From positions 3,810,618 to 3,874,617 of the forward strand of contig NZ_JADWYS010000001.1 in NCBI RefSeq assembly GCF_015831345.1: DNA of 64,000 nt. Direction: 5' to 3'. The notes beneath the pieces are model-generated. The model was not told where the DNA came from. It was given only the letters and a program-made list of their open reading frames with translations, and ran no database searches. How positions within the stretch are numbered: position 1 is the stretch's first letter; every line of letters begins with the position of its first letter. The stretch comes from Caenimonas aquaedulcis. Its GTDB lineage: Bacteria; Pseudomonadota; Gammaproteobacteria; Burkholderiales; Burkholderiaceae_C. A program made the position numbers and the translations under genes. Shown here piece by piece: positions 1 through 64,000 of this stretch.

Positions 1-171
1 AAGGTCGGCACACCCCTGGTGTCCGGCGCGACTGTCATTGCCACGGTCGTGGCACACGGCAAGCACGACAAGGTTCGCATCTTCAAGATGCGCCGTCGCA
101 AGCACTATCAGAAACGCCAGGGCCATCGCCAGCAGTTCACCGAACTGCAAATCGGCGCGATCGCCGGCTAA
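1..171 (+). CDS. rplU: 50S ribosomal protein L21 (C-terminal part, cut by window edge)
   Basis: Only the last 56 residues are present; the start lies before the window. L21 is a 50S subunit protein that binds 23S rRNA. The visible part has the family's basic tail: the stretch [16 protein letters not shown] followed by FTEL, and the [10 protein letters not shown] segment before it. L21 proteins are about 103 residues, so roughly half is missing. The gene sits 16 bp upstream of rpmA, the usual rplU-rpmA pair, and is almost certainly cotranscribed with it. Confidence 0.95.
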
Positions 172-187
172 CTCGGAGCAATTCGAA

Positions 188-445
188 ATGGCACAGAAAA
201 AAGGCGGCGGCTCTACGCGAAACGGGCGGGATTCCCAGCCCAAGATGCTCGGCGTGAAGGCTTTCGGTGGTGAACTGATCACCGCCGGCTCCATCATCGT
301 GCGCCAGCGCGGCACCAAGTTCCATCCCGGCACCAACGTCGGCCTGGGCAAGGACCACACCCTCTTCGCCCTGGTGGACGGCCACGTGTCGTTCGCGGTG
401 AAGGGTTCCCTGAACAAGCAGACCGTGAGCGTCCTCCCGGCGTAA
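188..445 (+). CDS. rpmA: 50S ribosomal protein L27
   Basis: The 85-residue product has the length and the hallmark N-terminus of L27: [16 protein letters not shown], then [22 protein letters not shown] and [12 protein letters not shown]27 reaches toward the peptidyl-transferase centre of the 50S subunit. The ATG at 188 was chosen over upstream in-frame ATGs because it gives the family N-terminus and has a GGAG sequence about 10 bp before it. It follows rplU after 16 bp and is followed by a strong terminator, so the pair appears to end here. Confidence 0.97.
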
Positions 446-465
446 GCGATCAGGCTTTCAGCACG

Positions 466-497
466 AAGGCCCTGCGTTCCCGCGCAGGGCCTTTTTG
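466..497 (+). terminator. Rho-independent terminator after rplU-rpmA
   Basis: A perfect 11-bp stem (466-476 pairs with 483-493) encloses a 6-nt loop and runs into five T residues at 492-496. It lies 20 bp after the rpmA stop and before obgE, which separates the ribosomal-protein transcript from obgE. Confidence 0.88.
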
Positions 498-511
498 TTG
501 GCGCTCACTAG

Positions 512-2712
<2,201 letters not shown>

Positions 2713-2718
2713 ATTTTT

Positions 2719-3219
2719 TCAGGGCTGCTCGAAGCGCCTGTCCGCCGGACGGCGCAGGTCCCGAAGGATCGCCGATGCGGTCTGGTTCGTGCCGTGTCCG
2801 ATGCATGCGCCGGTGCGCGCGATGGCCAGGCTGTGCGCCGACACATGGGTCTCGTGCAGCGACTTCCACTGCGCGTCCTTCGCGATCACCCACCCGCTGC
2901 CCGGGTTGTGCCGCGCGTAGACCTTGAATTCCCCCGTGTTGCAGCGGATGCCTTCGTAGAGTCCGTTCACCGCGCCGCTCGCGCTGGTCGCGACGACGAC
3001 ATAACGCACGATGCCGTCCGCGCCGATCGACACCGAAGCCGGCGCCACACCGAAGCGCAGCAAGGACCGAGGCATCTCGAGGGGGATGGCGCCGTCCACG
3101 ACCAGGGCGCCGGGCGGCGGCGCCTCGACCTCTTTCCAGTCGGGGTCGACCGGGTTGAGCTGCGCGTGGGAGGCGAGGGCGCAGGCGGTGAGCGCCAGCG
3201 CGACGAGGCTACGGCGCAT
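2719..3219 (-). CDS. CNP1-like family exported protein
   Basis: The 166-residue protein has a signal peptide ([20 protein letters not shown], cleavage expected near residue 20) and then a short periplasmic domain matching the CNP1-like family of Burkholderiales (features [31 protein letters not shown]). Function is unknown in the family. The start at 3219 overlaps the end of rppH by 11 bp, so the two genes are probably cotranscribed. It converges on proB with only 6 bp between stops. Confidence 0.8.
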
Positions 3220-3850
3220 GCTTGCCTTCCAGGGGCTGGTGCAGCCCGGCTTGCGGATCGGGTTCGAAGGTGGCGCCCGGCGGCAGTTCCATTCCGGCGC
3301 CCGGCATCGCCTCGGCGACGCCGCCTTCGTGGTCGCGCGCGCGCATGCCGCTGCGCAGGTAGCGGTTGCGGTGGTCGTGCCGGGGCAGGAAGCGCGCGAG
3401 CTCGGTGAGCGCCATCTCGTAGACGCCGCGCTTGAACTCGACGACGACGTCCAGCGGCACCCAGTAGTCGTTCCAGCGCCAGGCGTCGAATTCCGGATGG
3501 TTTGTCGCGCGCAGGTTCAGGTTCCAGTCCTGCCCCGTGAGTTGCAGGAGGTACCAGATCTGCTTCTGGCCCTTGTAATGCCCTCGCGCATCCCGCCGTA
3601 TGTACCGGTCGGGCACCTCATAGCGCAACCAGTCGCGGGTTCGGGCAATGATGCGCACATGCTCAGGCTGCAGTCCCACCTCTTCGTGCAATTCCCGGAA
3701 CATGGCCTGCTCGGGTGTCTCGCCCCGGTCGATGCCGCCTTGCGGAAACTGCCAGCTGTGGGTGCGTATGCGCTTGCCCCAGAACACCTGGTTTTTCTGG
3801 TTGAGCAGGATGATGCCGACGTTCGGCCGAAAGCCGTCCCGGTCAAGCAT
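3209..3850 (-). CDS. rppH: RNA pyrophosphohydrolase
   Basis: This 213-residue Nudix hydrolase removes pyrophosphate from 5'-triphosphate mRNA ends and so starts RNase E dependent decay. The N-terminus [16 protein letters not shown] and the HSWQFPQGG segment are typical of RppH. The Nudix box runs about residues 38-60 (GGIDRGE...REL.EEVGL). The open frame extends far upstream through proS in antisense, but the real start is the ATG at 3850, where similarity to the family begins. The C-terminal 40 residues are a low-complexity tail beyond the core. It is divergent from proS with a 93-bp gap. Confidence 0.95.
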
Positions 3851-3943
3851 AATCAAACCCCAAATTTTTAAACTGAGTTCATTATGCACGGCGCCCGCGC
3901 GCCGGCAAGCGAACCAGGCGGCGCACAGCCCGCGCAGGACCGC

Positions 3944-5685
<1,742 letters not shown>

Positions 5686-5689
<4 letters not shown>

Positions 5690-6366
5690 GCGGCCGGCGC
5701 GGCGCGGTCGTCGCGATCGCCGCCGGTCTCGGTCTTCCCTTGCTTCCGCGGTTCGCCTTCGCGGGCGGCCAGGTCGAGGAACCCCTCGCCGATTCAGTGC
5801 GCACAGCGCTCAGCTCCGCGGTGGCCAACTCGGCGCCCCCTGTTCCGGAATTCCGGGACATCGAATCGCGCCTCGCCTACCTGCGGTGGCTGGGCGCGAT
5901 GAGCACGCGGCTGCGCAAGCGCAAGGCCGAATGGCTGGAGCGCAAGGAATTCCTGCAGACCATCTGGTATGAGAGCAAGCGCGCCGGCCTCGACACGGGG
6001 CTCGTGCTCGGGCTGGTCCAGGTGGAAAGCAACTTCCGCAAGTTCGCGGTCAGCAGCGTGGGGGCGCGCGGCTACATGCAGGTCATGCCCTTCTGGACGC
6101 GCGTGATCGGCGACGGAGACGCGGGCAAGCTGTTCCACATGCAGACCAACCTGCGCTTCGGCTGCGTGATCCTGCGCCACTACATCGACCGGGAGCGCGG
6201 CGACCTGTTCATGGCGCTGGGCCGCTACAACGGCAGCCGCGGCAAGCCGCAATACCCCAACGCGGTGTTCGCCGCGAGCAAGGGCTGGGACTGGCACGAC
6301 CTGCCCGCGCAGGAGCGCCCCATGGACCCGACGCGCCCCGACAAGCTTCCCAACGGGCCGAATTAG
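5686..6366 (+). CDS. Lytic transglycosylase (SLT domain)
   Basis: The 226-residue protein is a periplasmic murein-cleaving enzyme. A signal-like N-terminus covers residues 1-27 ([16 protein letters not shown]...FAFAGG). The SLT domain carries the catalytic glutamate at 114 (LVQVESNF) and the downstream [15 protein letters not shown] and [10 protein letters not shown] motifs. The GTG at 5686 overlaps the proS stop (GTGA), which supports this start and translational coupling to proS. This proS-transglycosylase pair is common in the order. The exact family subtype is not resolved. Confidence 0.88.
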
Positions 6367-6368
6367 CC

Positions 6369-7367
6369 CTATTGCAGGAAGCCGACCTTCGTGCGCGAAC
6401 CGCCGCACTTCGGCAGGTCCTGCATCCCGATTTCGCCGCGCGCATCCAGTCGCGCATTGCCGAAGCCCGTCATCAGCGCACGCCGCATGTCGCGCGGCGC
6501 GAGCTCGGCGAGTGCGTCCAGCACGTCGTCGCGCGGTTCGGGTTCGAAGTGCTGGCCCCAGCCGTGATCGCCGCGGATGGAGGTGTAGAGGTTTCGCGCG
6601 ATCAGCCGCGCAGCCTCGTGCGTCGGCGCCTCGATCTGGAAGACGTTCATGCGGTTGAGGATCGGCTCCGGGATGCAGCGCTCGTCGTTCGCCGTCATGA
6701 TCCAGATGACCTGGCTCGCATCGATCGCCACTTCGGCGAATTCGTCCATGAAGGCGCCCGCCGTGTCGTGCTCCAGGAGGCTGTAGAGCGATCCGAGCGG
6801 GTCGTATTGCGCGTCCGCCGCGGCCTTGTCGATCTCGTCGACGACCAGCACCGGGTTGGCGTATTGACCATCGACCAGCGCCTCGAACACCTTGCCGGGC
6901 TTCGCGCCCTTCCACTGCGACGAGGCGCCGGAAAGCAGCCAGCCGGCCGTCATCGAGCTCATGGGAACGAGGTTCATGCCGGTGCCGAGCAATTCGGCGA
7001 GCTTGCGCGCGAAATGCGTCTTGCCGATACCGGGCGGACCGAGCAGGAGCATCGGCGTCACCTCCAGCCCGTCGCGGCAATCCTGTGACAGGGCCACGTG
7101 GCGCTTCACGTCGTCAAGCGCGTCCGTGAAATTCGGGAGTTGTTCGTAGAGGGCAGCCATGTCGGGCACGCCGCTCGGCTTGACCTGGAAGCGCTCGGGA
7201 CCGCGTTCCAGCATGCGTTCATAGGTGGTGCGCAGGCTCTCGTGTTCGCGTTGCGGCAGCTTGGCGAGTTTTCGCTCCACCTCGTGCGGGCGGAAGACGT
7301 TGCGAAGGTTCGCGACCGGCAGCTGGAACCCGGAGGCTCCGTGCGGAACGAGGCTGTGTGAAGACAT
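6369..7367 (-). CDS. AAA+ ATPase, Lon-type AAA module without protease domain
   Basis: The 332-residue protein has a single AAA+ module: Walker A GPPGIGKT at 110-117, Walker B VLVVDEID at 173-180, sensor-1 asparagine in TANDER near 227, and an arginine-finger candidate in LNRMN near 239. The pattern resembles the Lon ATPase core, but there is no Lon serine/lysine protease domain and no zinc finger, so a chaperone or remodelling role is possible; the substrate is unknown. The ATG at 7367 was chosen over GTG at 7373 because AAGGAG lies 5 bp before it. It converges with the transglycosylase gene, 2 bp between stops. Confidence 0.75.
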   Translation of the reverse strand: MSSHSLVPHGASGFQLPVANLRNVFRPHEVERKLAKLPQREHESLRTTYERMLERGPERFQVKPSGVPDMAALYEQLPNFTDALDDVKRHVALSQDCRDGLEVTPMLLLGPPGIGKTHFARKLAELLGTGMNLVPMSSMTAGWLLSGASSQWKGAKPGKVFEALVDGQYANPVLVVDEIDKAAADAQYDPLGSLYSLLEHDTAGAFMDEFAEVAIDASQVIWIMTANDERCIPEPILNRMNVFQIEAPTHEAARLIARNLYTSIRGDHGWGQHFEPEPRDDVLDALAELAPRDMRRALMTGFGNARLDARGEIGMQDLPKCGGSRTKVGFLQ

Positions 7368-7477
7368 CGACACTCCTTGGCGGCTTGCTGATGGAACGGC
7401 TTGCTGACGATTCCAGCATAAGCCGTGCCACAGTTCAATGCCCGGAGGCCGCAGGCGATTTCCTGCGTCAGCAATAA

Positions 7478-7489
7478 GCCCGCGCGGGC
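7478..7489 (-). terminator. Possible weak terminator after grxD
   Basis: A 12-bp palindrome (GCCCGCGCGGGC) lies 1 bp past the grxD stop and is followed on the minus strand by TTATT. The stem is strong but the T-tract is poor. Confidence 0.35.
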
Positions 7490-7490
7490 G

Positions 7491-7817
7491 TCAGCTTTGC
7501 GTCGCGCCGAGCACCTGCTGCAGCTCGCCGCTCTGGTACATCTCCATCATGATGTCCGAGCCGCCGATGAATTCGCCCTTGACGTACAGCTGGGGAATGG
7601 TCGGCCAGTTGCTGTATTCCTTGATGCCCTGGCGGATTTCGTCGTCTTCCAGGACGTTGACGGTCGTGACCGCTTTCGGGTCGACGCCGCAGGCCTTGAG
7701 GATCTGGATCGCCCGGCCGGAAAAGCCGCATTGCGGGAAGCTCGCGTTGCCCTTCATGAACAGCAGCACGTCGCTGCCCTTGACGAGTTGGTCGATACGT
7801 TGCTGGGGATCGCTCAT
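7491..7817 (-). CDS. grxD: Monothiol glutaredoxin Grx4
   Basis: The 108-residue protein carries the monothiol CGFS active site at residues 30-33 ([14 protein letters not shown]), the [11 protein letters not shown] glutathione-binding segment and the WPTIPQLY motif. CGFS glutaredoxins bind and transfer [2Fe-2S] clusters. The length is normal for the family. It lies 44 bp downstream of prmC on the same strand and could be its transcriptional continuation. Confidence 0.95.
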
Positions 7818-7861
7818 GGGTAAAACTCCTTGCAGGCCGGTGCCTGAATCATTGGGGTGGA

Positions 7862-8689
7862 TTATCCCAGTTCAAGCCACTTTCCGCCGGAGCAGCGCTC
7901 GATGCCCGCGAGGTCGCGCCGGCTTGCGACGGAACCGAAGCCCGCCGCTTCCAGCAGCCCACGAACCGTGGCCGCCTGGTCGTAGCCATGCTCCAGCAAC
8001 AGCCAGCCACCCGGCGCGAGCCGGGACGGCGCCTGCCGGACGATGGCGCGGCAGTCGGCAAGGCCGTCTTCGCCCGCCGCCAGGGCGGACATGGGCTCAT
8101 GGGCCAGGGCGGCCAGGTGCGGGTCGCCCTCGCGGACATAGGGGGGATTGCTCAGGATCAGCTCGTAGGGCCCGCTCGCCCCATCGAGCCAGGACGCCTG
8201 CCGGAACGACACGTCCAGGCCCAGGGCGCGGGCGTTGGAGGTGGCGACTTCCAGGGCGCCCGGGCTGAGGTCGACGGCCTCCACTTGCGCCCCGGGCCGG
8301 CCGTGCTTGATCGCCAGTGCAATGGCGCCGCTTCCGGTGCCCAGGTCGATGACGCGCGAGGCACCATCCATGGGCAGCAGGTCGAGCGCCCACTCGACCA
8401 GCGTCTCGGTGTCCGGCCGCGGGACGAGTACGCGGGCATCGACACGCAAGGCCAGGCCGAAGAACTCCTTGCGGCCGGTCAGGTAGGCCACGGGTTCTCC
8501 CGCCAACCGGCGCCTGCACAGGGCGAGGAAGGCGGCGAGAACCGCCGGGTCCACCGTGTCCGTGTCGTGCGCCAACAGCCAGGCGCGATCGCGCTCGGGG
8601 CGCCCGAGCACGTGCAGCAACAGCACCTGCGCGTCGAGCCGCGCGAGCCCCAGGCTGCCGGCCTGCGCGAGCGCCGCGGCGATGTTCAC
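7862..8689 (-). CDS. prmC: Release factor glutamine N5-methyltransferase
   Basis: The 275-residue SAM-dependent enzyme methylates the glutamine of the GGQ motif in release factors RF1 and RF2. A helical N-terminal domain precedes the Rossmann methyltransferase domain with motif I DLGTGSG at 115-121 and the substrate-binding NPPY at 181-184. The start is a GTG at 8689 that overlaps the prfA stop (GTGA), giving the family N-terminus; the much longer open frame upstream is antisense noise. Its substrate, RF1, is encoded by the overlapping upstream gene. Confidence 0.94.
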
Positions 8690-9780
8690 GCGCGGCCGCC
8701 CGGGCCGATCTCCAGCTCTTCGAGCTGTTCGGCCTTGCGCGCCAGCAGCAGCGCGGCGATGACTTCGTCGAGGTCGCCTTCCATGATGAACTGCAGCTTG
8801 TAGAGCGTCAGGTTGATCCGGTGGTCGGTCAGGCGCCCCTGCGGGAAGTTGTAGGTGCGGATGCGGTCGCTGCGGTCGCCGCTGCCGATGAGGCCCTTGC
8901 GCGTGGCGGCTTCCTTGGCCGCACGCTCGCTGCGCTCCTTCTCCTTGATCCGCGCGGCGAGCACCTGCATGGCCTTGGCCTTGTTGCGGTGCTGCGAGCG
9001 GTCGTCCTGGCATTCCGCCACGATGCCCGTCGGCAAGTGGGTGATGCGAACCGCCGAATCGGTCTTGTTGATGTGCTGCCCGCCCGCGCCGCTCGCGCGA
9101 TAGGTGTCGATGCGCAGGTCCGCCGGGTTGATCTGCACGGCCTGCGCTTCGTCGGGCTCGGGCAGTGCGGCGACCGTACAGGCGCTGGTGTGGATGCGCC
9201 CCTGCGTCTCCGTCGCGGGCACGCGCTGGACGCGATGGCCGCCCGATTCGAACTTGAGCTTTCCATACACGCCGTCGCCCACGACGCGGATCACGACTTC
9301 CTTGAAGCCGCCGACCTCGCCCTCGCTTTCGCTCACGATCTCCGTGCGCCAGCCCTGGCGCTCGGCGTAGCGCGTGTACATGCGCAGCAGGTCGCCGGCG
9401 AAGAGGGCGGATTCGTCGCCACCCGTGCCCGCGCGGATTTCCAGGAAGGTGTTGCGCACGTCGTCCGGGTCCTTGGGCAGCAGGAGCCGCTGCAGCTCGT
9501 CCTCGAGCGCGGGGAGGCTCGCTTCGAGCGACGCGATTTCCTCGCGGGCCATCTCGGCCATCTCGGGGTCGTCGGCCATCTCGCGCGCCTGCGAGAGCGC
9601 GCTTTCGTCGTGCAGGAATTTTTCGAAGACGGCGGCGACTTCGCTGACTTCGGCGTGTTCGCGCGTGAGTGCCCGGTAGCGCTCCATGTCCTGCACGACT
9701 TCGGGCTGCTGCAGGAAGAAGTCGAGTTCCTTCAGGCGGATGGGGTAGCGCTCTAGTTGCTGGCGGAGGTAGGTTTTCAC
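8686..9780 (-). CDS. prfA: Peptide chain release factor 1
   Basis: The 364-residue protein releases nascent chains at UAA and UAG codons. RF1 rather than RF2 is indicated by the PAT anticodon-like tripeptide at 188-190. The GGQ catalytic motif is at 233-235, in the context [17 protein letters not shown]. The methylated glutamine would be Gln235, the target of PrmC encoded next to it. The gene lies in the classical hemA-prfA-prmC order. A 165-bp gap containing a palindromic repeat separates it from hemA. Confidence 0.96.
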
Positions 9781-9804
9781 TGGCGGGTGCGGTGCGAGAG
9801 GTCC

Positions 9805-9915
9805 TTTTGAACGCAGAGGACGCGAAGGTTACGCAGAGAACGCAGAGCAAGACAAAAGGAGAATTGGTTTTCTCTGCGCCCTCTGCGAATCCTTTGCGTC
9901 CTCTGCGTTCAAAAA
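9805..9915. repeat. Palindromic intergenic repeat (GAACGCAGAGGACGC type), complete copy
   Basis: Two arms of about 43-48 bp face each other around a short centre between prfA and hemA. The left arm begins at 9805 (TTTTGAACGCAGAGGACGCG) and the right arm is its near-exact reverse complement ending at 9915. Each arm is itself built of shorter ACGCAGAG-like units. A single-arm copy occurs at 14221. As RNA it would form a long hairpin, so it may act as a transcription or mRNA-stability barrier inside the hemA-prfA operon. Confidence 0.85.
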
Positions 9916-9945
9916 TACAGAGGCGCGCCATCAGTGCAAGCGCAG

Positions 9946-11205
9946 CTAACGCTCTTTGCGCAGGAAGAAGTGCTGGATCGCGGACGTCGCCCGTTCGCGT
10001 GACGCGGCGTCGCCGGCATGCAGCTCCGCCATCGCGCCGTGCAGCATCTTCTGCGTAAGGCCCTTCGACATGGCCTCGAGCACGGCATCGACGTTTTCGC
10101 CGCGCGCGATCAGCTTGCGGGCACGCGCGAGTTCCAGCGCGCGCCATTCGTCGGCCTGCGCGTTGAGCTGCTGGATCAGCGGGACGCTGCCGCGCTGGTC
10201 CATCCAGTGCAGGAAGCTCTGCACGCCGGCGTCGATGATGGCCTCGGCCTGCGCGACGGCCGCCTGGCGATGGGCCTGGCCGGTCTGCACGACCCCGGCG
10301 AGATCGTCGACCGTGTACAGGTACACGTCCTCGAGATCTTTGACCTCCGGCTCGATGTCGCGCGGGACGGCCAGGTCGACCATGAACATCGGGCGATGCT
10401 TGCGCGCCTTCAGCGCACGCTCGACGGCGCCCAGCCCGATGATGGGCAGGGTGCTGGCAGTGGAGCTGATCACGGCGTCGAATTCATGCAGGCGAGAGGG
10501 CAGGTCCGCCAGGCGCATCACCTCGCCGCCGAAACGCGTGGCCAATCGCTCGCCGCGCTCCAGCGTGCGGTTGGCGATGGCGATGCCTTTCGGGTTGCGC
10601 GCGGCGAAGTGCGTGGCGGCCAGCTCGATCATCTCGCCGGCGCCGACGAAGAGCACGCGGATCTTGCCGAGGTCTTCGAAAAGCTGCGACGCGAGCCGCA
10701 CGGCGGCGGCCGCCATGCTGATCGAATGGGCGCCCACTTCCGTGGAGCTGCGCACTTCCTTCGCGACAGCGAAGGAGCGCTGGAACAGCTGGTTGAGCGT
10801 CGTGCCAAGCGCGCCGGCCTGGTCGGCCACGCGCACCGCGTCCTTCATCTGGCCGAGGATCTGCGCTTCGCCCAGCACCATGGAATCGAGCCCGCTCGCG
10901 ACGCGGAAGGCGTGCCTGGCGGCGAGCCCGTCGTGCAGGGTGTAGGCATGCGATCGCAGCACCGCCGGGGCGACGCCGCCGGAGTCCGCGAGCCAGTTGA
11001 TCGTGTGGTCCATGTCCCCCGCGTCGCCCGCGCAATAGATCTCCGTGCGGTTGCAGGTGGACAGGATCGCGGCTTCGGGTTTGCGCGACAGGGAGCCGCG
11101 CAGCGCGTGCAGGGTGGGCTCGATCTGGTCGATGGCATAGGCGAAGCGGCCGCGCAAGTCCAGCGGCGCGGTCGTGTGATTGATGCCCAAAGCCCAGACT
11201 GCCAT
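9946..11205 (-). CDS. hemA: Glutamyl-tRNA reductase
   Basis: The 419-residue NADPH-dependent enzyme reduces glutamyl-tRNA to glutamate 1-semialdehyde, the first committed step of C5 haem synthesis. The N-terminus [18 protein letters not shown] is the family start. The catalytic cysteine is Cys51 in STCNRTEIY, the NADPH-binding region contains [12 protein letters not shown], and the C-terminal dimerisation domain is present. A perfect TATAAT ends only 7 bp before the ATG and there is no Shine-Dalgarno sequence, so translation may be leaderless. prfA and prmC follow downstream. Confidence 0.96.
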
Positions 11206-11212
11206 GGATGGG

Positions 11213-11218
11213 ATTATA
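11213..11218 (-). promoter_or_regulatory. -10 box of a probable leaderless hemA promoter
   Basis: On the minus strand TATAAT occupies 11218-11213, followed by 7 nt and the hemA ATG. A normal -10 to +1 distance would put the transcription start at or within a base or two of the ATG. No clear -35 hexamer is seen 16-18 bp upstream. Confidence 0.6.
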
Positions 11219-11276
11219 AAATTTGCGGGCAGGCGCAGTGCTTGCGCTGCCTCAAACCCCCCCGAGTTCCCCCCGC

Positions 11277-11555
11277 ATGGGCCCTTTCGACCTCATCCTT
11301 CACGCGCTCGGCTTCGTCGCCCCGGCCTTCGCCGTGGGCGCGCTGGTCGCGCTCGCGGCCCGCCTCGTATTGCCGCGCCAGTCCGCGGGTAGCGCCTGGT
11401 GGGGCGATGCTGCTATCAATTTTATAGTTGGGGTGGGGGTGCTGGCGGCCGGCCTGTGGTATTTCGGCGTGGACGGGAAGATGGCCAGCTATGCGGCGCT
11501 GGTGGCCGCGATCGCGAGCGTGCAGTGGGCGCGAAGCAAGGCCTGGCGCGGCTGA
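11277..11555 (+). CDS. Small membrane protein, unknown function
   Basis: The 92-residue protein begins [18 protein letters not shown] and is almost entirely hydrophobic, with about three predicted membrane segments (near residues 4-28, 43-60 and 64-80). No known motif was recognised. The ATG at 11277 was preferred to the ATG at 11223 because the hydrophobic segment starts there. It is divergent from hemA and 52 bp ahead of the oxygenase gene. Confidence 0.65.
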
Positions 11556-11607
11556 GGCGGAACAATTCCACGCCCGGCCGGCCGCGCCGCGGGCAAAATC
11601 ACATCCA

Positions 11608-12468
11608 ATGAGCACCACCCAGTCCCAGCAGATCACTCCCCAGTTGCGGCAATGGATCGTCGAGCAGGCGCAGGCCGGGCACGGCGCGGACGCCGTGCTC
11701 AAGTCCATGCTCGCATCGGGCTGGAGCGAGGATGTCGCGATCGAGGCGATGGAGACCACGTTGCGTGGCCACCTCGAGCAGCAGGCGGTGCAGAGCGGCC
11801 TGCCGCCCGGCGTTCCGGTGCCCGACCCCAAGCTGGACGACTCGCCGCTCTACGTGGATGCCGGGGATCGCCGCGTCTGCATCCTGCAGACGATGGTCGC
11901 CCCGCGGGTGGTGGTGTTCGGCGGATTGCTGTCCGACGAGGAGTGCGACGCGCTCATCGAACTCGCCAAGCCGCGCCTGGCCCGCTCGCTCACCGTTTCC
12001 ATCAAGACCGGCGGCGAGGAGGTCAATGCCGACCGCACCAGCAACGGCATGTTCTTCCAGCGCGGCGAGAACGAGCTGGTGCGGGTCATCGAGTCGCGCA
12101 TCGCCCGGCTGGTGGACTGGCCCGAAGAAAACGGCGAGGGCCTGCAGGTGCTGCATTACCGGCCCGGGACGGAATACAAGCCGCACTACGACTACTTCGA
12201 CCCGAACGAGCCGGGCACGCCGACCATCCTCAAGCGCGGCGGCCAGCGGGTCGCCACGATCGTCATGTACCTGGGCGAGCCCGACAAGGGCGGCGGCACG
12301 ATCTTCCCCGACGTGCACCTGGAAGTCGCGCCCAAGCGGGGCAACGCGGTGTTCTTCAGCTACGAGCGGCCGCATCCTTCGACGAAGACGCTGCACGGCG
12401 GCTCCCCCGTGCTGGCCGGAGAAAAGTGGATCGCGACCAAGTGGCTGCGCGAGCGGAAGTTCGAGTGA
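11608..12468 (+). CDS. 2-oxoglutarate/Fe(II) oxygenase, prolyl 4-hydroxylase type
   Basis: The 286-residue protein has a helical N-terminal extension (residues 1-95) and a C-terminal double-stranded beta-helix of the prolyl 4-hydroxylase alpha-subunit family. The iron ligands are visible as HYD at His193 and Asp195 and a distal His263 in TLHGGSPV; Lys273 (GEKW) is the expected 2-oxoglutarate-binding lysine. Supporting motifs are ADRTSNGMFF and GGGTIFP. The substrate is not known. No Shine-Dalgarno sequence is seen; CAAAAT lies 8 bp before the ATG. Confidence 0.87.
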   Translation: MSTTQSQQITPQLRQWIVEQAQAGHGADAVLKSMLASGWSEDVAIEAMETTLRGHLEQQAVQSGLPPGVPVPDPKLDDSPLYVDAGDRRVCILQTMVAPRVVVFGGLLSDEECDALIELAKPRLARSLTVSIKTGGEEVNADRTSNGMFFQRGENELVRVIESRIARLVDWPEENGEGLQVLHYRPGTEYKPHYDYFDPNEPGTPTILKRGGQRVATIVMYLGEPDKGGGTIFPDVHLEVAPKRGNAVFFSYERPHPSTKTLHGGSPVLAGEKWIATKWLRERKFE

Positions 12469-12478
12469 AGGGCCGCTT

Positions 12479-13378
12479 GTGAAGGTTACGGCCAACGGGA
12501 TCGGCATCGAGGTCGAGGACACGGACGCCGACGGCTCGCAGGCCGGGCGGCCGGTGGTGCTGCTCATCATGGGCCTGGGCATGCAGCTCATCGCCTGGCC
12601 GCCTGCCTTCGTGCAGGCGCTACAGGACGCGGGCTTTCGCGTGGTCCGCTTCGATAACCGCGACATCGGCCTGTCGCAGCACTTCGACCACCTCGGCGTG
12701 CCGAACCTGCTGTGGGAAAGCTTCAAGTTCAAGGTGGGCCTGCCGGTGCGCGCGCCTTACGGCGTGCAGGACATGGCGGACGACACGCTGGGTGTGCTCG
12801 ATGCGCTCGGCATCGAGACCGCCCACGTCGTGGGCGTGAGCATGGGCGGGATGATCGCGCAGCGCGTCGCGCTGGCCGCGCCCGCGCGCGTGGCGAGCCT
12901 CACGAGCATCATGAGTTCGAGCGGCGCGCGCGGTCTGCCGGGTCCGAGCGGCCCGGTGCTTCGCGCCATGCTGTCGCGGCCGCAGGGACAAGGTGAGCAG
13001 GCCATCGTGGACCACTACATTCGCCTGTTCCAGGTCATCGGTAGCCCGGCCTACCCGCTGGAAGAGGCTGCGCTGCGCGAGCGCGTGCTGATGGCGACGC
13101 GCCGCAGCTTCCACCCTGCGGGCACCATGCGGCAGATGGCGGCGGTCGCGGCGGATGCCCGCCGCGCGGGTGAGCTGTCGCGCATCCGGGCGCGCACGCT
13201 CGTGCTGCACGGCAAGGCCGACCCGCTGGTGCCGATCGCCTGCGGCGAAGACACCGCGCGCCGCATCGCCGGTTCGCGCTTCCACGGCATCGACGGCATG
13301 GGCCATGACCTGCCCCCCGGCGTGGTGGAGCGCCTGCTGGAGCGGCTGGTGCCGCATCTCGCGGGGCAGGGCGCATGA
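12479..13378 (+). CDS. Alpha/beta hydrolase
   Basis: The 299-residue protein has the alpha/beta-hydrolase fold: oxyanion region IMGLG near 30, NRDIGLS near 60, and the nucleophile elbow GVSMGGM with Ser121. The acid is probably the Asp in HGKADPLVP and the histidine the one in GMGHDLP near the C-terminus. Similar proteins include esterases and haloalkane dehalogenase relatives; the substrate is unknown. The GTG at 12479 starts 10 bp after the oxygenase stop, with GAAGGG before it. Its stop overlaps queF by 4 bp. Confidence 0.82.
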
Positions 13379-14220
13379 ATACCCCCGAGCAATCGCAGCT
13401 GGGCAAGCCTGCGCCTTACGTCGATCGATACGACGCGTCGCTGCTCTTCCCGATCTCGCGCCAGCCCAAGCGCGACGAGCTGGGCCTGCACGGGACGATG
13501 CCTTTCTTCGGCGCGGACCTGTGGACCGCGTTCGAACTGAGCTGGCTCACGCCGCGCGGCAAGCCGCAGGTGGCGATCGCGCACGTCACGGTGCCGTGCG
13601 AGTCGCCCAACATCGTCGAGAGCAAGTCCTTCAAGCTGTATCTCAACAGCTTCACCAACACCGCGTTCGCGTCCGCGGATGCCGTGCGCGACCGCATCCG
13701 CGCCGACATCAGCGAGGCGGTGTGGCGCGGCGCGCCCTCGCAATCGAGCGTGGGCGTGCGCATCCTCACGCCCGAGCTGTTCGACCGTGAGCCAGTGCAC
13801 GAGCTCGACGGCTTGAGCCTCGACCGACTCGACATCGAATGCACGGAGTACACGCCGGATCCCACGCTGCTCACCGCCGCGTTCGACGAGATGCCGGTGG
13901 AAGAAGTGCTCACCAGCAACCTGCTCAAGAGCAATTGCCTCGTCACCGGCCAGCCCGACTGGGGCAGCGTGCAGATCCGCTACAGCGGCCCGCAGATCGA
14001 CCAGGGGCAGCTCTTGCGCTACCTCGTGAGCTTTCGCAACCACAACGAGTTCCACGAGCAATGCGTGGAGCGCATCTTCGTGGACCTCCGGGAGCGCTGC
14101 AAACCGGTGAAGCTTGCGGTGTACGCGCGCTATACGCGGCGCGGGGGGCTGGATATCAACCCGTTCCGCACGAGCCATCCCATCGCGGTGCCGGCGAACG
14201 TGCGGACTGCGCGTCAGTAA
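13375..14220 (+). CDS. queF: NADPH-dependent 7-cyano-7-deazaguanine reductase
   Basis: The 281-residue enzyme reduces preQ0 to preQ1 in queuosine synthesis. It is the long, two-domain QueF type. The signature [21 protein letters not shown] is at about 73-93, and the catalytic cysteine lies in [13 protein letters not shown], followed by the substrate-binding region [17 protein letters not shown]. The ATG overlaps the hydrolase stop (ATGA). A half palindromic repeat begins immediately after the stop. Confidence 0.95.
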
Positions 14221-14262
14221 TTTTTGAACGCAGAGGACGCAAAGGTTTCGCAGGGGGCGCGA
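14221..14262. repeat. Half copy of the GAACGCAGAGGACGC palindromic repeat
   Basis: The sequence directly after the queF stop (TTTTTGAACGCAGAGGACGC, then AAAGG and a degenerate continuation) matches one arm of the palindrome at 9805-9915. The opposing arm is absent. Confidence 0.75.
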
Positions 14263-14268
14263 AGGAAG

Positions 14269-15099
14269 TCAGCTGTCCTTGAAGGAAGCCAATCCGGGCA
14301 GGTCCGGGAACTCACCGGCCCGTTTTTCCTTCATGGCGGTGACCGACTCCCGCACGTGCGCATTGCTCCAGATCGCGCCCTGCACCCAGCCCATCTGCTT
14401 GAGCGAGTCGTCCACGGAGTGATCGCGGGTGTAGTGGATCACCTGCTTCGTGCCCCAGATCGCCACCGGCGGCTTGGCGGCGATCTCCCGCGCGCAGGCC
14501 ATCGCGGCTTCGAGCATCGCGGGCTGCGAATCGAACACCTCGTTCACCAGCCCGTAGCCCAGAGCCTTCTGCGCGCCGAGGCGCCGCCCCGTGTAGGCGA
14601 GCTCCTTGACCACGCCCAGCGGGACGAGCTTGGGCAGGCGCTGCAGCGTGCCGACGTCCGCGACCATGCCAATGTTGATCTCCTGGATGCAGAAGAACGC
14701 ATCGGCCGTCGCATAGCGGATGCAGCAGGCCGTGACCATGTCGACCGCGCCGCCGATGCAGCCGCCGTGGATGGCCGCGATGACCGGGATGCGCATCGTT
14801 TCCAGGCGCGTGAAGGTGGACTGCATGTCCGTCAGCAGGTCGTAGATCGCGGCGCGGCCCTCGGGCGTGCGGTCGTCCATGGCGATCGCGCCGCCGAAGG
14901 TGGCGAGGTCCATCCCCGCGCTGAAATGCCTGCCGGTCGAGGAGATCACCAGCACCCGCGCGCCGCCTTCGCGGTGCAGCTGCGACAAGGTGTCATCGAG
15001 CTCGCGCCAGAAACGCGGGTGCATGGTGTTCATCGCCTCTGGGCGGTTGAGCACGAGATGGGCGACGTGGCCCTCGATCGTCAGCGCGAAGCATTCCAT
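14269..15099 (-). CDS. Crotonase, dienoyl-CoA isomerase-like
   Basis: The 276-residue enoyl-CoA hydratase/isomerase superfamily protein has oxyanion-hole segments SSTGRHFSAGMDL near 53 and HGGCIGGAVDM near 111. Three acidic residues match those of delta3,5-delta2,4-dienoyl-CoA isomerases: Asp120 (GGAVDM), Glu140 (IQEINIG) and Asp148 (VADVGTLQRLPK). The likely role is isomerising conjugated dienoyl-CoA during oxidation of unsaturated fatty acids with odd-numbered double bonds. The start at 15099 gives the conserved N-terminus; the longer frame upstream is not supported. A plain enoyl-CoA hydratase is the alternative. Confidence 0.85.
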   Translation of the reverse strand: MECFALTIEGHVAHLVLNRPEAMNTMHPRFWRELDDTLSQLHREGGARVLVISSTGRHFSAGMDLATFGGAIAMDDRTPEGRAAIYDLLTDMQSTFTRLETMRIPVIAAIHGGCIGGAVDMVTACCIRYATADAFFCIQEINIGMVADVGTLQRLPKLVPLGVVKELAYTGRRLGAQKALGYGLVNEVFDSQPAMLEAAMACAREIAAKPPVAIWGTKQVIHYTRDHSVDDSLKQMGWVQGAIWSNAHVRESVTAMKEKRAGEFPDLPGLASFKDS

Positions 15100-15146
15100 G
15101 GCGGTCCTTGCGGTGGGGGATGCGCGCACTGTAGCGCGCCCGGCCG

Positions 15147-15407
15147 TCAGCTCCGCAGCCAGTCGCAGCGCAGCCTTCGCGCACGGTGCGCCCGCCGGCG
15201 CCACTCGACGTACAGGCCGGGAGCGGCCATCGCCACGAAGCAGAAAGGAAGGGTCCAGAACTGCTCCAGCGCGTAGGCCGGGAACCAGCAGACCCAGCCC
15301 GCGACCCAGAGCGTCAGCATCGCGTCCCACAACTGGCACTCCAGCGGGTGGTCCATGCGATGCGCGACATGCCACCTCTTGATGCGTTGAAGTTCGTCCA
15401 GCGACAT
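15147..15407 (-). CDS. Small two-helix membrane protein, unknown function
   Basis: The 86-residue protein starts MSLDELQRIKRWHVAHR, has two hydrophobic segments (about 27-47 and 49-68), and ends in an arginine-rich tail (VEWRRRAHRARRLR) expected in the cytosol. No known domain was recognised. It is 47 bp upstream of the crotonase gene on the same strand. Confidence 0.6.
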   Translation of the reverse strand: MSLDELQRIKRWHVAHRMDHPLECQLWDAMLTLWVAGWVCWFPAYALEQFWTLPFCFVAMAAPGLYVEWRRRAHRARRLRCDWLRS

Positions 15408-15437
15408 GGGATCTCCGTGGGATAGCTGATCTGTAAG

Positions 15438-15447
15438 TTACGCGTAA
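15438..15447. promoter_or_regulatory. Short palindrome in divergent promoter region
   Basis: TTACGCGTAA is a perfect 10-bp palindrome 31 bp upstream of the minus-strand small membrane gene and 61 bp before the plus-strand DUF1569 gene, embedded in a locally AT-richer stretch. It could be an operator; it is short enough to be chance. Confidence 0.3.
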
Positions 15448-15508
15448 GAATCAGGCTAAGTTAGGCGGCGGGTGGCGTCAAGGCCGTCAGCCGACTACCA
15501 TCCCGGCG

Positions 15509-16027
15509 GTGAGACGCCGCGCCTTCCTGCTCATCTCCCTCGCATCCGGAGGTATCGCCATGGCTGACCTGCCCACCGTGCAAACGCTGGACGAATCGCT
15601 GCGCTGGCTCGACCACCTCGAGCGCGCCAGATCGGTGAGGGCGCTGGGCGCGTGGCCGCTCGGCGCGGTGCTGGAGCACCTCGCGCAAAGCATCGAGATG
15701 AGCATGGACGGCTTCCCGCAACCCCGGAGCGCGCTGTTCCAGGGCACGGCGGGGAGCATGGCCTTTTCGTATTTCAAGTGGCGCGGGCGCATGACGCACG
15801 GCCTTGCCGAACCCATCCCCGGCGCGCCTGCGCTGGGCGCCGGGGCGGACTGGAAGCCCGGCGCGATCCGCCTGCGCCAGGCGATGAACCGCTTCAACGC
15901 CTGGAGCGGCCCGCTCAAGCCGCACTTTGCGTACGGTGCGCTCAGCAAGCCCGATTTCGCGCTCGCGCACAACATGCACATCCGGAACCACCAGGACGAG
16001 ATCGTGGCCGAGGCGGACGGGCGCTAG
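15509..16027 (+). CDS. DUF1569 domain protein
   Basis: The 172-residue product starts at a GTG with an arginine-rich, hydrophobic leader (MRRRAFLLISLASGGIA) that looks like an export signal. The rest matches DUF1569, a DinB-like four-helix family (SLRWLDHL, LGAVLEHLAQSIEMSM, the FSYFKWRGRMTHGL segment and the closing LAHNMHIRNHQDEI). Histidines in HLAQS and HMHIRNHQDE could bind a metal as in DinB/YfiT-like proteins. Function is unknown. Its stop overlaps the end of the convergent dinB gene by 4 bp. Confidence 0.75.
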   Translation: MRRRAFLLISLASGGIAMADLPTVQTLDESLRWLDHLERARSVRALGAWPLGAVLEHLAQSIEMSMDGFPQPRSALFQGTAGSMAFSYFKWRGRMTHGLAEPIPGAPALGAGADWKPGAIRLRQAMNRFNAWSGPLKPHFAYGALSKPDFALAHNMHIRNHQDEIVAEADGR

Positions 16028-17247
16028 AACAGGTCGAGCGTGCCGGCGTACGGCGCCTCCGGTTCCGCGGCCATGGGCGGGACCGGCCTGCCTTCGGCCT
16101 CCGGGGAGCCCGCTTTCGCAAGCTTGCCGACACGCACGCCGAGCAGGCGAAGGCGCCGGTCCAGGGGCACGCGCTTGAGGCACAGGCCGGCGGTCTTGCG
16201 GATCAATTGGGCGTCGTCGGTGAAGTGGGCGATGGTCTGGTCGCGCGTCGCAATCTTGAAATCGTCGTAACGCAGCTTGATGCCGATCGTCTTGCCGACA
16301 TAGCCCTTGCGCTTCAGGTCGCTCGCCACCTGCTTGCACAGGTCCGTAAAGATCTCGCCGAGCTCCGCGCGGTCGCGCACCGCATGCAGGTCGCGGTCGA
16401 AGGTGGTTTCGCGGCTCATGGACACGGGCTCGCTCTCCGTGACCACGGGCCGGTCGTCGCGGCCCCACGCGGCCTCGTGCATCCAGGCCCCGTAGGATTT
16501 GCCGAAGTTGTCGACCAGCCACTGAGGATCCTGCGCGGCGATGTCGCCGATGGTGTGCAGGTGCAGCTTGTGCAGCTTCACCTCCGCCTTGGGCCCGATG
16601 CCGTTGATCTTGCGAACGGGGAGCGGCCAGATCTTCGTGGCGATGTCCGCCTCGTACACGATGGAGATGCCGTTGGGTTTGTTGAACTCGCTCGCCATCT
16701 TCGCGAGCAGCTTGTTGGGCGCCACGCCGATCGAGCAGGTCAGCTTCGTGGCGTCGAAGATCGCCTTCTGGATCAGGCGCGCGAGCACGCGCCCGCCTTC
16801 GCGCTGGCCGCCCGGCACGTCGGTGAAGTCGATGTAGACCTCGTCGATGCCGCGGTCCTGGATGACCGGGGCGATCTCGGCGATGGTGGCCTTGAAGAGG
16901 CGCGAATACCTGCGCACCTCGTCGAAGTCCACGGGCATCACGATGGCGTCCGGCGCGAGCTTGGCGGCCTTCATCATCCCCATCGCGGAGCCGACCCCGA
17001 ACTGGCGCGCGGCATAGGTGGCGGTGGTGATCACGCCGCGCCCGACGTAGTCCTTCAGGAGCGGGAAGGCCGAGACGGGAATCTCCGACAGGGGCAGCCC
17101 CTCGAAGCGTTCGCGGATCATCTCGTCGACGCGCCGGCGGCCGCCGCCGATCACCACGGCCAGGCCTTTCAGCTGCGGGTAACGCAGCAACTCCACCGAG
17201 GCGAAAAACGCGTCCATGTCGAGATGGGCGATCCGGCGCAACTTCAT
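16024..17247 (-). CDS. dinB: DNA polymerase IV
   Basis: The 407-residue Y-family polymerase performs translesion synthesis. The catalytic acidic residues are in HLDMDAFFASVE (near 8-19) and GIDEVYIDF, and helix-hairpin-helix motifs surround INGIGPKAE. The C-terminus ends in TLDLF, a good match to a sliding-clamp binding motif. The ATG at 17247 (MKLRRIAHLDMD) was chosen over one at 17301 because it starts at the conserved palm strand and has AGGGG upstream. No SOS box was identified. Confidence 0.92.
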   Translation of the reverse strand: MKLRRIAHLDMDAFFASVELLRYPQLKGLAVVIGGGRRRVDEMIRERFEGLPLSEIPVSAFPLLKDYVGRGVITTATYAARQFGVGSAMGMMKAAKLAPDAIVMPVDFDEVRRYSRLFKATIAEIAPVIQDRGIDEVYIDFTDVPGGQREGGRVLARLIQKAIFDATKLTCSIGVAPNKLLAKMASEFNKPNGISIVYEADIATKIWPLPVRKINGIGPKAEVKLHKLHLHTIGDIAAQDPQWLVDNFGKSYGAWMHEAAWGRDDRPVVTESEPVSMSRETTFDRDLHAVRDRAELGEIFTDLCKQVASDLKRKGYVGKTIGIKLRYDDFKIATRDQTIAHFTDDAQLIRKTAGLCLKRVPLDRRLRLLGVRVGKLAKAGSPEAEGRPVPPMAAEPEAPYAGTLDLF

Positions 17248-17300
17248 GCCCCTGATTTTGCGTCCTTGACCGCTTCGCGCGAACCGGGTGAAATTCTTCA

Positions 17301-17330
17301 CTGACAGATTGCTGAACGATTTTCTAGAAT
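17301..17330 (+). promoter_or_regulatory. Sigma-70 type promoter for the cytochrome c gene
   Basis: CTGACA (17301-17306, 5 of 6 to consensus) and TAGAAT (17325-17330, 5 of 6) are separated by 18 bp. The predicted transcription start near 17337 leaves a short leader with GGAG about 8 bp before the ATG at 17356. Confidence 0.65.
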
Positions 17331-17355
17331 CGCCGGCTCAGACGGAGTACAGAAC

Positions 17356-18249
17356 ATGAAGAAATGGTTGAAGTGGGTCTTGGGCGTGGTGGGCGCCCTG
17401 GTCCTGGTGATTGCGTTGGCCGCTGTCGTCGGCTGGCAACTCGCCGACGTGAAGATGGCCCGGACGGTCGACGTGAAGGTGGTGCCGGTGGCCTTCACCA
17501 ATGACGCTCAGGCCCTCGAGCGCGGGAAATACCTCTTCGAATCGCGCGGCTGCGTGGACTGCCACGGCGCCAACGGGGCGGGCCGCACCTTCGTCGAAGG
17601 CAAGGGCATCAAGCTCGCGGGCCCCGACATCACCTCCGGCGGCGCGACCAAGGGCTACAAGCCGGAGGACTGGGTGCGCACCATCCGCCACGGCGTCAAT
17701 CCTGCCGGCCACGCGATCATGATCATGCCGAGCGAGGACTACAACCGCTTCACGGACCAGGACCTCGCGTCGCTCGTCGCCTACGTGCGCGCACTGCCGC
17801 CGCAGGGCGGCGCGAAGGCGGTGCTGGAGCTCCCGCCGCCCGCCCGCATCCTCTACGGCTTCGGCGCCATCAAGGACGCCGCCGCGCGCATCGACCACTC
17901 GCTGCCGCCCGCGCAGCCCGTGGAAGCCGGCGTGAACGTGAAACACGGGGCCTACGTCGCGAACATGTGCATCGGCTGCCACGGCGAGCACCTGTCGGGC
18001 GGCAAGATTCCGGGCGGCCCGCCCGACTGGCCGGCGGCGGCGAACATCACGCCGGGCGAAGGCAGCGTCATGCCGCGCTACCCGACCTCGGCGCAATTCG
18101 TCGCGATGCTGCGCAGCGGCAAGCGCCCCGACGGCTCGGCGATCAAGGTCATGCCTTTCGAGTCGTTGTCGAAGTTGAGCGACGTGGACGCGCAGGCGGT
18201 CTACGAATTCCTCAAGACCGTGCCTGCGCATCCCGCGGGTGGCCGCTAG
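17356..18249 (+). CDS. Membrane-anchored diheme cytochrome c
   Basis: The 297-residue protein has an N-terminal membrane segment (about 6-28) that can serve as uncleaved anchor or signal, then two class I cytochrome c domains. Haem c attaches at CVDCH (Cys66, Cys69, His70) and CIGCH (Cys205, Cys208, His209). Likely axial methionines are in IMIMPSEDY and IKVMPF. It acts in the periplasm as an electron carrier, as in cytochrome subunits of membrane dehydrogenases; its partner is not evident here. A good promoter precedes it. Confidence 0.88.
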   Translation: MKKWLKWVLGVVGALVLVIALAAVVGWQLADVKMARTVDVKVVPVAFTNDAQALERGKYLFESRGCVDCHGANGAGRTFVEGKGIKLAGPDITSGGATKGYKPEDWVRTIRHGVNPAGHAIMIMPSEDYNRFTDQDLASLVAYVRALPPQGGAKAVLELPPPARILYGFGAIKDAAARIDHSLPPAQPVEAGVNVKHGAYVANMCIGCHGEHLSGGKIPGGPPDWPAAANITPGEGSVMPRYPTSAQFVAMLRSGKRPDGSAIKVMPFESLSKLSDVDAQAVYEFLKTVPAHPAGGR

Positions 18250-18253
18250 ACCG

Positions 18254-18706
18254 ATGAAGGCCTTCGCCGTGGTGGCCACCGCCCTCGCGCTCACGGCGTG
18301 TGCGACGCGCCCCTTGCCCACGATGCCGCGCGACGAGGCGAAGCTGCAGGTCATCGCCACCGAAACAGCGTTCGCGAAGACCATGGCCGATCGCGACCTC
18401 AAGGCCTTCGCCGGCTTCATCGCCGACGACACGGTCTTTTTCTCCGGCCCGACCCCGCTGCACGGCAAGCAGGCGGTGGTGGCGTTCTGGACGCGCTTCT
18501 ACCAGAAGCCCGAGGCCCCGTTCTCCTGGGCGCCCGAGGAGGTGGAAGTGCTGGAGGCGGGCAACCTCGCGCTCAGCTCCGGGCCGGTCTACGACCCCAA
18601 GGGCAAGCTGATCGCGCGGTTTTCTTCGATCTGGCGGCTGGAGGCGCCCGGGCAGTGGCGCATCGTCTTCGACAAGGGCGGCGAAGTCTGCGACTGCGCG
18701 AAGTGA
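18254..18706 (+). CDS. NTF2-like (SnoaL/DUF4440) lipoprotein
   Basis: The 150-residue protein begins [17 protein letters not shown], a lipoprotein signal with the lipobox cysteine at residue 16. The mature part has the NTF2-like pattern of DUF4440 proteins (LQVIATETAFAKTMADRDLKAF, FIADDTVFFSG, LHGKQAVVAFW, WRIVFDKGGEVC). Binding partner or activity is unknown. It starts 4 bp after the cytochrome c stop, so it is likely cotranscribed. GTG at 18239 is an alternative start but would disturb the signal peptide. Confidence 0.75.
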   Translation: MKAFAVVATALALTACATRPLPTMPRDEAKLQVIATETAFAKTMADRDLKAFAGFIADDTVFFSGPTPLHGKQAVVAFWTRFYQKPEAPFSWAPEEVEVLEAGNLALSSGPVYDPKGKLIARFSSIWRLEAPGQWRIVFDKGGEVCDCAK

Positions 18707-18709
18707 GGC

Positions 18710-19864
18710 TCAGGCGGGGTAGGTGCCGGGCAGCAGGATGCCGTGGTCCACGTCGCGGATGTTCGTGCGACCGCAAAAAGCCATCGACAGGTCCAGCTCG
18801 TTGCGGATGATCTCCAGCGCGCGTTCCACGCCCGGCTGGCCCATCGCGCCCAGCCCGTACAGCATCGCGCGGCCGATGTAGGTGCCCTTCGCGCCGAGCG
18901 CGACGGCCTTGAGCACGTGCTGGCCCGAGCGGATGCCGCCATCCATGTGCACTTCCATTCGCCGGCCCACCGCATCCACGATGGCGGGCAGCGCGGAGAT
19001 CGAGGAGGGCGCGCCATCGAGCTGGCGCCCGCCGTGGTTGGACACGATGACCGCGTCCGCGCCGCTGTCGGCCGCGAGGATGGCGTCCTCGGGGTCCTGC
19101 ACCCCCTTGAGGATCAGCTTGCCGCCCCAGCGCTTCTTGATCCACTCGACGTCGTTCCACGAAAGTGCCGGGTCGAACTGCTTGGCGGTCCACTCGGAAA
19201 GGGATCCCATGTTCTCCACGCCCTTCACATGGCCCACGATGTTGCCGAAGTGCCTGCGCGGGGTGCCGAGCATGCCCAGGCACCAGCGCGGCTTGGTCAT
19301 GAGGTTCAGGATGTTGGGGATCGTGAGCTTGGGCGGCGCGGTGAGCCCGTTCTTGATGTCCTTGTGGCGCTGGCCGAGGATCTGCAGGTCGAGCGTCAGC
19401 ACCAGCGCCGAGCAGCCTGCGGCTTTCGCGCGGTCGATGAGGGCCTCGATGAAGGCGCGATCGCGCATCACGTAGAGCTGGAACCAGAACGGGTGGTTGT
19501 CCGTGCCCTTCGCGACGTCCTCGATGGAGCAGATGCTCATCGTGGACAGCGTGAAGGGGATGCCCATCTTCTTCGCCGCGCGCGCCGCGAGGATTTCACC
19601 GTCCGCATGCTGCATGCCCGTGAGCCCGGTCGGCGCGATCGCGACTGGCATCGCGACCTCCTGGCCGACCATGGTCGTGCGCGTGCTGCGGTTCTCCATG
19701 TTCACCGCGACGCGCTGGCGCAGCAGGATGCGGTTGAAGTCGGCTTCGTTGGCGCGGTAGGTGCTCTCGGTCCACGAGCCGGAATCGGCGTAGTCGTAGA
19801 ACATGCGCGGCACGCGCTTTTGCGCAAGCACGCGCAGGTCTTCGATGTGGGTGATGGCAGGCAC
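18710..19864 (-). CDS. FMN-dependent alpha-hydroxyacid dehydrogenase (LldD-like)
   Basis: The 384-residue protein belongs to the FMN alpha-hydroxyacid oxidase/dehydrogenase family (L-lactate dehydrogenase, glycolate oxidase, mandelate dehydrogenase). Visible are PRMFYDYADSGSWTE near 19-33, the APTGLTGMQHADGE segment, the catalytic histidine in SNHGGRQLDGA, and the FMN phosphate site HMDGGIRSGQHVLKA. It probably oxidises a 2-hydroxyacid to the 2-oxoacid at the membrane; the exact substrate cannot be read. Between it and argH lies an 11-bp perfect inverted repeat. Confidence 0.85.
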   Translation of the reverse strand: MPAITHIEDLRVLAQKRVPRMFYDYADSGSWTESTYRANEADFNRILLRQRVAVNMENRSTRTTMVGQEVAMPVAIAPTGLTGMQHADGEILAARAAKKMGIPFTLSTMSICSIEDVAKGTDNHPFWFQLYVMRDRAFIEALIDRAKAAGCSALVLTLDLQILGQRHKDIKNGLTAPPKLTIPNILNLMTKPRWCLGMLGTPRRHFGNIVGHVKGVENMGSLSEWTAKQFDPALSWNDVEWIKKRWGGKLILKGVQDPEDAILAADSGADAVIVSNHGGRQLDGAPSSISALPAIVDAVGRRMEVHMDGGIRSGQHVLKAVALGAKGTYIGRAMLYGLGAMGQPGVERALEIIRNELDLSMAFCGRTNIRDVDHGILLPGTYPA

Positions 19865-19917
19865 GGCTTGTCTCCTCGGCTGCCGGGATGCTAGCGGATC
19901 GTGCCCGGGGGCGGGTT

Positions 19918-19948
19918 GAGCAAATTTCGGGCGGCCGGAAATTTGCTC
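19918..19948. promoter_or_regulatory. Perfect 11-bp inverted repeat upstream of the LldD-like gene
   Basis: GAGCAAATTTC (19918-19928) and GAAATTTGCTC (19938-19948) flank a 9-nt GC-rich spacer. It lies 54-84 bp before the LldD-like start and 10 bp past the argH stop. No T-run follows on the minus strand, so it is less like a terminator and more like an operator or an mRNA hairpin. Confidence 0.55.
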
Positions 19949-19957
19949 ACGCGCGCG

Positions 19958-21349
19958 CTAGGAAAGGCGCGCGCGGTGGCGTGCGATCTGCGCGCGCACC
20001 TGCGAGGGCGCCGTGCCGCCGAGGATGTTCCGCGTATTGAGCGAGCCGCGCAGGGACAGCACGTCGTACACGTCCTTCTCGATCGCCGGGTTGAATTGCT
20101 GCAGCACGTTCAGCGGCAGCTCCGACAGGTCCACCTGGTGGGAGATCGCCGCCTTCACCGCATGGGCCACGGTTTCGTGGGCGTCGCGGAAGGGCAATCC
20201 CTTCTTCACCAGGTAGTCGGCGAGATCCGTCGCCGTCGCGTAGCCCTTGAGCGTGGCCTTCTCCATGGCCTCCGGCTTCACCTCGATGCCGGTCACCAGC
20301 TCCGCGAAGATGCGCAGCGTGTCCTTGAGCGTGTCCACGGTGTCGAAGAGCGGCTCCTTGTCTTCCTGGTTGTCCTTGTTGTAGGCGAGCGGCTGGCCCT
20401 TGATGATGGTGATGAGGCCCATGAGGTGGCCCACCACGCGCCCGGCCTTGCCGCGAGCGAGCTCGGGGACGTCCGGGTTCTTCTTCTGCGGCATGATCGA
20501 CGAGCCCGTGCAGAAGCGGTCCGGCAGGTCGATGAAGCCGAAGTTCTGGTTCATCCAGAGCACGAGCTCCTCCGACAGCCGGCTGATGTGGAGCATCGCC
20601 ACCGCGGCCGCGGCGCAGAACTCGATGGCGAAGTCGCGGTCGCTCACGGCGTCGATGGAGTTCTGGCAGAGCCCCTCCATGTTCAGTGCCTGGCGCACGT
20701 GGTCGCGGTCCAGCGGGTAGCTGGTGCCTGCCAGGGCCGCGGCGCCGAGCGGCAGGCGGTTGACGCGCTTGCGCACGTCGGTGAGCCGTTCTTCGTCGCG
20801 GGTGAACATCTCCACGTAGGCCATCATGTGGTGGCCGAAGCTCACCGGCTGCGCGACCTGCAGGTGGGTGAAGCCCGGCAGGATCACGTCGGTGTGGCGC
20901 TCGGCGACGTCCAGGAGCGACTTCTGCAGTTCCACCAGCAGCGCGAGGATCAGGTCGATCTCGTCGCGCAGCCACAGGCGCACGTCGGTGGCCACCTGGT
21001 CGTTGCGGCTGCGGCCGGTATGCAGGCGCTTGCCCGCGTCGCCCACGAGCTGCGTGAGCCGCGCCTCGATGTTCAGGTGCACGTCTTCGAGGTCCAGCTT
21101 CCACTCGAAGGTGCCCTGCTCGATCTCCTTGGTGATCTGCGCCAGGCCCTCCTGGATGGAGAAGACGTCCTGCAGGGAGATGATGCCCTGCGCCGCCAGC
21201 ATGTCGGCGTGGGCGAGGGAGCCCTGGATGTCGGCGCGCCACAGTCGCTTGTCGAAATCCACGCTCGCCGTGTAGCGCTTCACCAGCTCGCTCATCGGCT
21301 GGGAGAACAGGGCCGACCAGGCCTGGGATTTTTTGTCGAGTTGGCTCAT
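19958..21349 (-). CDS. argH: Argininosuccinate lyase
   Basis: The 463-residue enzyme splits argininosuccinate into arginine and fumarate, the last step of arginine synthesis. It has the fumarase/aspartase superfamily signature [12 protein letters not shown] with the catalytic serine loop, the [12 protein letters not shown] segment, and TSYPLDRD. The ATG at 21349 gives the usual N-terminus ([11 protein letters not shown]...[10 protein letters not shown]). No Shine-Dalgarno sequence is seen. argG, the preceding enzyme, is at 40-41 kb. Confidence 0.96.
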
Positions 21350-21410
21350 GAGGGGGGAAACTATGGACTGGGATCACCAATAATCGGCCGCAAAGGCCCA
21401 ACCGATTGCG

Positions 21411-22451
21411 ATGAAGGATTCCCAAATTTTATCGGCGTTCCAGGAACTGCCCCCTTCGGCACTGCCTGAGGCCCTCCCGGGACGCGTATTGGTGTTCGAC
21501 GCATGCCATGTCGGGGTGGTCCTGCGGGCGGTGCTGTTCGTGGAAATCGTCATGGCCGCCGGCGCGATGTTCGGGGCCGCCGGCCCGGCCGACTGGGTCC
21601 TGCGCCTGGCGGTCCTCAGCGGGGCGGCCCTTCCGGCCACCCTCGCCTGGCTGATCGTCACCTGCAGCCTGAAGAACGTCCTCGCACGCCGCACGCCGAT
21701 GGGCCAGCAGGTGTTCGGGATGCTGCTGGGCGCCGTCGCGGGCCTGTACGGCTGCGCGATGATGGCTTTCGTCGGTGTCGCGCCCAGCGCCCCCTGGGTG
21801 GCGTCGGCCGTCACCGGGGCCTTGCTGGCGGTGGCGCTGGTGGCAGCGCTCGTGCTGCGCGCCAAGAGCCGCATGCCGGCGGACACGGCCGCCCGGCTGG
21901 CCGAATTGCAGGCCCGCATCCGCCCGCATTTCCTGTTCAACACGCTCAATGGCGCCATCGCCCTCGTCCGCGAGGATCCGGCGCGGGCGGAGGCGCTGCT
22001 GGAGGACCTGAGCGAGCTCTTTCGCCATGCACTGGTGGAGCCCGGCGAATTCGTGACCCTCGCGGAGGAAGTGGCGCTGGCGCGCCGCTACCTGGACATC
22101 GAGCAGGTGCGATTCGGCGACCGGCTGCAGCTCGAATGGTCGCTGGACCCTGCCGCTGGCCACGCACGGGTGCCGCCGCTCGTGCTCCAGCCGCTCGTGG
22201 AGAATGCGGTCAAGCACGGGGTGGAGCCCAGCGCGGCGGGCGCGCAGATCAAGGTGAGTACGCAGCGGCGCGGGGGCACGGTGGTGATCAAGGTGACCAA
22301 CACCGTGCCGGCGGGGCAGGGGCTGCGCGGGCACGGGGTGGCGCAGGCCAACGTGCGCGAGAGGCTGCGCCTGCTGCACGACGTCGAGGGGCAGTTCCGC
22401 GCCGTGCTGAAGGATGGCGTGTACCAGGTCCGAATGGAGGTTCCGGCGTGA
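21411..22451 (+). CDS. Sensor histidine kinase, LytS/AlgZ type
   Basis: The 346-residue protein has four hydrophobic segments between about residues 37 and 150, then a His-kinase domain of the LytS/YehU/AlgZ class. The phosphorylated histidine is His173 in IRPHFLFNTLN, and the ATP-binding N box is PLVENAVKHG. The G box is short (GLRGHGVAQANVRERL). No extracellular sensor domain is apparent. It is followed by a LytTR response regulator overlapping by 4 bp, so the two form a two-component system. Confidence 0.88.
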   Translation: MKDSQILSAFQELPPSALPEALPGRVLVFDACHVGVVLRAVLFVEIVMAAGAMFGAAGPADWVLRLAVLSGAALPATLAWLIVTCSLKNVLARRTPMGQQVFGMLLGAVAGLYGCAMMAFVGVAPSAPWVASAVTGALLAVALVAALVLRAKSRMPADTAARLAELQARIRPHFLFNTLNGAIALVREDPARAEALLEDLSELFRHALVEPGEFVTLAEEVALARRYLDIEQVRFGDRLQLEWSLDPAAGHARVPPLVLQPLVENAVKHGVEPSAAGAQIKVSTQRRGGTVVIKVTNTVPAGQGLRGHGVAQANVRERLRLLHDVEGQFRAVLKDGVYQVRMEVPA

Positions 22452-23188
22452 GCATGGCATTGCAGGTCTTGGTGGTGGACGACGAGCCGCTGGCGCGCAT
22501 GCGGCTGCGCACCCTGCTGGGCGATTGCAGCGCGCCGCCGGCCATCGTCGCGGGCGAGGCGGGCAACGCGGCGCAGGCGATGGACTTCCTTCGCCGCACG
22601 GAATGCGACGCCGTGCTGCTGGACGTGCACATGCCCGGCGCGGACGGCCTCACGCTCGCGCGGGCGCTCAAGGCCATGCCCACGCCCCCGGCGATCGTTT
22701 TCGTCACGGCGCATGCCGAGCATGCGGTCGCGGCGTTCGAGCTCGAAGCGGTGGACTACCTCACCAAGCCCGTGCGGCTGGAGCGCCTGCAGGCCGCGCT
22801 GGAAAAGATCGAGCGGCGTGCGCAGGGCGCAGGCGCCGGGACGGCGCTGCCGGAGATCCTGCTCATCCAGGACCGCGGCCGCACGGAACGCGTCCCGATC
22901 GACGAAGTCCTGTATTTCAAGGCCGAGCTCAAGTACATCACCGTCCGCACGGCCGCCAGAAGCTATATCCTCGACGCATCGCTGAGCGAGCTGGAAGAGC
23001 GGCATGCCGCGCGTTTCCTGCGGGTGCACCGCAACGCGCTGGTGGCACGGCGCGCCGTGCGCGCGCTGGAAAAGCACTTCGATCCCGAAGAGGGCGAAGG
23101 CTGGGCCGTCCGGCTGAACGGCGTGGAAGAACTCCTCGCGGTGTCGCGGCGCCAGCTGAGCGCGGTGCGCGAGGCGATATCGAGCTAG
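22448..23188 (+). CDS. Response regulator, LytTR DNA-binding (AlgR type)
   Basis: The protein (246 residues from the GTG) has a receiver domain with DDEP at 11-14 and the phospho-acceptor Asp59 in LLDVHMPG, Thr and Lys in VTAHAEHA and LTKPV, and a C-terminal LytTR DNA-binding domain (about 140-240: EVLYFKAELKYITVRT, LRVHRNALV). The GTG at 22448 overlaps the kinase stop (GTGA) and has GGAGG 8 bp upstream; an ATG at 22454 is the alternative. AlgR-type regulators control cell-surface and virulence traits; the targets here are unknown. Confidence 0.9.
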   Translation: MSMALQVLVVDDEPLARMRLRTLLGDCSAPPAIVAGEAGNAAQAMDFLRRTECDAVLLDVHMPGADGLTLARALKAMPTPPAIVFVTAHAEHAVAAFELEAVDYLTKPVRLERLQAALEKIERRAQGAGAGTALPEILLIQDRGRTERVPIDEVLYFKAELKYITVRTAARSYILDASLSELEERHAARFLRVHRNALVARRAVRALEKHFDPEEGEGWAVRLNGVEELLAVSRRQLSAVREAISS

Positions 23189-23263
23189 TTCCTGGAGAAC
23201 ATACTGAATCCTGAAGAGCCCCAACCCCCGGCACCGCTGAAAGGCGACGAGGAGCCCGCGCGC

Positions 23264-24364
23264 GTGCTGCTGCACATGCCCGTGGACGTGCGCAGCGTCT
23301 CCCTGGCGGTGATCGCCACCATCGCGGTCGTGGCGACGTTGCGCTGGGCACAGGGCTTCTTCATCCCGCTGATGCTGGGCCTCATGTTCAGCTATGCCCT
23401 GTCGCCGCTGGTCGACATGGCGCAGCGCTGGCGCATCCCGCGCACCCTGAGCGCGGGCGTGCTGATCCTCGGCCTGCTGGGCGCGACGGGCGCCAGCGTG
23501 TACTCGTTCAGCGACGACGTGTCGCAGCTGATCAATTCGCTGCCGGAGGCCGCGGCCAAGCTGCGCGATGCGGTGCGCTCCAAGCAGGGCCGCAGCGAAA
23601 CGCCGCTGGGCACGGTGCAGAAGGCGGCCGCGCAGCTCGAGCAGGCCGCGGAGGAAGCGGGCCCCACGACGCAAGCCCAGCGCGGCGTGCAGCGCGTGGT
23701 GATCGAAAAGCCGCGCTTCAACATCCGGGACCACTTGTGGACGGGCACGGTCGGGCTGCTCGCACTGGTCGGGCAGGTGGTGCTCGTGACCTTCCTCACC
23801 TACTTCCTGCTGCTGTCGGGAGATACCTTCCGGCGCAAGCTCGTGAAGATCGCCGGGCCGAGCCTGTCCACCAAGAAGATCACCGTGGAGGCGCTCAACG
23901 AGATCACCGCGCAGATCCAGCGCTACCTGCTGGTGCAGTTGCTCTCCAGCGTCGCGGTGGGCGCGGTCACGGGCATCGCCTTTCTCGCGCTGGGGCTCAA
24001 GCACGCCGTGGCGTGGGCGATAGGCGCCGCCATCCTGAACCTCGTCCCCTACATCGGCTCCGCGGTCGTGGCCGGCGCCTCGGCGCTCGTGGCCTTCATG
24101 CAGTTCGGCACCATCGAGATGGCCGCCGCCGTGGCCGGCGCCTCGCTGGTGATCCACACGATCTCCGGCAACCTGATCGTGCCCTGGCTCACCAGCAAGG
24201 CCAGCCGGATGAACCCGGTGACCGTCTTCATCGGGGTGCTCGCCTGGGGCTGGCTGTGGGGCCTGTGGGGCCTGCTGCTGGGCATCCCGATCCTCATGGT
24301 GGTCAAGGCCGTGTGCGACCGCGTCGAGGACCTCAAGCCGATCGGCGAGCTGCTCGGCGACTGA
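23264..24364 (+). CDS. AI-2E family transporter
   Basis: The protein (366 residues from GTG 23264) is a multi-pass membrane protein of the AI-2E/PerM family: hydrophobic segments near 12-40 and 55-80, a long soluble loop about 85-155, then five or more segments and the conserved LVPYIGS motif with the closing GLWGLLLGIPI. The family includes exporters and Na+/H+ antiporters; the substrate is unknown. The open frame extends upstream to 23204, where a CTG preceded by GGAG at 6 bp would give a more normal N-terminus (LNPEEPQ...). GTG 23264 has GAGGAG 9 bp upstream. Confidence 0.82.
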   Translation: MLLHMPVDVRSVSLAVIATIAVVATLRWAQGFFIPLMLGLMFSYALSPLVDMAQRWRIPRTLSAGVLILGLLGATGASVYSFSDDVSQLINSLPEAAAKLRDAVRSKQGRSETPLGTVQKAAAQLEQAAEEAGPTTQAQRGVQRVVIEKPRFNIRDHLWTGTVGLLALVGQVVLVTFLTYFLLLSGDTFRRKLVKIAGPSLSTKKITVEALNEITAQIQRYLLVQLLSSVAVGAVTGIAFLALGLKHAVAWAIGAAILNLVPYIGSAVVAGASALVAFMQFGTIEMAAAVAGASLVIHTISGNLIVPWLTSKASRMNPVTVFIGVLAWGWLWGLWGLLLGIPILMVVKAVCDRVEDLKPIGELLGD

Positions 24365-24371
24365 CGCCCTT

Positions 24372-25103
24372 TCAGTAGCGCACCTGGCAGTTGTCGCACC
24401 AGAAGCTGCGGCGCTGCGTCTTGCCCAGGTGCCCCTTGCTGAACGGGATGTCGCAGCGCGGGCAGGTGCGCTTCGTGTGCGCGAGCCAGTGCTTTCGCAG
24501 CACGAACGCCTTTTTCCACTCGAAGAAGTCGAAGCTGTATTGGCGCGCCTCGCGCACGAGGTCGCGCATGCGCGCGGGCGGCAGCCCGCCCATGGTGGAG
24601 AGCGGGTGCACGCGGATGCGAAAGAGCACCTCGTTCTTGATGATGTTGCCCACGCCGGCGAAGATGTCCTGGTCCAGCAGCGCATCGCAGGCGAGCAGGT
24701 CCGGTTGCGCGCGAAGGCGCTTGCGCGCGAGCGCTGCGTCCCACGTGTCGGACATGACGTCGCTGCGCCAGTCGTACACCTCGTCCAGCGGCCCGTCGAT
24801 GAAGCGCACGGAGCAGCTGTAGAGGTTCAGCTCGCCGTTGGTGAAGCCGAGCGACAGGCGCGGTGTCGCGCCCTCCTTGCGCTCGTCGATCCGGTAGCTG
24901 CCCCACAGCATGAAGTGCACGCGCAGCGAGAACTTCGGCATCTCCACGAGAAAGTGCTTGCCCCAGCTGCGCAGCGCGACGACGCGCTGGTTCACGAGCC
25001 TTTCCTTGCCGATCGTCGTGTTGCCCTCCACCCGCAGGATGCGCCGGCCTTCGAATGGCGCGGCCTGTTCGCGCAGGATGACGATGGATGGACCTTCTGG
25101 CAT
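24372..25103 (-). CDS. Fpg/Nei family DNA glycosylase (endonuclease VIII-like)
   Basis: The 243-residue enzyme begins MPEGPSIVILREQ, so the catalytic Pro2 and Glu3 of the family are in place after removal of Met1. The helix-two-turn-helix segment is DQDIFAGVGNIIKNEVLFR, and a C-terminal zinc finger is formed by CPRC and CDNC separated by 18 residues. It excises oxidised bases and cuts the abasic site. The ATG at 25103 was chosen because it creates the essential N-terminus; the longer frame cannot be functional. Confidence 0.9.
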   Translation of the reverse strand: MPEGPSIVILREQAAPFEGRRILRVEGNTTIGKERLVNQRVVALRSWGKHFLVEMPKFSLRVHFMLWGSYRIDERKEGATPRLSLGFTNGELNLYSCSVRFIDGPLDEVYDWRSDVMSDTWDAALARKRLRAQPDLLACDALLDQDIFAGVGNIIKNEVLFRIRVHPLSTMGGLPPARMRDLVREARQYSFDFFEWKKAFVLRKHWLAHTKRTCPRCDIPFSKGHLGKTQRRSFWCDNCQVRY

Positions 25104-25211
25104 GCGGGGTGCTGTGCGGATATGCGGTGGAGTCGGGCGGCGGGCCGTGAAATCGATTATTCTGCGCAGCGGCACGTCGCCCTGTAGTCCCCGTTCCCTC
25201 CTTCACGCCCC

Positions 25212-26273
25212 ATGCAAAAAATCCAGCTCGGCCAAAGCAGCCTCCAGGTCACTCCCATCTGCCTGGGTACCATGACCTTCGGCGAGCAGGTGGACGAGCC
25301 GACCTCGCACACCATCCTCAGCCGCGCCGTGGAGCGCGGCGTCAACTTCATCGACACCGCCGAGATGTATTCGACCCCCGTTCGCGCGGAGACTTACGGC
25401 GCGACGGAGAAGATCATCGGCAACTGGTTCCAGAAGCACCCCGGCATGCGCGACAAGGTCGTGCTCGCCTCCAAGGTGGCGGGCCCCTCGCGCGGGATGC
25501 CCTGGGTGCGTAAGGGCGAGGGCATGACCTCGCAGGAGATCGTCGAATCCTGCGACAACTCCCTCAAGCGCCTGAAGACTGACGTGATCGACCTTTACCA
25601 GATCCACTGGCCGGAGCGCAACGTGCCGATGTTCGGGACGATGTATTACGACCCGACGAAGGAACGCACCAGGACCTCGCTGCACGAGCAGCTCGAGACG
25701 CTCGCGGGGCTCGTGAAGCAGGGCAAGATCCGCTACGTGGGTGTGTCCAACGAGACGCCCTACGGCGTGCACGAATTCGTCCGGCTGTCCGAGCAGCACA
25801 ACCTGCCGCGGATCGCCACGGTGCAGAACGTCTATTGCCTCATCAGCCGCGCGCTGGAGAACGGCCTGGACGAGACGATGCACCGGCTGGGCGTCTCGCT
25901 GCTCGCGTATTCGCCGCTGGCCTTCGGCCTGCTCACCGGCAAATACGACGAGAGCGGCACCGACGGCCCGGACACGCCGCGCGATGCGCGCATCGGCAAG
26001 TTCGAATCGGTGCGCAAGCAGCGCTGGGGCCGTCCCGAATCCCTGGCTGCGGCGCGCCGCTACAACGCACTGGCCCGCGCCTACGGCATGACGCCCACGC
26101 GCATGGCGCTCGCCTGGTGCTATACGAAGTGGCAGGTCGCGAGCACCATCATCGGCGTGCGCACGCTGGCGCAGCTCGAGGAAGACCTCGACGCCTGGGG
26201 CACCACGCTGCCCCCGGAATTGCTGGCCGAGATCGACAAGGTCCGTTGGGAAATACGCGACCCCGCCATGTGA
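25212..26273 (+). CDS. tas: Aldo/keto reductase, Tas type
   Basis: The 353-residue NADP(H)-dependent aldo/keto reductase has the catalytic tetrad region: Asp and Tyr in NFIDTAEMYSTP (about 47-58), Lys in VVLASKVAG and His in YQIHWPE. The DTAEMY...RAETYGATE pattern and the long loop GTMYYDPTKERTRTSL are features of the Tas subgroup. The physiological substrate is not known. It is divergent from the Nei-type gene and 7 bp ahead of ybaK. Confidence 0.88.
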   Translation: MQKIQLGQSSLQVTPICLGTMTFGEQVDEPTSHTILSRAVERGVNFIDTAEMYSTPVRAETYGATEKIIGNWFQKHPGMRDKVVLASKVAGPSRGMPWVRKGEGMTSQEIVESCDNSLKRLKTDVIDLYQIHWPERNVPMFGTMYYDPTKERTRTSLHEQLETLAGLVKQGKIRYVGVSNETPYGVHEFVRLSEQHNLPRIATVQNVYCLISRALENGLDETMHRLGVSLLAYSPLAFGLLTGKYDESGTDGPDTPRDARIGKFESVRKQRWGRPESLAAARRYNALARAYGMTPTRMALAWCYTKWQVASTIIGVRTLAQLEEDLDAWGTTLPPELLAEIDKVRWEIRDPAM

Positions 26274-26280
26274 CCTGCCC

Positions 26281-26772
26281 ATGGGCAAGAAGGACCACGT
26301 CAGCGAGACACCGGCGACGGCCCTGTTGAAGCAGCACGGCGTCGACTTCACCGAGCATCCTTACGAGTACCTCGAGCACGGCGGCGCGCAGCACAGCGCG
26401 CAGGTGCTCGGCTTCGACCCTTTCACGGTGGTCAAGACCCTCGTGATGGAAGACGAGAAGGCGAAGCCCCTGCTGGTGCTCATGCACGGCAACCGCAAGG
26501 TGTCCACCAAGAATCTCGCGCGGCAGATCGGCGCGAAATCGGTGGAGCCCTGCAAGCCTGAAGTCGCCAACCGGCACAGCGGCTACCTGGTCGGCGGCAC
26601 GTCCCCGTTCGGCACGCGGCGCCAGATGCCGGTGTACATCGAGGAAACCATCCTCGCGCTGCCGAGAATCGCGATCAACGGCGGGCGGCGCGGCTACCTC
26701 GTGGGGATCGACCCGCAGGTGTGCGTACGCTTGCTGGGAGCGAAACCGGTGCATTGCGCGCTGGCAGAATAG
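26281..26772 (+). CDS. ybaK: YbaK-type aminoacyl-tRNA deacylase
   Basis: The 163-residue protein matches the YbaK/EbsC family, which hydrolyses Cys-tRNA-Pro made in error by ProRS. Family features are TPATALLKQHGVDFTEHPYEY near 10-30, the conserved VVKTLVMED lysine, GNRKVSTKNLAR, HSGYLVGGTSPFGTR, and the closing INGGRRGYLVGI. It has the usual length. It follows the tas-like gene by 7 bp and precedes plsY by 5 bp, so all three are probably one transcript. Confidence 0.9.
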   Translation: MGKKDHVSETPATALLKQHGVDFTEHPYEYLEHGGAQHSAQVLGFDPFTVVKTLVMEDEKAKPLLVLMHGNRKVSTKNLARQIGAKSVEPCKPEVANRHSGYLVGGTSPFGTRRQMPVYIEETILALPRIAINGGRRGYLVGIDPQVCVRLLGAKPVHCALAE

Positions 26773-26777
26773 CGGCC

Positions 26778-27407
26778 GTGCAGCTCTTCAATTCCTTCCT
26801 CGCCGTCGCCGCCGCTTACCTGGTCGGCTCGCTCGCTTTTGCGGTTCTCGTGAGCCGCGCCATGGGCCTGAAGGACCCCCGCACCTTCGGCAGCAAGAAT
26901 CCGGGCGCGACGAACGTGCTGCGATCGGGCAGCAAGCCGGCCGCCATCGTCACCTTGTTGCTGGACGCGCTGAAGGGCTTCCTGCCGGTGTTCGCGGTGC
27001 GGATGTGGGGTGAGCCCTACGGGATGGAAGAAGGCACGATCGCCCTGGTCGGGCTCGCCGCATTCCTCGGGCACCTCTTCCCCGTGTTCTTCCGGTTCAA
27101 GGGCGGCAAGGGCGTGGCGACATTCATCGGCGTGGTGTTCGGCATCAACCCCTGGCTGGGCGTCGCGACCGGCGCCACCTGGCTGATCATCGCGTTCTTC
27201 TTCCGCTATTCGTCGCTCGCATCGCTCGTAGCCGCCGTCTTCGCGCCGGTCTACTACCTGATGGGGGACAACATCGCGTGGAACGCGCACGCGAACATCG
27301 CCATGACCTTGTTCATCATGGCGATGCTGCTGGCGTGGCGGCACCGCGAGAACATCTCGCGGCTGCTGAAAGGCACGGAATCGCGCCTGGGCGCGAAGAA
27401 GGCCTGA
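26778..27407 (+). CDS. plsY: Glycerol-3-phosphate acyltransferase PlsY
   Basis: The 209-residue inner-membrane enzyme transfers acyl groups from acyl-phosphate to glycerol 3-phosphate, the first step of phospholipid synthesis. The three signatures are present: DPRTFGSKNPGATNVLR, GHLFPVFFRFKGGKGVAT, and the later ALL-type region near the C-terminus with about five membrane segments. The GTG at 26778 starts the first hydrophobic helix; no Shine-Dalgarno sequence is visible, but CAGAAT lies 7 bp upstream. Confidence 0.93.
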   Translation: MQLFNSFLAVAAAYLVGSLAFAVLVSRAMGLKDPRTFGSKNPGATNVLRSGSKPAAIVTLLLDALKGFLPVFAVRMWGEPYGMEEGTIALVGLAAFLGHLFPVFFRFKGGKGVATFIGVVFGINPWLGVATGATWLIIAFFFRYSSLASLVAAVFAPVYYLMGDNIAWNAHANIAMTLFIMAMLLAWRHRENISRLLKGTESRLGAKKA

Positions 27408-27424
27408 AAGGCCTTGGCCGCGGC

Positions 27425-27727
27425 TTAGCGCTTGGCGCTGGCGGCCGCTTCCTTTTCCTTGGCCGTGGTCACGTCGACCGTCGGCACCTTGATCGTCTTT
27501 TCTTCCGTCTTCACCGTGGGGACGGTGACGGTCTTCTCGGCGGAACCCACCTTCACGTCCGGCGTGGTCACGTCGTACTTGGGCAGTGTGACGTCGCCTT
27601 CCTGCTTCTTGGTGACTTCGTACTTCGGCGGCGTGACGCTGCCTTCCTGGGTCTTCTTGACGTCGCAGCCGGCAAGGCCGAAAGCGCCGATGGAAACGAT
27701 GGCCGCGGCCAGAATGGTCTTGTTCAT
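27425..27727 (-). CDS. Small lipoprotein with internal beta-strand repeats
   Basis: The 100-residue protein has a lipoprotein signal (MNKTILAAAIVSIGAFGLAGC, lipobox cysteine at 21). The mature part is lysine-, threonine- and valine-rich and made of imperfect repeats: KKTQEGSVTPPKYEVT then KKQEGDVTLPKYDVT, followed by KTVTVPTV and KTIKVPTV. It ends in an alanine/lysine-rich tail. No family was recognised. AGGGAGAG precedes the ATG by about 5 bp. It converges with plsY. Confidence 0.7.
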   Translation of the reverse strand: MNKTILAAAIVSIGAFGLAGCDVKKTQEGSVTPPKYEVTKKQEGDVTLPKYDVTTPDVKVGSAEKTVTVPTVKTEEKTIKVPTVDVTTAKEKEAAASAKR

Positions 27728-27881
27728 GAGGTCTCTCCCTATTGGTTGACGATTGGCGCTGCCGTGATGGACCCATGGGCCATGGCAATGCGCTGGAATG
27801 AATTGTGTTCGCGCAAGCTCAGCACGGCTGTAGGAATGGCACGCCTCGGACTGTGGGGCCCCGCCCCGACGCGTTGAAGCT

Positions 27882-29492
27882 CTACCGCTCGATGAGCAGG
27901 CGTGTGACCTGCGGGGGCTCGGTGGCGATGTGGAAGCCGAGCTTGCGGTCGCGCAGCTGCACGTCGGCGGCCGTCACACGGTCGAAGCGGCGCAGGTGCT
28001 CGGTCCACGACTCATCCGTGATCTGCTCGACATAGCGCCCCGGCTCGTAGAGATCCCGCGTCAGCTGCCAGTCGAGCGCGCCCTGTCGCATCCGGCTGCG
28101 CCGGCTTTCCTGCATGAGCTCGACGAACTCGGCCGCGCGGGCCGGGTCGATCCGGTATTCGATGTTCGTCTGGATGCGGCCGGACTGCGGCGGTGCAGCG
28201 GCCTGCGGCACCTTGAATGCGTTGGAGGGCGTCAGGTCTTCCTCGATGCCGCGGTCCACGACGAGCCGCTGCGCGATGGCCATCAGCGTGACGCTCGACA
28301 CCGCGGCTATCGCGATGCTTTCGTGGATGTTGGTGAGGTTGGCCACCTGGCCCCACAACGCGGCACCGATGGCGGTGGATCCCATCAGCGCCATCTGGTA
28401 GATCGACATGCCGCGCGCGCGCACCCAGTCGGGCAAGACCATCTGCGCGGACACGCTGAGGGAATTGGCGACCGTCATCCAGGCCATGCCCGCCAGCGCC
28501 ATCGCCGGCGCGGCGACGTAGATGTTCGGCGCGAAGGCCACCACCAGCATCGAGCTCGCCTGCAGCACCGTGCCGGTGAAGATCAGCCGCTGCACGGGCA
28601 TCCAGCGGCGCACGCGGGTGAGGGACAGCGCGGCGATGATGGAGCCCACGCCCATCGACGCGAGCAGCGTGGTGAAAGTGCCCGCCGCGCCGCCCTTCAG
28701 GCCGCGCGCGAGCAGCGGCAGCAGGGCGAGCAGGGCGGTCGAATGCAGGAAGAAGAGGGAGATGCGCAGCAGCACGCCGCGCAGGCGCCGGGACTGCCAG
28801 ACGAACTGCACGCCGACGCGCATCGCGCTGGCGAGGCGTTCGCGGCCGAGCGGGCTCTCCTTGTGCTCGCGCCGCCAGCGCATCAGCGCGAAGCCCGCGA
28901 CGAGCGACAGGACGGCGTTCAGCACGAAGACCCAGGCGCTGCCGGCGCTCGCGATGATCGCGCCGGCGAGGAGCGGCCCGACGATGCGCGATGCGTTCAT
29001 CGCGACGCCGTTGAGCGCCATCGCGGCCGGCAGCTGCGAGCGCGGCACCGCTTCCGGCACCACCGCGGAGAACACCGGCCAGCGCATCGCGAGCCCGACC
29101 CCGTTGCAGAAGGTCAGGGCGAGGAGCAGCGGCGCCGTCATCCAGTCCATGAGGACGGTGATGCACACCACGATGGCGATGGCCGCGACCCAGAACTGGG
29201 TCATCATCAGGTAGCGCTTGCGATCGAGGATGTCGGCAAGCGCACCGCTGGGCAGGCCGAGAAGGAACACCGGAAGCGTGGACGCGGACTGCACCAGCGC
29301 GACCCACAGCGGCGTGGGCGCGAGCGATGTCATGAGCCACGCGGCCGCGACGTCGTTCATCCACATCGTCGTGTTGGCCGCCATCCAGGTGATCCACAGG
29401 AGGCGGTACACCGGGGCGCGTAGCGGCGCGAGCGGCGACAGCGTGTCGTCCACCGGACGCGCTGCTGGGGCCGCTTCGGCGTGGTCGGGCAT
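27882..29492 (-). CDS. MFS transporter with C-terminal ABM-like domain
   Basis: The 536-residue protein has about 12 membrane segments in residues 25-425 in the MFS_3/enterobactin-exporter style (WMNDVAAAWLMTSL near 45, LPSGALADILDRKRYLM near 75). The final 90 residues form a soluble ferredoxin-fold tail (YRIDPARAAEFVELM...QLTRDLYEPGRYVEQI...WTEHLRRFDRVT) resembling antibiotic-biosynthesis monooxygenase domains, a known fusion in this family. It is probably a drug or siderophore exporter; the substrate is unknown. The ATG at 29492 shares one base with the stop of the upstream protease gene (TGATG). Confidence 0.87.
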   Translation of the reverse strand: MPDHAEAAPAARPVDDTLSPLAPLRAPVYRLLWITWMAANTTMWMNDVAAAWLMTSLAPTPLWVALVQSASTLPVFLLGLPSGALADILDRKRYLMMTQFWVAAIAIVVCITVLMDWMTAPLLLALTFCNGVGLAMRWPVFSAVVPEAVPRSQLPAAMALNGVAMNASRIVGPLLAGAIIASAGSAWVFVLNAVLSLVAGFALMRWRREHKESPLGRERLASAMRVGVQFVWQSRRLRGVLLRISLFFLHSTALLALLPLLARGLKGGAAGTFTTLLASMGVGSIIAALSLTRVRRWMPVQRLIFTGTVLQASSMLVVAFAPNIYVAAPAMALAGMAWMTVANSLSVSAQMVLPDWVRARGMSIYQMALMGSTAIGAALWGQVANLTNIHESIAIAAVSSVTLMAIAQRLVVDRGIEEDLTPSNAFKVPQAAAPPQSGRIQTNIEYRIDPARAAEFVELMQESRRSRMRQGALDWQLTRDLYEPGRYVEQITDESWTEHLRRFDRVTAADVQLRDRKLGFHIATEPPQVTRLLIER

Positions 29493-30133
29493 CAGTAGCG
29501 GCGCTCCAGCACCATCATGTCGTTCTCGCGCTTCATCTGGAAGCGGGTGAGGAAGCTGTTGCCCAGCAGCACGTAGGGCATGGACATCGGCAGCACGACG
29601 GCGTCGACGTTGTGGACCTCGACGTCGCCCACGCGCACCGAGTTCGCGAGCACCTTCCACGCCGTCACGTTGCCGTTGGCCGTGCTCATCGTCCCGCGCG
29701 GTGCCGACTCGTAGTCGATCCCCAGGCGCTTGGCGTCCTGCACGCTGAAGGCCACCATGGTCGCGCCGGTGTCCACCATGAACTGCACGGAGCGGCCGTT
29801 GATCGAGCCCTGGCTCATGAAATGGCCGCCGCTGCCCGCGGTGAGCACGATCTTGCTGCCGCCGCCGCCCGCGGGCGCGCTGGAGCCGACGCTGGCCGGC
29901 GCCTCGCCCACGCGCAGCGTGTGCCGCTTGCCGCCGATCTCGACCAGGGCCTGGTCGCCGAGGGTCGACAGGACCTTCACGCCCTTGTAGCTTTCGCCGG
30001 GCGCCACGCTCTTGGGCGGGGCGCCGTCGACGATCAGCAGCGCCCTGGTGCCCAGCATGCCCTGCAGCGCGACCGACTGGGCGGCGGCGCCGGTGCAGGC
30101 GAGCAGCGCCGCGAGCGCGAGGAGGGCCCGCAT
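29492..30133 (-). CDS. Retropepsin-like clan AA aspartic protease, exported
   Basis: The 213-residue protein has a signal peptide ([19 protein letters not shown]) and a C-terminal half carrying a single retropepsin-type active site, FMVDTGATMVAFS (about 118-130), with the flap region and the closing VLLGNSFLTRF. A single DTG copy implies a homodimer. It matches the TIGR02281-like bacterial protease family of unknown substrate, expected in the periplasm. Both ends overlap neighbours by one base (TGATG), linking yajQ, this gene and the MFS gene in one transcript. Confidence 0.85.
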   Translation of the reverse strand: MRALLALAALLACTGAAAQSVALQGMLGTRALLIVDGAPPKSVAPGESYKGVKVLSTLGDQALVEIGGKRHTLRVGEAPASVGSSAPAGGGGSKIVLTAGSGGHFMSQGSINGRSVQFMVDTGATMVAFSVQDAKRLGIDYESAPRGTMSTANGNVTAWKVLANSVRVGDVEVHNVDAVVLPMSMPYVLLGNSFLTRFQMKRENDMMVLERRY

Positions 30134-30618
30134 CAGTCGCGGAAGTTGTTGAACGACAGCGGGAAGTCCGCGATGTCCTTGCGGATGAGGGCCATCGCCG
30201 CCTGCAGGTCGTCGCGCTTGGCGCCGGTGATGCGCACGGCGTCGCCCTGGATCGCGGCCTGCACCTTCAGCTTGCTGTCCTTGACGAGGCGGGTGATCTT
30301 CTTGGCCTGCTCCGCCTCGATGCCGCTGCGCACCTTGAGCACCTGCTTGACCTTGTCCCCGCCGATCTTCTGCACGTCGCCCTTGTCCAGGTAACGCACA
30401 TCCACGCTGCGTTTGGTGAGCTTGTTCGTGAGGATGTCCTCCACCTGTACGAGCTGGAAATCGGCGTCCCCGTACAGCGTGATCTCCTTGTCCTTCAGGT
30501 CGATGCCCGCGGACGTGCCCTTGAAGTCGAAGCGTGTCCCGATCTCCTTGGCGGCGTTCTCGACGGCGTTTTTCACCTCCACCATGTTCGGTTCACAGAC
30601 GGTGTCGAATGACGGCAT
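30133..30618 (-). CDS. yajQ: YajQ family nucleotide-binding protein
   Basis: The 161-residue protein starts [19 protein letters not shown] and has the two ferredoxin-like domains of YajQ (FDFKGT near 31, [11 protein letters not shown], and the closing SFNNFRD). Members bind nucleotides, and a Xanthomonas homologue binds cyclic di-GMP. GGGGGAGAC lies just before the ATG at 30618. It is divergent from murB with 43 bp between starts. Confidence 0.93.
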
Positions 30619-30661
30619 GTTTGTCTCCCCCGCAATGCGTGCGCGATGCGACAATTCTCCC

Positions 30662-31702
30662 ATGTTCGTGGAGCAAAACGTACCCCTGCAGGCGCACAAC
30701 AGCTTCGGCATCGTCGCCAAGGCGCGCGCGCTCGTGCGCGTTGGCGGGGAGGAGGACATCCTGCAACTGCTGGAAGACCCGGAACTGCGCGACGCGCCGA
30801 AGTTCATCCTGGGCGGTGGCAGCAACATCGTCATTACGGGGGACGTCAAGCCTTTGGTTCTCAAGGTGGAGGTGATGGGCCGCCGGATCGTGGACGACGG
30901 CCCGCGCGCCACCATCGTCGAGGCAGGCGCCGGCGAGAACTGGCACGACTTCGTGACCTACACGCTGGACGAGGGCCTGGCCGGCATGGAGAACCTGGCC
31001 ATGATCCCCGGCACGGTGGGCGGGGCGCCGGTGCAGAACATCGGGGCCTACGGCATCGAGCTGCAGGACCGCTTCGAGTCGCTCGACGCGATCGACCTCG
31101 TGACGGGCCAGACCTTCACGCTCGATGCGGCTCAGTGCGCCTTCGGCTATCGCGATTCCGTGTTCAAGCACACCGCGGCCAAGGAGGGGGACTTCGGCCT
31201 CGCCGGGCGTGCGCTGATCCTGCGCGTGCGCTTTCGCCTGCCCAAGCCGTGGAAGCCGGTGCTGGGCTACCTGGACCTGCAGCGCAAGGTCAACGAATCC
31301 GGCGTGACGCAGCCCACCGCGCGGCAGGTCTACGAGTGGGTCTGCGCGGTGCGCACGGGCAAACTCCCGGACCCGCGGGTCGTCGGCAATGCCGGCAGCT
31401 TCTTCAAGAACCCCACGGTGACGCCCGAGCAATGCCAGGACATCATCGCGCGCGAGCCGAACATCGTGCACTACCCCATGCCCGACGGCACGGTGAAGCT
31501 CGCGGCGGGCTGGCTGATCGACGCTTGCGGCTGGAAGGGCAAGTCGGTGGGCAATGCGGGCGTCTACGAAAAACAGGCGCTGGTGCTCGTGAACCGCGGC
31601 GGCGCCACGGGCGGCGAAGTCGTCACGCTGGCTCGCGCGATCCAGACGAGCGTCTACGAACGCTTCGGCATCCGGCTCGAGCCCGAGCCGGTCGTGGTCT
31701 AG
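30662..31702 (+). CDS. murB: UDP-N-acetylenolpyruvoylglucosamine reductase
   Basis: The 346-residue FAD enzyme reduces UDP-GlcNAc-enolpyruvate to UDP-MurNAc in peptidoglycan synthesis. It is the type I (E. coli-like) form: [10 protein letters not shown] near 12, FAD-binding [29 protein letters not shown], the YRDSVFK insertion with its tyrosine, and [10 protein letters not shown] with the catalytic serine. The ATG at 30662 gives the family start; no Shine-Dalgarno sequence precedes it, only GACAAT 6 bp upstream. Confidence 0.95.
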
Positions 31703-31744
31703 CCGGGCGGCCGCGCACTAGCTGCTTTCCCCTACACTCTCGGC

Positions 31745-31760
31745 TTGCGCCCAGGCGCAA
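31745..31760. promoter_or_regulatory. Inverted repeat in the bkd promoter region
   Basis: TTGCGCC and GGCGCAA flank a 2-bp centre, 43 bp after the murB stop and about 83 bp before the first bkd gene. No T-run follows, so it is not a terminator. It may be an operator for the catabolic operon. Confidence 0.4.
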
Positions 31761-31797
31761 ACTTCCGGGAGATGCGGCTATCCGCCCCAGATCCTGA

Positions 31798-33078
<1,281 letters not shown>

Positions 33079-33080
33079 GC

Positions 33081-34148
33081 ATGTTGACCAAGACCAAGGA
33101 ATCCACGATGGCCGAACAGGCGGGCGCGGGAAAGAGCGTGCCGATGACGATGATCCAGGCGCTGCGCTCGGCGATGGACGTGATGATGGAGCGCGACCCC
33201 AACGTGGTCGTGTACGGGCAGGACGTCGGCTACTTCGGCGGCGTGTTCCGCGTGACCGAAGGGCTGCAGCAGAAGTACGGCAAGTCGCGCTGCTTCGACG
33301 CGCCGATCTCCGAAGGCGGCATCGTCGGCACGGCGGTGGGCATGGGCGCGTACGGCTTGCGGCCGGTGGTGGAGATCCAGTTCGCGGATTACTTCTACCC
33401 CGCGTCGGACCAGATCGTGTCCGAAGCGGCGCGCCTGCGCTATCGCTCGGCCGGCGACTTCACCGCGCCGATCACCATCCGCATGCCTTGCGGCGGCGGC
33501 ATCTACGGGGGGCAGACGCACAGCCAGAGCCCCGAGGCGCTCTTCACGCACGTGTGCGGCATCCGCACGGTGATGCCAAGCAATCCGTACGACGCGAAGG
33601 GGCTGCTGATCTCGTCCATCGAGAACGACGACCCGGTCATCTTCCTCGAGCCCAAGCGCCTGTACAACGGCCCCTTCGATGGCCATCACGACAAACCCGT
33701 GGTGCCCTGGAGCAAGCACGAGATGGGCAAGGTGCCGGAGGGCTACTACACGGTGCCGCTGGAGTCCGCCTCCGTGTTCCGGCCAGGCAAGGATGTGACC
33801 GTGATCGCCTACGGCACGATGGTATGGGTCGCGGAAGCGGCCGCGAACGAGACAGGCATCGACGCCGAGATCATCGACCTGCGCTCGATCTGGCCGATGG
33901 ACCTGGACACCGTCATCGCCTCGGTGAAGAAAACCGGCCGCTGCGTCGTCGTGCACGAGGCGACGCAGACGAGCGGTTTCGGCGCGGAGCTGGTGTCGCT
34001 GGTGCAGGAGCACTGCTTCTATCACCTCGAAGCGCCGGTGGAGCGCGTGGCGGGTTACGACACGCCGTATCCGCATGCGCAGGAGTGGGCCTATTTCCCC
34101 GGTCCCGAGCGGCTTGGTGCCGCGCTGAAACGCGCGATGGAGAAATGA
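33081..34148 (+). CDS. bkdA2: Branched-chain 2-oxoacid dehydrogenase E1 beta
   Basis: The 355-residue subunit completes the E1 heterotetramer. Motifs of the family are VVVYGQDVGYFGGVFRVTEGL, DAPISEGGIVGTAVGMG, EIQFADYFYPASDQI and the closing RVAGYDTPYPHAQEWAYFPG. ATG at 33081 starts 2 bp after the E1 alpha stop; ATG at 33108 (MAEQAGAGK) is an alternative nearer to homologue starts. The stop overlaps the E2 start by 4 bp. Confidence 0.93.
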   Translation: MLTKTKESTMAEQAGAGKSVPMTMIQALRSAMDVMMERDPNVVVYGQDVGYFGGVFRVTEGLQQKYGKSRCFDAPISEGGIVGTAVGMGAYGLRPVVEIQFADYFYPASDQIVSEAARLRYRSAGDFTAPITIRMPCGGGIYGGQTHSQSPEALFTHVCGIRTVMPSNPYDAKGLLISSIENDDPVIFLEPKRLYNGPFDGHHDKPVVPWSKHEMGKVPEGYYTVPLESASVFRPGKDVTVIAYGTMVWVAEAAANETGIDAEIIDLRSIWPMDLDTVIASVKKTGRCVVVHEATQTSGFGAELVSLVQEHCFYHLEAPVERVAGYDTPYPHAQEWAYFPGPERLGAALKRAMEK

Positions 34149-35476
34149 CCATGGGCCAGCACATCGTCAAGACGCCGGACATCGGCGAAGGCATTGCGGA
34201 AGTGGAGCTCGTCGCGTGGCACGTGAAGGTCGGCGACATGGTCACCGAAGACCAGCTGCTCGCGGACGTGATGACGGACAAGGCGACCGTGGAAATTCCC
34301 TCGCCCGTGGCGGGCAAGGTGATGTCGCTCGGCGGCGAGGTAGGCAAGCAGATCGCGGTCGGTTCGGAATTGATCCGGATCGAGGTGGAGGGGGCGGGGA
34401 ATGCGAAGGATGTTGACTCCCTCCCCTCTCGGGGGACCGCGGGGGTGGGGGCATCGCAGACCACGGATTCGCAGGTTGTCGCGGCTCGAAGCCCCCACCC
34501 TAACCCTCCCCCAGCGGGGGAGGGAACGAAAGCAGCCGCCGTGGTGAGCAATGCACGCACCGCCCCCCCGCGCGCCGCCCCGCCCGCCATGCGCGCCGAA
34601 GGCGAAAAACCCATCGCTTCCCCCGCGGTGCGCAAGCGCGCGTGGGAGCTGGGCATCGAGCTGCAATTCGTCCACGGCTCCGGCCCGGCGGGCCGCATCG
34701 TGCATGAGGACCTCGACGTGTACCTTGCGTCGCGCGGCCAGCCGATGACGGCCAAGGGCGCGGGCTATGCGCAGCGCCACGAAGAGCAGGCGATCCCCAT
34801 CATCGGCCTGCGCCGCAAGATCGCGCAGAAGATGCAGGAGGCCAAGCGCCGCATCCCGCACTTCAGCTATGTCGAAGAAATCGACGTGACGGAGCTCGAA
34901 GCGCTGCGTGCGAAGCTCAACGCGAAGTACGGCGCCGAGCGCGGCAAGCTCACGCTGCTGCCGCTGCTCGCGCGCGCTGTGGTGCTTGCGGTGCGGGAGT
35001 TCCCGCAGATGAACGCGCGCTTCGACGACGACGCGGGCGTGGTCACGCGTTACGGCGCGGTGCACTTGGGCATGGCGACGCAGACCGATTCGGGGCTGAT
35101 GGTGCCGGTGCTGCGCCACGCCGAAGCGCAGGACCCGTGGGGCTTCGCGGGGGAGGTCACGCGGCTTGCCGATGCCGCGCGCAGCGGCAAGGCGACGCGG
35201 GACGAGCTGTCGGGCTCGACCATCACCATTTCCAGCCTCGGGCCGCTGGGCGGCATCGTGACGACCCCGGTCATCAACTACCCGGAAGTCGCGATCATCG
35301 GCGTCAACCGCATCGTGGAGCGGCCGATGTTCCAGGGCGGCAACATCGTCGCGCGCAAGCTGATGAACCTCTCGTCGTCCTTCGACCATCGCGTGGTCGA
35401 CGGCGTCGACGCGGCGGAATTCATCCAGGCGATCCGCGCCCTGCTGGAAACCCCGGCGATGCTTTTCGTGGAGTGA
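34145..35476 (+). CDS. bkdB: Branched-chain 2-oxoacid dehydrogenase E2 (with repeat-encoded linker)
   Basis: The 443-residue dihydrolipoyl acyltransferase is the core of the complex. The lipoyl domain (about 5-82) has the lipoylated Lys46 in MTDKATVE, the peripheral subunit-binding domain lies at about 157-195 ([14 protein letters not shown]), and the catalytic domain at 215-443 ends with the active-site [10 protein letters not shown]. Residues 92-127 of the linker are encoded by a 108-bp palindromic repeat and include [11 protein letters not shown], sequence unlike ordinary Ala/Pro linkers. ATG 34145 overlaps the E1 beta stop; ATG 34151 is also possible. Confidence 0.93.
34418..34525. repeat. 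Palindromic repeat element inserted in frame in bkdB
   Basis: Arms 34418-34452 and 34491-34525 are about 35 bp each, C/G-rich and mutually reverse-complementary in most positions (TCCCTCCCC... facing ...GGGGAGGGA, and GTGGGGGC facing GCCCCCAC). The centre is 38 bp. The whole element is 108 bp, exactly 36 codons, and starts at a first codon position, so the E2 frame is kept. This GC-rich type is known as a dispersed intergenic element in related bacteria; here it is translated. Confidence 0.85.
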
Positions 35477-35480
35477 GCGG

Positions 35481-36872
35481 ATGAAGACACAATCCACGAC
35501 CCTGCTCGTGATCGGCGGCGGGCCCGCCGGTTATGTCGCGGCGATCCGCGCGGGGCAACTTGGCGTGCCCACCGTGCTGGTCGAAGGCGCCGCGCTCGGC
35601 GGCACCTGCCTGAACATCGGCTGCATCCCTTCCAAGGCGCTGATCCACGCGGCGGATGAATTCGAGAAGGCGCGCCACTGGTCGAATTCCTCGGCCATCG
35701 GCATCCACGTCGATGCGCCGCGCATCGACCTCGCGCAAACCGTGAAGTGGAAGGACGGCATCGTCTCGCGCCTCACGGGCGGTGTCGGGGCGCTGCTCAA
35801 GAAGAACGGTGCGCAGGTGATCGCCGGCTGGGCCACGATCGTCGACGGCAAGACCGTCGACGTGCGCACGCCGGGAGGTGACACCGTCCGCGTGACGTGC
35901 GAACACTTGCTGCTCGCCACGGGTTCGACCCCGGTCGAATTGCCCGGCCTGCCGTTCGGCGGCATGGTGATCTCGTCCACCGAAGCGCTCGCGCCGAAGA
36001 CACTGCCCAGGCGGCTCGTCGTGGTCGGCGCGGGCTACATCGGGCTGGAGCTGGGCACGGCCTACCGCAAGCTCGGCGCCGAAGTCACCGTCGTCGAATC
36101 GGCGGATCGCGTACTGCCCGCGTACGACGAAGACCTCGCGAAGCCGGTGCTGACGGCCCTCAAGAAGCTGGGCGTGGTGCTGCACCTCGGCTGCAGCGTG
36201 CAAGGCGTGAGCGATGGCGGCGTGCGCGTGCGCACCGCCATGGCCGACGAGTTCGCGCTGCCGGCCGACCAGGTACTGGTCGCCGTGGGGCGCAGGCCTC
36301 GGACCGAGGGCTTCGCGCTGGAGTCGCTCGGCCTGGACATGGCGGGCCGAGCGGTGAAGGTCGACGAGCAGTGCCGCACGTCCATGCGCAACGTCTGGGC
36401 GATCGGCGACGTGACGGGTGAGCCCATGCTCGCGCATCGCGGCATGGCGCAGGGCGAAATGGTCGCCGAAATCGTCGCGGGCAAGCGCCGCAAGTTCGCG
36501 CCGGCGGCCATGCCGGCGGTGTGCTTCACCGATCCGGAAGTGGTCGTCGTGGGGCTGTCGCCTTCGCAGGCCGAAGCGGCGGGGATGGATTGCATCAGCG
36601 CAAGCTTCCCGTTCTCCGCGAACGGCCGCGCGATGAGCATCGAATCCACCGACGGCTTCGTGCGAGTGGTCGCGCGGCGCGACAACCACCTCATCGTCGG
36701 CTGGCAGGCCGTGGGCCGCGCGGTGTCCGAGCTCTCCGCCGCGTTCTCGCAGTTGATCGAGATGGGTGCGCGGCTGGAGGACGTCGGCGGCACGATCCAC
36801 GCGCACCCGACGCTCGGCGAGGCCGTGCAGGAAGCCGCGTTGCGTGCCCTGGGGCACGCGCTGCATATCTGA
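35481..36872 (+). CDS. lpdV: Dihydrolipoyl dehydrogenase (E3)
   Basis: The 463-residue flavoprotein reoxidises dihydrolipoamide with NAD+. It has the FAD site [17 protein letters not shown] near 13, the redox disulphide [13 protein letters not shown] (Cys44 and Cys49), NAD site [19 protein letters not shown], and the C-terminal active-site histidines in THAHPTLGE form (HAHPTLGE). It starts 4 bp after bkdB and ends the operon. As the E3 of a bkd operon it is best named lpdV, dedicated to the branched-chain complex. Confidence 0.93.
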
Positions 36873-36908
36873 CACGCCGTCCTGGCCCGCCGGCCGCCCC
36901 GCAAGCTC

Positions 36909-39125
36909 TCAGGCGAGCAGCGCCTTCATGCGCTCGCGCGTGAACGGCACTGTGCGCACGCGCACGCCGGTTGCGTCGAACACCGCGTTGGCGAGCGCCG
37001 CCGGCACGGGGCTGGAGGCCGCTTCGCCTGCGCCCAGCGGGGGCTGGTCCAGGCGCTGCACGAGTTCGATGTCCAGGCGCGGCACCTGCGGGAAGCGCAG
37101 CAGCGGATAACTCGCCCAGTCCACGCTGGTCACGCGGGAGCGGTCGAAGGTCGTCTCTTCGTACAGGGTGCGCGACAGCGTCTGGAGGATGTTGCCTTCG
37201 ACCTGCGCGCGCACCGCGTCGGGATTGATCATCAGGCCGCAATCGTGCGCACAGGCGATGCGCTGCACGCGGATCTCGCCCGACGCGCGATCGACCTCCA
37301 CGTCCATGCCCATCGCGACGAAGCTCTCGTTGTGCTTGTAGTGGATGAAGGCCATGCCACGGCCGGAAGCGACGCCGCCTCGCGAGCCGGGCCGCGGCGA
37401 CGGCCGCGGTTCCCAGCGCATCATCTTCGCGACGCGCTCGATCACTTCGCGTGCCCGCGGATTCGCGAGGTCGCGCAGGCGGAACTGCACGGCGTCGACG
37501 CCGGCCCTGGCTGCCAGTTCATCCACGAAACTCTCGACCGCGAAGCAGTTCGCGACCTTGCCCGGCGCGCGGATGTTCGATGGGCGCAGGGGTGCCGCGC
37601 CGAGCCAGTGCACATGCACCTTCACCGCGTTGGCGGGGTAGGTCGGGTCGCCGTTCTGGGTGACCAGGCCCGTGGCTTGCCCCACGGGCTGCGGCAAGCC
37701 GGCGGCGCTCGGGGACAGTAGGGGTATCCATTCGAGGTTTGCGGTGGCGCGCGGCAGCCACATCTCCGTCTCCCACGCATCGATGCGGCCGTCCGGGGTC
37801 AGCGTGCCGCGCAACTCGAGCAGTTGGGGCGGTCCTTTCGGGTCCCATCCCAGCTCGTCTTCGCGGCTCCACTGCACGCGCACCGGCTGGCCGAGGGCCT
37901 TCGAGACCATCGCGGCTTCCACCGACGCATCGTCGTGGCCGTTCATGCCGTAGCAGCCCGCGCCGTCGAGGTAGACGATGCGCACCTTGTCGCGCGGCAG
38001 ACCGATGGCTGCCGCGCAGGAGTTGACGAGCCGGTGCGTGCCTTGCGACGCGGACCACACCGTGGCGCCGTCGGACTTCACATCGGCCACCGCGCACGAC
38101 GGGCCCATGGACGCATGCGATTGCAACGGCCAGGTGTAGGTGGCCGAAAGCTTGTCCGTCGAGGAGGCGAGGGCGGCCATGCGCGCCGCATCGCCTTTGC
38201 TCACCACCGTCTCGTCCGACAGGAAGGGGCCGCGACGCGCCCAGTCGGCCACGCCCTGGTGCGACACCAGTGTCGCGCTGTCGCTCCAGCGCACCTTCAA
38301 TTCGCGCGAGGCGCGGATGGCCGCCCATTCATCGGGGCTGGCGACAGCGATGAAGTCCTGCATGCGCACCACCCGCACGCCAGGAAGCCCCGCCACGGAA
38401 GCCTGGTCGACATCCAGCACCTTCGCACCGACAGCAGGCGGCCGCACCACGCGCGCGTGCAGCATGCCGGGCAGTGCGAAGTCGTGCACGTAGACGTGAC
38501 GGCCCGTGATCTTGCCGGGGATGTCGGGGCGCGCGAGCGGCTTGCCCACCTGCGTGTATTGCGCGGGGTTCTTCAGCGGCGCCTTCGGGTTCATCTTCCA
38601 CTCGAGCAAGCGGTCGCCGACGAGGTCCGTGACGCGCACCGTGGCCCCGTCCGATGAACGAACGACGCCCGCTTCGAGCGACAACGATTCCACGGGCTTC
38701 TGCAGGCGCTGCGCGGCCATGGCGAGCAGGCCTTCGCGCAGGGTCGCCGCGGCCTGCCGCAATTCGACCCCGCCGCGCATCACGCCGGTGCTGCCGGCGG
38801 TCGGTCCCTGGTTGGGTGTGAGCGCGGTGTCGCCCTCGACCAGCTCGATCCGCTCGACCGGCATCGAGAGCTCTTCGCCCACCATCTGCCGCATCGCGAT
38901 GCGGTGGCCGGTGCCGAGGTCTACCTTGCCGGAGTAGATGACCACGCTGCCATCGGCGCGGATGGCGAGGAAGGAATCGACCTCGCCCAGCGCGAGCGAG
39001 CGGCGCGCAGCGCCGGCCTGCGCCAGCGCCAGCCGCGGCGCGAGGGAAAACCCGACGACGATCGTGCCGGCCTTGAGCAGGTCGCGGCGCGTCGGCGCAC
39101 TGCGTTCACGTGTGGGAGCTTGCAT
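36909..39125 (-). CDS. Molybdenum hydroxylase large subunit (IorB/aldehyde oxidase type)
   Basis: The 738-residue protein has a twin-arginine signal (TRRDLLKAGTIVVGFSLAPRLALA) and the molybdopterin-cytosine-dinucleotide-binding domains of the xanthine dehydrogenase/isoquinoline oxidoreductase family. Family features are DLGTGHRIAMRQMVGEEL, GSTGVMRGG, LQSHASMGPSCAVAD, and the catalytic glutamate in PLGAGEAASSP near the C-terminus. The Tat signal places it in the periplasm. The substrate (aldehyde or N-heterocycle) is not known. The [2Fe-2S] subunit gene is directly upstream, 1 bp apart. No FAD subunit is present. Confidence 0.88.
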   Translation of the reverse strand: MQAPTRERSAPTRRDLLKAGTIVVGFSLAPRLALAQAGAARRSLALGEVDSFLAIRADGSVVIYSGKVDLGTGHRIAMRQMVGEELSMPVERIELVEGDTALTPNQGPTAGSTGVMRGGVELRQAAATLREGLLAMAAQRLQKPVESLSLEAGVVRSSDGATVRVTDLVGDRLLEWKMNPKAPLKNPAQYTQVGKPLARPDIPGKITGRHVYVHDFALPGMLHARVVRPPAVGAKVLDVDQASVAGLPGVRVVRMQDFIAVASPDEWAAIRASRELKVRWSDSATLVSHQGVADWARRGPFLSDETVVSKGDAARMAALASSTDKLSATYTWPLQSHASMGPSCAVADVKSDGATVWSASQGTHRLVNSCAAAIGLPRDKVRIVYLDGAGCYGMNGHDDASVEAAMVSKALGQPVRVQWSREDELGWDPKGPPQLLELRGTLTPDGRIDAWETEMWLPRATANLEWIPLLSPSAAGLPQPVGQATGLVTQNGDPTYPANAVKVHVHWLGAAPLRPSNIRAPGKVANCFAVESFVDELAARAGVDAVQFRLRDLANPRAREVIERVAKMMRWEPRPSPRPGSRGGVASGRGMAFIHYKHNESFVAMGMDVEVDRASGEIRVQRIACAHDCGLMINPDAVRAQVEGNILQTLSRTLYEETTFDRSRVTSVDWASYPLLRFPQVPRLDIELVQRLDQPPLGAGEAASSPVPAALANAVFDATGVRVRTVPFTRERMKALLA

Positions 39126-39126
39126 G

Positions 39127-39594
39127 TCATGCCCTCCCGCCGGAGGCGCGCGCGACGGCCTTCAGCACGCGGTCGTGCGAGCCGCAGCGGCACAGGTTGC
39201 CCGCGAGCGCGGCCTGCGCCTGCTCGCGTGTCGGCTGGGGGGTGCGGCGCAGCAGCGCGACGCTGCTCATCACCATGCCGTTGGTGCAATAGCCGCATTG
39301 CGCCGCCTGTTCCGCGATGAAGGCGGCTTGCACGGGATGGGGCTTGTCGGGGGAGCCGAGGCCCTCCGCGGTGGTGATGCGCTGGCCCGCCGCCTGCGAC
39401 ACCTTCACCAGGCAGGAGCGCACCGCCTGATCGCCCATGAGCACGGTGCACGCGCCGCACTGGCCGAGCCCGCAACCGAACTTCGCGGCGTGCAGTCCCA
39501 GGTCGTTGCGAAGCGCGTAGAGCAGCGGCATGTCCGCGTCCCACGCTTCGACCTCCCGGGACGCCCCGTTGACCACCAGCCGATACAGCGCCAT
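39127..39594 (-). CDS. [2Fe-2S] subunit of molybdenum hydroxylase (IorA-like)
   Basis: The 155-residue protein carries two iron-sulphur clusters. The plant-ferredoxin type cluster uses Cys41, Cys46, Cys49 and Cys61 (CGLGQCGAC...C), and the second uses Cys100, Cys103, Cys135 and Cys137 (CGYC...CRC). It passes electrons from the molybdenum subunit encoded next to it, probably to a cytochrome c because no FAD subunit is encoded nearby. It has no signal peptide, so it would be exported with its Tat-signalled partner. Confidence 0.92.
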   Translation of the reverse strand: MALYRLVVNGASREVEAWDADMPLLYALRNDLGLHAAKFGCGLGQCGACTVLMGDQAVRSCLVKVSQAAGQRITTAEGLGSPDKPHPVQAAFIAEQAAQCGYCTNGMVMSSVALLRRTPQPTREQAQAALAGNLCRCGSHDRVLKAVARASGGRA

Positions 39595-39638
39595 GGCTCG
39601 CTCCTCGCAAAATGCCAGCGGAGCTTACACGGGGGAGG

Positions 39639-39989
39639 CTACTTGAGGAAGAGGGCGCCGAGCGCGAGCAGGGCGGGAAGGGCCTGCACGAAGAAGATCC
39701 GTTTGTTGACCGTGGCCGCGCCGTAGATGCCGGCCACCACGACGCAGGCGAGGAAGAAGATCAGCACCGGCCCGCCGTTGGCGCCGAGCAGCAGCCCGAA
39801 GACGAGGCCGGCCGCGAGGAACCCGTTGTAGAGTCCCTGGTTCGCGGCGAGCGTCTTCGAGGCTTCCGCGAATTCCGGCGTGGTGTTGAAGATGCGCCGC
39901 CCCGTGGGTTTCGTCCAGAGGAACATCTCCAGCACGAGAAAGTACAGGTGGAGCAGCGCCACCAGCGCGATCAGGACGAGGGCGATCAT
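39639..39989 (-). CDS. DUF1304 membrane protein
   Basis: The 116-residue protein has four hydrophobic helices and matches DUF1304: the first helix with HLYFLVLEMFLW, then FNTTPEFAEASKTLAANQGLYNGFLAAGL, and a third and fourth helix containing GIYGAATVNKRIFFVQALPALLAL. Function is unknown. It lies 44 bp upstream of the iron-sulphur subunit gene on the same strand. Confidence 0.85.
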   Translation of the reverse strand: MIALVLIALVALLHLYFLVLEMFLWTKPTGRRIFNTTPEFAEASKTLAANQGLYNGFLAAGLVFGLLLGANGGPVLIFFLACVVVAGIYGAATVNKRIFFVQALPALLALGALFLK

Positions 39990-40027
39990 GGATCCTCCGG
40001 ATGAGTTGCCGGAGGATTATGCGGCGG

Positions 40028-41690
<1,663 letters not shown>

Positions 41691-41762
41691 GCTCGGGGGG
41701 TGAGGCGCAAAGGAAAGGGGGCAATTTTAGCCCCCTCACCCCTCGCGTCGCCCCGGCGAGCT

Positions 41763-42494
41763 TCAGCGCCAGTGGCCGTGGTGGTGGTGGCCGCCCCAGC
41801 CGCCGCCCCATCCGCGCGAATAGCCGAAGCCCAGCGACAGGCTCACGGGCGGGTAGTAGTAAGACGGCGCGTAGCCGTAGCCGCCGTAATAGTACGGCGC
41901 GGCGTAGGTGACCGGATAGGCCATCTGCGTCGGGACGATCACGGCGACGGGCTGGCCCGAGGGCGCTGCCATCGCGGGCTGCGCGGTGCCAGCCTGGTTC
42001 TGGCCCAGCGGCGGCGCGGTGATCACGCCTTGTGCGTTGCCGCCCACGGGGGTCACCTGCAGGTTGACGTTCTGGCCCGGGTCGTAGGCCATCTGCGTCG
42101 TGTACTGCTTGCCGCCGTACTCGTACACCACGTTGTAGCCGACCGTGCGGTTCTCGTAGGTGGTCTGCGTGGTGCATTGCTGCGCGTACTGGGTGTTACT
42201 GCCGACACTGCTGCCGATGCCCGCACCCGCCACGGCGCCGATGCCGGTGGCTGCCGCGCGGCCCATGCCGTGGCCGATGGTGTTGCCCAGCAGGCCGCCG
42301 ACGATCGCACCGACCACTGCGCCGCCGCCCGAGCCTTGCGCAACGGGCTGCGCGCCGCAGACCTGGCGAGGCACGGCCACTTGCTGGATGACGGGGGTGC
42401 TGGACACCACGCGTCCGGATTCCTGTGCGCCGGCCACCTGGCCGAAAGACGCTGCCAGCACGCCGATCGCGGAAAATAAAACTGCCTTTTTCAT
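41763..42494 (-). CDS. Glycine-zipper 2TM envelope protein
   Basis: The 243-residue protein has a cleavable signal (MKKAVLFSAIGVLAASFGQVAGA) and a glycine zipper about residues 55-95 (GGGAVVGAIVGGLLGNTIGHGMGRAAATGIGAVAGAGIG), as in outer-membrane SlyB-like proteins. The second half has a conserved beta region (TTYENRTVGYNVVYEYGGKQY) and ends in a tyrosine-, glycine- and histidine-rich tail (GGWGGHHHHGHWR) that could bind metal. Exact function is unknown. AGGAG lies 6 bp before the ATG at 42494. Confidence 0.8.
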   Translation of the reverse strand: MKKAVLFSAIGVLAASFGQVAGAQESGRVVSSTPVIQQVAVPRQVCGAQPVAQGSGGGAVVGAIVGGLLGNTIGHGMGRAAATGIGAVAGAGIGSSVGSNTQYAQQCTTQTTYENRTVGYNVVYEYGGKQYTTQMAYDPGQNVNLQVTPVGGNAQGVITAPPLGQNQAGTAQPAMAAPSGQPVAVIVPTQMAYPVTYAAPYYYGGYGYAPSYYYPPVSLSLGFGYSRGWGGGWGGHHHHGHWR

Positions 42495-42588
42495 GACGAC
42501 TCCTGGTGCATTGACTCGATGCCCAAATTTTAGGCAAAACGCCCCTGCGGCACAGCTTCCGCGCGGTAAAGCACGCGTAAAAGTCGGG

Positions 42589-42942
42589 TTACTTGCCGCG
42601 CGCGAGCAACGCCCAGGCCTGTGCGTCGAACCCAACCGTGGTGCGGCCTCCCCACTCGACCACGGGACGCTTGATCACGCTCGATTGGGCCAGCATGACG
42701 GCCTTGGCGCTGGCGGCATCGCGCACGCCGTCCTGCGTGGCGGTGTCGAGCTTTCGCCACATCGTGCCCTTGCGGTTGAGAACTTTTTCCCACCCCGCGT
42801 CCGCCATCCACCGGTCGAGGCGATCGGCCGGGACGCCTTCCTTCTTGAAATCGTGGAAACGGTAGGCGACGCCGTTGTCGTCCAGCCAGGCACGGGCCTT
42901 CTTGACGGTGTCGCAGTTGGGGATGCCGTAGACGTCGATCAT
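42589..42942 (-). CDS. ArsC/Spx family protein (YffB-like)
   Basis: The 117-residue thioredoxin-fold protein begins MIDVYGIPNCDTVKKARAWL, with the ArsC-type Cys10 and following lysines, and continues with YRFHDFKKEGV, LNRKGTMWRKL and the conserved SVIKRPVVEWGG. This pattern fits the YffB/Spx-like branch rather than true arsenate reductases. The role is unknown; there are no ars genes nearby. It is divergent from folC with 33 bp between starts. Confidence 0.88.
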   Translation of the reverse strand: MIDVYGIPNCDTVKKARAWLDDNGVAYRFHDFKKEGVPADRLDRWMADAGWEKVLNRKGTMWRKLDTATQDGVRDAASAKAVMLAQSSVIKRPVVEWGGRTTVGFDAQAWALLARGK

Positions 42943-42975
42943 GGCCGGATGATAGGTCGGCGGACAATACGCGCC

Positions 42976-44259
42976 ATGGACACCCTGCAAGACTGGCTGG
43001 CGCACTGCGAGCGCCTGCACCCCAAGACCATCGAACTCGGCCTGGAGCGTTCGCGCACGGTGGCGCAGGCCATGGGCCTGGCCTTCACCTGCCCCGTCAT
43101 CACGGTCGCGGGCACCAACGGCAAGGGCTCGACCTGCGCGATGCTCGAGGCGATCGCGCTGCAGGCGGGCTATCGCACGGGCGTCTACACCTCGCCGCAT
43201 CTGGTGCATTTCGAGGAGCGCTGCCGCATCCATGGGGAGATCGTGAAGGCGGACGCGCTGCTTCCGCACTTCGCGAAGGTCGAGGCGGCACGCGGCGCCG
43301 TGTCGCTCAGCTATTTCGAATTCACCACGCTCGCGATCATGAGCCTCATGGCCGCGTCGAACCTCGACGTTGCGATCCTCGAAGTGGGCCTCGGCGGGCG
43401 GCTGGACACCACCAACATCATCGACGCCGATTGCGCGGTGATCACGAGCATCGACCTCGACCACATGGAATTCCTCGGACCCGATCGCGAAAGCATCGGC
43501 CGCGAAAAGGCGGGCATCCTGCGCGCCGGCCGGCCCGCGATCGTGGGGGACCCGGTGCCGCCGCAAAGCATCATCGACTACGCCGCGCAGATCGGCGCGG
43601 ACACCTGGCTGCTGGGCCGGGACTTCAACTTCTCCGGCGACAAGCTGCAGTGGAACTGGGCCGGGCGCGGCCGCCGCTATGCGGGGCTTGCGTACCCGGC
43701 TCTGCGCGGCGCGAATCAATTGATCAACGCGGCGGGCGTGCTCGCCGCGCTCGAATCGCTTCGCGACAAGCTGCCCGTCAACGCGCAAGCCGTGCGCAAC
43801 GGCCTCGCGATGGTGGAACTGCCGGGCCGCTTCCAGATCGTGCCCGGGCAACCCACGCTGGTGCTCGACGTCGCGCACAACCCGCACTCGGTCGCGGCGC
43901 TCGCGGCCAACCTCGATGCGATGGGCTTCTATCCCACGACGCACGCCGTGTTCGGCGCGATGGCGGACAAGGACCTCGCGCCCATGCTCAGGAAAATGGG
44001 CCCGCTGGTGGACCGCTGGTACTTCACCGACCTCGACACCCCGCGCGCCGACACGGCCGCGAACCTGAAGGCGAAATGGGAGGCCCAGGAAACGCGCCGC
44101 GACGTGGCCGCGAGCACCCATGCCGCACCCATGGAGGCCTTCCGCGCAGCGGTGGCCGCAGCGGACCCCGCTGATAGAATCGTCGTGTTCGGATCGTTCT
44201 ACACGGTCGGTGGTGTGCTGCAGGACGGCGTGCCCCGTCTCCACGCCAAGCACGTGTAG
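42976..44259 (+). CDS. folC: Bifunctional dihydrofolate/folylpolyglutamate synthase
   Basis: The 427-residue Mur-ligase-family enzyme adds glutamate to dihydropteroate and folates. The P-loop is GTNGKGST at 46-53, followed by GVYTSPHLVHFEERCRI, the metal-binding EVGLGGRLDTTNI and ITSIDLDHMEFLG, and the C-terminal domain start LDVAHNPHS. No Shine-Dalgarno sequence is seen; GACAAT lies 7 bp before the ATG. It is the first gene of a folC-dedD-cvpA-purF run, as in many proteobacteria. Confidence 0.95.
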   Translation: MDTLQDWLAHCERLHPKTIELGLERSRTVAQAMGLAFTCPVITVAGTNGKGSTCAMLEAIALQAGYRTGVYTSPHLVHFEERCRIHGEIVKADALLPHFAKVEAARGAVSLSYFEFTTLAIMSLMAASNLDVAILEVGLGGRLDTTNIIDADCAVITSIDLDHMEFLGPDRESIGREKAGILRAGRPAIVGDPVPPQSIIDYAAQIGADTWLLGRDFNFSGDKLQWNWAGRGRRYAGLAYPALRGANQLINAAGVLAALESLRDKLPVNAQAVRNGLAMVELPGRFQIVPGQPTLVLDVAHNPHSVAALAANLDAMGFYPTTHAVFGAMADKDLAPMLRKMGPLVDRWYFTDLDTPRADTAANLKAKWEAQETRRDVAASTHAAPMEAFRAAVAAADPADRIVVFGSFYTVGGVLQDGVPRLHAKHV

Positions 44260-44297
44260 GCCCCAAGGCCCCCAATGCCCTAACCGCGACAGGTTTC

Positions 44298-45041
44298 ATG
44301 GCCTTTTTCAAGTTCCGCAAGGCCGGCGCCGAGCCGGCCTCTCCCCCCCAGCCCGAAAGCATCGAGGCCATGCGCAAGCGCGCGAAGCACCGCCTCATCG
44401 GGGCCGTCGTGCTGGTCCTCATCGCGGTGATAGGCTTTCCGCTCCTGTTCGACACGCAGCCGCGGCCCATCGCGGTCGATATCCCCATCGAGATCCCGGA
44501 CCGCAACAAGGTCAAGCCGCTGCCCGTCCCTGCTCCCGCGGCTGCGAATGCATCGGTCGGGGCCCCCGCCGTCGTCGCGCAGGCGCCCGTCGCCGCCGGG
44601 CCGGTGACGGTGCCCGAGCCGCAGCCTGCCAAGGTGGAAGCGGCGCCGGCCAAGGTCGAGCCCAAGCCCGAGGCGAAGGCGGAAGCCAAGGCCGAACCCA
44701 AGGTGGCCAAGGCCGAACCGAAGCCCGAGCCGAAAGCGGACGACGGTGCCAAGGCCAAGGCGCTGCTGGAAGGCAAGCCCCTCGAAAATGTTTCATCCCC
44801 CACCGCGGCCGAAGGCCGTTACGTGGTGCAGGTCGGTGCGTTCGCCGATGCCGCGAAGGCCCAGGAAACGCGCAAGCGGGTCGAAAAAGCGGGCTTGAAG
44901 ACCTATACGCACGTGGCGGAAACGAAGGAAGGCAAGCGCATCCGCGTGCGGGTCGGGCCGTTCGGCACCCGCGCGGAAGCGGACAAGGCGGCGGAGAGGA
45001 TCAAGGGGCTGGATTTGCCGGCCGCCGTCCTCACCTTGTAG
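44298..45041 (+). CDS. dedD: SPOR-domain cell-division protein, DedD-like
   Basis: The 247-residue protein has a short cytosolic N-terminus, one membrane helix (about 33-51), a long alanine-, proline- and lysine-rich periplasmic linker with repeated KAEPK/KVEPKPE units (about 75-160), and a C-terminal SPOR domain (about 170-245, RYVVQVGAFADAAKAQETRKRVEKAG and IRVRVGPF). SPOR domains bind denuded peptidoglycan at the septum. Position between folC and cvpA supports DedD. It abuts cvpA with no gap. Confidence 0.9.
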   Translation: MAFFKFRKAGAEPASPPQPESIEAMRKRAKHRLIGAVVLVLIAVIGFPLLFDTQPRPIAVDIPIEIPDRNKVKPLPVPAPAAANASVGAPAVVAQAPVAAGPVTVPEPQPAKVEAAPAKVEPKPEAKAEAKAEPKVAKAEPKPEPKADDGAKAKALLEGKPLENVSSPTAAEGRYVVQVGAFADAAKAQETRKRVEKAGLKTYTHVAETKEGKRIRVRVGPFGTRAEADKAAERIKGLDLPAAVLTL

Positions 45042-45542
45042 GTGGACGTGGCGGCGCTGGACTGGGTGATCGTGGGCGTGCTGGCCCTGTCGCTCCTCGT
45101 GGGCGCATGGCGCGGCTTGGTGCATGAGGTGTTGTCGCTGGTGAGCTGGATCGCGGCCTTCGTGCTGGCGCAATGGCTGGCCCCCGAAGCGGCGAAGTGG
45201 CTGCCGATGAGCGATTCGGCCGAGCCGGTGCGGTATGCGGCGGGCTTCGTGGTGGTGTTCATCGCGGTGCTGGTGGCCGGCGCCCTGCTGGCCTGGGTGA
45301 CGAAAAAGCTGATCGAGGCCGTGGGCCTGCGGCCGGTGGACCGAACCCTCGGCGCGGCCTTCGGGCTGGCGCGCGGGGCGGTGCTGGTGCTGGCGCTCGC
45401 GGTGGTCGTCAACATGACGCCGCTCAAGGCTGGGGCCTGGTGGACGGAATCGAAGGGCGCCGGCGTCTCGATGGCGGCGCTGAAGGGTTTGAAGCCGGTG
45501 TTGCCCGAGCGGTTCGGGCAGTACCTGCCGGGTGATTTGTAA
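45042..45542 (+). CDS. cvpA: CvpA family membrane protein
   Basis: The 166-residue protein has four hydrophobic segments (about 5-25, 28-47, 66-90, 103-123) and the family motif WRGLVHEVLSLVSWIAAFVLA and RPVDRTLGAAFGLARGAVLVL. CvpA proteins are needed for colicin V production in E. coli and for envelope homeostasis more broadly. It starts at a GTG directly after the dedD stop and precedes purF by 18 bp, the standard order. Confidence 0.92.
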   Translation: MDVAALDWVIVGVLALSLLVGAWRGLVHEVLSLVSWIAAFVLAQWLAPEAAKWLPMSDSAEPVRYAAGFVVVFIAVLVAGALLAWVTKKLIEAVGLRPVDRTLGAAFGLARGAVLVLALAVVVNMTPLKAGAWWTESKGAGVSMAALKGLKPVLPERFGQYLPGDL

Positions 45543-45560
45543 ATTCGAAAGAGCATTGCC

Positions 45561-47069
45561 ATGTGTGGAATCGTCGGCGTCGTCTCCCAAGCGCCCGTCA
45601 ACCAGCTGATCTATGACGCGCTGCTGCTCCTGCAGCATCGCGGCCAGGACGCCGCGGGCATCGTCACGCAGCAGGAACGCAAGTTCTTCATGCACAAGGC
45701 CAAGGGCATGGTGCGCGACGTGTTCCGCACGCGCAACATGCGGGGCCTGCCCGGCACCGTGGGCCTGGGGCAGGTGCGCTATCCCACCGCGGGCAACGCG
45801 TACAGCGAGGAAGAGGCGCAGCCCTTCTACGTGAACGCGCCCTTCGGCATCGTGCTCGTGCACAACGGCAACCTCACGAATGCGCAGGCGCTGAAGGCCG
45901 AACTCTTCACGACCGACCATCGCCACATCAACACCGAGAGCGACTCCGAAGTGCTGCTCAATGTGTTCGCGCACGAACTGGAAAAATCCACGCGCGGCAT
46001 CCAGCTGCAGCCGGAAGACGTGTTCAAGGCGGTGGCGAACGTGCACAAGCGCGTGCGCGGCTCCTACGCGGTGATCGCGCTCATCGCGGGCCACGGCGTG
46101 CTCGCTTTCCGCGACCCGTACGGCATCCGTCCGCTGTCGCTCGGCCGCAGCAAGGACGGGACCGTGATGGTCGCGAGCGAAACCGTCTCGCTCGAAGGCA
46201 CAGGCCACATATTCGAGCGCCATGTGCAGCCGGGCGAGGCGATCTTCATCGACCTGGCGGGCCAGGTGCATTCGCGCCAGTGCGCGGACAACCCGAAGCT
46301 CTATCCCTGCATCTTCGAATACGTGTACCTCGCGCGGCCTGACTCCGTGCTCGACGGCATCTCGGTGTACCAGGCGCGCCTGAACCTCGGCGAGGCGCTC
46401 GCCAAGCGCGTGGTGTCGACCGTGCCGCCCAACGACATCGACGTCGTGATCCCGATCCCCGAATCGAGCCGCCCGAGCGCGACGCAGCTCGCGCACCTGC
46501 TGGGCATCCCGTACCGCGAAGGCTTCGTGAAGAACCGCTACGTAGGTCGCACCTTCATCATGCCCGGGCAGGGCGTGCGCAAGAAGTCCGTGCGCCAGAA
46601 GCTCAACGTGATCGTGAGCGAATTCAAGGGCCGCAACGTGCTGCTGGTCGACGACTCCATCGTGCGCGGCACGACCAGCCGGGAAATCGTGCAGATGGCG
46701 CGCGATGCCGGCGCGAAGAAGGTGTACCTCGCGAGCGCCGCGCCGCCGGTGCGCTACCCGAACGTCTACGGCATCGACATGCCGACCTCGGGCGAACTCG
46801 TCGCAAGCGGCCGCACGGTCGAAGAGGTGCGCGAGATCATCGGCTGCGATGCGCTGATCTACCAGGACGTGGAAGGCATGAAGCGCGCGATCGGCTCGCT
46901 GAACCCGAAGCTCGACGGCTTCGATGCGTCGTGCTTCGACGGCGTGTACGTCACGGGCGACATCAATCCCGACGACATCGCGCGGATCAACGAAGCGCGC
47001 ATCGGCCAGGAAGACCCGCTGGAAGAAGACACTTCGCGCCTTGCGCTGCCGAACGCGCAGGACGCCTGA
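45561..47069 (+). CDS. purF: Amidophosphoribosyltransferase
   Basis: The 502-residue enzyme makes phosphoribosylamine from PRPP and glutamine, the first step of purine synthesis. It begins [10 protein letters not shown], so the nucleophile Cys2 is exposed once Met1 is removed and there is no propeptide. The N-terminal glutaminase domain contains [11 protein letters not shown] and VHNGNLTNA; the C-terminal phosphoribosyltransferase domain has the PRPP loop [14 protein letters not shown]. It follows cvpA and precedes gltX by 4 bp. Confidence 0.96.
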
Positions 47070-47073
47070 ACCA

Positions 47074-48480
47074 ATGACAGTTCGCACCCGCTTCGCCCCG
47101 TCCCCCACGGGCTTCATCCACCTCGGCAACATCCGCTCGGCGCTCTACCCCTGGGCCTTCGCGCGCTCGCAGCAGGGCGACTTCATCCTGCGCATCGAGG
47201 ACACCGACGTCGAGCGCTCCTCGCAGGCCGCGGTGGACGTGATCATCGAAGGCATGGCCTGGCTCGGCCTCGACCATGACGAGGGGCCGTTCTACCAGAT
47301 GCAGCGGATGGACCGCTACAAGGAAGTGCTCGCGCAGCTGAAGGCATCCGGCCAGGTCTATCCCTGCTACATGAGCGTCGAAGAGCTGGACAAATTGCGC
47401 GAGCGCCAGATGGCCGCGAAGGAAAAGCCTCGCTACGACGGCACATGGCGGCCCGAGCCCGGAAAGACCTTGCCACAGGTGCCGCAGGGCGTGCAGCCCG
47501 TGCTGCGTTTCAAGAACCCGACCGGCGGCGTCGTCGCCTGGGAGGACAAGGTGAAGGGCCGCATCGAGATCAGCAACGACGAGCTCGACGACCTCGTGAT
47601 CGCGCGGCCGGACGGCACACCGACGTACAACTTTTGCGTGGTGGTGGACGACATCGACATGCGCATCACGCACGTGATCCGCGGCGACGACCATGTGAAC
47701 AACACGCCGCGGCAGATCAACATCTTCCGCGCGCTGGGGGTGGAGCCGCCGGTCTATGCGCACCTGCCGACGGTGTTGCAGGAAGTGACGGACGCTGACG
47801 GCACGGTGCGCGTGGAGAAGATGAGCAAGCGCCACGGCGCCAAGCCCGTCACGCAATACCGCGACGAAGGCTTCCTGCCCGACGCGATGGTCAACTATCT
47901 GGCGCGCCTGGGCTGGAGCCACGGTGACGACGAGATCTTCAGCCGCGAGCAGTTCATCGAGTGGTTCAATCTCGACCACCTGGGCCGCAGCGCAGCGCAG
48001 TTCGACGAGGCCAAGCTGCGCTGGGTCAATGCGCAGCACATGAAGGCCATGGACGACCGCGAACTGGCCTCGCTCGTCGCCGCGCAGCTCGACAGGCGCG
48101 GCATGGAAGGAGACAGGCGCCTGCCGGGCATCTGCGCGCTGTTCAAGGACAGATGCGACACCACGGTGGCGCTGGCGGATTGGGCTGCGAAGTACTACGG
48201 GCCCGTGAAGCGTGACCCGGAGGAAGTGGCCAAGCACGTGACGGACGGCGTGCGTCCGGCCGTGAGCATGCTTGCGAAGATGCTGGAGGGCGTGGAGTGG
48301 GAAAAGGCTGCGATCTCCGAGGCGATCAAGGAGGTTTTGCGCGCCACGGGCCTGAAGATGCCGCAACTCGCCATGCCGGTGCGTGTGCTGGTGATGGGCA
48401 CGGCGCAGACGCCTTCGCTGGACGCGGTGATCGCGTTGTGCGACCGCAAGACAGTGCTGGAGCGTCTCGCGGCGGCGTGA
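47074..48480 (+). CDS. gltX: Glutamyl-tRNA synthetase
   Basis: The 468-residue class I synthetase charges tRNA-Glu. The HIGH-type motif is in [17 protein letters not shown] near 8-24 and the KMSKS-type motif is VEKMSKRHG near 249. The discriminating, bacterial-type catalytic domain is followed by the helical anticodon-binding region. The ATG at 47074 was chosen from the conserved N-terminus [13 protein letters not shown] tRNA-Glu gene lies 168 bp downstream, so enzyme and substrate are encoded together. Confidence 0.95.
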
Positions 48481-48493
48481 GAATTTTTCGGGC

Positions 48494-48499
48494 TATAAT
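48494..48499 (+). promoter_or_regulatory. -10 box of the probable tRNA cluster promoter
   Basis: A perfect TATAAT lies 51 bp before tRNA-Ala and 13 bp past the gltX stop. No convincing -35 hexamer is seen 16-18 bp upstream, where the sequence is gltX coding DNA. The following 50 bp would be the 5' leader of the tRNA precursor. Confidence 0.5.
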
Positions 48500-48550
48500 T
48501 CAAGGCTCGGAAATTGACGGGCTATCTGCAGGGGCAGGGCTGGCAATCAT

Positions 48551-48626
<76 letters not shown>

Positions 48627-48648
48627 ACCGAAGTTAGTTCAAGGTTTT

Positions 48649-48724
48649 GACCCTATCGTCTAGAGGCCTAGGACATTACCCTTTCACGGTAAGTACCGGG
48701 GTTCGAATCCCCGTAGGGTCGCCA
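48649..48724 (+). tRNA. tRNA-Glu (TTC)
   Basis: The 76-nt gene has a GACCCTA/TAGGGTC acceptor stem, anticodon loop CTTTCAC (anticodon TTC), T loop GGTTCGAATCC and encoded CCA. Charged tRNA-Glu is used both for translation and by HemA for haem synthesis; hemA is at 10-11 kb and gltX is just upstream. Confidence 0.96.
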
Positions 48725-48815
48725 AATTGCTCGCATCGGTCAGAAGTGACTGCTCGCGGACGACACGGCAGCAAGCCGGTTGCACTTGGTCCGCGAGGAC
48801 GAAAGCAATCTACCA

Positions 48816-48892
48816 GGAGTGGTAGTTCAGTTGGTTAGAATACCGGCCTGTCACGCCGGGGGTCGCGGGTTCGAGTCCCGTCCACTCCGCCA
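48816..48892 (+). tRNA. tRNA-Asp (GTC)
   Basis: The 77-nt gene has a GGAGTGG/CCACTCC acceptor stem, anticodon loop CTGTCAC (anticodon GTC), T loop GGTTCGAGTCC and encoded CCA. It is the last tRNA of the cluster and sits next to the accessory secretion locus. No second copy of its 3' end was noticed downstream. Confidence 0.96.
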
Positions 48893-48900
48893 GAATCACC

Positions 48901-48932
48901 AAGGGGTTGGCTCGCAAGGGCCAACCCCTTTT
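48901..48932 (+). terminator. Rho-independent terminator after the tRNA cluster
   Basis: A perfect 11-bp stem (48901-48911 with 48920-48930), 8-nt loop and a run of T residues at 48929-48932 lie 8 bp after tRNA-Asp. Confidence 0.9.
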
Positions 48933-48942
48933 GTCATTGAAC

Positions 48943-48958
48943 ATTCCAAATTTGGAAT
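48943..48958. promoter_or_regulatory. 16-bp perfect palindrome upstream of the secretion locus
   Basis: ATTCCAAATTTGGAAT is a perfect palindrome in an AT-rich patch between the tRNA terminator and the chimeric secretion gene at 49126. The remaining 48959-49125 shows no gene; it holds AAGGA 6 bp before the start codon but no promoter that stands out. The palindrome could be an operator. Confidence 0.4.
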
Positions 48959-49125
48959 TTTCGAGCTCCATGGGCCTCGCCTCGGGTTGGGCCTTCCGGT
49001 TCGTGGAGGTGGTCGGTCACTCCTCTTCGGTTGGGGAATGTCCCCAGTCATGCCCTGTGTCGCGGTAACCGATACGTAACGCGTAGGGTTCTAGAGTCAT
49101 TTGCACCTCCATATAAAGGAACCAA

Positions 49126-52100
49126 ATGTCTCTCGACCTGAACGGTAGCCCCGCCGGCACGAACTACGTGATCTCGTACCTCGACGACAGCTCTGCGATC
49201 GGCATCGTCGCCTCGGGCGTTGTCGTCGGGAGCGGCAGCTCGTCCGTCAACACGGACGGTGTGAACGCGATACAGATTGGGGGCAACTGGGCATCGGGAG
49301 ACTATCTCCAGATCGGCACGCTGCCGTCGGGGTTGGTACTGTCCGGCCCAGGCATTGCGGCGGGGGCGACCTCATGGACCGGCCAGGCGACAGGCCCCGT
49401 CTTCATCCAGCGCGCGTCGCAGTCGACGACACCAGACGCACAGTGGGGAGCCGCGCTTCAATGCGTGAAGTTCTACAACAGCACGCCCCAGCCCGGGCCG
49501 CAAGGCCTGACCGCCGCGTCGCGCACCATCAACATCGATACGCTCAATGCCAGCGGCGCGTTGATCTCGCACGCGACAAGCACGATTAACGTCAATAACG
49601 CGCCGTGGGTGCCGGCCCAGGTGGGCAACGCCACGGAAGCCGGCGGCGTGAACAACACGACAGCGGGCGCGCCGGCGACGGGCAACGTGCTGCAGGGACA
49701 AGTCATCGACGATCCCATGGATGCCAGCACGGACGTGGTCTCGGCGGTGAGCTTCGGCGGCGCCGCGGGCACGGTCGGCAGCGCCCTGCAAGGCGCGTTC
49801 GGCAAGTTGACTCTCAACAGTGACGGCAGCTACACGTACGCCATCGACGAGACCAACGCATCGGTACAAGCGCTGGCCACGAGCGCGCAGATCCTGACGG
49901 AGGTCTTCAACTTCACGGTGCGCGACACCGCGGGCGCAACGGGCTCGTCGCAGTTGAGCATCGCGATCCACGGAGCGAATGACGCCGCGACGATCAGCGG
50001 CACCAGCGCGGGGACGGTCACTGGCAACAGCAACGTCGTCGCCGGCAACTTGACAGCCGGCGGCGCGTTGAGCATCAGCGATCCCGATGCGGGGCAATCG
50101 TCGTTCGTTGCCCAGTCGTCCGTCGCGGGAACGTACGGCACGTTCACCCTGGCAGCCAACGGAGCCTGGACCTACGCGGCGAGCAATTCGCAAAGCGCGA
50201 TCCAGGGGCTTTCGACGGGCCAGACGCTGACGGACTCGTTCACTGCGAGGTCGCTCGACGGGACATCGAGCAAGGTGGTGGCGGTGACCATCCAGGGGCC
50301 CTATCGCGCGCCGGTGGCGGCTGCGGACACGGCCACGGCCGTAGAGGCGGGGGGGGTGAACAACGCTTCCGCGGGAGCCAATCCGGTCGGCAACGTCCTC
50401 GCTAACGACACCGTGGATCCGGGTGATAGCAAGACCGTAGCGGCCGTGATGTTCGGCGCGACGGCCGGAGCGGTGGGCAGCGCGCTCACGGGCGCTTACG
50501 GGAGCCTCACGCTGAATGCCGACGGCAGTTACGCCTACACGGTCAACAACAGCAACGCGTCGGTGGAGGCGCTGCGCGCCGGCACGAATACGCTGGCGGA
50601 CACCTTCAGCTACACCCTCAAGAATTCCGCAGGCGCCAGCAGCACGGCCACGTTGACGATCACCATCCAAGGAACCAACGACGCGCCGGTGGCGAACCTG
50701 GACCGCTTCGACGTTGTCGCGAGCGGCACGGCCAACGGCGGCACCGTGACGACCGGCGTCAGCGGCAACTTGCTGGCCAACGACGCCGACGTCGATGCGG
50801 GCGACACGAAGCAGATGTCCTGGTGGTCTGGAAGCAATTCACCCTACGGGACCGCCGGGAGTGTCACAGCCGGCGGGTTCACGTTCACGGTGAACAGCAG
50901 CAATGCGGCGGTGCAGGCGCTCCGCACGTACAACGACACGCTCACGGCGTCGTACCTCGCCGTGATGGCGGCGATGGGCGGCCCCGTCGCGCTGGTGCCG
51001 CTGGTCACCATTCCGCTCATGATCGGAACCTCGCTCGCCCTGCAGGGCCCGCTCGATCGGGCGGTGCAGGCATCCATGCAGGCGTCCGTGCAGAAGCAGT
51101 CGATGACCATCGAGGTGCTCACGGGCATCGAGGCACTCAAACTTGCCGCGGCCGAAGGCATATTCCAGGGCGCGTGGGAGCGCAGCGTGCGGCAGATCTC
51201 CAAGGCCGGGATGCGTTCCAAGCTGATCTCCAGCTTCGGCTCTTCGATGATCGGCTTCTACCAGTCGATCGCAGGCGTGGCGCTGGTGATCGTCGGGGTC
51301 TACCAGGTGAGCGAACAAAAGCTCACGCTGGGTGGGCTGATCGCGTGTTCGATCCTCATGTCGCGCGCCCTTGCTCCCATGAGCCAGGTGGCAATGTTCC
51401 TCGCGCGCTGGGCGCAGACGAAGATTGCACTGCGCAGCGTGACGCGCCTTCTCGAAAGAGCGGTGGAGCGCCCCGAGGGCAAAACGTTCGTCTTGCGTGA
51501 CCGGATCGAGGGAAGCGTCGAGTTCCGCGCGGTGACCTTCTCGTACCCGGGCGCGCCGGTGCCCGCCTTGCGCAACGTGAGCTTTTCCATTGCCGCGGGC
51601 GAGCGCGTCGCCATCATCGGGCGCTCAGGCTCCGGCAAATCGACCATCGCCAAACTCACCACGGCGCTCTACGACGCGGCCGAAGGGTCGGTGCTCGTGG
51701 GCGGGGTGGACACGCGGCAGCTCGATCCGCACCAATTGCGTCGCGCGATCGGCGCGGTGGCGCAAGATCCATTCCTCTTCAACGGTTCCGTGCGCGTGAA
51801 CATCGCCTACGGCTCCGACGCGGTGGACGACCACCGCGTCATGGATGCCGCGAAGGAGGCCGGCGTCGACGAATTCGTGCGCGCGCATCCCATGGGCTAC
51901 GACCTGCCGGTGGGTGAACGCGGCGCGCTGGTGTCCGGCGGCCAGCGGCAGGCCATCGTTCTCGCGCGCGCGCTCGTCGGAGACCCCTCCGTGCTGCTGC
52001 TGGACGAGCCTTCCAGTTCGCTGGACCTCGCGGGGGAACAGGCGCTTCGGGCACGCCTGCAGACCTTGCGTACGGGCGAAACGCTCATCCTCATCACGCA

Positions 52101-52224
52101 TCGCCTGCAGCTCCTCGACATCGTCGACCGGGTGATCGTGATGCATGACGGAAAAGTCGCCATGGATGGTCCGCGCGCGGCCGTCATGGAGAGGCTTGCA
52201 CGTCCCGCCAAGGAGGCGCCATGA
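49126..52224 (+). CDS. Chimera: VCBS-repeat adhesin N-terminus fused to C-terminal half of a LapB-type T1SS ABC exporter
   Basis: The 1032-residue ORF joins two unrelated parts. Residues 1-165 are a glycine- and serine-rich N-terminus; about 168-286, 287-393, 404-517 and 520-608 are VCBS/cadherin-like repeat units with ANDAP-type linkers, the last one broken after DTLTA. From about 610 the sequence becomes an ABC exporter: two or more membrane segments (611-640, 709-728), then an ATPase with Walker A GRSGSGKST (832-840), signature VSGGQRQA, Walker B VLLLDEPSSSLD and the H-loop at 992. The exporter lacks its C39-like domain and the first membrane helices; the adhesin lacks its C-terminal secretion signal. 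AAGGA precedes the ATG. It is most simply a deletion fusion, or an assembly join. Confidence 0.8.
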   Translation: MSLDLNGSPAGTNYVISYLDDSSAIGIVASGVVVGSGSSSVNTDGVNAIQIGGNWASGDYLQIGTLPSGLVLSGPGIAAGATSWTGQATGPVFIQRASQSTTPDAQWGAALQCVKFYNSTPQPGPQGLTAASRTINIDTLNASGALISHATSTINVNNAPWVPAQVGNATEAGGVNNTTAGAPATGNVLQGQVIDDPMDASTDVVSAVSFGGAAGTVGSALQGAFGKLTLNSDGSYTYAIDETNASVQALATSAQILTEVFNFTVRDTAGATGSSQLSIAIHGANDAATISGTSAGTVTGNSNVVAGNLTAGGALSISDPDAGQSSFVAQSSVAGTYGTFTLAANGAWTYAASNSQSAIQGLSTGQTLTDSFTARSLDGTSSKVVAVTIQGPYRAPVAAADTATAVEAGGVNNASAGANPVGNVLANDTVDPGDSKTVAAVMFGATAGAVGSALTGAYGSLTLNADGSYAYTVNNSNASVEALRAGTNTLADTFSYTLKNSAGASSTATLTITIQGTNDAPVANLDRFDVVASGTANGGTVTTGVSGNLLANDADVDAGDTKQMSWWSGSNSPYGTAGSVTAGGFTFTVNSSNAAVQALRTYNDTLTASYLAVMAAMGGPVALVPLVTIPLMIGTSLALQGPLDRAVQASMQASVQKQSMTIEVLTGIEALKLAAAEGIFQGAWERSVRQISKAGMRSKLISSFGSSMIGFYQSIAGVALVIVGVYQVSEQKLTLGGLIACSILMSRALAPMSQVAMFLARWAQTKIALRSVTRLLERAVERPEGKTFVLRDRIEGSVEFRAVTFSYPGAPVPALRNVSFSIAAGERVAIIGRSGSGKSTIAKLTTALYDAAEGSVLVGGVDTRQLDPHQLRRAIGAVAQDPFLFNGSVRVNIAYGSDAVDDHRVMDAAKEAGVDEFVRAHPMGYDLPVGERGALVSGGQRQAIVLARALVGDPSVLLLDEPSSSLDLAGEQALRARLQTLRTGETLILITHRLQLLDIVDRVIVMHDGKVAMDGPRAAVMERLARPAKEAP
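50349..50356 (+). repeat. G8 homopolymer tract within adhesin repeats
   Basis: Eight consecutive G residues encode Ala-Gly-Gly-Val in the third VCBS unit. The equivalent place in the first unit is interrupted (GCCGGCGGCGTG), so the run is not required by the protein. Such tracts can slip during replication or be misread in sequencing. Confidence 0.7.
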
Positions 52225-53546
52225 ACTTCGGGGCATGGACGCAACGCTTCGGCTCGTGGAAGGAAGAGGCGCTGTCGGATCCGGAGGGTGACGACGGCAC
52301 GCGCTCGGTGCGCATCGTCACCTGCACCGTCGCGGTCTTCGTGATCGCGGCATTCATCTGGGCGTCCATGTTCCACATCGACGAGCTTGCGCGGGGACAG
52401 GGCAGGCTGGTCCCCGTCGGACGGGTGCAGCCCGTGCAGAACCAGGATGGCGGCGTTCTCGTGGCCATGCTCGTCGCTGAAGGCTCCCGCGTGCGCGCCG
52501 GCGATGTGCTGGCCGAGCTCGACGACAAGACGCAGCGGTCCGACTACGAGGAGCCTCATCGCAGGTGGCTGCAGAGCATCGCCTCGCTCGCAAGGATCGA
52601 AGCCGAACTCGCCTCACGCCCGATCGCGTTTCCGCATTCGCTGGAAGGGGAGCAGCGCATTCGCGACGATGAAATCGCCGCCCACCGAGCCAATCGCGCG
52701 GAACTGGCCGCAATTCTCGCGGGCTACGACGAGATTGCCATACAAAAACGCGAGATGCTCGAGCGCGCGCGGCGCGAGCTGGTCCTGCGCCAGCAGGAAG
52801 CCGCGATGCTGGTCAAGGAGCTCGAAATCGTCAGGCCGCTGGTGCCGGCGGTGCTGGCCGAGACGGAAGTGCTGCGCAAGGAGCGGGACCTGCTCAACGT
52901 GCGCAGCAGCGTCGTGGCGCAGGAACATGCGATGGGCGAACTGACAAGCGCTATCGCACAGGCGCGTGCCGACCACGCCAAGGCGTTAGGGGACTATCGG
53001 GCACGCCTGCAGAAAGAGCTCGTGGAGCGCCGGGCGGACGCCGACATCTACGCGCCCAGGAGCGCGGCGCGCGCCGACAAGGTCGCGCGCGCCAAATTGC
53101 TCGCGCCTGTGGACGGCGTCGTGAAGGCGGTGTACTTCCGTCGCCCAGGCCAGGTCGTTCCGCCTGCGGGGGTCGTGCTGGACCTTGTGCCGACCGACGA
53201 GGTGCTCATGATCGAAGCGCGCATCCTGCCAAGCGACGTCGGGTTTCTTCGCCCGCACCAGCGTGTCCGCGTGAAGGTGTCGTCTTTCGATTTCGCCATC
53301 TACGGCGCGCTGGACGGCACCGTTCGCAACATCAGCGCGGACTCCGTGCAGGAAAAGGACGGCAAGGAGTTCTACGTCGCCCAGGTCGCGCTGGAAGGTG
53401 TGCTCAAGGACAAGTCGGGTCAGCCGTTGCCGCTCGTTCCCGGCATGCAGGTCAACCTCGACATCGTGACGGGCAGCCGGACGGTGCTCACCTATCTCTT
53501 CAAGCCGATCGTGCGCGGTTTGAACCAGAGCTTCACGGAGAGGTAG
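52221..53546 (+). CDS. T1SS membrane fusion protein, HlyD/LapC type
   Basis: The 441-residue periplasmic adaptor has one membrane helix (about 31-50), a half-lipoyl domain starting ARGQGRLVPVGRVQPVQNQDGGVL, a long coiled-coil region (about 110-290, rich in REMLERARRELVLRQQEA-like heptads), the second lipoyl half (APVDGVVKAVYFRRPGQVVPPAG) and a beta-barrel C-terminus with VLTYLFKPIVRG, the HlyD-family end. It would link the ABC exporter to the TolC-like protein. The ATG overlaps the chimera's stop (ATGA), implying coupled translation. Confidence 0.9.
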   Translation: MNFGAWTQRFGSWKEEALSDPEGDDGTRSVRIVTCTVAVFVIAAFIWASMFHIDELARGQGRLVPVGRVQPVQNQDGGVLVAMLVAEGSRVRAGDVLAELDDKTQRSDYEEPHRRWLQSIASLARIEAELASRPIAFPHSLEGEQRIRDDEIAAHRANRAELAAILAGYDEIAIQKREMLERARRELVLRQQEAAMLVKELEIVRPLVPAVLAETEVLRKERDLLNVRSSVVAQEHAMGELTSAIAQARADHAKALGDYRARLQKELVERRADADIYAPRSAARADKVARAKLLAPVDGVVKAVYFRRPGQVVPPAGVVLDLVPTDEVLMIEARILPSDVGFLRPHQRVRVKVSSFDFAIYGALDGTVRNISADSVQEKDGKEFYVAQVALEGVLKDKSGQPLPLVPGMQVNLDIVTGSRTVLTYLFKPIVRGLNQSFTER

Positions 53547-53550
53547 CGGC

Positions 53551-54864
53551 ATGCGTGTTCGGTTTCGGCTCATGGTCGTTGCGCTGGCTTGCGTGTCGAG
53601 CGGCGGTGCGCTCGCGCAACGGATGGCGGCCGCGGACCTCGTGCGGCATGTGATCGCTGTCGACCCCCAGCTTGCGGCACGGCGGGCTAATGTCCGCGCG
53701 GCCGACGGCGATCGGCTTGCGGTGCAATCCGCGCTGTACCCGTCTATCGATGTCTCGTCGCAAATCGGCCGTGCAGGGCAGAAGGACTTGCCGACCCCCA
53801 GCCAGTTCAGCGCGAACGACGGCGTCTCCCGGCCAGCCTACTCACGATCGCTCACGATCTCGCAATTGCTCTTCGACAGCGGCAAGTCGGCGATGGAGCT
53901 GGAAATCGCGAGGACGCAGATCCTGCGCGAGGCGATCGCACTGGAGAAAGCCGTGAACGAACGCTCGCTCGCCGCGCTGCAGGCGATGCTCGATCTGGCG
54001 GCGGCCCGCGAGAAGCTGTCCCGCGCCAAAGCCACGCAGGGACGCCTGGAGCATCTGGTCGAACTTGTCCAGGGCCGTATGCGATCGGGGCAGGCACCCC
54101 TCGTTGAATTGCGCCGATCGCAGAGCAGGCTGCTCGAGCAACGAAGGGCGGTCGCCGAGCTCGAGGGCACTGCACGGCAGGCGGTAAAGACGTTCAGTCA
54201 GGTGACGCAGCTCGACCCTGCGAAGCTTGAACTCATTGCGCCTCCGGACGCCGCTCCCGATATCGCCGAACTGGAGCATTTGAGGTCCGCGTGCGAAGTG
54301 TCGTGTGTGGACGTGAAAGATGCAGAGACTGCAGTGCGGATCGCGGAACTCCAGCTCAAGGCGATGGCGTCCGGCTTTCTACCGAAGGTGGTGCTGCAGG
54401 CATCCGCGTCCCGCGCGCTCAACCCCGGAGGCGCGCAAGCACACTATGCGAGCCGCACGGTAGGGCTTGTCGCCAGCTGGAATCTCTTCGCGGGCGGTGG
54501 CGATGTCGGCCGCCGCCGGGCGGCCGCCGAGCGGCTCGATTCCGGGCGGTCTCAGAAGGATGCGGTGGTCATCGAGTCGCTCGGCCAGTTCGATCGTGTG
54601 CAGCAGCTGTTCCTCACCGCATCGGAGGTGGAACAGCTGGGGAAGTCCGCGGCCGAAATCGCGTCCGACACGCGCTCGCTGGCGGAGAAGGGTTACGAGG
54701 CGGGAGTGCGCCCCTTGCTCGACGTGGCCGACACGCTGGTGGAAGAGAACCGCGCACAGGCGGCCCTGATCGATGCCGGGACCCAGAAAAACCTCGCTTG
54801 GTTCCATCTGCTCGCACTTCACGGCGAGCTCGCTCGACGCATCGGAGCCGTCGACACCTACTAG
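53551..54864 (+). CDS. T1SS outer-membrane protein, TolC type
   Basis: The 437-residue protein has a signal peptide (MRVRFRLMVVALACVSSGGALAQ) and two OEP repeats that would form the TolC beta-barrel and helical tunnel: LYPSIDVSSQIGRAGQ, LTISQLLFDSGKSAMELEIAR in the first half and FLPKVVLQASASRAL, VASWNLFAGGGDVGRRRAA in the second. It starts 5 bp after the HlyD-type gene. It ends 7 bp before the convergent regulator gene. Confidence 0.88.
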   Translation: MRVRFRLMVVALACVSSGGALAQRMAAADLVRHVIAVDPQLAARRANVRAADGDRLAVQSALYPSIDVSSQIGRAGQKDLPTPSQFSANDGVSRPAYSRSLTISQLLFDSGKSAMELEIARTQILREAIALEKAVNERSLAALQAMLDLAAAREKLSRAKATQGRLEHLVELVQGRMRSGQAPLVELRRSQSRLLEQRRAVAELEGTARQAVKTFSQVTQLDPAKLELIAPPDAAPDIAELEHLRSACEVSCVDVKDAETAVRIAELQLKAMASGFLPKVVLQASASRALNPGGAQAHYASRTVGLVASWNLFAGGGDVGRRRAAAERLDSGRSQKDAVVIESLGQFDRVQQLFLTASEVEQLGKSAAEIASDTRSLAEKGYEAGVRPLLDVADTLVEENRAQAALIDAGTQKNLAWFHLLALHGELARRIGAVDTY

Positions 54865-54870
54865 CGCGTG

Positions 54871-55914
54871 TCAGGCGGCGGTGTGCCCGGACGACTCGCC
54901 GAGCAGCCCGAGTTCCCGCGCGAGGCGATGGGTTTGCGGGCATGGCGGCTGGCTCAGGATCACGGAGAGCGTGTCGCGGCAAAAACGATAGTGGCTCCAT
55001 GCGGCAGCCCAGTCACCTTGCGCGTGCGCGGAACGCATCAGGCCGCGATGGGCCGATTCGCAAAGCGGCTCCGCGTCGAGGACGCGCTGCCAAAGGCGGT
55101 CGGCTTCGATCCAGCATTTTCGGGACTCGAGCTCCTGGCCGAGTGCCGAAGCGGTCGATATGAACTGAATCGACAGCTTGCGTTGAACCGCCGTGAGCCA
55201 GCCGATTTGCTCCGCGCCGCAAATGCCGCCCCTATAAAGCGCGAGCAGCCCGGCACCTAGCCGCGTCAGCACGGCGGTCGCGATATTCTTCAGGCCGAGG
55301 GATACGCAATCCGCGAGCCTCGACATTGCTTCCACATCTGTCCACACCTTCTCCGGGTTCAGCGAGATGCGCCCGCCGCGAACAATGACGGTGTCATCGC
55401 TGCCGAGCAGCTTGCGCAACCGGTGAATGCTGATGCGTAGTGCCGAATTGGGGGACTCGCACCCGTCCCACAGCCGGTCCTGAAGGAATTCCGACGGCTT
55501 CCCGGCGGGCCCTGCAGCGGCCAGAAGGCACAGCAGGTCGAGCACACGCTGCTGGGCCCTGCCGTTCCATGTCACGTGCGACCCTTTCACCTCGATGCGC
55601 ATCGCGCCGAGCACGCGAACGCGGACGTTGTCGGTTCGGTGGCCGACGTCGAAGCAGCCATCCATGAGCGCATCGAGCAGGTCGCCGGCGCTGCGGCCGA
55701 TCGGATCGTTCGCGCCGGATCCGGAACTTGCCTGGCTGAAGTCGATGAGGAGCTTCGCTGCTGCCGTGTCGCCTGTGGATTCGATGAAGCATGCCGCGAG
55801 GGCGAGACAGGCATCAATCACCCTGTTGGCTGCAATTGCAGCAGGCGGGAGGGTCGCGAGAGGCGCGGGCCTATCCGTTCCCGCAAGATTCGCTCGGAGA
55901 GGACTGCTTCGCAC
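54871..55914 (-). CDS. BTAD/SARP-type transcriptional regulator
   Basis: The 347-residue protein has an N-terminal helical region (about 30-95) of no clear family, an OmpR-like winged-helix domain (about 100-185: VRVLGAMRIEVKG, RAQQRVLDLLCLLAA, SALRISIHRLRKLLG) and a bacterial transcriptional activator domain (about 190-335, ending HYRFCRDTLSVILSQPP). The GTG at 55914 is preferred because AAGGAG lies 6 bp before it; the open frame up to 56127 lacks coding character. Related regulators are often much longer, so this may be a shortened form. It converges on the secretion operon and may control it. Confidence 0.75.
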   Translation of the reverse strand: MRSSPLRANLAGTDRPAPLATLPPAAIAANRVIDACLALAACFIESTGDTAAAKLLIDFSQASSGSGANDPIGRSAGDLLDALMDGCFDVGHRTDNVRVRVLGAMRIEVKGSHVTWNGRAQQRVLDLLCLLAAAGPAGKPSEFLQDRLWDGCESPNSALRISIHRLRKLLGSDDTVIVRGGRISLNPEKVWTDVEAMSRLADCVSLGLKNIATAVLTRLGAGLLALYRGGICGAEQIGWLTAVQRKLSIQFISTASALGQELESRKCWIEADRLWQRVLDAEPLCESAHRGLMRSAHAQGDWAAAWSHYRFCRDTLSVILSQPPCPQTHRLARELGLLGESSGHTAA

Positions 55915-56232
55915 GCGGAACTCCTTCTGTTGTCTCCTGGGGCCTGGTTGCAGTTTCCGAGTGCACCGCCCTTCGTTCTTCCATCGTCCCAGTTTCCTGA
56001 AACTCATTGTCGGAAAGCGATGGGCACAGCGAATCCGCCTTATGGCTGAGTCGTGTTGGGCCTTTCGACACTTGCCGAGCGACGATGCTGCGATTCGTAT
56101 GCACGACCCAGCAGCAACGACCCACATCCCCCTCCAGCTTCCGCCTACAAGCCATTGCCTTGCGCCGCACTAGATTGAATCGACGCGGCTGCGTCGCACG
56201 CCTGCACGCCCGCAACACGACAGGAGATCACC
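55915..56232. other. Intergenic region between BTAD regulator and hemerythrin
   Basis: This 318-bp divergent region has no gene that can be supported. It holds the AAGGAG site of the regulator (55921-55926, minus strand) and AGGAG about 6 bp before the hemerythrin ATG. A TAGATT hexamer at 56171-56176 could be a -10 box but has no matching -35 element. Base composition is somewhat more AT-rich than the neighbours. Confidence 0.6.
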
Positions 56233-56670
56233 ATGGCCCAGGACGCCATCGCCTTGCTCGAAGCGGATCACCACCGGGTGGAAGAGCTGTTCCGCGAATT
56301 CAAGTCGGCCGGGGACCCGCAGGCCAAGCTGCACCTGGCCCAGGTGATCTGCATGGAGCTCACCCTGCATGCCATGGTGGAGGAAGAGATCTTCTATCCG
56401 GCCTTCGCCCGCGCCACCGGCGACGAACAGGTGCTGCAACACGCGCTCAAGGAGCACGCGGAGATCAAGGAGCTGATCGCCAAGGTGCTCACCGCCGAGA
56501 ACCTCGACGGCGCGATCGAAGCCGTCAAGCAGCACACGCTGCACCACGTCGATGACGAGCGCAAGGGCATGTTCGCCAAGGCGCGGGCTTCCGGCATGGA
56601 ACTCGCCACGCTCGGCGGGCAGATCCAGGCCCGGCGTGCCGAGGTAGCCGACGCGATCCAGGAAGCCTGA
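56233..56670 (+). CDS. Hemerythrin domain protein
   Basis: The 145-residue four-helix protein has the hemerythrin iron-ligand pattern: LLEADHHRVEELF near 8-20, MELTLHAMVEEEIFYPAF with His and Glu, LKEHAEIKELI, and HTLHHVDDERKGMF. It would bind O2 or NO at a diiron site or sense redox state. The ATG at 56233 is preceded by AGGAGATC. It converges with the esterase gene. Confidence 0.9.
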   Translation: MAQDAIALLEADHHRVEELFREFKSAGDPQAKLHLAQVICMELTLHAMVEEEIFYPAFARATGDEQVLQHALKEHAEIKELIAKVLTAENLDGAIEAVKQHTLHHVDDERKGMFAKARASGMELATLGGQIQARRAEVADAIQEA

Positions 56671-56673
56671 GCT

Positions 56674-57678
56674 TCAGCCCATCGCTCGCACCAGCAGCGG
56701 CAGGCTCACATCCATCCGGTAGTCCACCGAGGAGTGGTTGTCCGGGAATTCCTCGTAGGTGTGCGGCACGCCCATCGCGTCGAGCCGCTTGTGCATGCGC
56801 CGCGCGCCATAGACGAGGTTGTACTGGTCCACGTCGCCGCAGTCGATGTATAGCGCCTTCATCTGCTTCAGGCCAGGCCCGTGCTTCTCCACCAGCACCA
56901 AAGGGTCCCACGCCATCCAGTTCGCCCAGCGCTCGGGGATGATCTCGCAGGTGTCCGGCGTCACCGGCAGGCGAAGGCCGTAGCGCGCGGTGGGGTCGGG
57001 GTCGAAGCTCGCGGCCTGCGCCAGCATCATGATGATGTGGACGTCGCTGTCCTTCGTCTTCTTCGCCTGCCAGAACTCGTCCACCCACTGCGCCAGGTCG
57101 GGCTGCTTGGCGAGCGCCCGCAATACCGGCACGAATTCATGCCTGTACAGCAGTTCGAAGCCCATGTCGCCCGAGTGCACGCCTGCGGCGCTCCAGAAAT
57201 CCGGATGGAGCAGCGCATGCGTCATCGCGCCATAGCCGCCGCTCGATTTGCCGAAAAGCCCGCGCCGTCCCGCGCCACCGCACTTGAATTGCTGTTCGAC
57301 CAGCGGCACGGCTTCCTTCAGCAGGAAGTCATCCCAGCGCCCCATCGCCACGGAGTTCACGTACTGGTTGCCGCCGAGTTTGGTGAAGCAATCGGGGAAG
57401 GCCACCACCACGGGCGGCATCTGCCCTTCGGCGATCAGGCGGTCCAGCCGCTCGGGGACGTTCTCGCCGAAGTTCTTCCAGTTGGTGTGCGCCGGGCCGC
57501 CGGCGGTGAATCCCACCAGGTCGACCAGCAAGGGCAGGCCGCGCCCGTCATGGCCGTGCGGCACATAGACATCGACGATGCGCCGCGTCGGGTCGCCGAG
57601 CAGGTTGCCCTTCAGCGCGTCGCTGTCGAGCGTGAGCCGATGGATGGTGCCGGCCGGGGTGTCGGGATTCTTTCGCAT
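56674..57678 (-). CDS. Alpha/beta hydrolase, esterase D-like
   Basis: The 334-residue protein has the alpha/beta fold with nucleophile Ser145 in FGKSSGGYGA and a probable catalytic histidine in FPDNHSSVDYR; the pattern resembles enterochelin-esterase/EsteraseD-type hydrolases. There is no signal peptide, so it is probably cytosolic. The substrate is unknown. It is 30 bp downstream of dadA on the same strand. Confidence 0.8.
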   Translation of the reverse strand: MRKNPDTPAGTIHRLTLDSDALKGNLLGDPTRRIVDVYVPHGHDGRGLPLLVDLVGFTAGGPAHTNWKNFGENVPERLDRLIAEGQMPPVVVAFPDCFTKLGGNQYVNSVAMGRWDDFLLKEAVPLVEQQFKCGGAGRRGLFGKSSGGYGAMTHALLHPDFWSAAGVHSGDMGFELLYRHEFVPVLRALAKQPDLAQWVDEFWQAKKTKDSDVHIIMMLAQAASFDPDPTARYGLRLPVTPDTCEIIPERWANWMAWDPLVLVEKHGPGLKQMKALYIDCGDVDQYNLVYGARRMHKRLDAMGVPHTYEEFPDNHSSVDYRMDVSLPLLVRAMG

Positions 57679-57708
57679 GGGTTCCTTGGTGCAAAGTTGA
57701 AGATCGGT

Positions 57709-58965
57709 TCAGGCAGCGTACCGTGCCAGCGACAAGCCCTCGGTATCGATCGCAGGACGGGCGCCGCCCATCCAGTCCGCAAGCAGCTGCCCGCTCCCCG
57801 CGGCCATCGTCCATCCCAGCGTGCCGTGCCCGGTGGACAGCCACAAACCATCGAGGGGTGTGGGCCCGATCACCGGCGTGCCGTCGGGCGTCATCGGGCG
57901 CAGCCCTGACCAGAACGTCGCCTTCGCCACATCCCCCGCGCGCGGGAACAGGTCCGTCACCACGTGGTTCAGGGTCTGGCGTCGGCCTTCGCGCAAGGTC
58001 AGGCTGTAGCCGGCGAGCTCCGCGGTGCCGCCGACGCGGATGCGGTCACCCAGCCGCGTCACGGCCACCTTGTGCGTCTCGTCCATGATCGTGGACTCCG
58101 GCGCATGGGCCGCATCGTCGATCGGCAGCGTGATCGAATAGCCCTTGACCGGGTACACCGGGATGTCGATGCCCACGGGCCGCAGCAGCAGCGGCGAATA
58201 GCTTCCCAGCGCGACGACGACGCGATCGGCCTCCATCGCGCCCGCGCCCGTGCGGACACCCGTGACGCGATCGCCTTGCCGCTGCAGCGCCTCGATGTGC
58301 ACGCCCCACCGAAATTGCACGCCCAGCGCTTGCGCCATCGCAGCGAGCTTCTGCGTGAAGATGAAGCAGTCGCCGGTCTCGTCGCCGGGCAGGCGCAGCG
58401 CGCCGACGAACTTCTCCTTCACCAGCGAGAGTGCGGGCTCGTACCGCAGGTAGCCCTCGCGGTCGAGCAGCTGGTAGGGCACGCCGTACTGCTGCAGGAT
58501 CTCGATGTCCTTGCCCGTGCCGTCCAGCTGCTTCTGCGTGCGGAAAAGCTGCAGCGTGCCTTGGCTGCGTTCGTCATAGGTGATGCCCGTTTCCGCTCGC
58601 AATTCGCGCAGGCAGTCCCGGCTGTATTCCGCGAGGCGCACCATGCGCGCCTTGTTCACCTTGTAGCGGGCCTCCGTACAGTTGCGCAGCATCGCCGCGC
58701 CCCAGCGCCACATCGCCCAGTCCAGCATCGGCCAGATTACGAGCGGGCTGTGGTGCATCAGCATCCACTTGACCGCCTTGGCCGGCACGCCGGGCCCGGC
58801 CCAGGGCGCCGAATAGCCGGGCGACACCTCGCCGGCATTGGCGAAGCTGGTTTCGAGCGCGGGCCCGGACTGCCGGTCGACGATGGTCACCTCGTGGCCG
58901 GCGCGTGCGAGGTAGTACGCCGCCGTTGTACCGATCACGCCGCTGCCCAGGACGAGGACTTTCAT
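57709..58965 (-). CDS. dadA: D-amino acid dehydrogenase
   Basis: The 418-residue FAD enzyme oxidises D-amino acids to 2-oxoacids, feeding electrons to the respiratory chain. It starts [23 protein letters not shown] with the dinucleotide fold, has [18 protein letters not shown] near 46-63, the [10 protein letters not shown] segment and the C-terminal [26 protein letters not shown]. These are DadA hallmarks. No alanine racemase (dadX) or Lrp gene is adjacent. It is divergent from the flavodoxin-like gene. Confidence 0.92.
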
Positions 58966-59145
58966 GGCGCCAAGGCTATCAGCGAATGCCCGGGGGAGGA
59001 ACCGGAGAAGCAGCTGGCGCCGCCGCCTGCCCTGCGGCTCGACTTGATCTCCGTCAAAGGGCCCCCCCCACGCCCAGCCTATCGTTGCCCCGAGCCCCGA
59101 CTCCGCGGGGCCATGCGGCGCACGACACGCGCGAAGGAGAACAAT

Positions 59146-59670
59146 ATGGGCAGCACCCTCATCGTCTTCTACAGCCTGACCGGCAACTCGCGGCGCCTAG
59201 GGCAACTCCTGGCCGCGCAGACCGGCTGGCCTGTCGGCGAAGTCCTGGAGGAACGCCCCCGGACCGCCGGCGCGTCGGGTTACCTGCGCTGCGCCGTCGA
59301 CTCGTTGTTCCATCGCAGTCCCGAGGTCCGCTACCAGGGACCGGAACCGTCGGACTTCGCGAACGTGGTGCTCGTTGCGCCCATCTGGGCCGGGCGCATC
59401 GCCGGGCCGATGCGCAGCTTCGCCCGGGCCTACGGGAGCCGCCTGCAACGCATCGCGCTGCTCACGACCATGGGCGGCCGCGGCGGATCGAACGCCGTCG
59501 CCGAGATCGGCCGCGTCGCCGGGCGCGACCCCGTGCTGGCCGAAGTCGTCACCGCGCAGGAAGTCCAGGATGGCAGCTGTGCCCAGGCGGTCGAGGCGTT
59601 CGCGAAGGCTGTCGAACGATCCGCACCTGGGGAGCCGGTCCGCCCAGCCGTGTGGTCGCCGGCCTCCTGA
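59146..59670 (+). CDS. Flavodoxin-like protein
   Basis: The 174-residue protein starts [23 protein letters not shown], the FMN phosphate-binding loop of flavodoxins (SLTGNSRR), and has [19 protein letters not shown] and [17 protein letters not shown], as in flavodoxin-family quinone/flavin reductases. GAAGGAG lies about 7 bp before the ATG. It precedes the DUF2877 gene by 13 bp, which suggests it belongs to the same transcript. Its partner is unknown. Confidence 0.82.
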
Positions 59671-59683
59671 GCCGGCGCGCGGC

Positions 59684-60511
59684 ATGAAGACACTGACGGT
59701 GGTCGAGGCCGGCCGCGGCACCCACGAAGCGCTGTCGCGCGGACGCGGCACTGTCTGCGCCGTCTTCCGGCGCAGCGTGTACCTGCACCTGCCGGGCGAT
59801 CGCCATGTGTGCCTGGGCGACGGCACGGTGGGCCGGGGCCCGATCAACGGCATCGTGGCCGAGGGTGCCGAGCTGCATGCGCTGCGCCAAGGCGACCGCG
59901 TGCGAGTCAACTCGCGGGATGCGATGCATTGGTTGCCCCGGGTGCGCTCCGCGGCACCGGTTGCCGGGGCGCTGCGCGGCAATCTCCGCTCGCTCCGGAA
60001 CGCGGCGGCCCTGGGAGTTCCGCGCGATGGCCTGGGCAGCCGGCTCGCCGGCGCGGCGTCGCCCTTCCTGCAGCAGGCGGATGCGGCACTGGACGCGTTC
60101 GATGCGTGGCTGCGTTCGCCGGTGCGTGCGTTCCCCGATGCAGCAGTCGGCCTCCTGGGCTGGGGCCCGGGCCTCACCCCTTCGGGCGACGACTACCTGG
60201 CCGGCGCGCTGGTCGCCCTGCGCGCGATGGGCTGCGACGCGACTGCCGAGCGCCTGTGGGACGCCTTGCGGGATGCAGCGGCCACGCGCACGCATGCGAT
60301 CAGCCGTGCCCACCTCGTCGCCGCCGCCGGCGGCGAGGCACACGAGACCCTGCACGATTGCCTCGAGCAACTGTTGGGGGGCGACGAGCCGCGATGGGAC
60401 GAGCCGCTTGCGCGCCTTTCCCGGGCCGGCCATTGCTCGGGCTGGGATGCACTCGCGGGGGCGGCCGCGGCGGTACGCGCAATGGTGGCATCGAAAGGGG
60501 CGACCCGATGA
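59684..60511 (+). CDS. DUF2877 protein (AllH-like)
   Basis: The 275-residue protein matches DUF2877, including the conserved WGPGLTPSGDDYLAGALVALRA (about 164-186) and the SRAHLVAAAGGEAHE segment. In E. coli the DUF2877 protein AllH, with AllF and AllG, forms the oxamic transcarbamylase that yields carbamoyl phosphate during anaerobic allantoin use. AllF/AllG homologues are not in the window but could lie beyond its end. It overlaps the carbamate kinase gene by 4 bp. Confidence 0.82.
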   Translation: MKTLTVVEAGRGTHEALSRGRGTVCAVFRRSVYLHLPGDRHVCLGDGTVGRGPINGIVAEGAELHALRQGDRVRVNSRDAMHWLPRVRSAAPVAGALRGNLRSLRNAAALGVPRDGLGSRLAGAASPFLQQADAALDAFDAWLRSPVRAFPDAAVGLLGWGPGLTPSGDDYLAGALVALRAMGCDATAERLWDALRDAAATRTHAISRAHLVAAAGGEAHETLHDCLEQLLGGDEPRWDEPLARLSRAGHCSGWDALAGAAAAVRAMVASKGATR

Positions 60512-61464
60512 CCGCGGCCATGCCCGGCCTGGCGGTGGTGGCGGTCGGTGGCAACGCACTGATCCGGGACCCGGCCCATCAGCTGATCGCCGACCAGTAC
60601 GAAATGGCGTCGCGCTTTGCCGCGGACGTGGCGGGCATGGTGAGGGACGGCTGGAAGGTCGTGGTGACGCATGGAAACGGGCCGCAGATCGGCTTCGTGC
60701 TGAGGCGCTCGGAACTCGCGATGCAGGAGCTGCGGCCGGTGCCCATGGATTACGCCGGCGCGGACATCCAGGGATCCCTGGGGTGGATGTTCGCGCGGGC
60801 GCTGCGCAACGAGTTGCGCAGCCGCGGCATGCGGGGCGAACCCGTCGCGCTGGTGACGCAGGTGCTCGTGGACCAGGACGATCCGGCTTTCGCGAGGCCC
60901 AGCAAGCCGATCGGCTCCTCGATGGATGAAGCCCGCGCACGGGAGCTCGCAGGCAGGTATGGCTGGACCATCCGCGAGGACGCGGCGGGCGGCTGGCGGC
61001 GCGTGGTGGCCTCGCCGCATCCCCGCGCGATCATCGAAGCCGGCGCAATCCGGCAGCTTCTGGATACAGGCTTCGTCGTGGTCGCTTGCGGCGGGGGCGG
61101 CATCCCCGTGATCGAAGACGCGGCCGGCCGCCTCCAGGGCGTCGAAGCGGTGATCGACAAGGACTTCGCGTCCGCATTGCTCGCGCGCGAGCTGCGCGCG
61201 CAGGCGCTGGTCATCCTCACCGGGGTCGAAAAGGTCGCGCTGGATTTCAGGCGTCCGACCCAGCGCTGGATCGACCGCATGACGGTCGCGCAGGCGCGTC
61301 GGCATGACGCGAAGGGGCAGTTCGACAAGGGCAGCATGGGGCCGAAGGTCGAGTCGCTCATCGAATTCATCGAGGGCGGCGGCAGTCTCGGGCTCATCAC
61401 CGACGCACCGAACCTGGCGCGTGCGCTGCGCGGCGAAACCGGCACGCGCGTTGTGGGGAACTGA
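60508..61464 (+). CDS. arcC: Carbamate kinase
   Basis: The 318-residue amino-acid-kinase-fold enzyme converts carbamoyl phosphate and ADP to carbamate and ATP. Motifs are VVAVGGNALI near 10, VVTHGNGPQIG near 47, VVACGGGGIPVIE, and the ending FDKGSMGPKVESLIEFI. In an AllH-like context it could be the ATP-gaining step (like AllK/YbcF). The ATG overlaps the DUF2877 stop and the ABC ATPase follows 1 bp later. Confidence 0.92.
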   Translation: MTAAMPGLAVVAVGGNALIRDPAHQLIADQYEMASRFAADVAGMVRDGWKVVVTHGNGPQIGFVLRRSELAMQELRPVPMDYAGADIQGSLGWMFARALRNELRSRGMRGEPVALVTQVLVDQDDPAFARPSKPIGSSMDEARARELAGRYGWTIREDAAGGWRRVVASPHPRAIIEAGAIRQLLDTGFVVVACGGGGIPVIEDAAGRLQGVEAVIDKDFASALLARELRAQALVILTGVEKVALDFRRPTQRWIDRMTVAQARRHDAKGQFDKGSMGPKVESLIEFIEGGGSLGLITDAPNLARALRGETGTRVVGN

Positions 61465-61465
61465 A

Positions 61466-63001
61466 GTGGACGCCGTGACTCCCCTCATCGAGGCGCGCGG
61501 AATTTCCAAGGCTTACGGAGCCCTGAAGGCCAACGACCATGTCGACCTGCGCCTGAACCCCGGCGAGGTGCATGCCTTGATCGGGGAGAACGGTGCGGGC
61601 AAGAGCACGCTGTCGAAGATCCTCTACGGCTTCGTGCAGCCCGACGCGGGCGACATCCTCGTCGGGGGCAAGCCGGCCGTCCTTCGAACGCCGCGCGATG
61701 CGCGCGCGCTGGGCGTGGGCATGGTGTTCCAGAACTTCATGCTGATTCCGCCCATGAGCGTGCTGGAGAACATCGCGCTCTTCCTGCCCGACCTGCCGGC
61801 CGTCGTCGATCGGCGCGCGGTGGAGCAGCGCGTGCACGATTTCGCAAAGCGCTTCGGCTTGGGCGTGGACGTCCATGCGCCTGTCCGCCAGCTTTCCGTG
61901 GGCGACCGCCAGAAGGTGGAGATCCTCAAGCTGCTGCTGGCCCGTGCGCGCGTTCTGATCCTCGACGAGCCGACCAAGGTGCTCGCGCCGCACGAAGTCG
62001 CCGAGTTGTTCCGTGTCTTCGAGTCGCTCAAGGCCGAGGGCTACGCGATCCTCTTCATCACGCACAAGATCCGCGAGGTGCTCGCCTGCGCGGACCGCAT
62101 CTCGGTGATGCGGCACGGCGCGATGGCGGGCTCCTTCGCGCGCGGCGAAGCGGATGCGCAGAAGCTGGTCGAGACGATGTTCGGCGAGCACGCGCCGATG
62201 CAGGCGGCCGTCGCGTCCGCGGCAGTGGCGCCCTCCACGCCGGCGAGCCCGGTGCTGGAGCTGCGCGGCGCGTCGTGCCGGGCCACCGGCAGCGAGACCG
62301 CGCTGGCGGAGCTCGACATCAGCGTCGGCGCGGGTGAAATCGTCGGTATCGCCGGCGTTTCGGGCAGCGGGCAGAAGGAGCTGGGCGACCTCATCCTCGG
62401 CTTGCGCCCCCTCGCCTCCGGATCGAAGTGGCTGTGCGGCGAGGACGCCTCCGCATGGAGCATCGCCCGGATGCGCGAAGCCGGCGTCGCGGTCATCCCC
62501 GAGGACCCGCTCGCGATGGCGGCGTTCCCCGGCATGAGCGTGCGCGAGAACCTCGCGCTCGGCACGGGGCGGCGCTACTGGCGCGGCGCGACGGTCGATT
62601 GGCCCGCGCTCGAGGCGGCGATGGCGAAGTCGTTCCGCGCGCTGTCGTTCCCCATGCCCGCGCTCGACCTGCCGCTCGGTGCCCTCTCCGGGGGCAATGT
62701 GCAGCGGGTGGTGGTCGCACGCGAGATGGCGCACCAGCCGCGCCTCGTGCTGGCGCTCTACCCGACGCGAGGACTCGACGTGCGCAGTGCCGCGTCGCTG
62801 CGCGAGCTGCTGCGCAGCGTGCGCGGTGAAGGCCGCGCGGTGCTGCTCGTCTCCGAAGACCTCGACGAGCTGGCGGAGTTGTCGGACCGGCTTCTCGTGC
62901 TTTTCGCCGGAGCCGTCGCCGGCGAATTCAGGCGTGGCGCGTGGACCGCGGAGGAGGTCGGCCTGCTCATGACAGGTTCCAAGGAGGCCGCACATGCCTG
63001 A
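61466..63001 (+). CDS. ABC importer ATPase, two-domain (BMP/nucleoside type)
   Basis: The 511-residue protein has two ABC domains. The first is complete: Walker A GENGAGKST (about 36-44), signature LSVGDRQKVEI, Walker B VLILDEPT. The second is degenerate as usual in this family: the Walker A place reads GVSGSGQKEL and the Walker B place LVLALYPTRGLD, while the LSGGNVQR signature is kept. This layout is typical of ribose- and BMP-type nucleoside importers. It starts at GTG 61466 and overlaps the permease gene by 8 bp. Confidence 0.9.
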   Translation: MDAVTPLIEARGISKAYGALKANDHVDLRLNPGEVHALIGENGAGKSTLSKILYGFVQPDAGDILVGGKPAVLRTPRDARALGVGMVFQNFMLIPPMSVLENIALFLPDLPAVVDRRAVEQRVHDFAKRFGLGVDVHAPVRQLSVGDRQKVEILKLLLARARVLILDEPTKVLAPHEVAELFRVFESLKAEGYAILFITHKIREVLACADRISVMRHGAMAGSFARGEADAQKLVETMFGEHAPMQAAVASAAVAPSTPASPVLELRGASCRATGSETALAELDISVGAGEIVGIAGVSGSGQKELGDLILGLRPLASGSKWLCGEDASAWSIARMREAGVAVIPEDPLAMAAFPGMSVRENLALGTGRRYWRGATVDWPALEAAMAKSFRALSFPMPALDLPLGALSGGNVQRVVVAREMAHQPRLVLALYPTRGLDVRSAASLRELLRSVRGEGRAVLLVSEDLDELAELSDRLLVLFAGAVAGEFRRGAWTAEEVGLLMTGSKEAAHA

Positions 63002-64000
63002 TGCCGCTTCGATCGCCGGCTGGCGCGGCTCGGCCGCGATGGCGGCATGCAGCCGCTTCGCGGGCGTCACGGCCGTCGCGCTGGGCGTGTTCGCGCTCGT
63101 GCTCCTCGCGGCCGGCAAGGATCCAATCGCGGCCTACGAGAACACCTTCCGCCACACGCTCGCCAGCGCCTACGGCGCGAGCGAGTTGCTGGTGCGCATG
63201 ACGCCGCTGCTGCTCGCCGCGGTCGCCGTCGCATTGCCGGCGCGCCTGGGCCTCATCAACGTCGGCGGGGAGGGGCAGTTCTACATGGGCGCGTTCATGG
63301 CCTCCGCCGCCGCATTCCTCACTCCGCAGGCGCCCGCCTGGCTGCTCCTGCCCTTCGTCGCGCTGGCCGGTTTCGCGGGCGGCGCGCTGTGGGCGGCGAT
63401 CCCGGGGTTCCTGCGCGCCGCGAGGCTCGTCAACGAAACGGTCGCCACGCTGCTGCTCAATTACGTCGCGCCGCTCGTGGTCAGCTACTTCGTCTACGGG
63501 CCGTGGCGCACGCGCGAGAACTCCGCGTATCCCGAGTCGGCGCGGTTCGCGGATGCGGCGCTGCTGCCTTCCTTCTTCGGCACGCGCGTGCATGCGGGCC
63601 TGCTGGTCGCGCTGGCCGCGCTCGCGATCTACTGGGTGGTGATCGAGAAGACCCGCTGGGGCCTGGAGATGCGCGCCATCGGCGGCAACCCCGAAGCGGC
63701 GCAGCGCCTCGGTGTGCCCGTGCCCGCGTGGATCGTCGCCGCGCTCGCCATCGGGGGCGGCTTCGCGGGCCTCGCCGGCATGGGCGAGGCCATGGGCATC
63801 GCGGGCCGCTTGCGCGAAGGCCTCTCGCCCGGCTACGGCTACACGGGCTTTCTGATCGCGTGGCTCGCGGGCGGGCGGCCGCTCGGCATCCTCTTCATGG
63901 CCTTCCTGTTCGCGATCATCACCTCGGCGGGCGACAGCCTGCAGATCTCGCAGGGCGTGCCCTATGCGACGGTGAACATCCTGCTCGCAGCGACGCTGTT
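62994..64000 (+). CDS. ABC importer permease (partial, cut by window end)
   Basis: At least 335 residues are present, with no stop before the window end. About eight hydrophobic segments and the motif LGLINVGGEGQFYMGAFMA, RLVNETVATLLLNYVA, and GGNPEAAQRLGV identify a BMP-family (nucleoside-like) ABC permease. The ATG at 62994 lies inside the end of the ATPase gene, preceded by AAGGAGG. A second permease and a substrate-binding protein would be expected next. Confidence 0.9.
   Translation, partial: MPDAASIAGWRGSAAMAACSRFAGVTAVALGVFALVLLAAGKDPIAAYENTFRHTLASAYGASELLVRMTPLLLAAVAVALPARLGLINVGGEGQFYMGAFMASAAAFLTPQAPAWLLLPFVALAGFAGGALWAAIPGFLRAARLVNETVATLLLNYVAPLVVSYFVYGPWRTRENSAYPESARFADAALLPSFFGTRVHAGLLVALAALAIYWVVIEKTRWGLEMRAIGGNPEAAQRLGVPVPAWIVAALAIGGGFAGLAGMGEAMGIAGRLREGLSPGYGYTGFLIAWLAGGRPLGILFMAFLFAIITSAGDSLQISQGVPYATVNILLAATL

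Follow-up and report, generated by a model that had tools for sequence, protein, structure and literature searches.

How a single open reading frame comes to begin as a repeat-containing adhesin and to end as the second half of a type I secretion exporter, and whether the product could serve the cell, are the questions raised by a locus of Caenimonas aquaedulcis. It lies in a 64,000-nt stretch of contiguous DNA, called the window below, to which all coordinates refer unless contig C1 is named. Adhesin genes of the VCBS type are long and repetitive, type I secretion signals sit at the C-terminal end of the cargo, and exporters of the LssB/HlyB kind are dimers with six helices per subunit. The frame at this locus is a chimera, where VCBS adhesin repeats pass into the C-terminal part of an LssB/LapB-type exporter.

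Fused Reading Frame and Its Neighbourhood

The ORF listing gives the fused frame as 49126..52224 on the forward strand, with an ATG start and 1032 aa without a stop; a purine-rich AAAGGA lies 5 nt upstream of the ATG. The GC3 value in this frame is 0.82–0.91 in 19 of 19 intervals across 49126–52125, with no dip at the junction, and such uniformity in one frame makes the whole ORF resemble a coding sequence that is read in the same frame on both sides of the join. This evidence matters because the region is GC-rich (0.60–0.72 per kb) and abounds in long chance frames, several of which are found among the listed ORFs. The sharp change of family within one open frame, from VCBS repeats to LssB homology, bears out the original prediction of an in-frame chimera.

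The fused ORF stop and the hlyD start overlap in ATGA at 52221, and the HlyD protein matches TIGR01843 over profile positions 2–422 of 422 with a score of 295.6 (cut-off 208.65). The TolC start is located 4 nt past the HlyD stop, i.e., the two genes are closely spaced with no overlap; the TIGR01844 score of this TolC, 141.7, is below the cut-off of 225.15, and TolC in G029, a locus of the same genus, also falls short of it (190.1). Both downstream genes had been described as intact and translationally coupled; both appear whole and hlyD does overlap the fusion stop, but tolC lies closely spaced behind hlyD (Table 1).

Table 1. Features of the fused locus and its surroundings, in window coordinates.
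Feature	Coordinates	Strand	Basis and remarks
tRNA-Ala, tRNA-Glu, tRNA-Asp	48551..48892	+	tRNA prediction; same-genus DNA similarity ends at or just past the tRNA-Asp 3' end
Adhesin part of the fused ORF, residues 1 to about 607	49126..50948	+	N-terminal segment without a Pfam family, then VCBS/cadherin-like repeats
Three VCBS repeats, then a partial fourth cadherin-like unit	49777..50700	+	TIGR01965 places; Cadherin_4 on the last unit
Junction, residues 607–611, T-A-S-Y-L	50944..50958	+	LssB homology from about Y610
Exporter-derived part, from inside TM3 through TM6, and nucleotide-binding domain	50953..52221	+	TIGR03375 positions 278–694 of 696
ATP-binding cassette (PF00005) holding the Walker A, VSGGQ signature and Walker B motifs	51568..52014	+	Pfam; alignment
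HlyD-type periplasmic adaptor, full length	52221..53546	+	Start overlaps the fusion stop
TolC-type outer membrane protein; the open frame spans positions 12–401 of the 414-position family model	53551..54864	+	Family profile
Regulator-like ORF with a BTAD domain, convergent with tolC	54871..56127	-	Cluster membership inferred from position only

Upstream of the fused ORF, gltX and the three tRNA genes keep the same order in 11 of 11 same-genus loci compared, and the blastn similarity to these loci stops at 48892–48898 in ten of them and at 48931 in one. The closest gltX listed for the genus is 87% identical. No secretion genes were found in the 17–19 kb stretches of the 11 loci (tblastn, E ≤ 1e-10). 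The conserved flank, the end of similarity at or just past tRNA-Asp and the lack of secretion genes in these stretches together mark the cluster as an accessory insertion in a variable site; a search of the other 59 same-genus genomes gave no match to the TolC at E ≤ 1e-30. A genomic island with a tRNA-targeted integrase or attachment repeats was considered and is not supported, since a scan of both strands of the window with 24 nt of the tRNA-Asp 3' end, allowing up to 6 mismatches, found only the tRNA itself.

Adhesin Half

The TIGR01965 (VCBS) model matched the N-terminal half in three stretches (49777–50028, 50062–50346 and 50479–50700, after conversion of the profile places to window coordinates) with 205.2 bits against a cut-off of 15.5, which identifies them as VCBS repeats; the fused ORF holds three of the seven VCBS places in the whole genome. 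No RTX family was found on the fused ORF, either in the Pfam table or among the NCBIfam families listed (25 of 188), and in place of a C-terminal RTX block or secretion signal region the chain enters the exporter at residues 607–610. RTX cargo is described in PMC8277102 as carrying a non-cleavable signal at the C-terminus. A simple scan of the adhesin half found no hydrophobic segment over the threshold before residue 606 and, hence, no visible Sec signal. With neither a Sec-like segment nor a C-terminal signal region, the adhesin half should stay in the cytoplasm, and the predicted location of the repeats is cytoplasmic. The suggestion of a membrane-tethered surface-protein/ATPase hybrid loses its footing here, as no route of export is evident for a chain with such features.

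The own genome was also searched for the lost adhesin C-terminus: the T1SS_VCA0849 model gave nothing above its cut-off (best E 0.171), and RTX repeats are so plentiful, with at least 157 matches at E ≤ 1 when 150 of the 297 candidates were scored, that they are useless for recognising the lost end. Another VCBS frame of the genome, L088, ends abruptly at a repeat.

Exporter Half

Residues 610–1026 correspond to positions 278–694 of 696 of TIGR03375, the LssB type I secretion permease/ATPase family, with 539.1 bits; the fused ORF thus remains below the membership cut-off of 693.1 bits. Residue 611 is aligned to residue 283 of HlyB (7sgr_J). The homology begins within TM3, leaving the set of six transmembrane helices incomplete, and residues 1–607 are adhesin where a C39-like domain would stand. 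Judging from profile coverage, the absent parts of the exporter are the C39-like domain, TM1, TM2 and part of TM3 (profile 1–277). A crude scan, which also misses transmembrane segments in the relatives, showed hydrophobic stretches at 606–639 and 707–725 only. The nucleotide-binding domain is intact: PF00005 was matched with E = 1.5e-29 over profile positions 1–136 of 137, the signature motif is VSGGQ in the fusion versus LSGGQ in 11 relatives, and the H-loop lies just past the PF00005 match. The original prediction that the adhesin C-terminus, with its secretion-signal region, and the first part of the exporter are missing agrees with the extent of these matches.

The C39-like domain is needed for recruiting and tethering the cargo, as shown for HlyB (PMC8277102). 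Since the fusion has neither this domain nor the six-helix set, the exporter function is probably lost.

Damage to the exporter half was assessed at near-invariant sites using 14, 19 or 27 representatives of 53 relatives, chosen so that repeated copies of the same gene among the 53 drop out; the fusion departs at 1 of 34, 1 of 31 and 2 of 41 such sites, within the range of the other sequences (0 to 0.245). A smaller test with 11 relatives had given changes at 11 of 84 sites versus 0–8%, the chimera also being the most divergent sequence there, and the excess of damage that it suggested was dropped when the larger representative test showed none. As there is no clear excess of damage in the ATPase half, the deletion may be recent; this state of the exporter half may reflect either a recent event or selection for a remaining role, being compatible with both.

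Position of the Junction

An alignment with 11 full-length relatives placed the exporter homology from about Y610 onward. A junction probe comprising residues 509–705, with the join at probe position 101 (residue 609), matched 36 of 369 sampled genomes of the class at E ≤ 1e-12, the own genome included. Thirty-three of the 35 other matches begin at probe positions 98–102, at most 4 residues from the join; the remaining two extend further into the adhesin, by 10 and 29 residues (probe positions 91 and 72), and their open frames measure 770 and 725 aa. The frames holding the 35 matches range from 418 to 982 aa. The last adhesin unit ends with TLTASY and a unit within the same protein reads TLTDSF, a resemblance owing to which the exact breakpoint cannot be fixed within residues 607–610; a regular-expression look at the repeat ends of other adhesins gave nothing. 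Profile, alignment and probe concur in placing the switch at 607–610, within the interval of residues 603–611 proposed initially.

Relatives and Gene Order

Matches to the whole fusion begin at residue 606 or later in eight other genomes of the same genus (E ≤ 1e-85, 60 searched). In 19 other genomes of the order (22 matches, E ≤ 1e-110, 399 searched) they begin no earlier than residue 600, and these 22 matches lie in open frames of 721–765 aa. No second occurrence of the fusion was found above the threshold in the searches of same-genus (60), order (399) and class (369) genomes, and none of the 5000 best-scoring plasmid records covers 80% of the fusion in one place. A scan of named genomes (12 loci) gave partial matches only, the best with 37% over the exporter half, and nothing on the join. 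Joint adhesin and ABC places on pSymB of Sinorhizobium meliloti had appeared to be a candidate fusion; in R11, the one record analysed in detail, the exporter proved to be a separate 595-aa gene of the PrtD type with repeat fragments upstream; T073 has no annotation there.

In two same-genus loci, G029 and G080, the genes follow one another as cargo, LssB and HlyD, all on one strand, with a gap of 53 nt between cargo and LssB, LssB proteins of 741 and 795 aa, and a 4-nt overlap of LssB and HlyD, as in the window; TolC comes directly after HlyD in G029, and in G080 the contig end comes first. The comparison proposed earlier, a search of relatives for a full-length adhesin followed by a full-length exporter, succeeded in part: a separate cargo gene does precede LssB in both loci, but the cargo frames are cut on the 5' side by a contig end and the VCBS models gave no match to the frames so cut, which carry RTX repeats in their C-terminal part.

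The LssB proteins of G029 and G080, about 41 and 40% identical to the fusion, are not its closest exporters; those, with about 50% identity, belong to Cupriavidus sp. P-10, Burkholderia stagnalis YJ-2 and one further genome of the order. A large repeat protein is encoded after HlyD, not before LssB, in the Cupriavidus and Burkholderia loci (2894 aa with Ig-like repeats in Burkholderia stagnalis), and in five of the eight same-genus loci a long frame that runs off the end of the stretch is found after HlyD instead; the frame list of G008 gives no order. The different order in the closest exporters and in these five loci makes the ancestral order uncertain for the lineage. The collinear order needed by a simple deletion exists in the genus; it is neither the sole order there nor that of the closest exporters.

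Search for the Displaced Halves

A profile built from nine LssB N-terminal halves was searched against the own genome, with 29 of 29 candidates scored, and gave four matches. Two lie within exporters at C1:3617–3619 kb, which are above the PrtD family cut-off (628 and 675 bits vs. 510). The other two adjoin each other at C1:2970437–2971010, in two frames, and prefer the HlyB model (TIGR01846, 110.6 bits vs. 38.8 bits for TIGR03375; 66.7 vs. 27.8 bits); this HlyB-type half runs straight into a C-terminal HlyD end (TIGR01843 393–421 of 422), another HlyD end (311–422) is located in a frame starting 1.1 kb beyond it, and a 4695-aa RTX frame is about 5 kb away. The place is a second, more decayed wreck of a type I secretion system (T1SS) and not the missing LssB half.

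No LssB-type N-terminal half was found elsewhere in the 2-contig assembly with the nine-sequence profile, and the detection of the HlyB-type half (E = 5.7e-9) indicates that the search was sensitive enough for an LssB one. A search of the own genome with TIGR03375 at E ≤ 10 returned, with 77 of 139 candidates scored, no listed match confined to profile positions 1–277. The same search missed the HlyB-type half, which does match TIGR03375; because of this and of the share of candidates scored, reliance was placed on the dedicated profile.

Origin and Fate of the Fusion

The locus is probably what a real in-frame deletion has left of an accessory type I secretion operon, no longer functional. 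In an ancestral operon of the order adhesin, lssB, hlyD and tolC, the deletion would have taken the end of the adhesin gene, which encodes the C-terminal part with its secretion signal, the gap between the two genes and about 277 codons from the start of lssB; the frame would have survived by chance (1 in 3), and hlyD and tolC would still be whole because they lie downstream of the deletion and the frame happened to be kept. The product would then consist of cytoplasmic adhesin repeats, followed by what remains of the transmembrane domain and by an ATPase domain. Unable to recognise cargo and let it through, or to leave the cell, it would most likely neither adhere nor pump and be a remnant heading for loss. 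A deletion joining cargo and exporter was one of two origins suggested in the original prediction, and it gains support from the collinear cargo–LssB–HlyD order in G029 and G080 and from the absence of an LssB-type N-terminal half elsewhere; we infer that a single deletion was the cause and that the cellular DNA is identical to the assembly.

The other suggested origin lies in the assembly. A local assembly or consensus error, in which a segment was dropped from a long repetitive gene while the adhesin and lssB are both complete in the real genome, is unlikely. It would be favoured by the occurrence of the fusion in a single genome of those searched, by the 1246 codons of the second VCBS frame in the genome, and by D8, a weak pair of 30-nt repeats (73%, the first 10 bases identical) whose second copy, 50950–50979, falls on the join. 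D8 is short and of a size expected by chance, and among the 20 of 25 direct repeat families listed for 48400–57500 no pair of useful length joins the two sides. Frame and GC3 are unbroken over the join, the assembly consists of 2 contigs with an estimated completeness of 100 and contamination of 0.13, and the N-half profile found no LssB-type half in either contig. Repeat collapse as proposed is a weak explanation: it shortens an array and would not by itself fuse it mid-way into a non-homologous gene, and the same listed families contained no long repeat pairing both sides.

A functional hybrid, i.e., a membrane-bound ATPase with cytoplasmic repeats or a partner of another exporter subunit, acting with HlyD and TolC, is improbable. 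The 1032 open in-frame codons, the ATPase motifs with no clear excess of change at conserved sites and the tight coupling to hlyD would suit it; however, the transmembrane domain is incomplete, being cut inside TM3, the C39-like domain is lacking, no route out of the cell is evident for the adhesin repeats, and the fusion has no second occurrence above the threshold in the genomes searched, nor 80% coverage among the 5000 best plasmid records. A maintained truncated exporter, in which a membrane-anchored ATPase module with a repeat domain uses HlyD/TolC or pairs with another exporter, is very improbable. An inversion or transposition that carried the lost parts to another genomic position is scarcely credible: the place next to tRNA-Asp varies within the genus and an orphan exporter N-terminal half does exist at the second wreck, but that half is of the HlyB type and joined to an HlyD end rather than to an adhesin, and the failure to find an LssB-type half nearly refutes this reading.

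To the question of whether the hybrid has a new role or is decaying, which had been left open, decay by deletion is the favoured answer, a second T1SS cluster in the genome also being wrecked; a new role is unlikely. The second wreck and the frame L088 are compatible with a general loss of such systems in this genome. Type I secretion as such has not been lost, since a whole PrtD-type exporter pair is present in the same genome.

Implications and Comparison with Known Systems

The labels VCBS, ABC_membrane, ABC_tran, HlyD and TolC could suggest a complete T1SS at this locus, although cargo and exporter are both incomplete, and an automatic pipeline could wrongly name the 1032-aa product an adhesin or an exporter. 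Together with the HlyB/HlyD wreck, the locus offers an example of the repeated loss of T1SS clusters in one lineage. A functional hybrid, if true, would be at odds with the six-helix plan of these exporters, and nothing points to that. A literature search, not designed to prove absence, returned no title on an adhesin–exporter fusion, and the fusion is not claimed to be unreported.

The fusion shares with LssB/LapB-type exporters the C-terminal 417 positions, the ATPase motifs and the place directly before hlyD and tolC, and differs from them in lacking profile positions 1–277, in whose stead it has about 607 adhesin residues. With the adhesin WP_148219582.1 of Azospirillum sp. B510 it has VCBS repeats in common (47.5% identity over fusion residues 139–610); unlike type I secreted adhesins with VCBS/cadherin repeats, it has no C-terminal part and, hence, neither an RTX block nor a secretion signal. 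Deletion-fusion pseudogenes are a known general kind of event, in which two collinear neighbours are joined in frame through the loss of the intervening DNA, just as here. The fusion is most likely a new example of this kind, a case of ordinary gene decay and not a new machine; it stands apart in that the partners are a cargo and, presumably, its own exporter, and is otherwise in no way unusual.

Genomic context of the fusion

The similarity of the window to 11 same-genus loci is lost at or just past the tRNA-Asp 3' end, and the 3' flank of this tRNA gene is, judging from sequence comparison, a variable site for accessory genes; no repeat of the tRNA-Asp end was detectable within the window.

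Coordinates of the features (L088, L171 and L175, sequence stretches outside the window; C1, contig of the C. aquaedulcis assembly)
Feature	Position	Position on C1
tRNA-Asp 3' flank	window 48892-48931	
VCBS and delta-60 repeat frame, 1246 codons	L088 4729-8469	4444728-4448468
Second wrecked type I secretion cluster	L171 9276-11987	2970275-2972986
PrtD-type pair, then HlyD match		3617-3622 kb
Type I secretion cluster, Sinorhizobium meliloti R11 pSymB	L175 5400-11400	

Related frames and exporters

The second VCBS frame of the genome, the one of 1246 codons in L088, breaks off abruptly as soon as a VCBS unit is complete, and a frame of the VanZ family (PF04892) starts at this point; as in the window fusion, no C-terminal secretion region was seen in it. 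In the L171 cluster, an HlyB-type N-half, spread over two frames, is fused to the C-terminal end of HlyD, a further HlyD C-terminal fragment lies in a frame starting 1.1 kb on, and an RTX frame of 4695 aa is situated approximately 5 kb away.

At least 157 RTX nonapeptide-repeat matches (E ≤ 1) were found on C1, the frames containing them including ones of 4695, 3274 and 3043 codons; this RTX-rich genome carries two broken type I exporters, namely the window fusion and the L171 remnant. The PrtD-type pair scored above the family cut-off.

The S. meliloti R11 cluster, comprising a 595-aa PrtD-type exporter with adhesin-repeat fragments upstream and an HlyD annotation split into two pieces, looks like another partly broken one.
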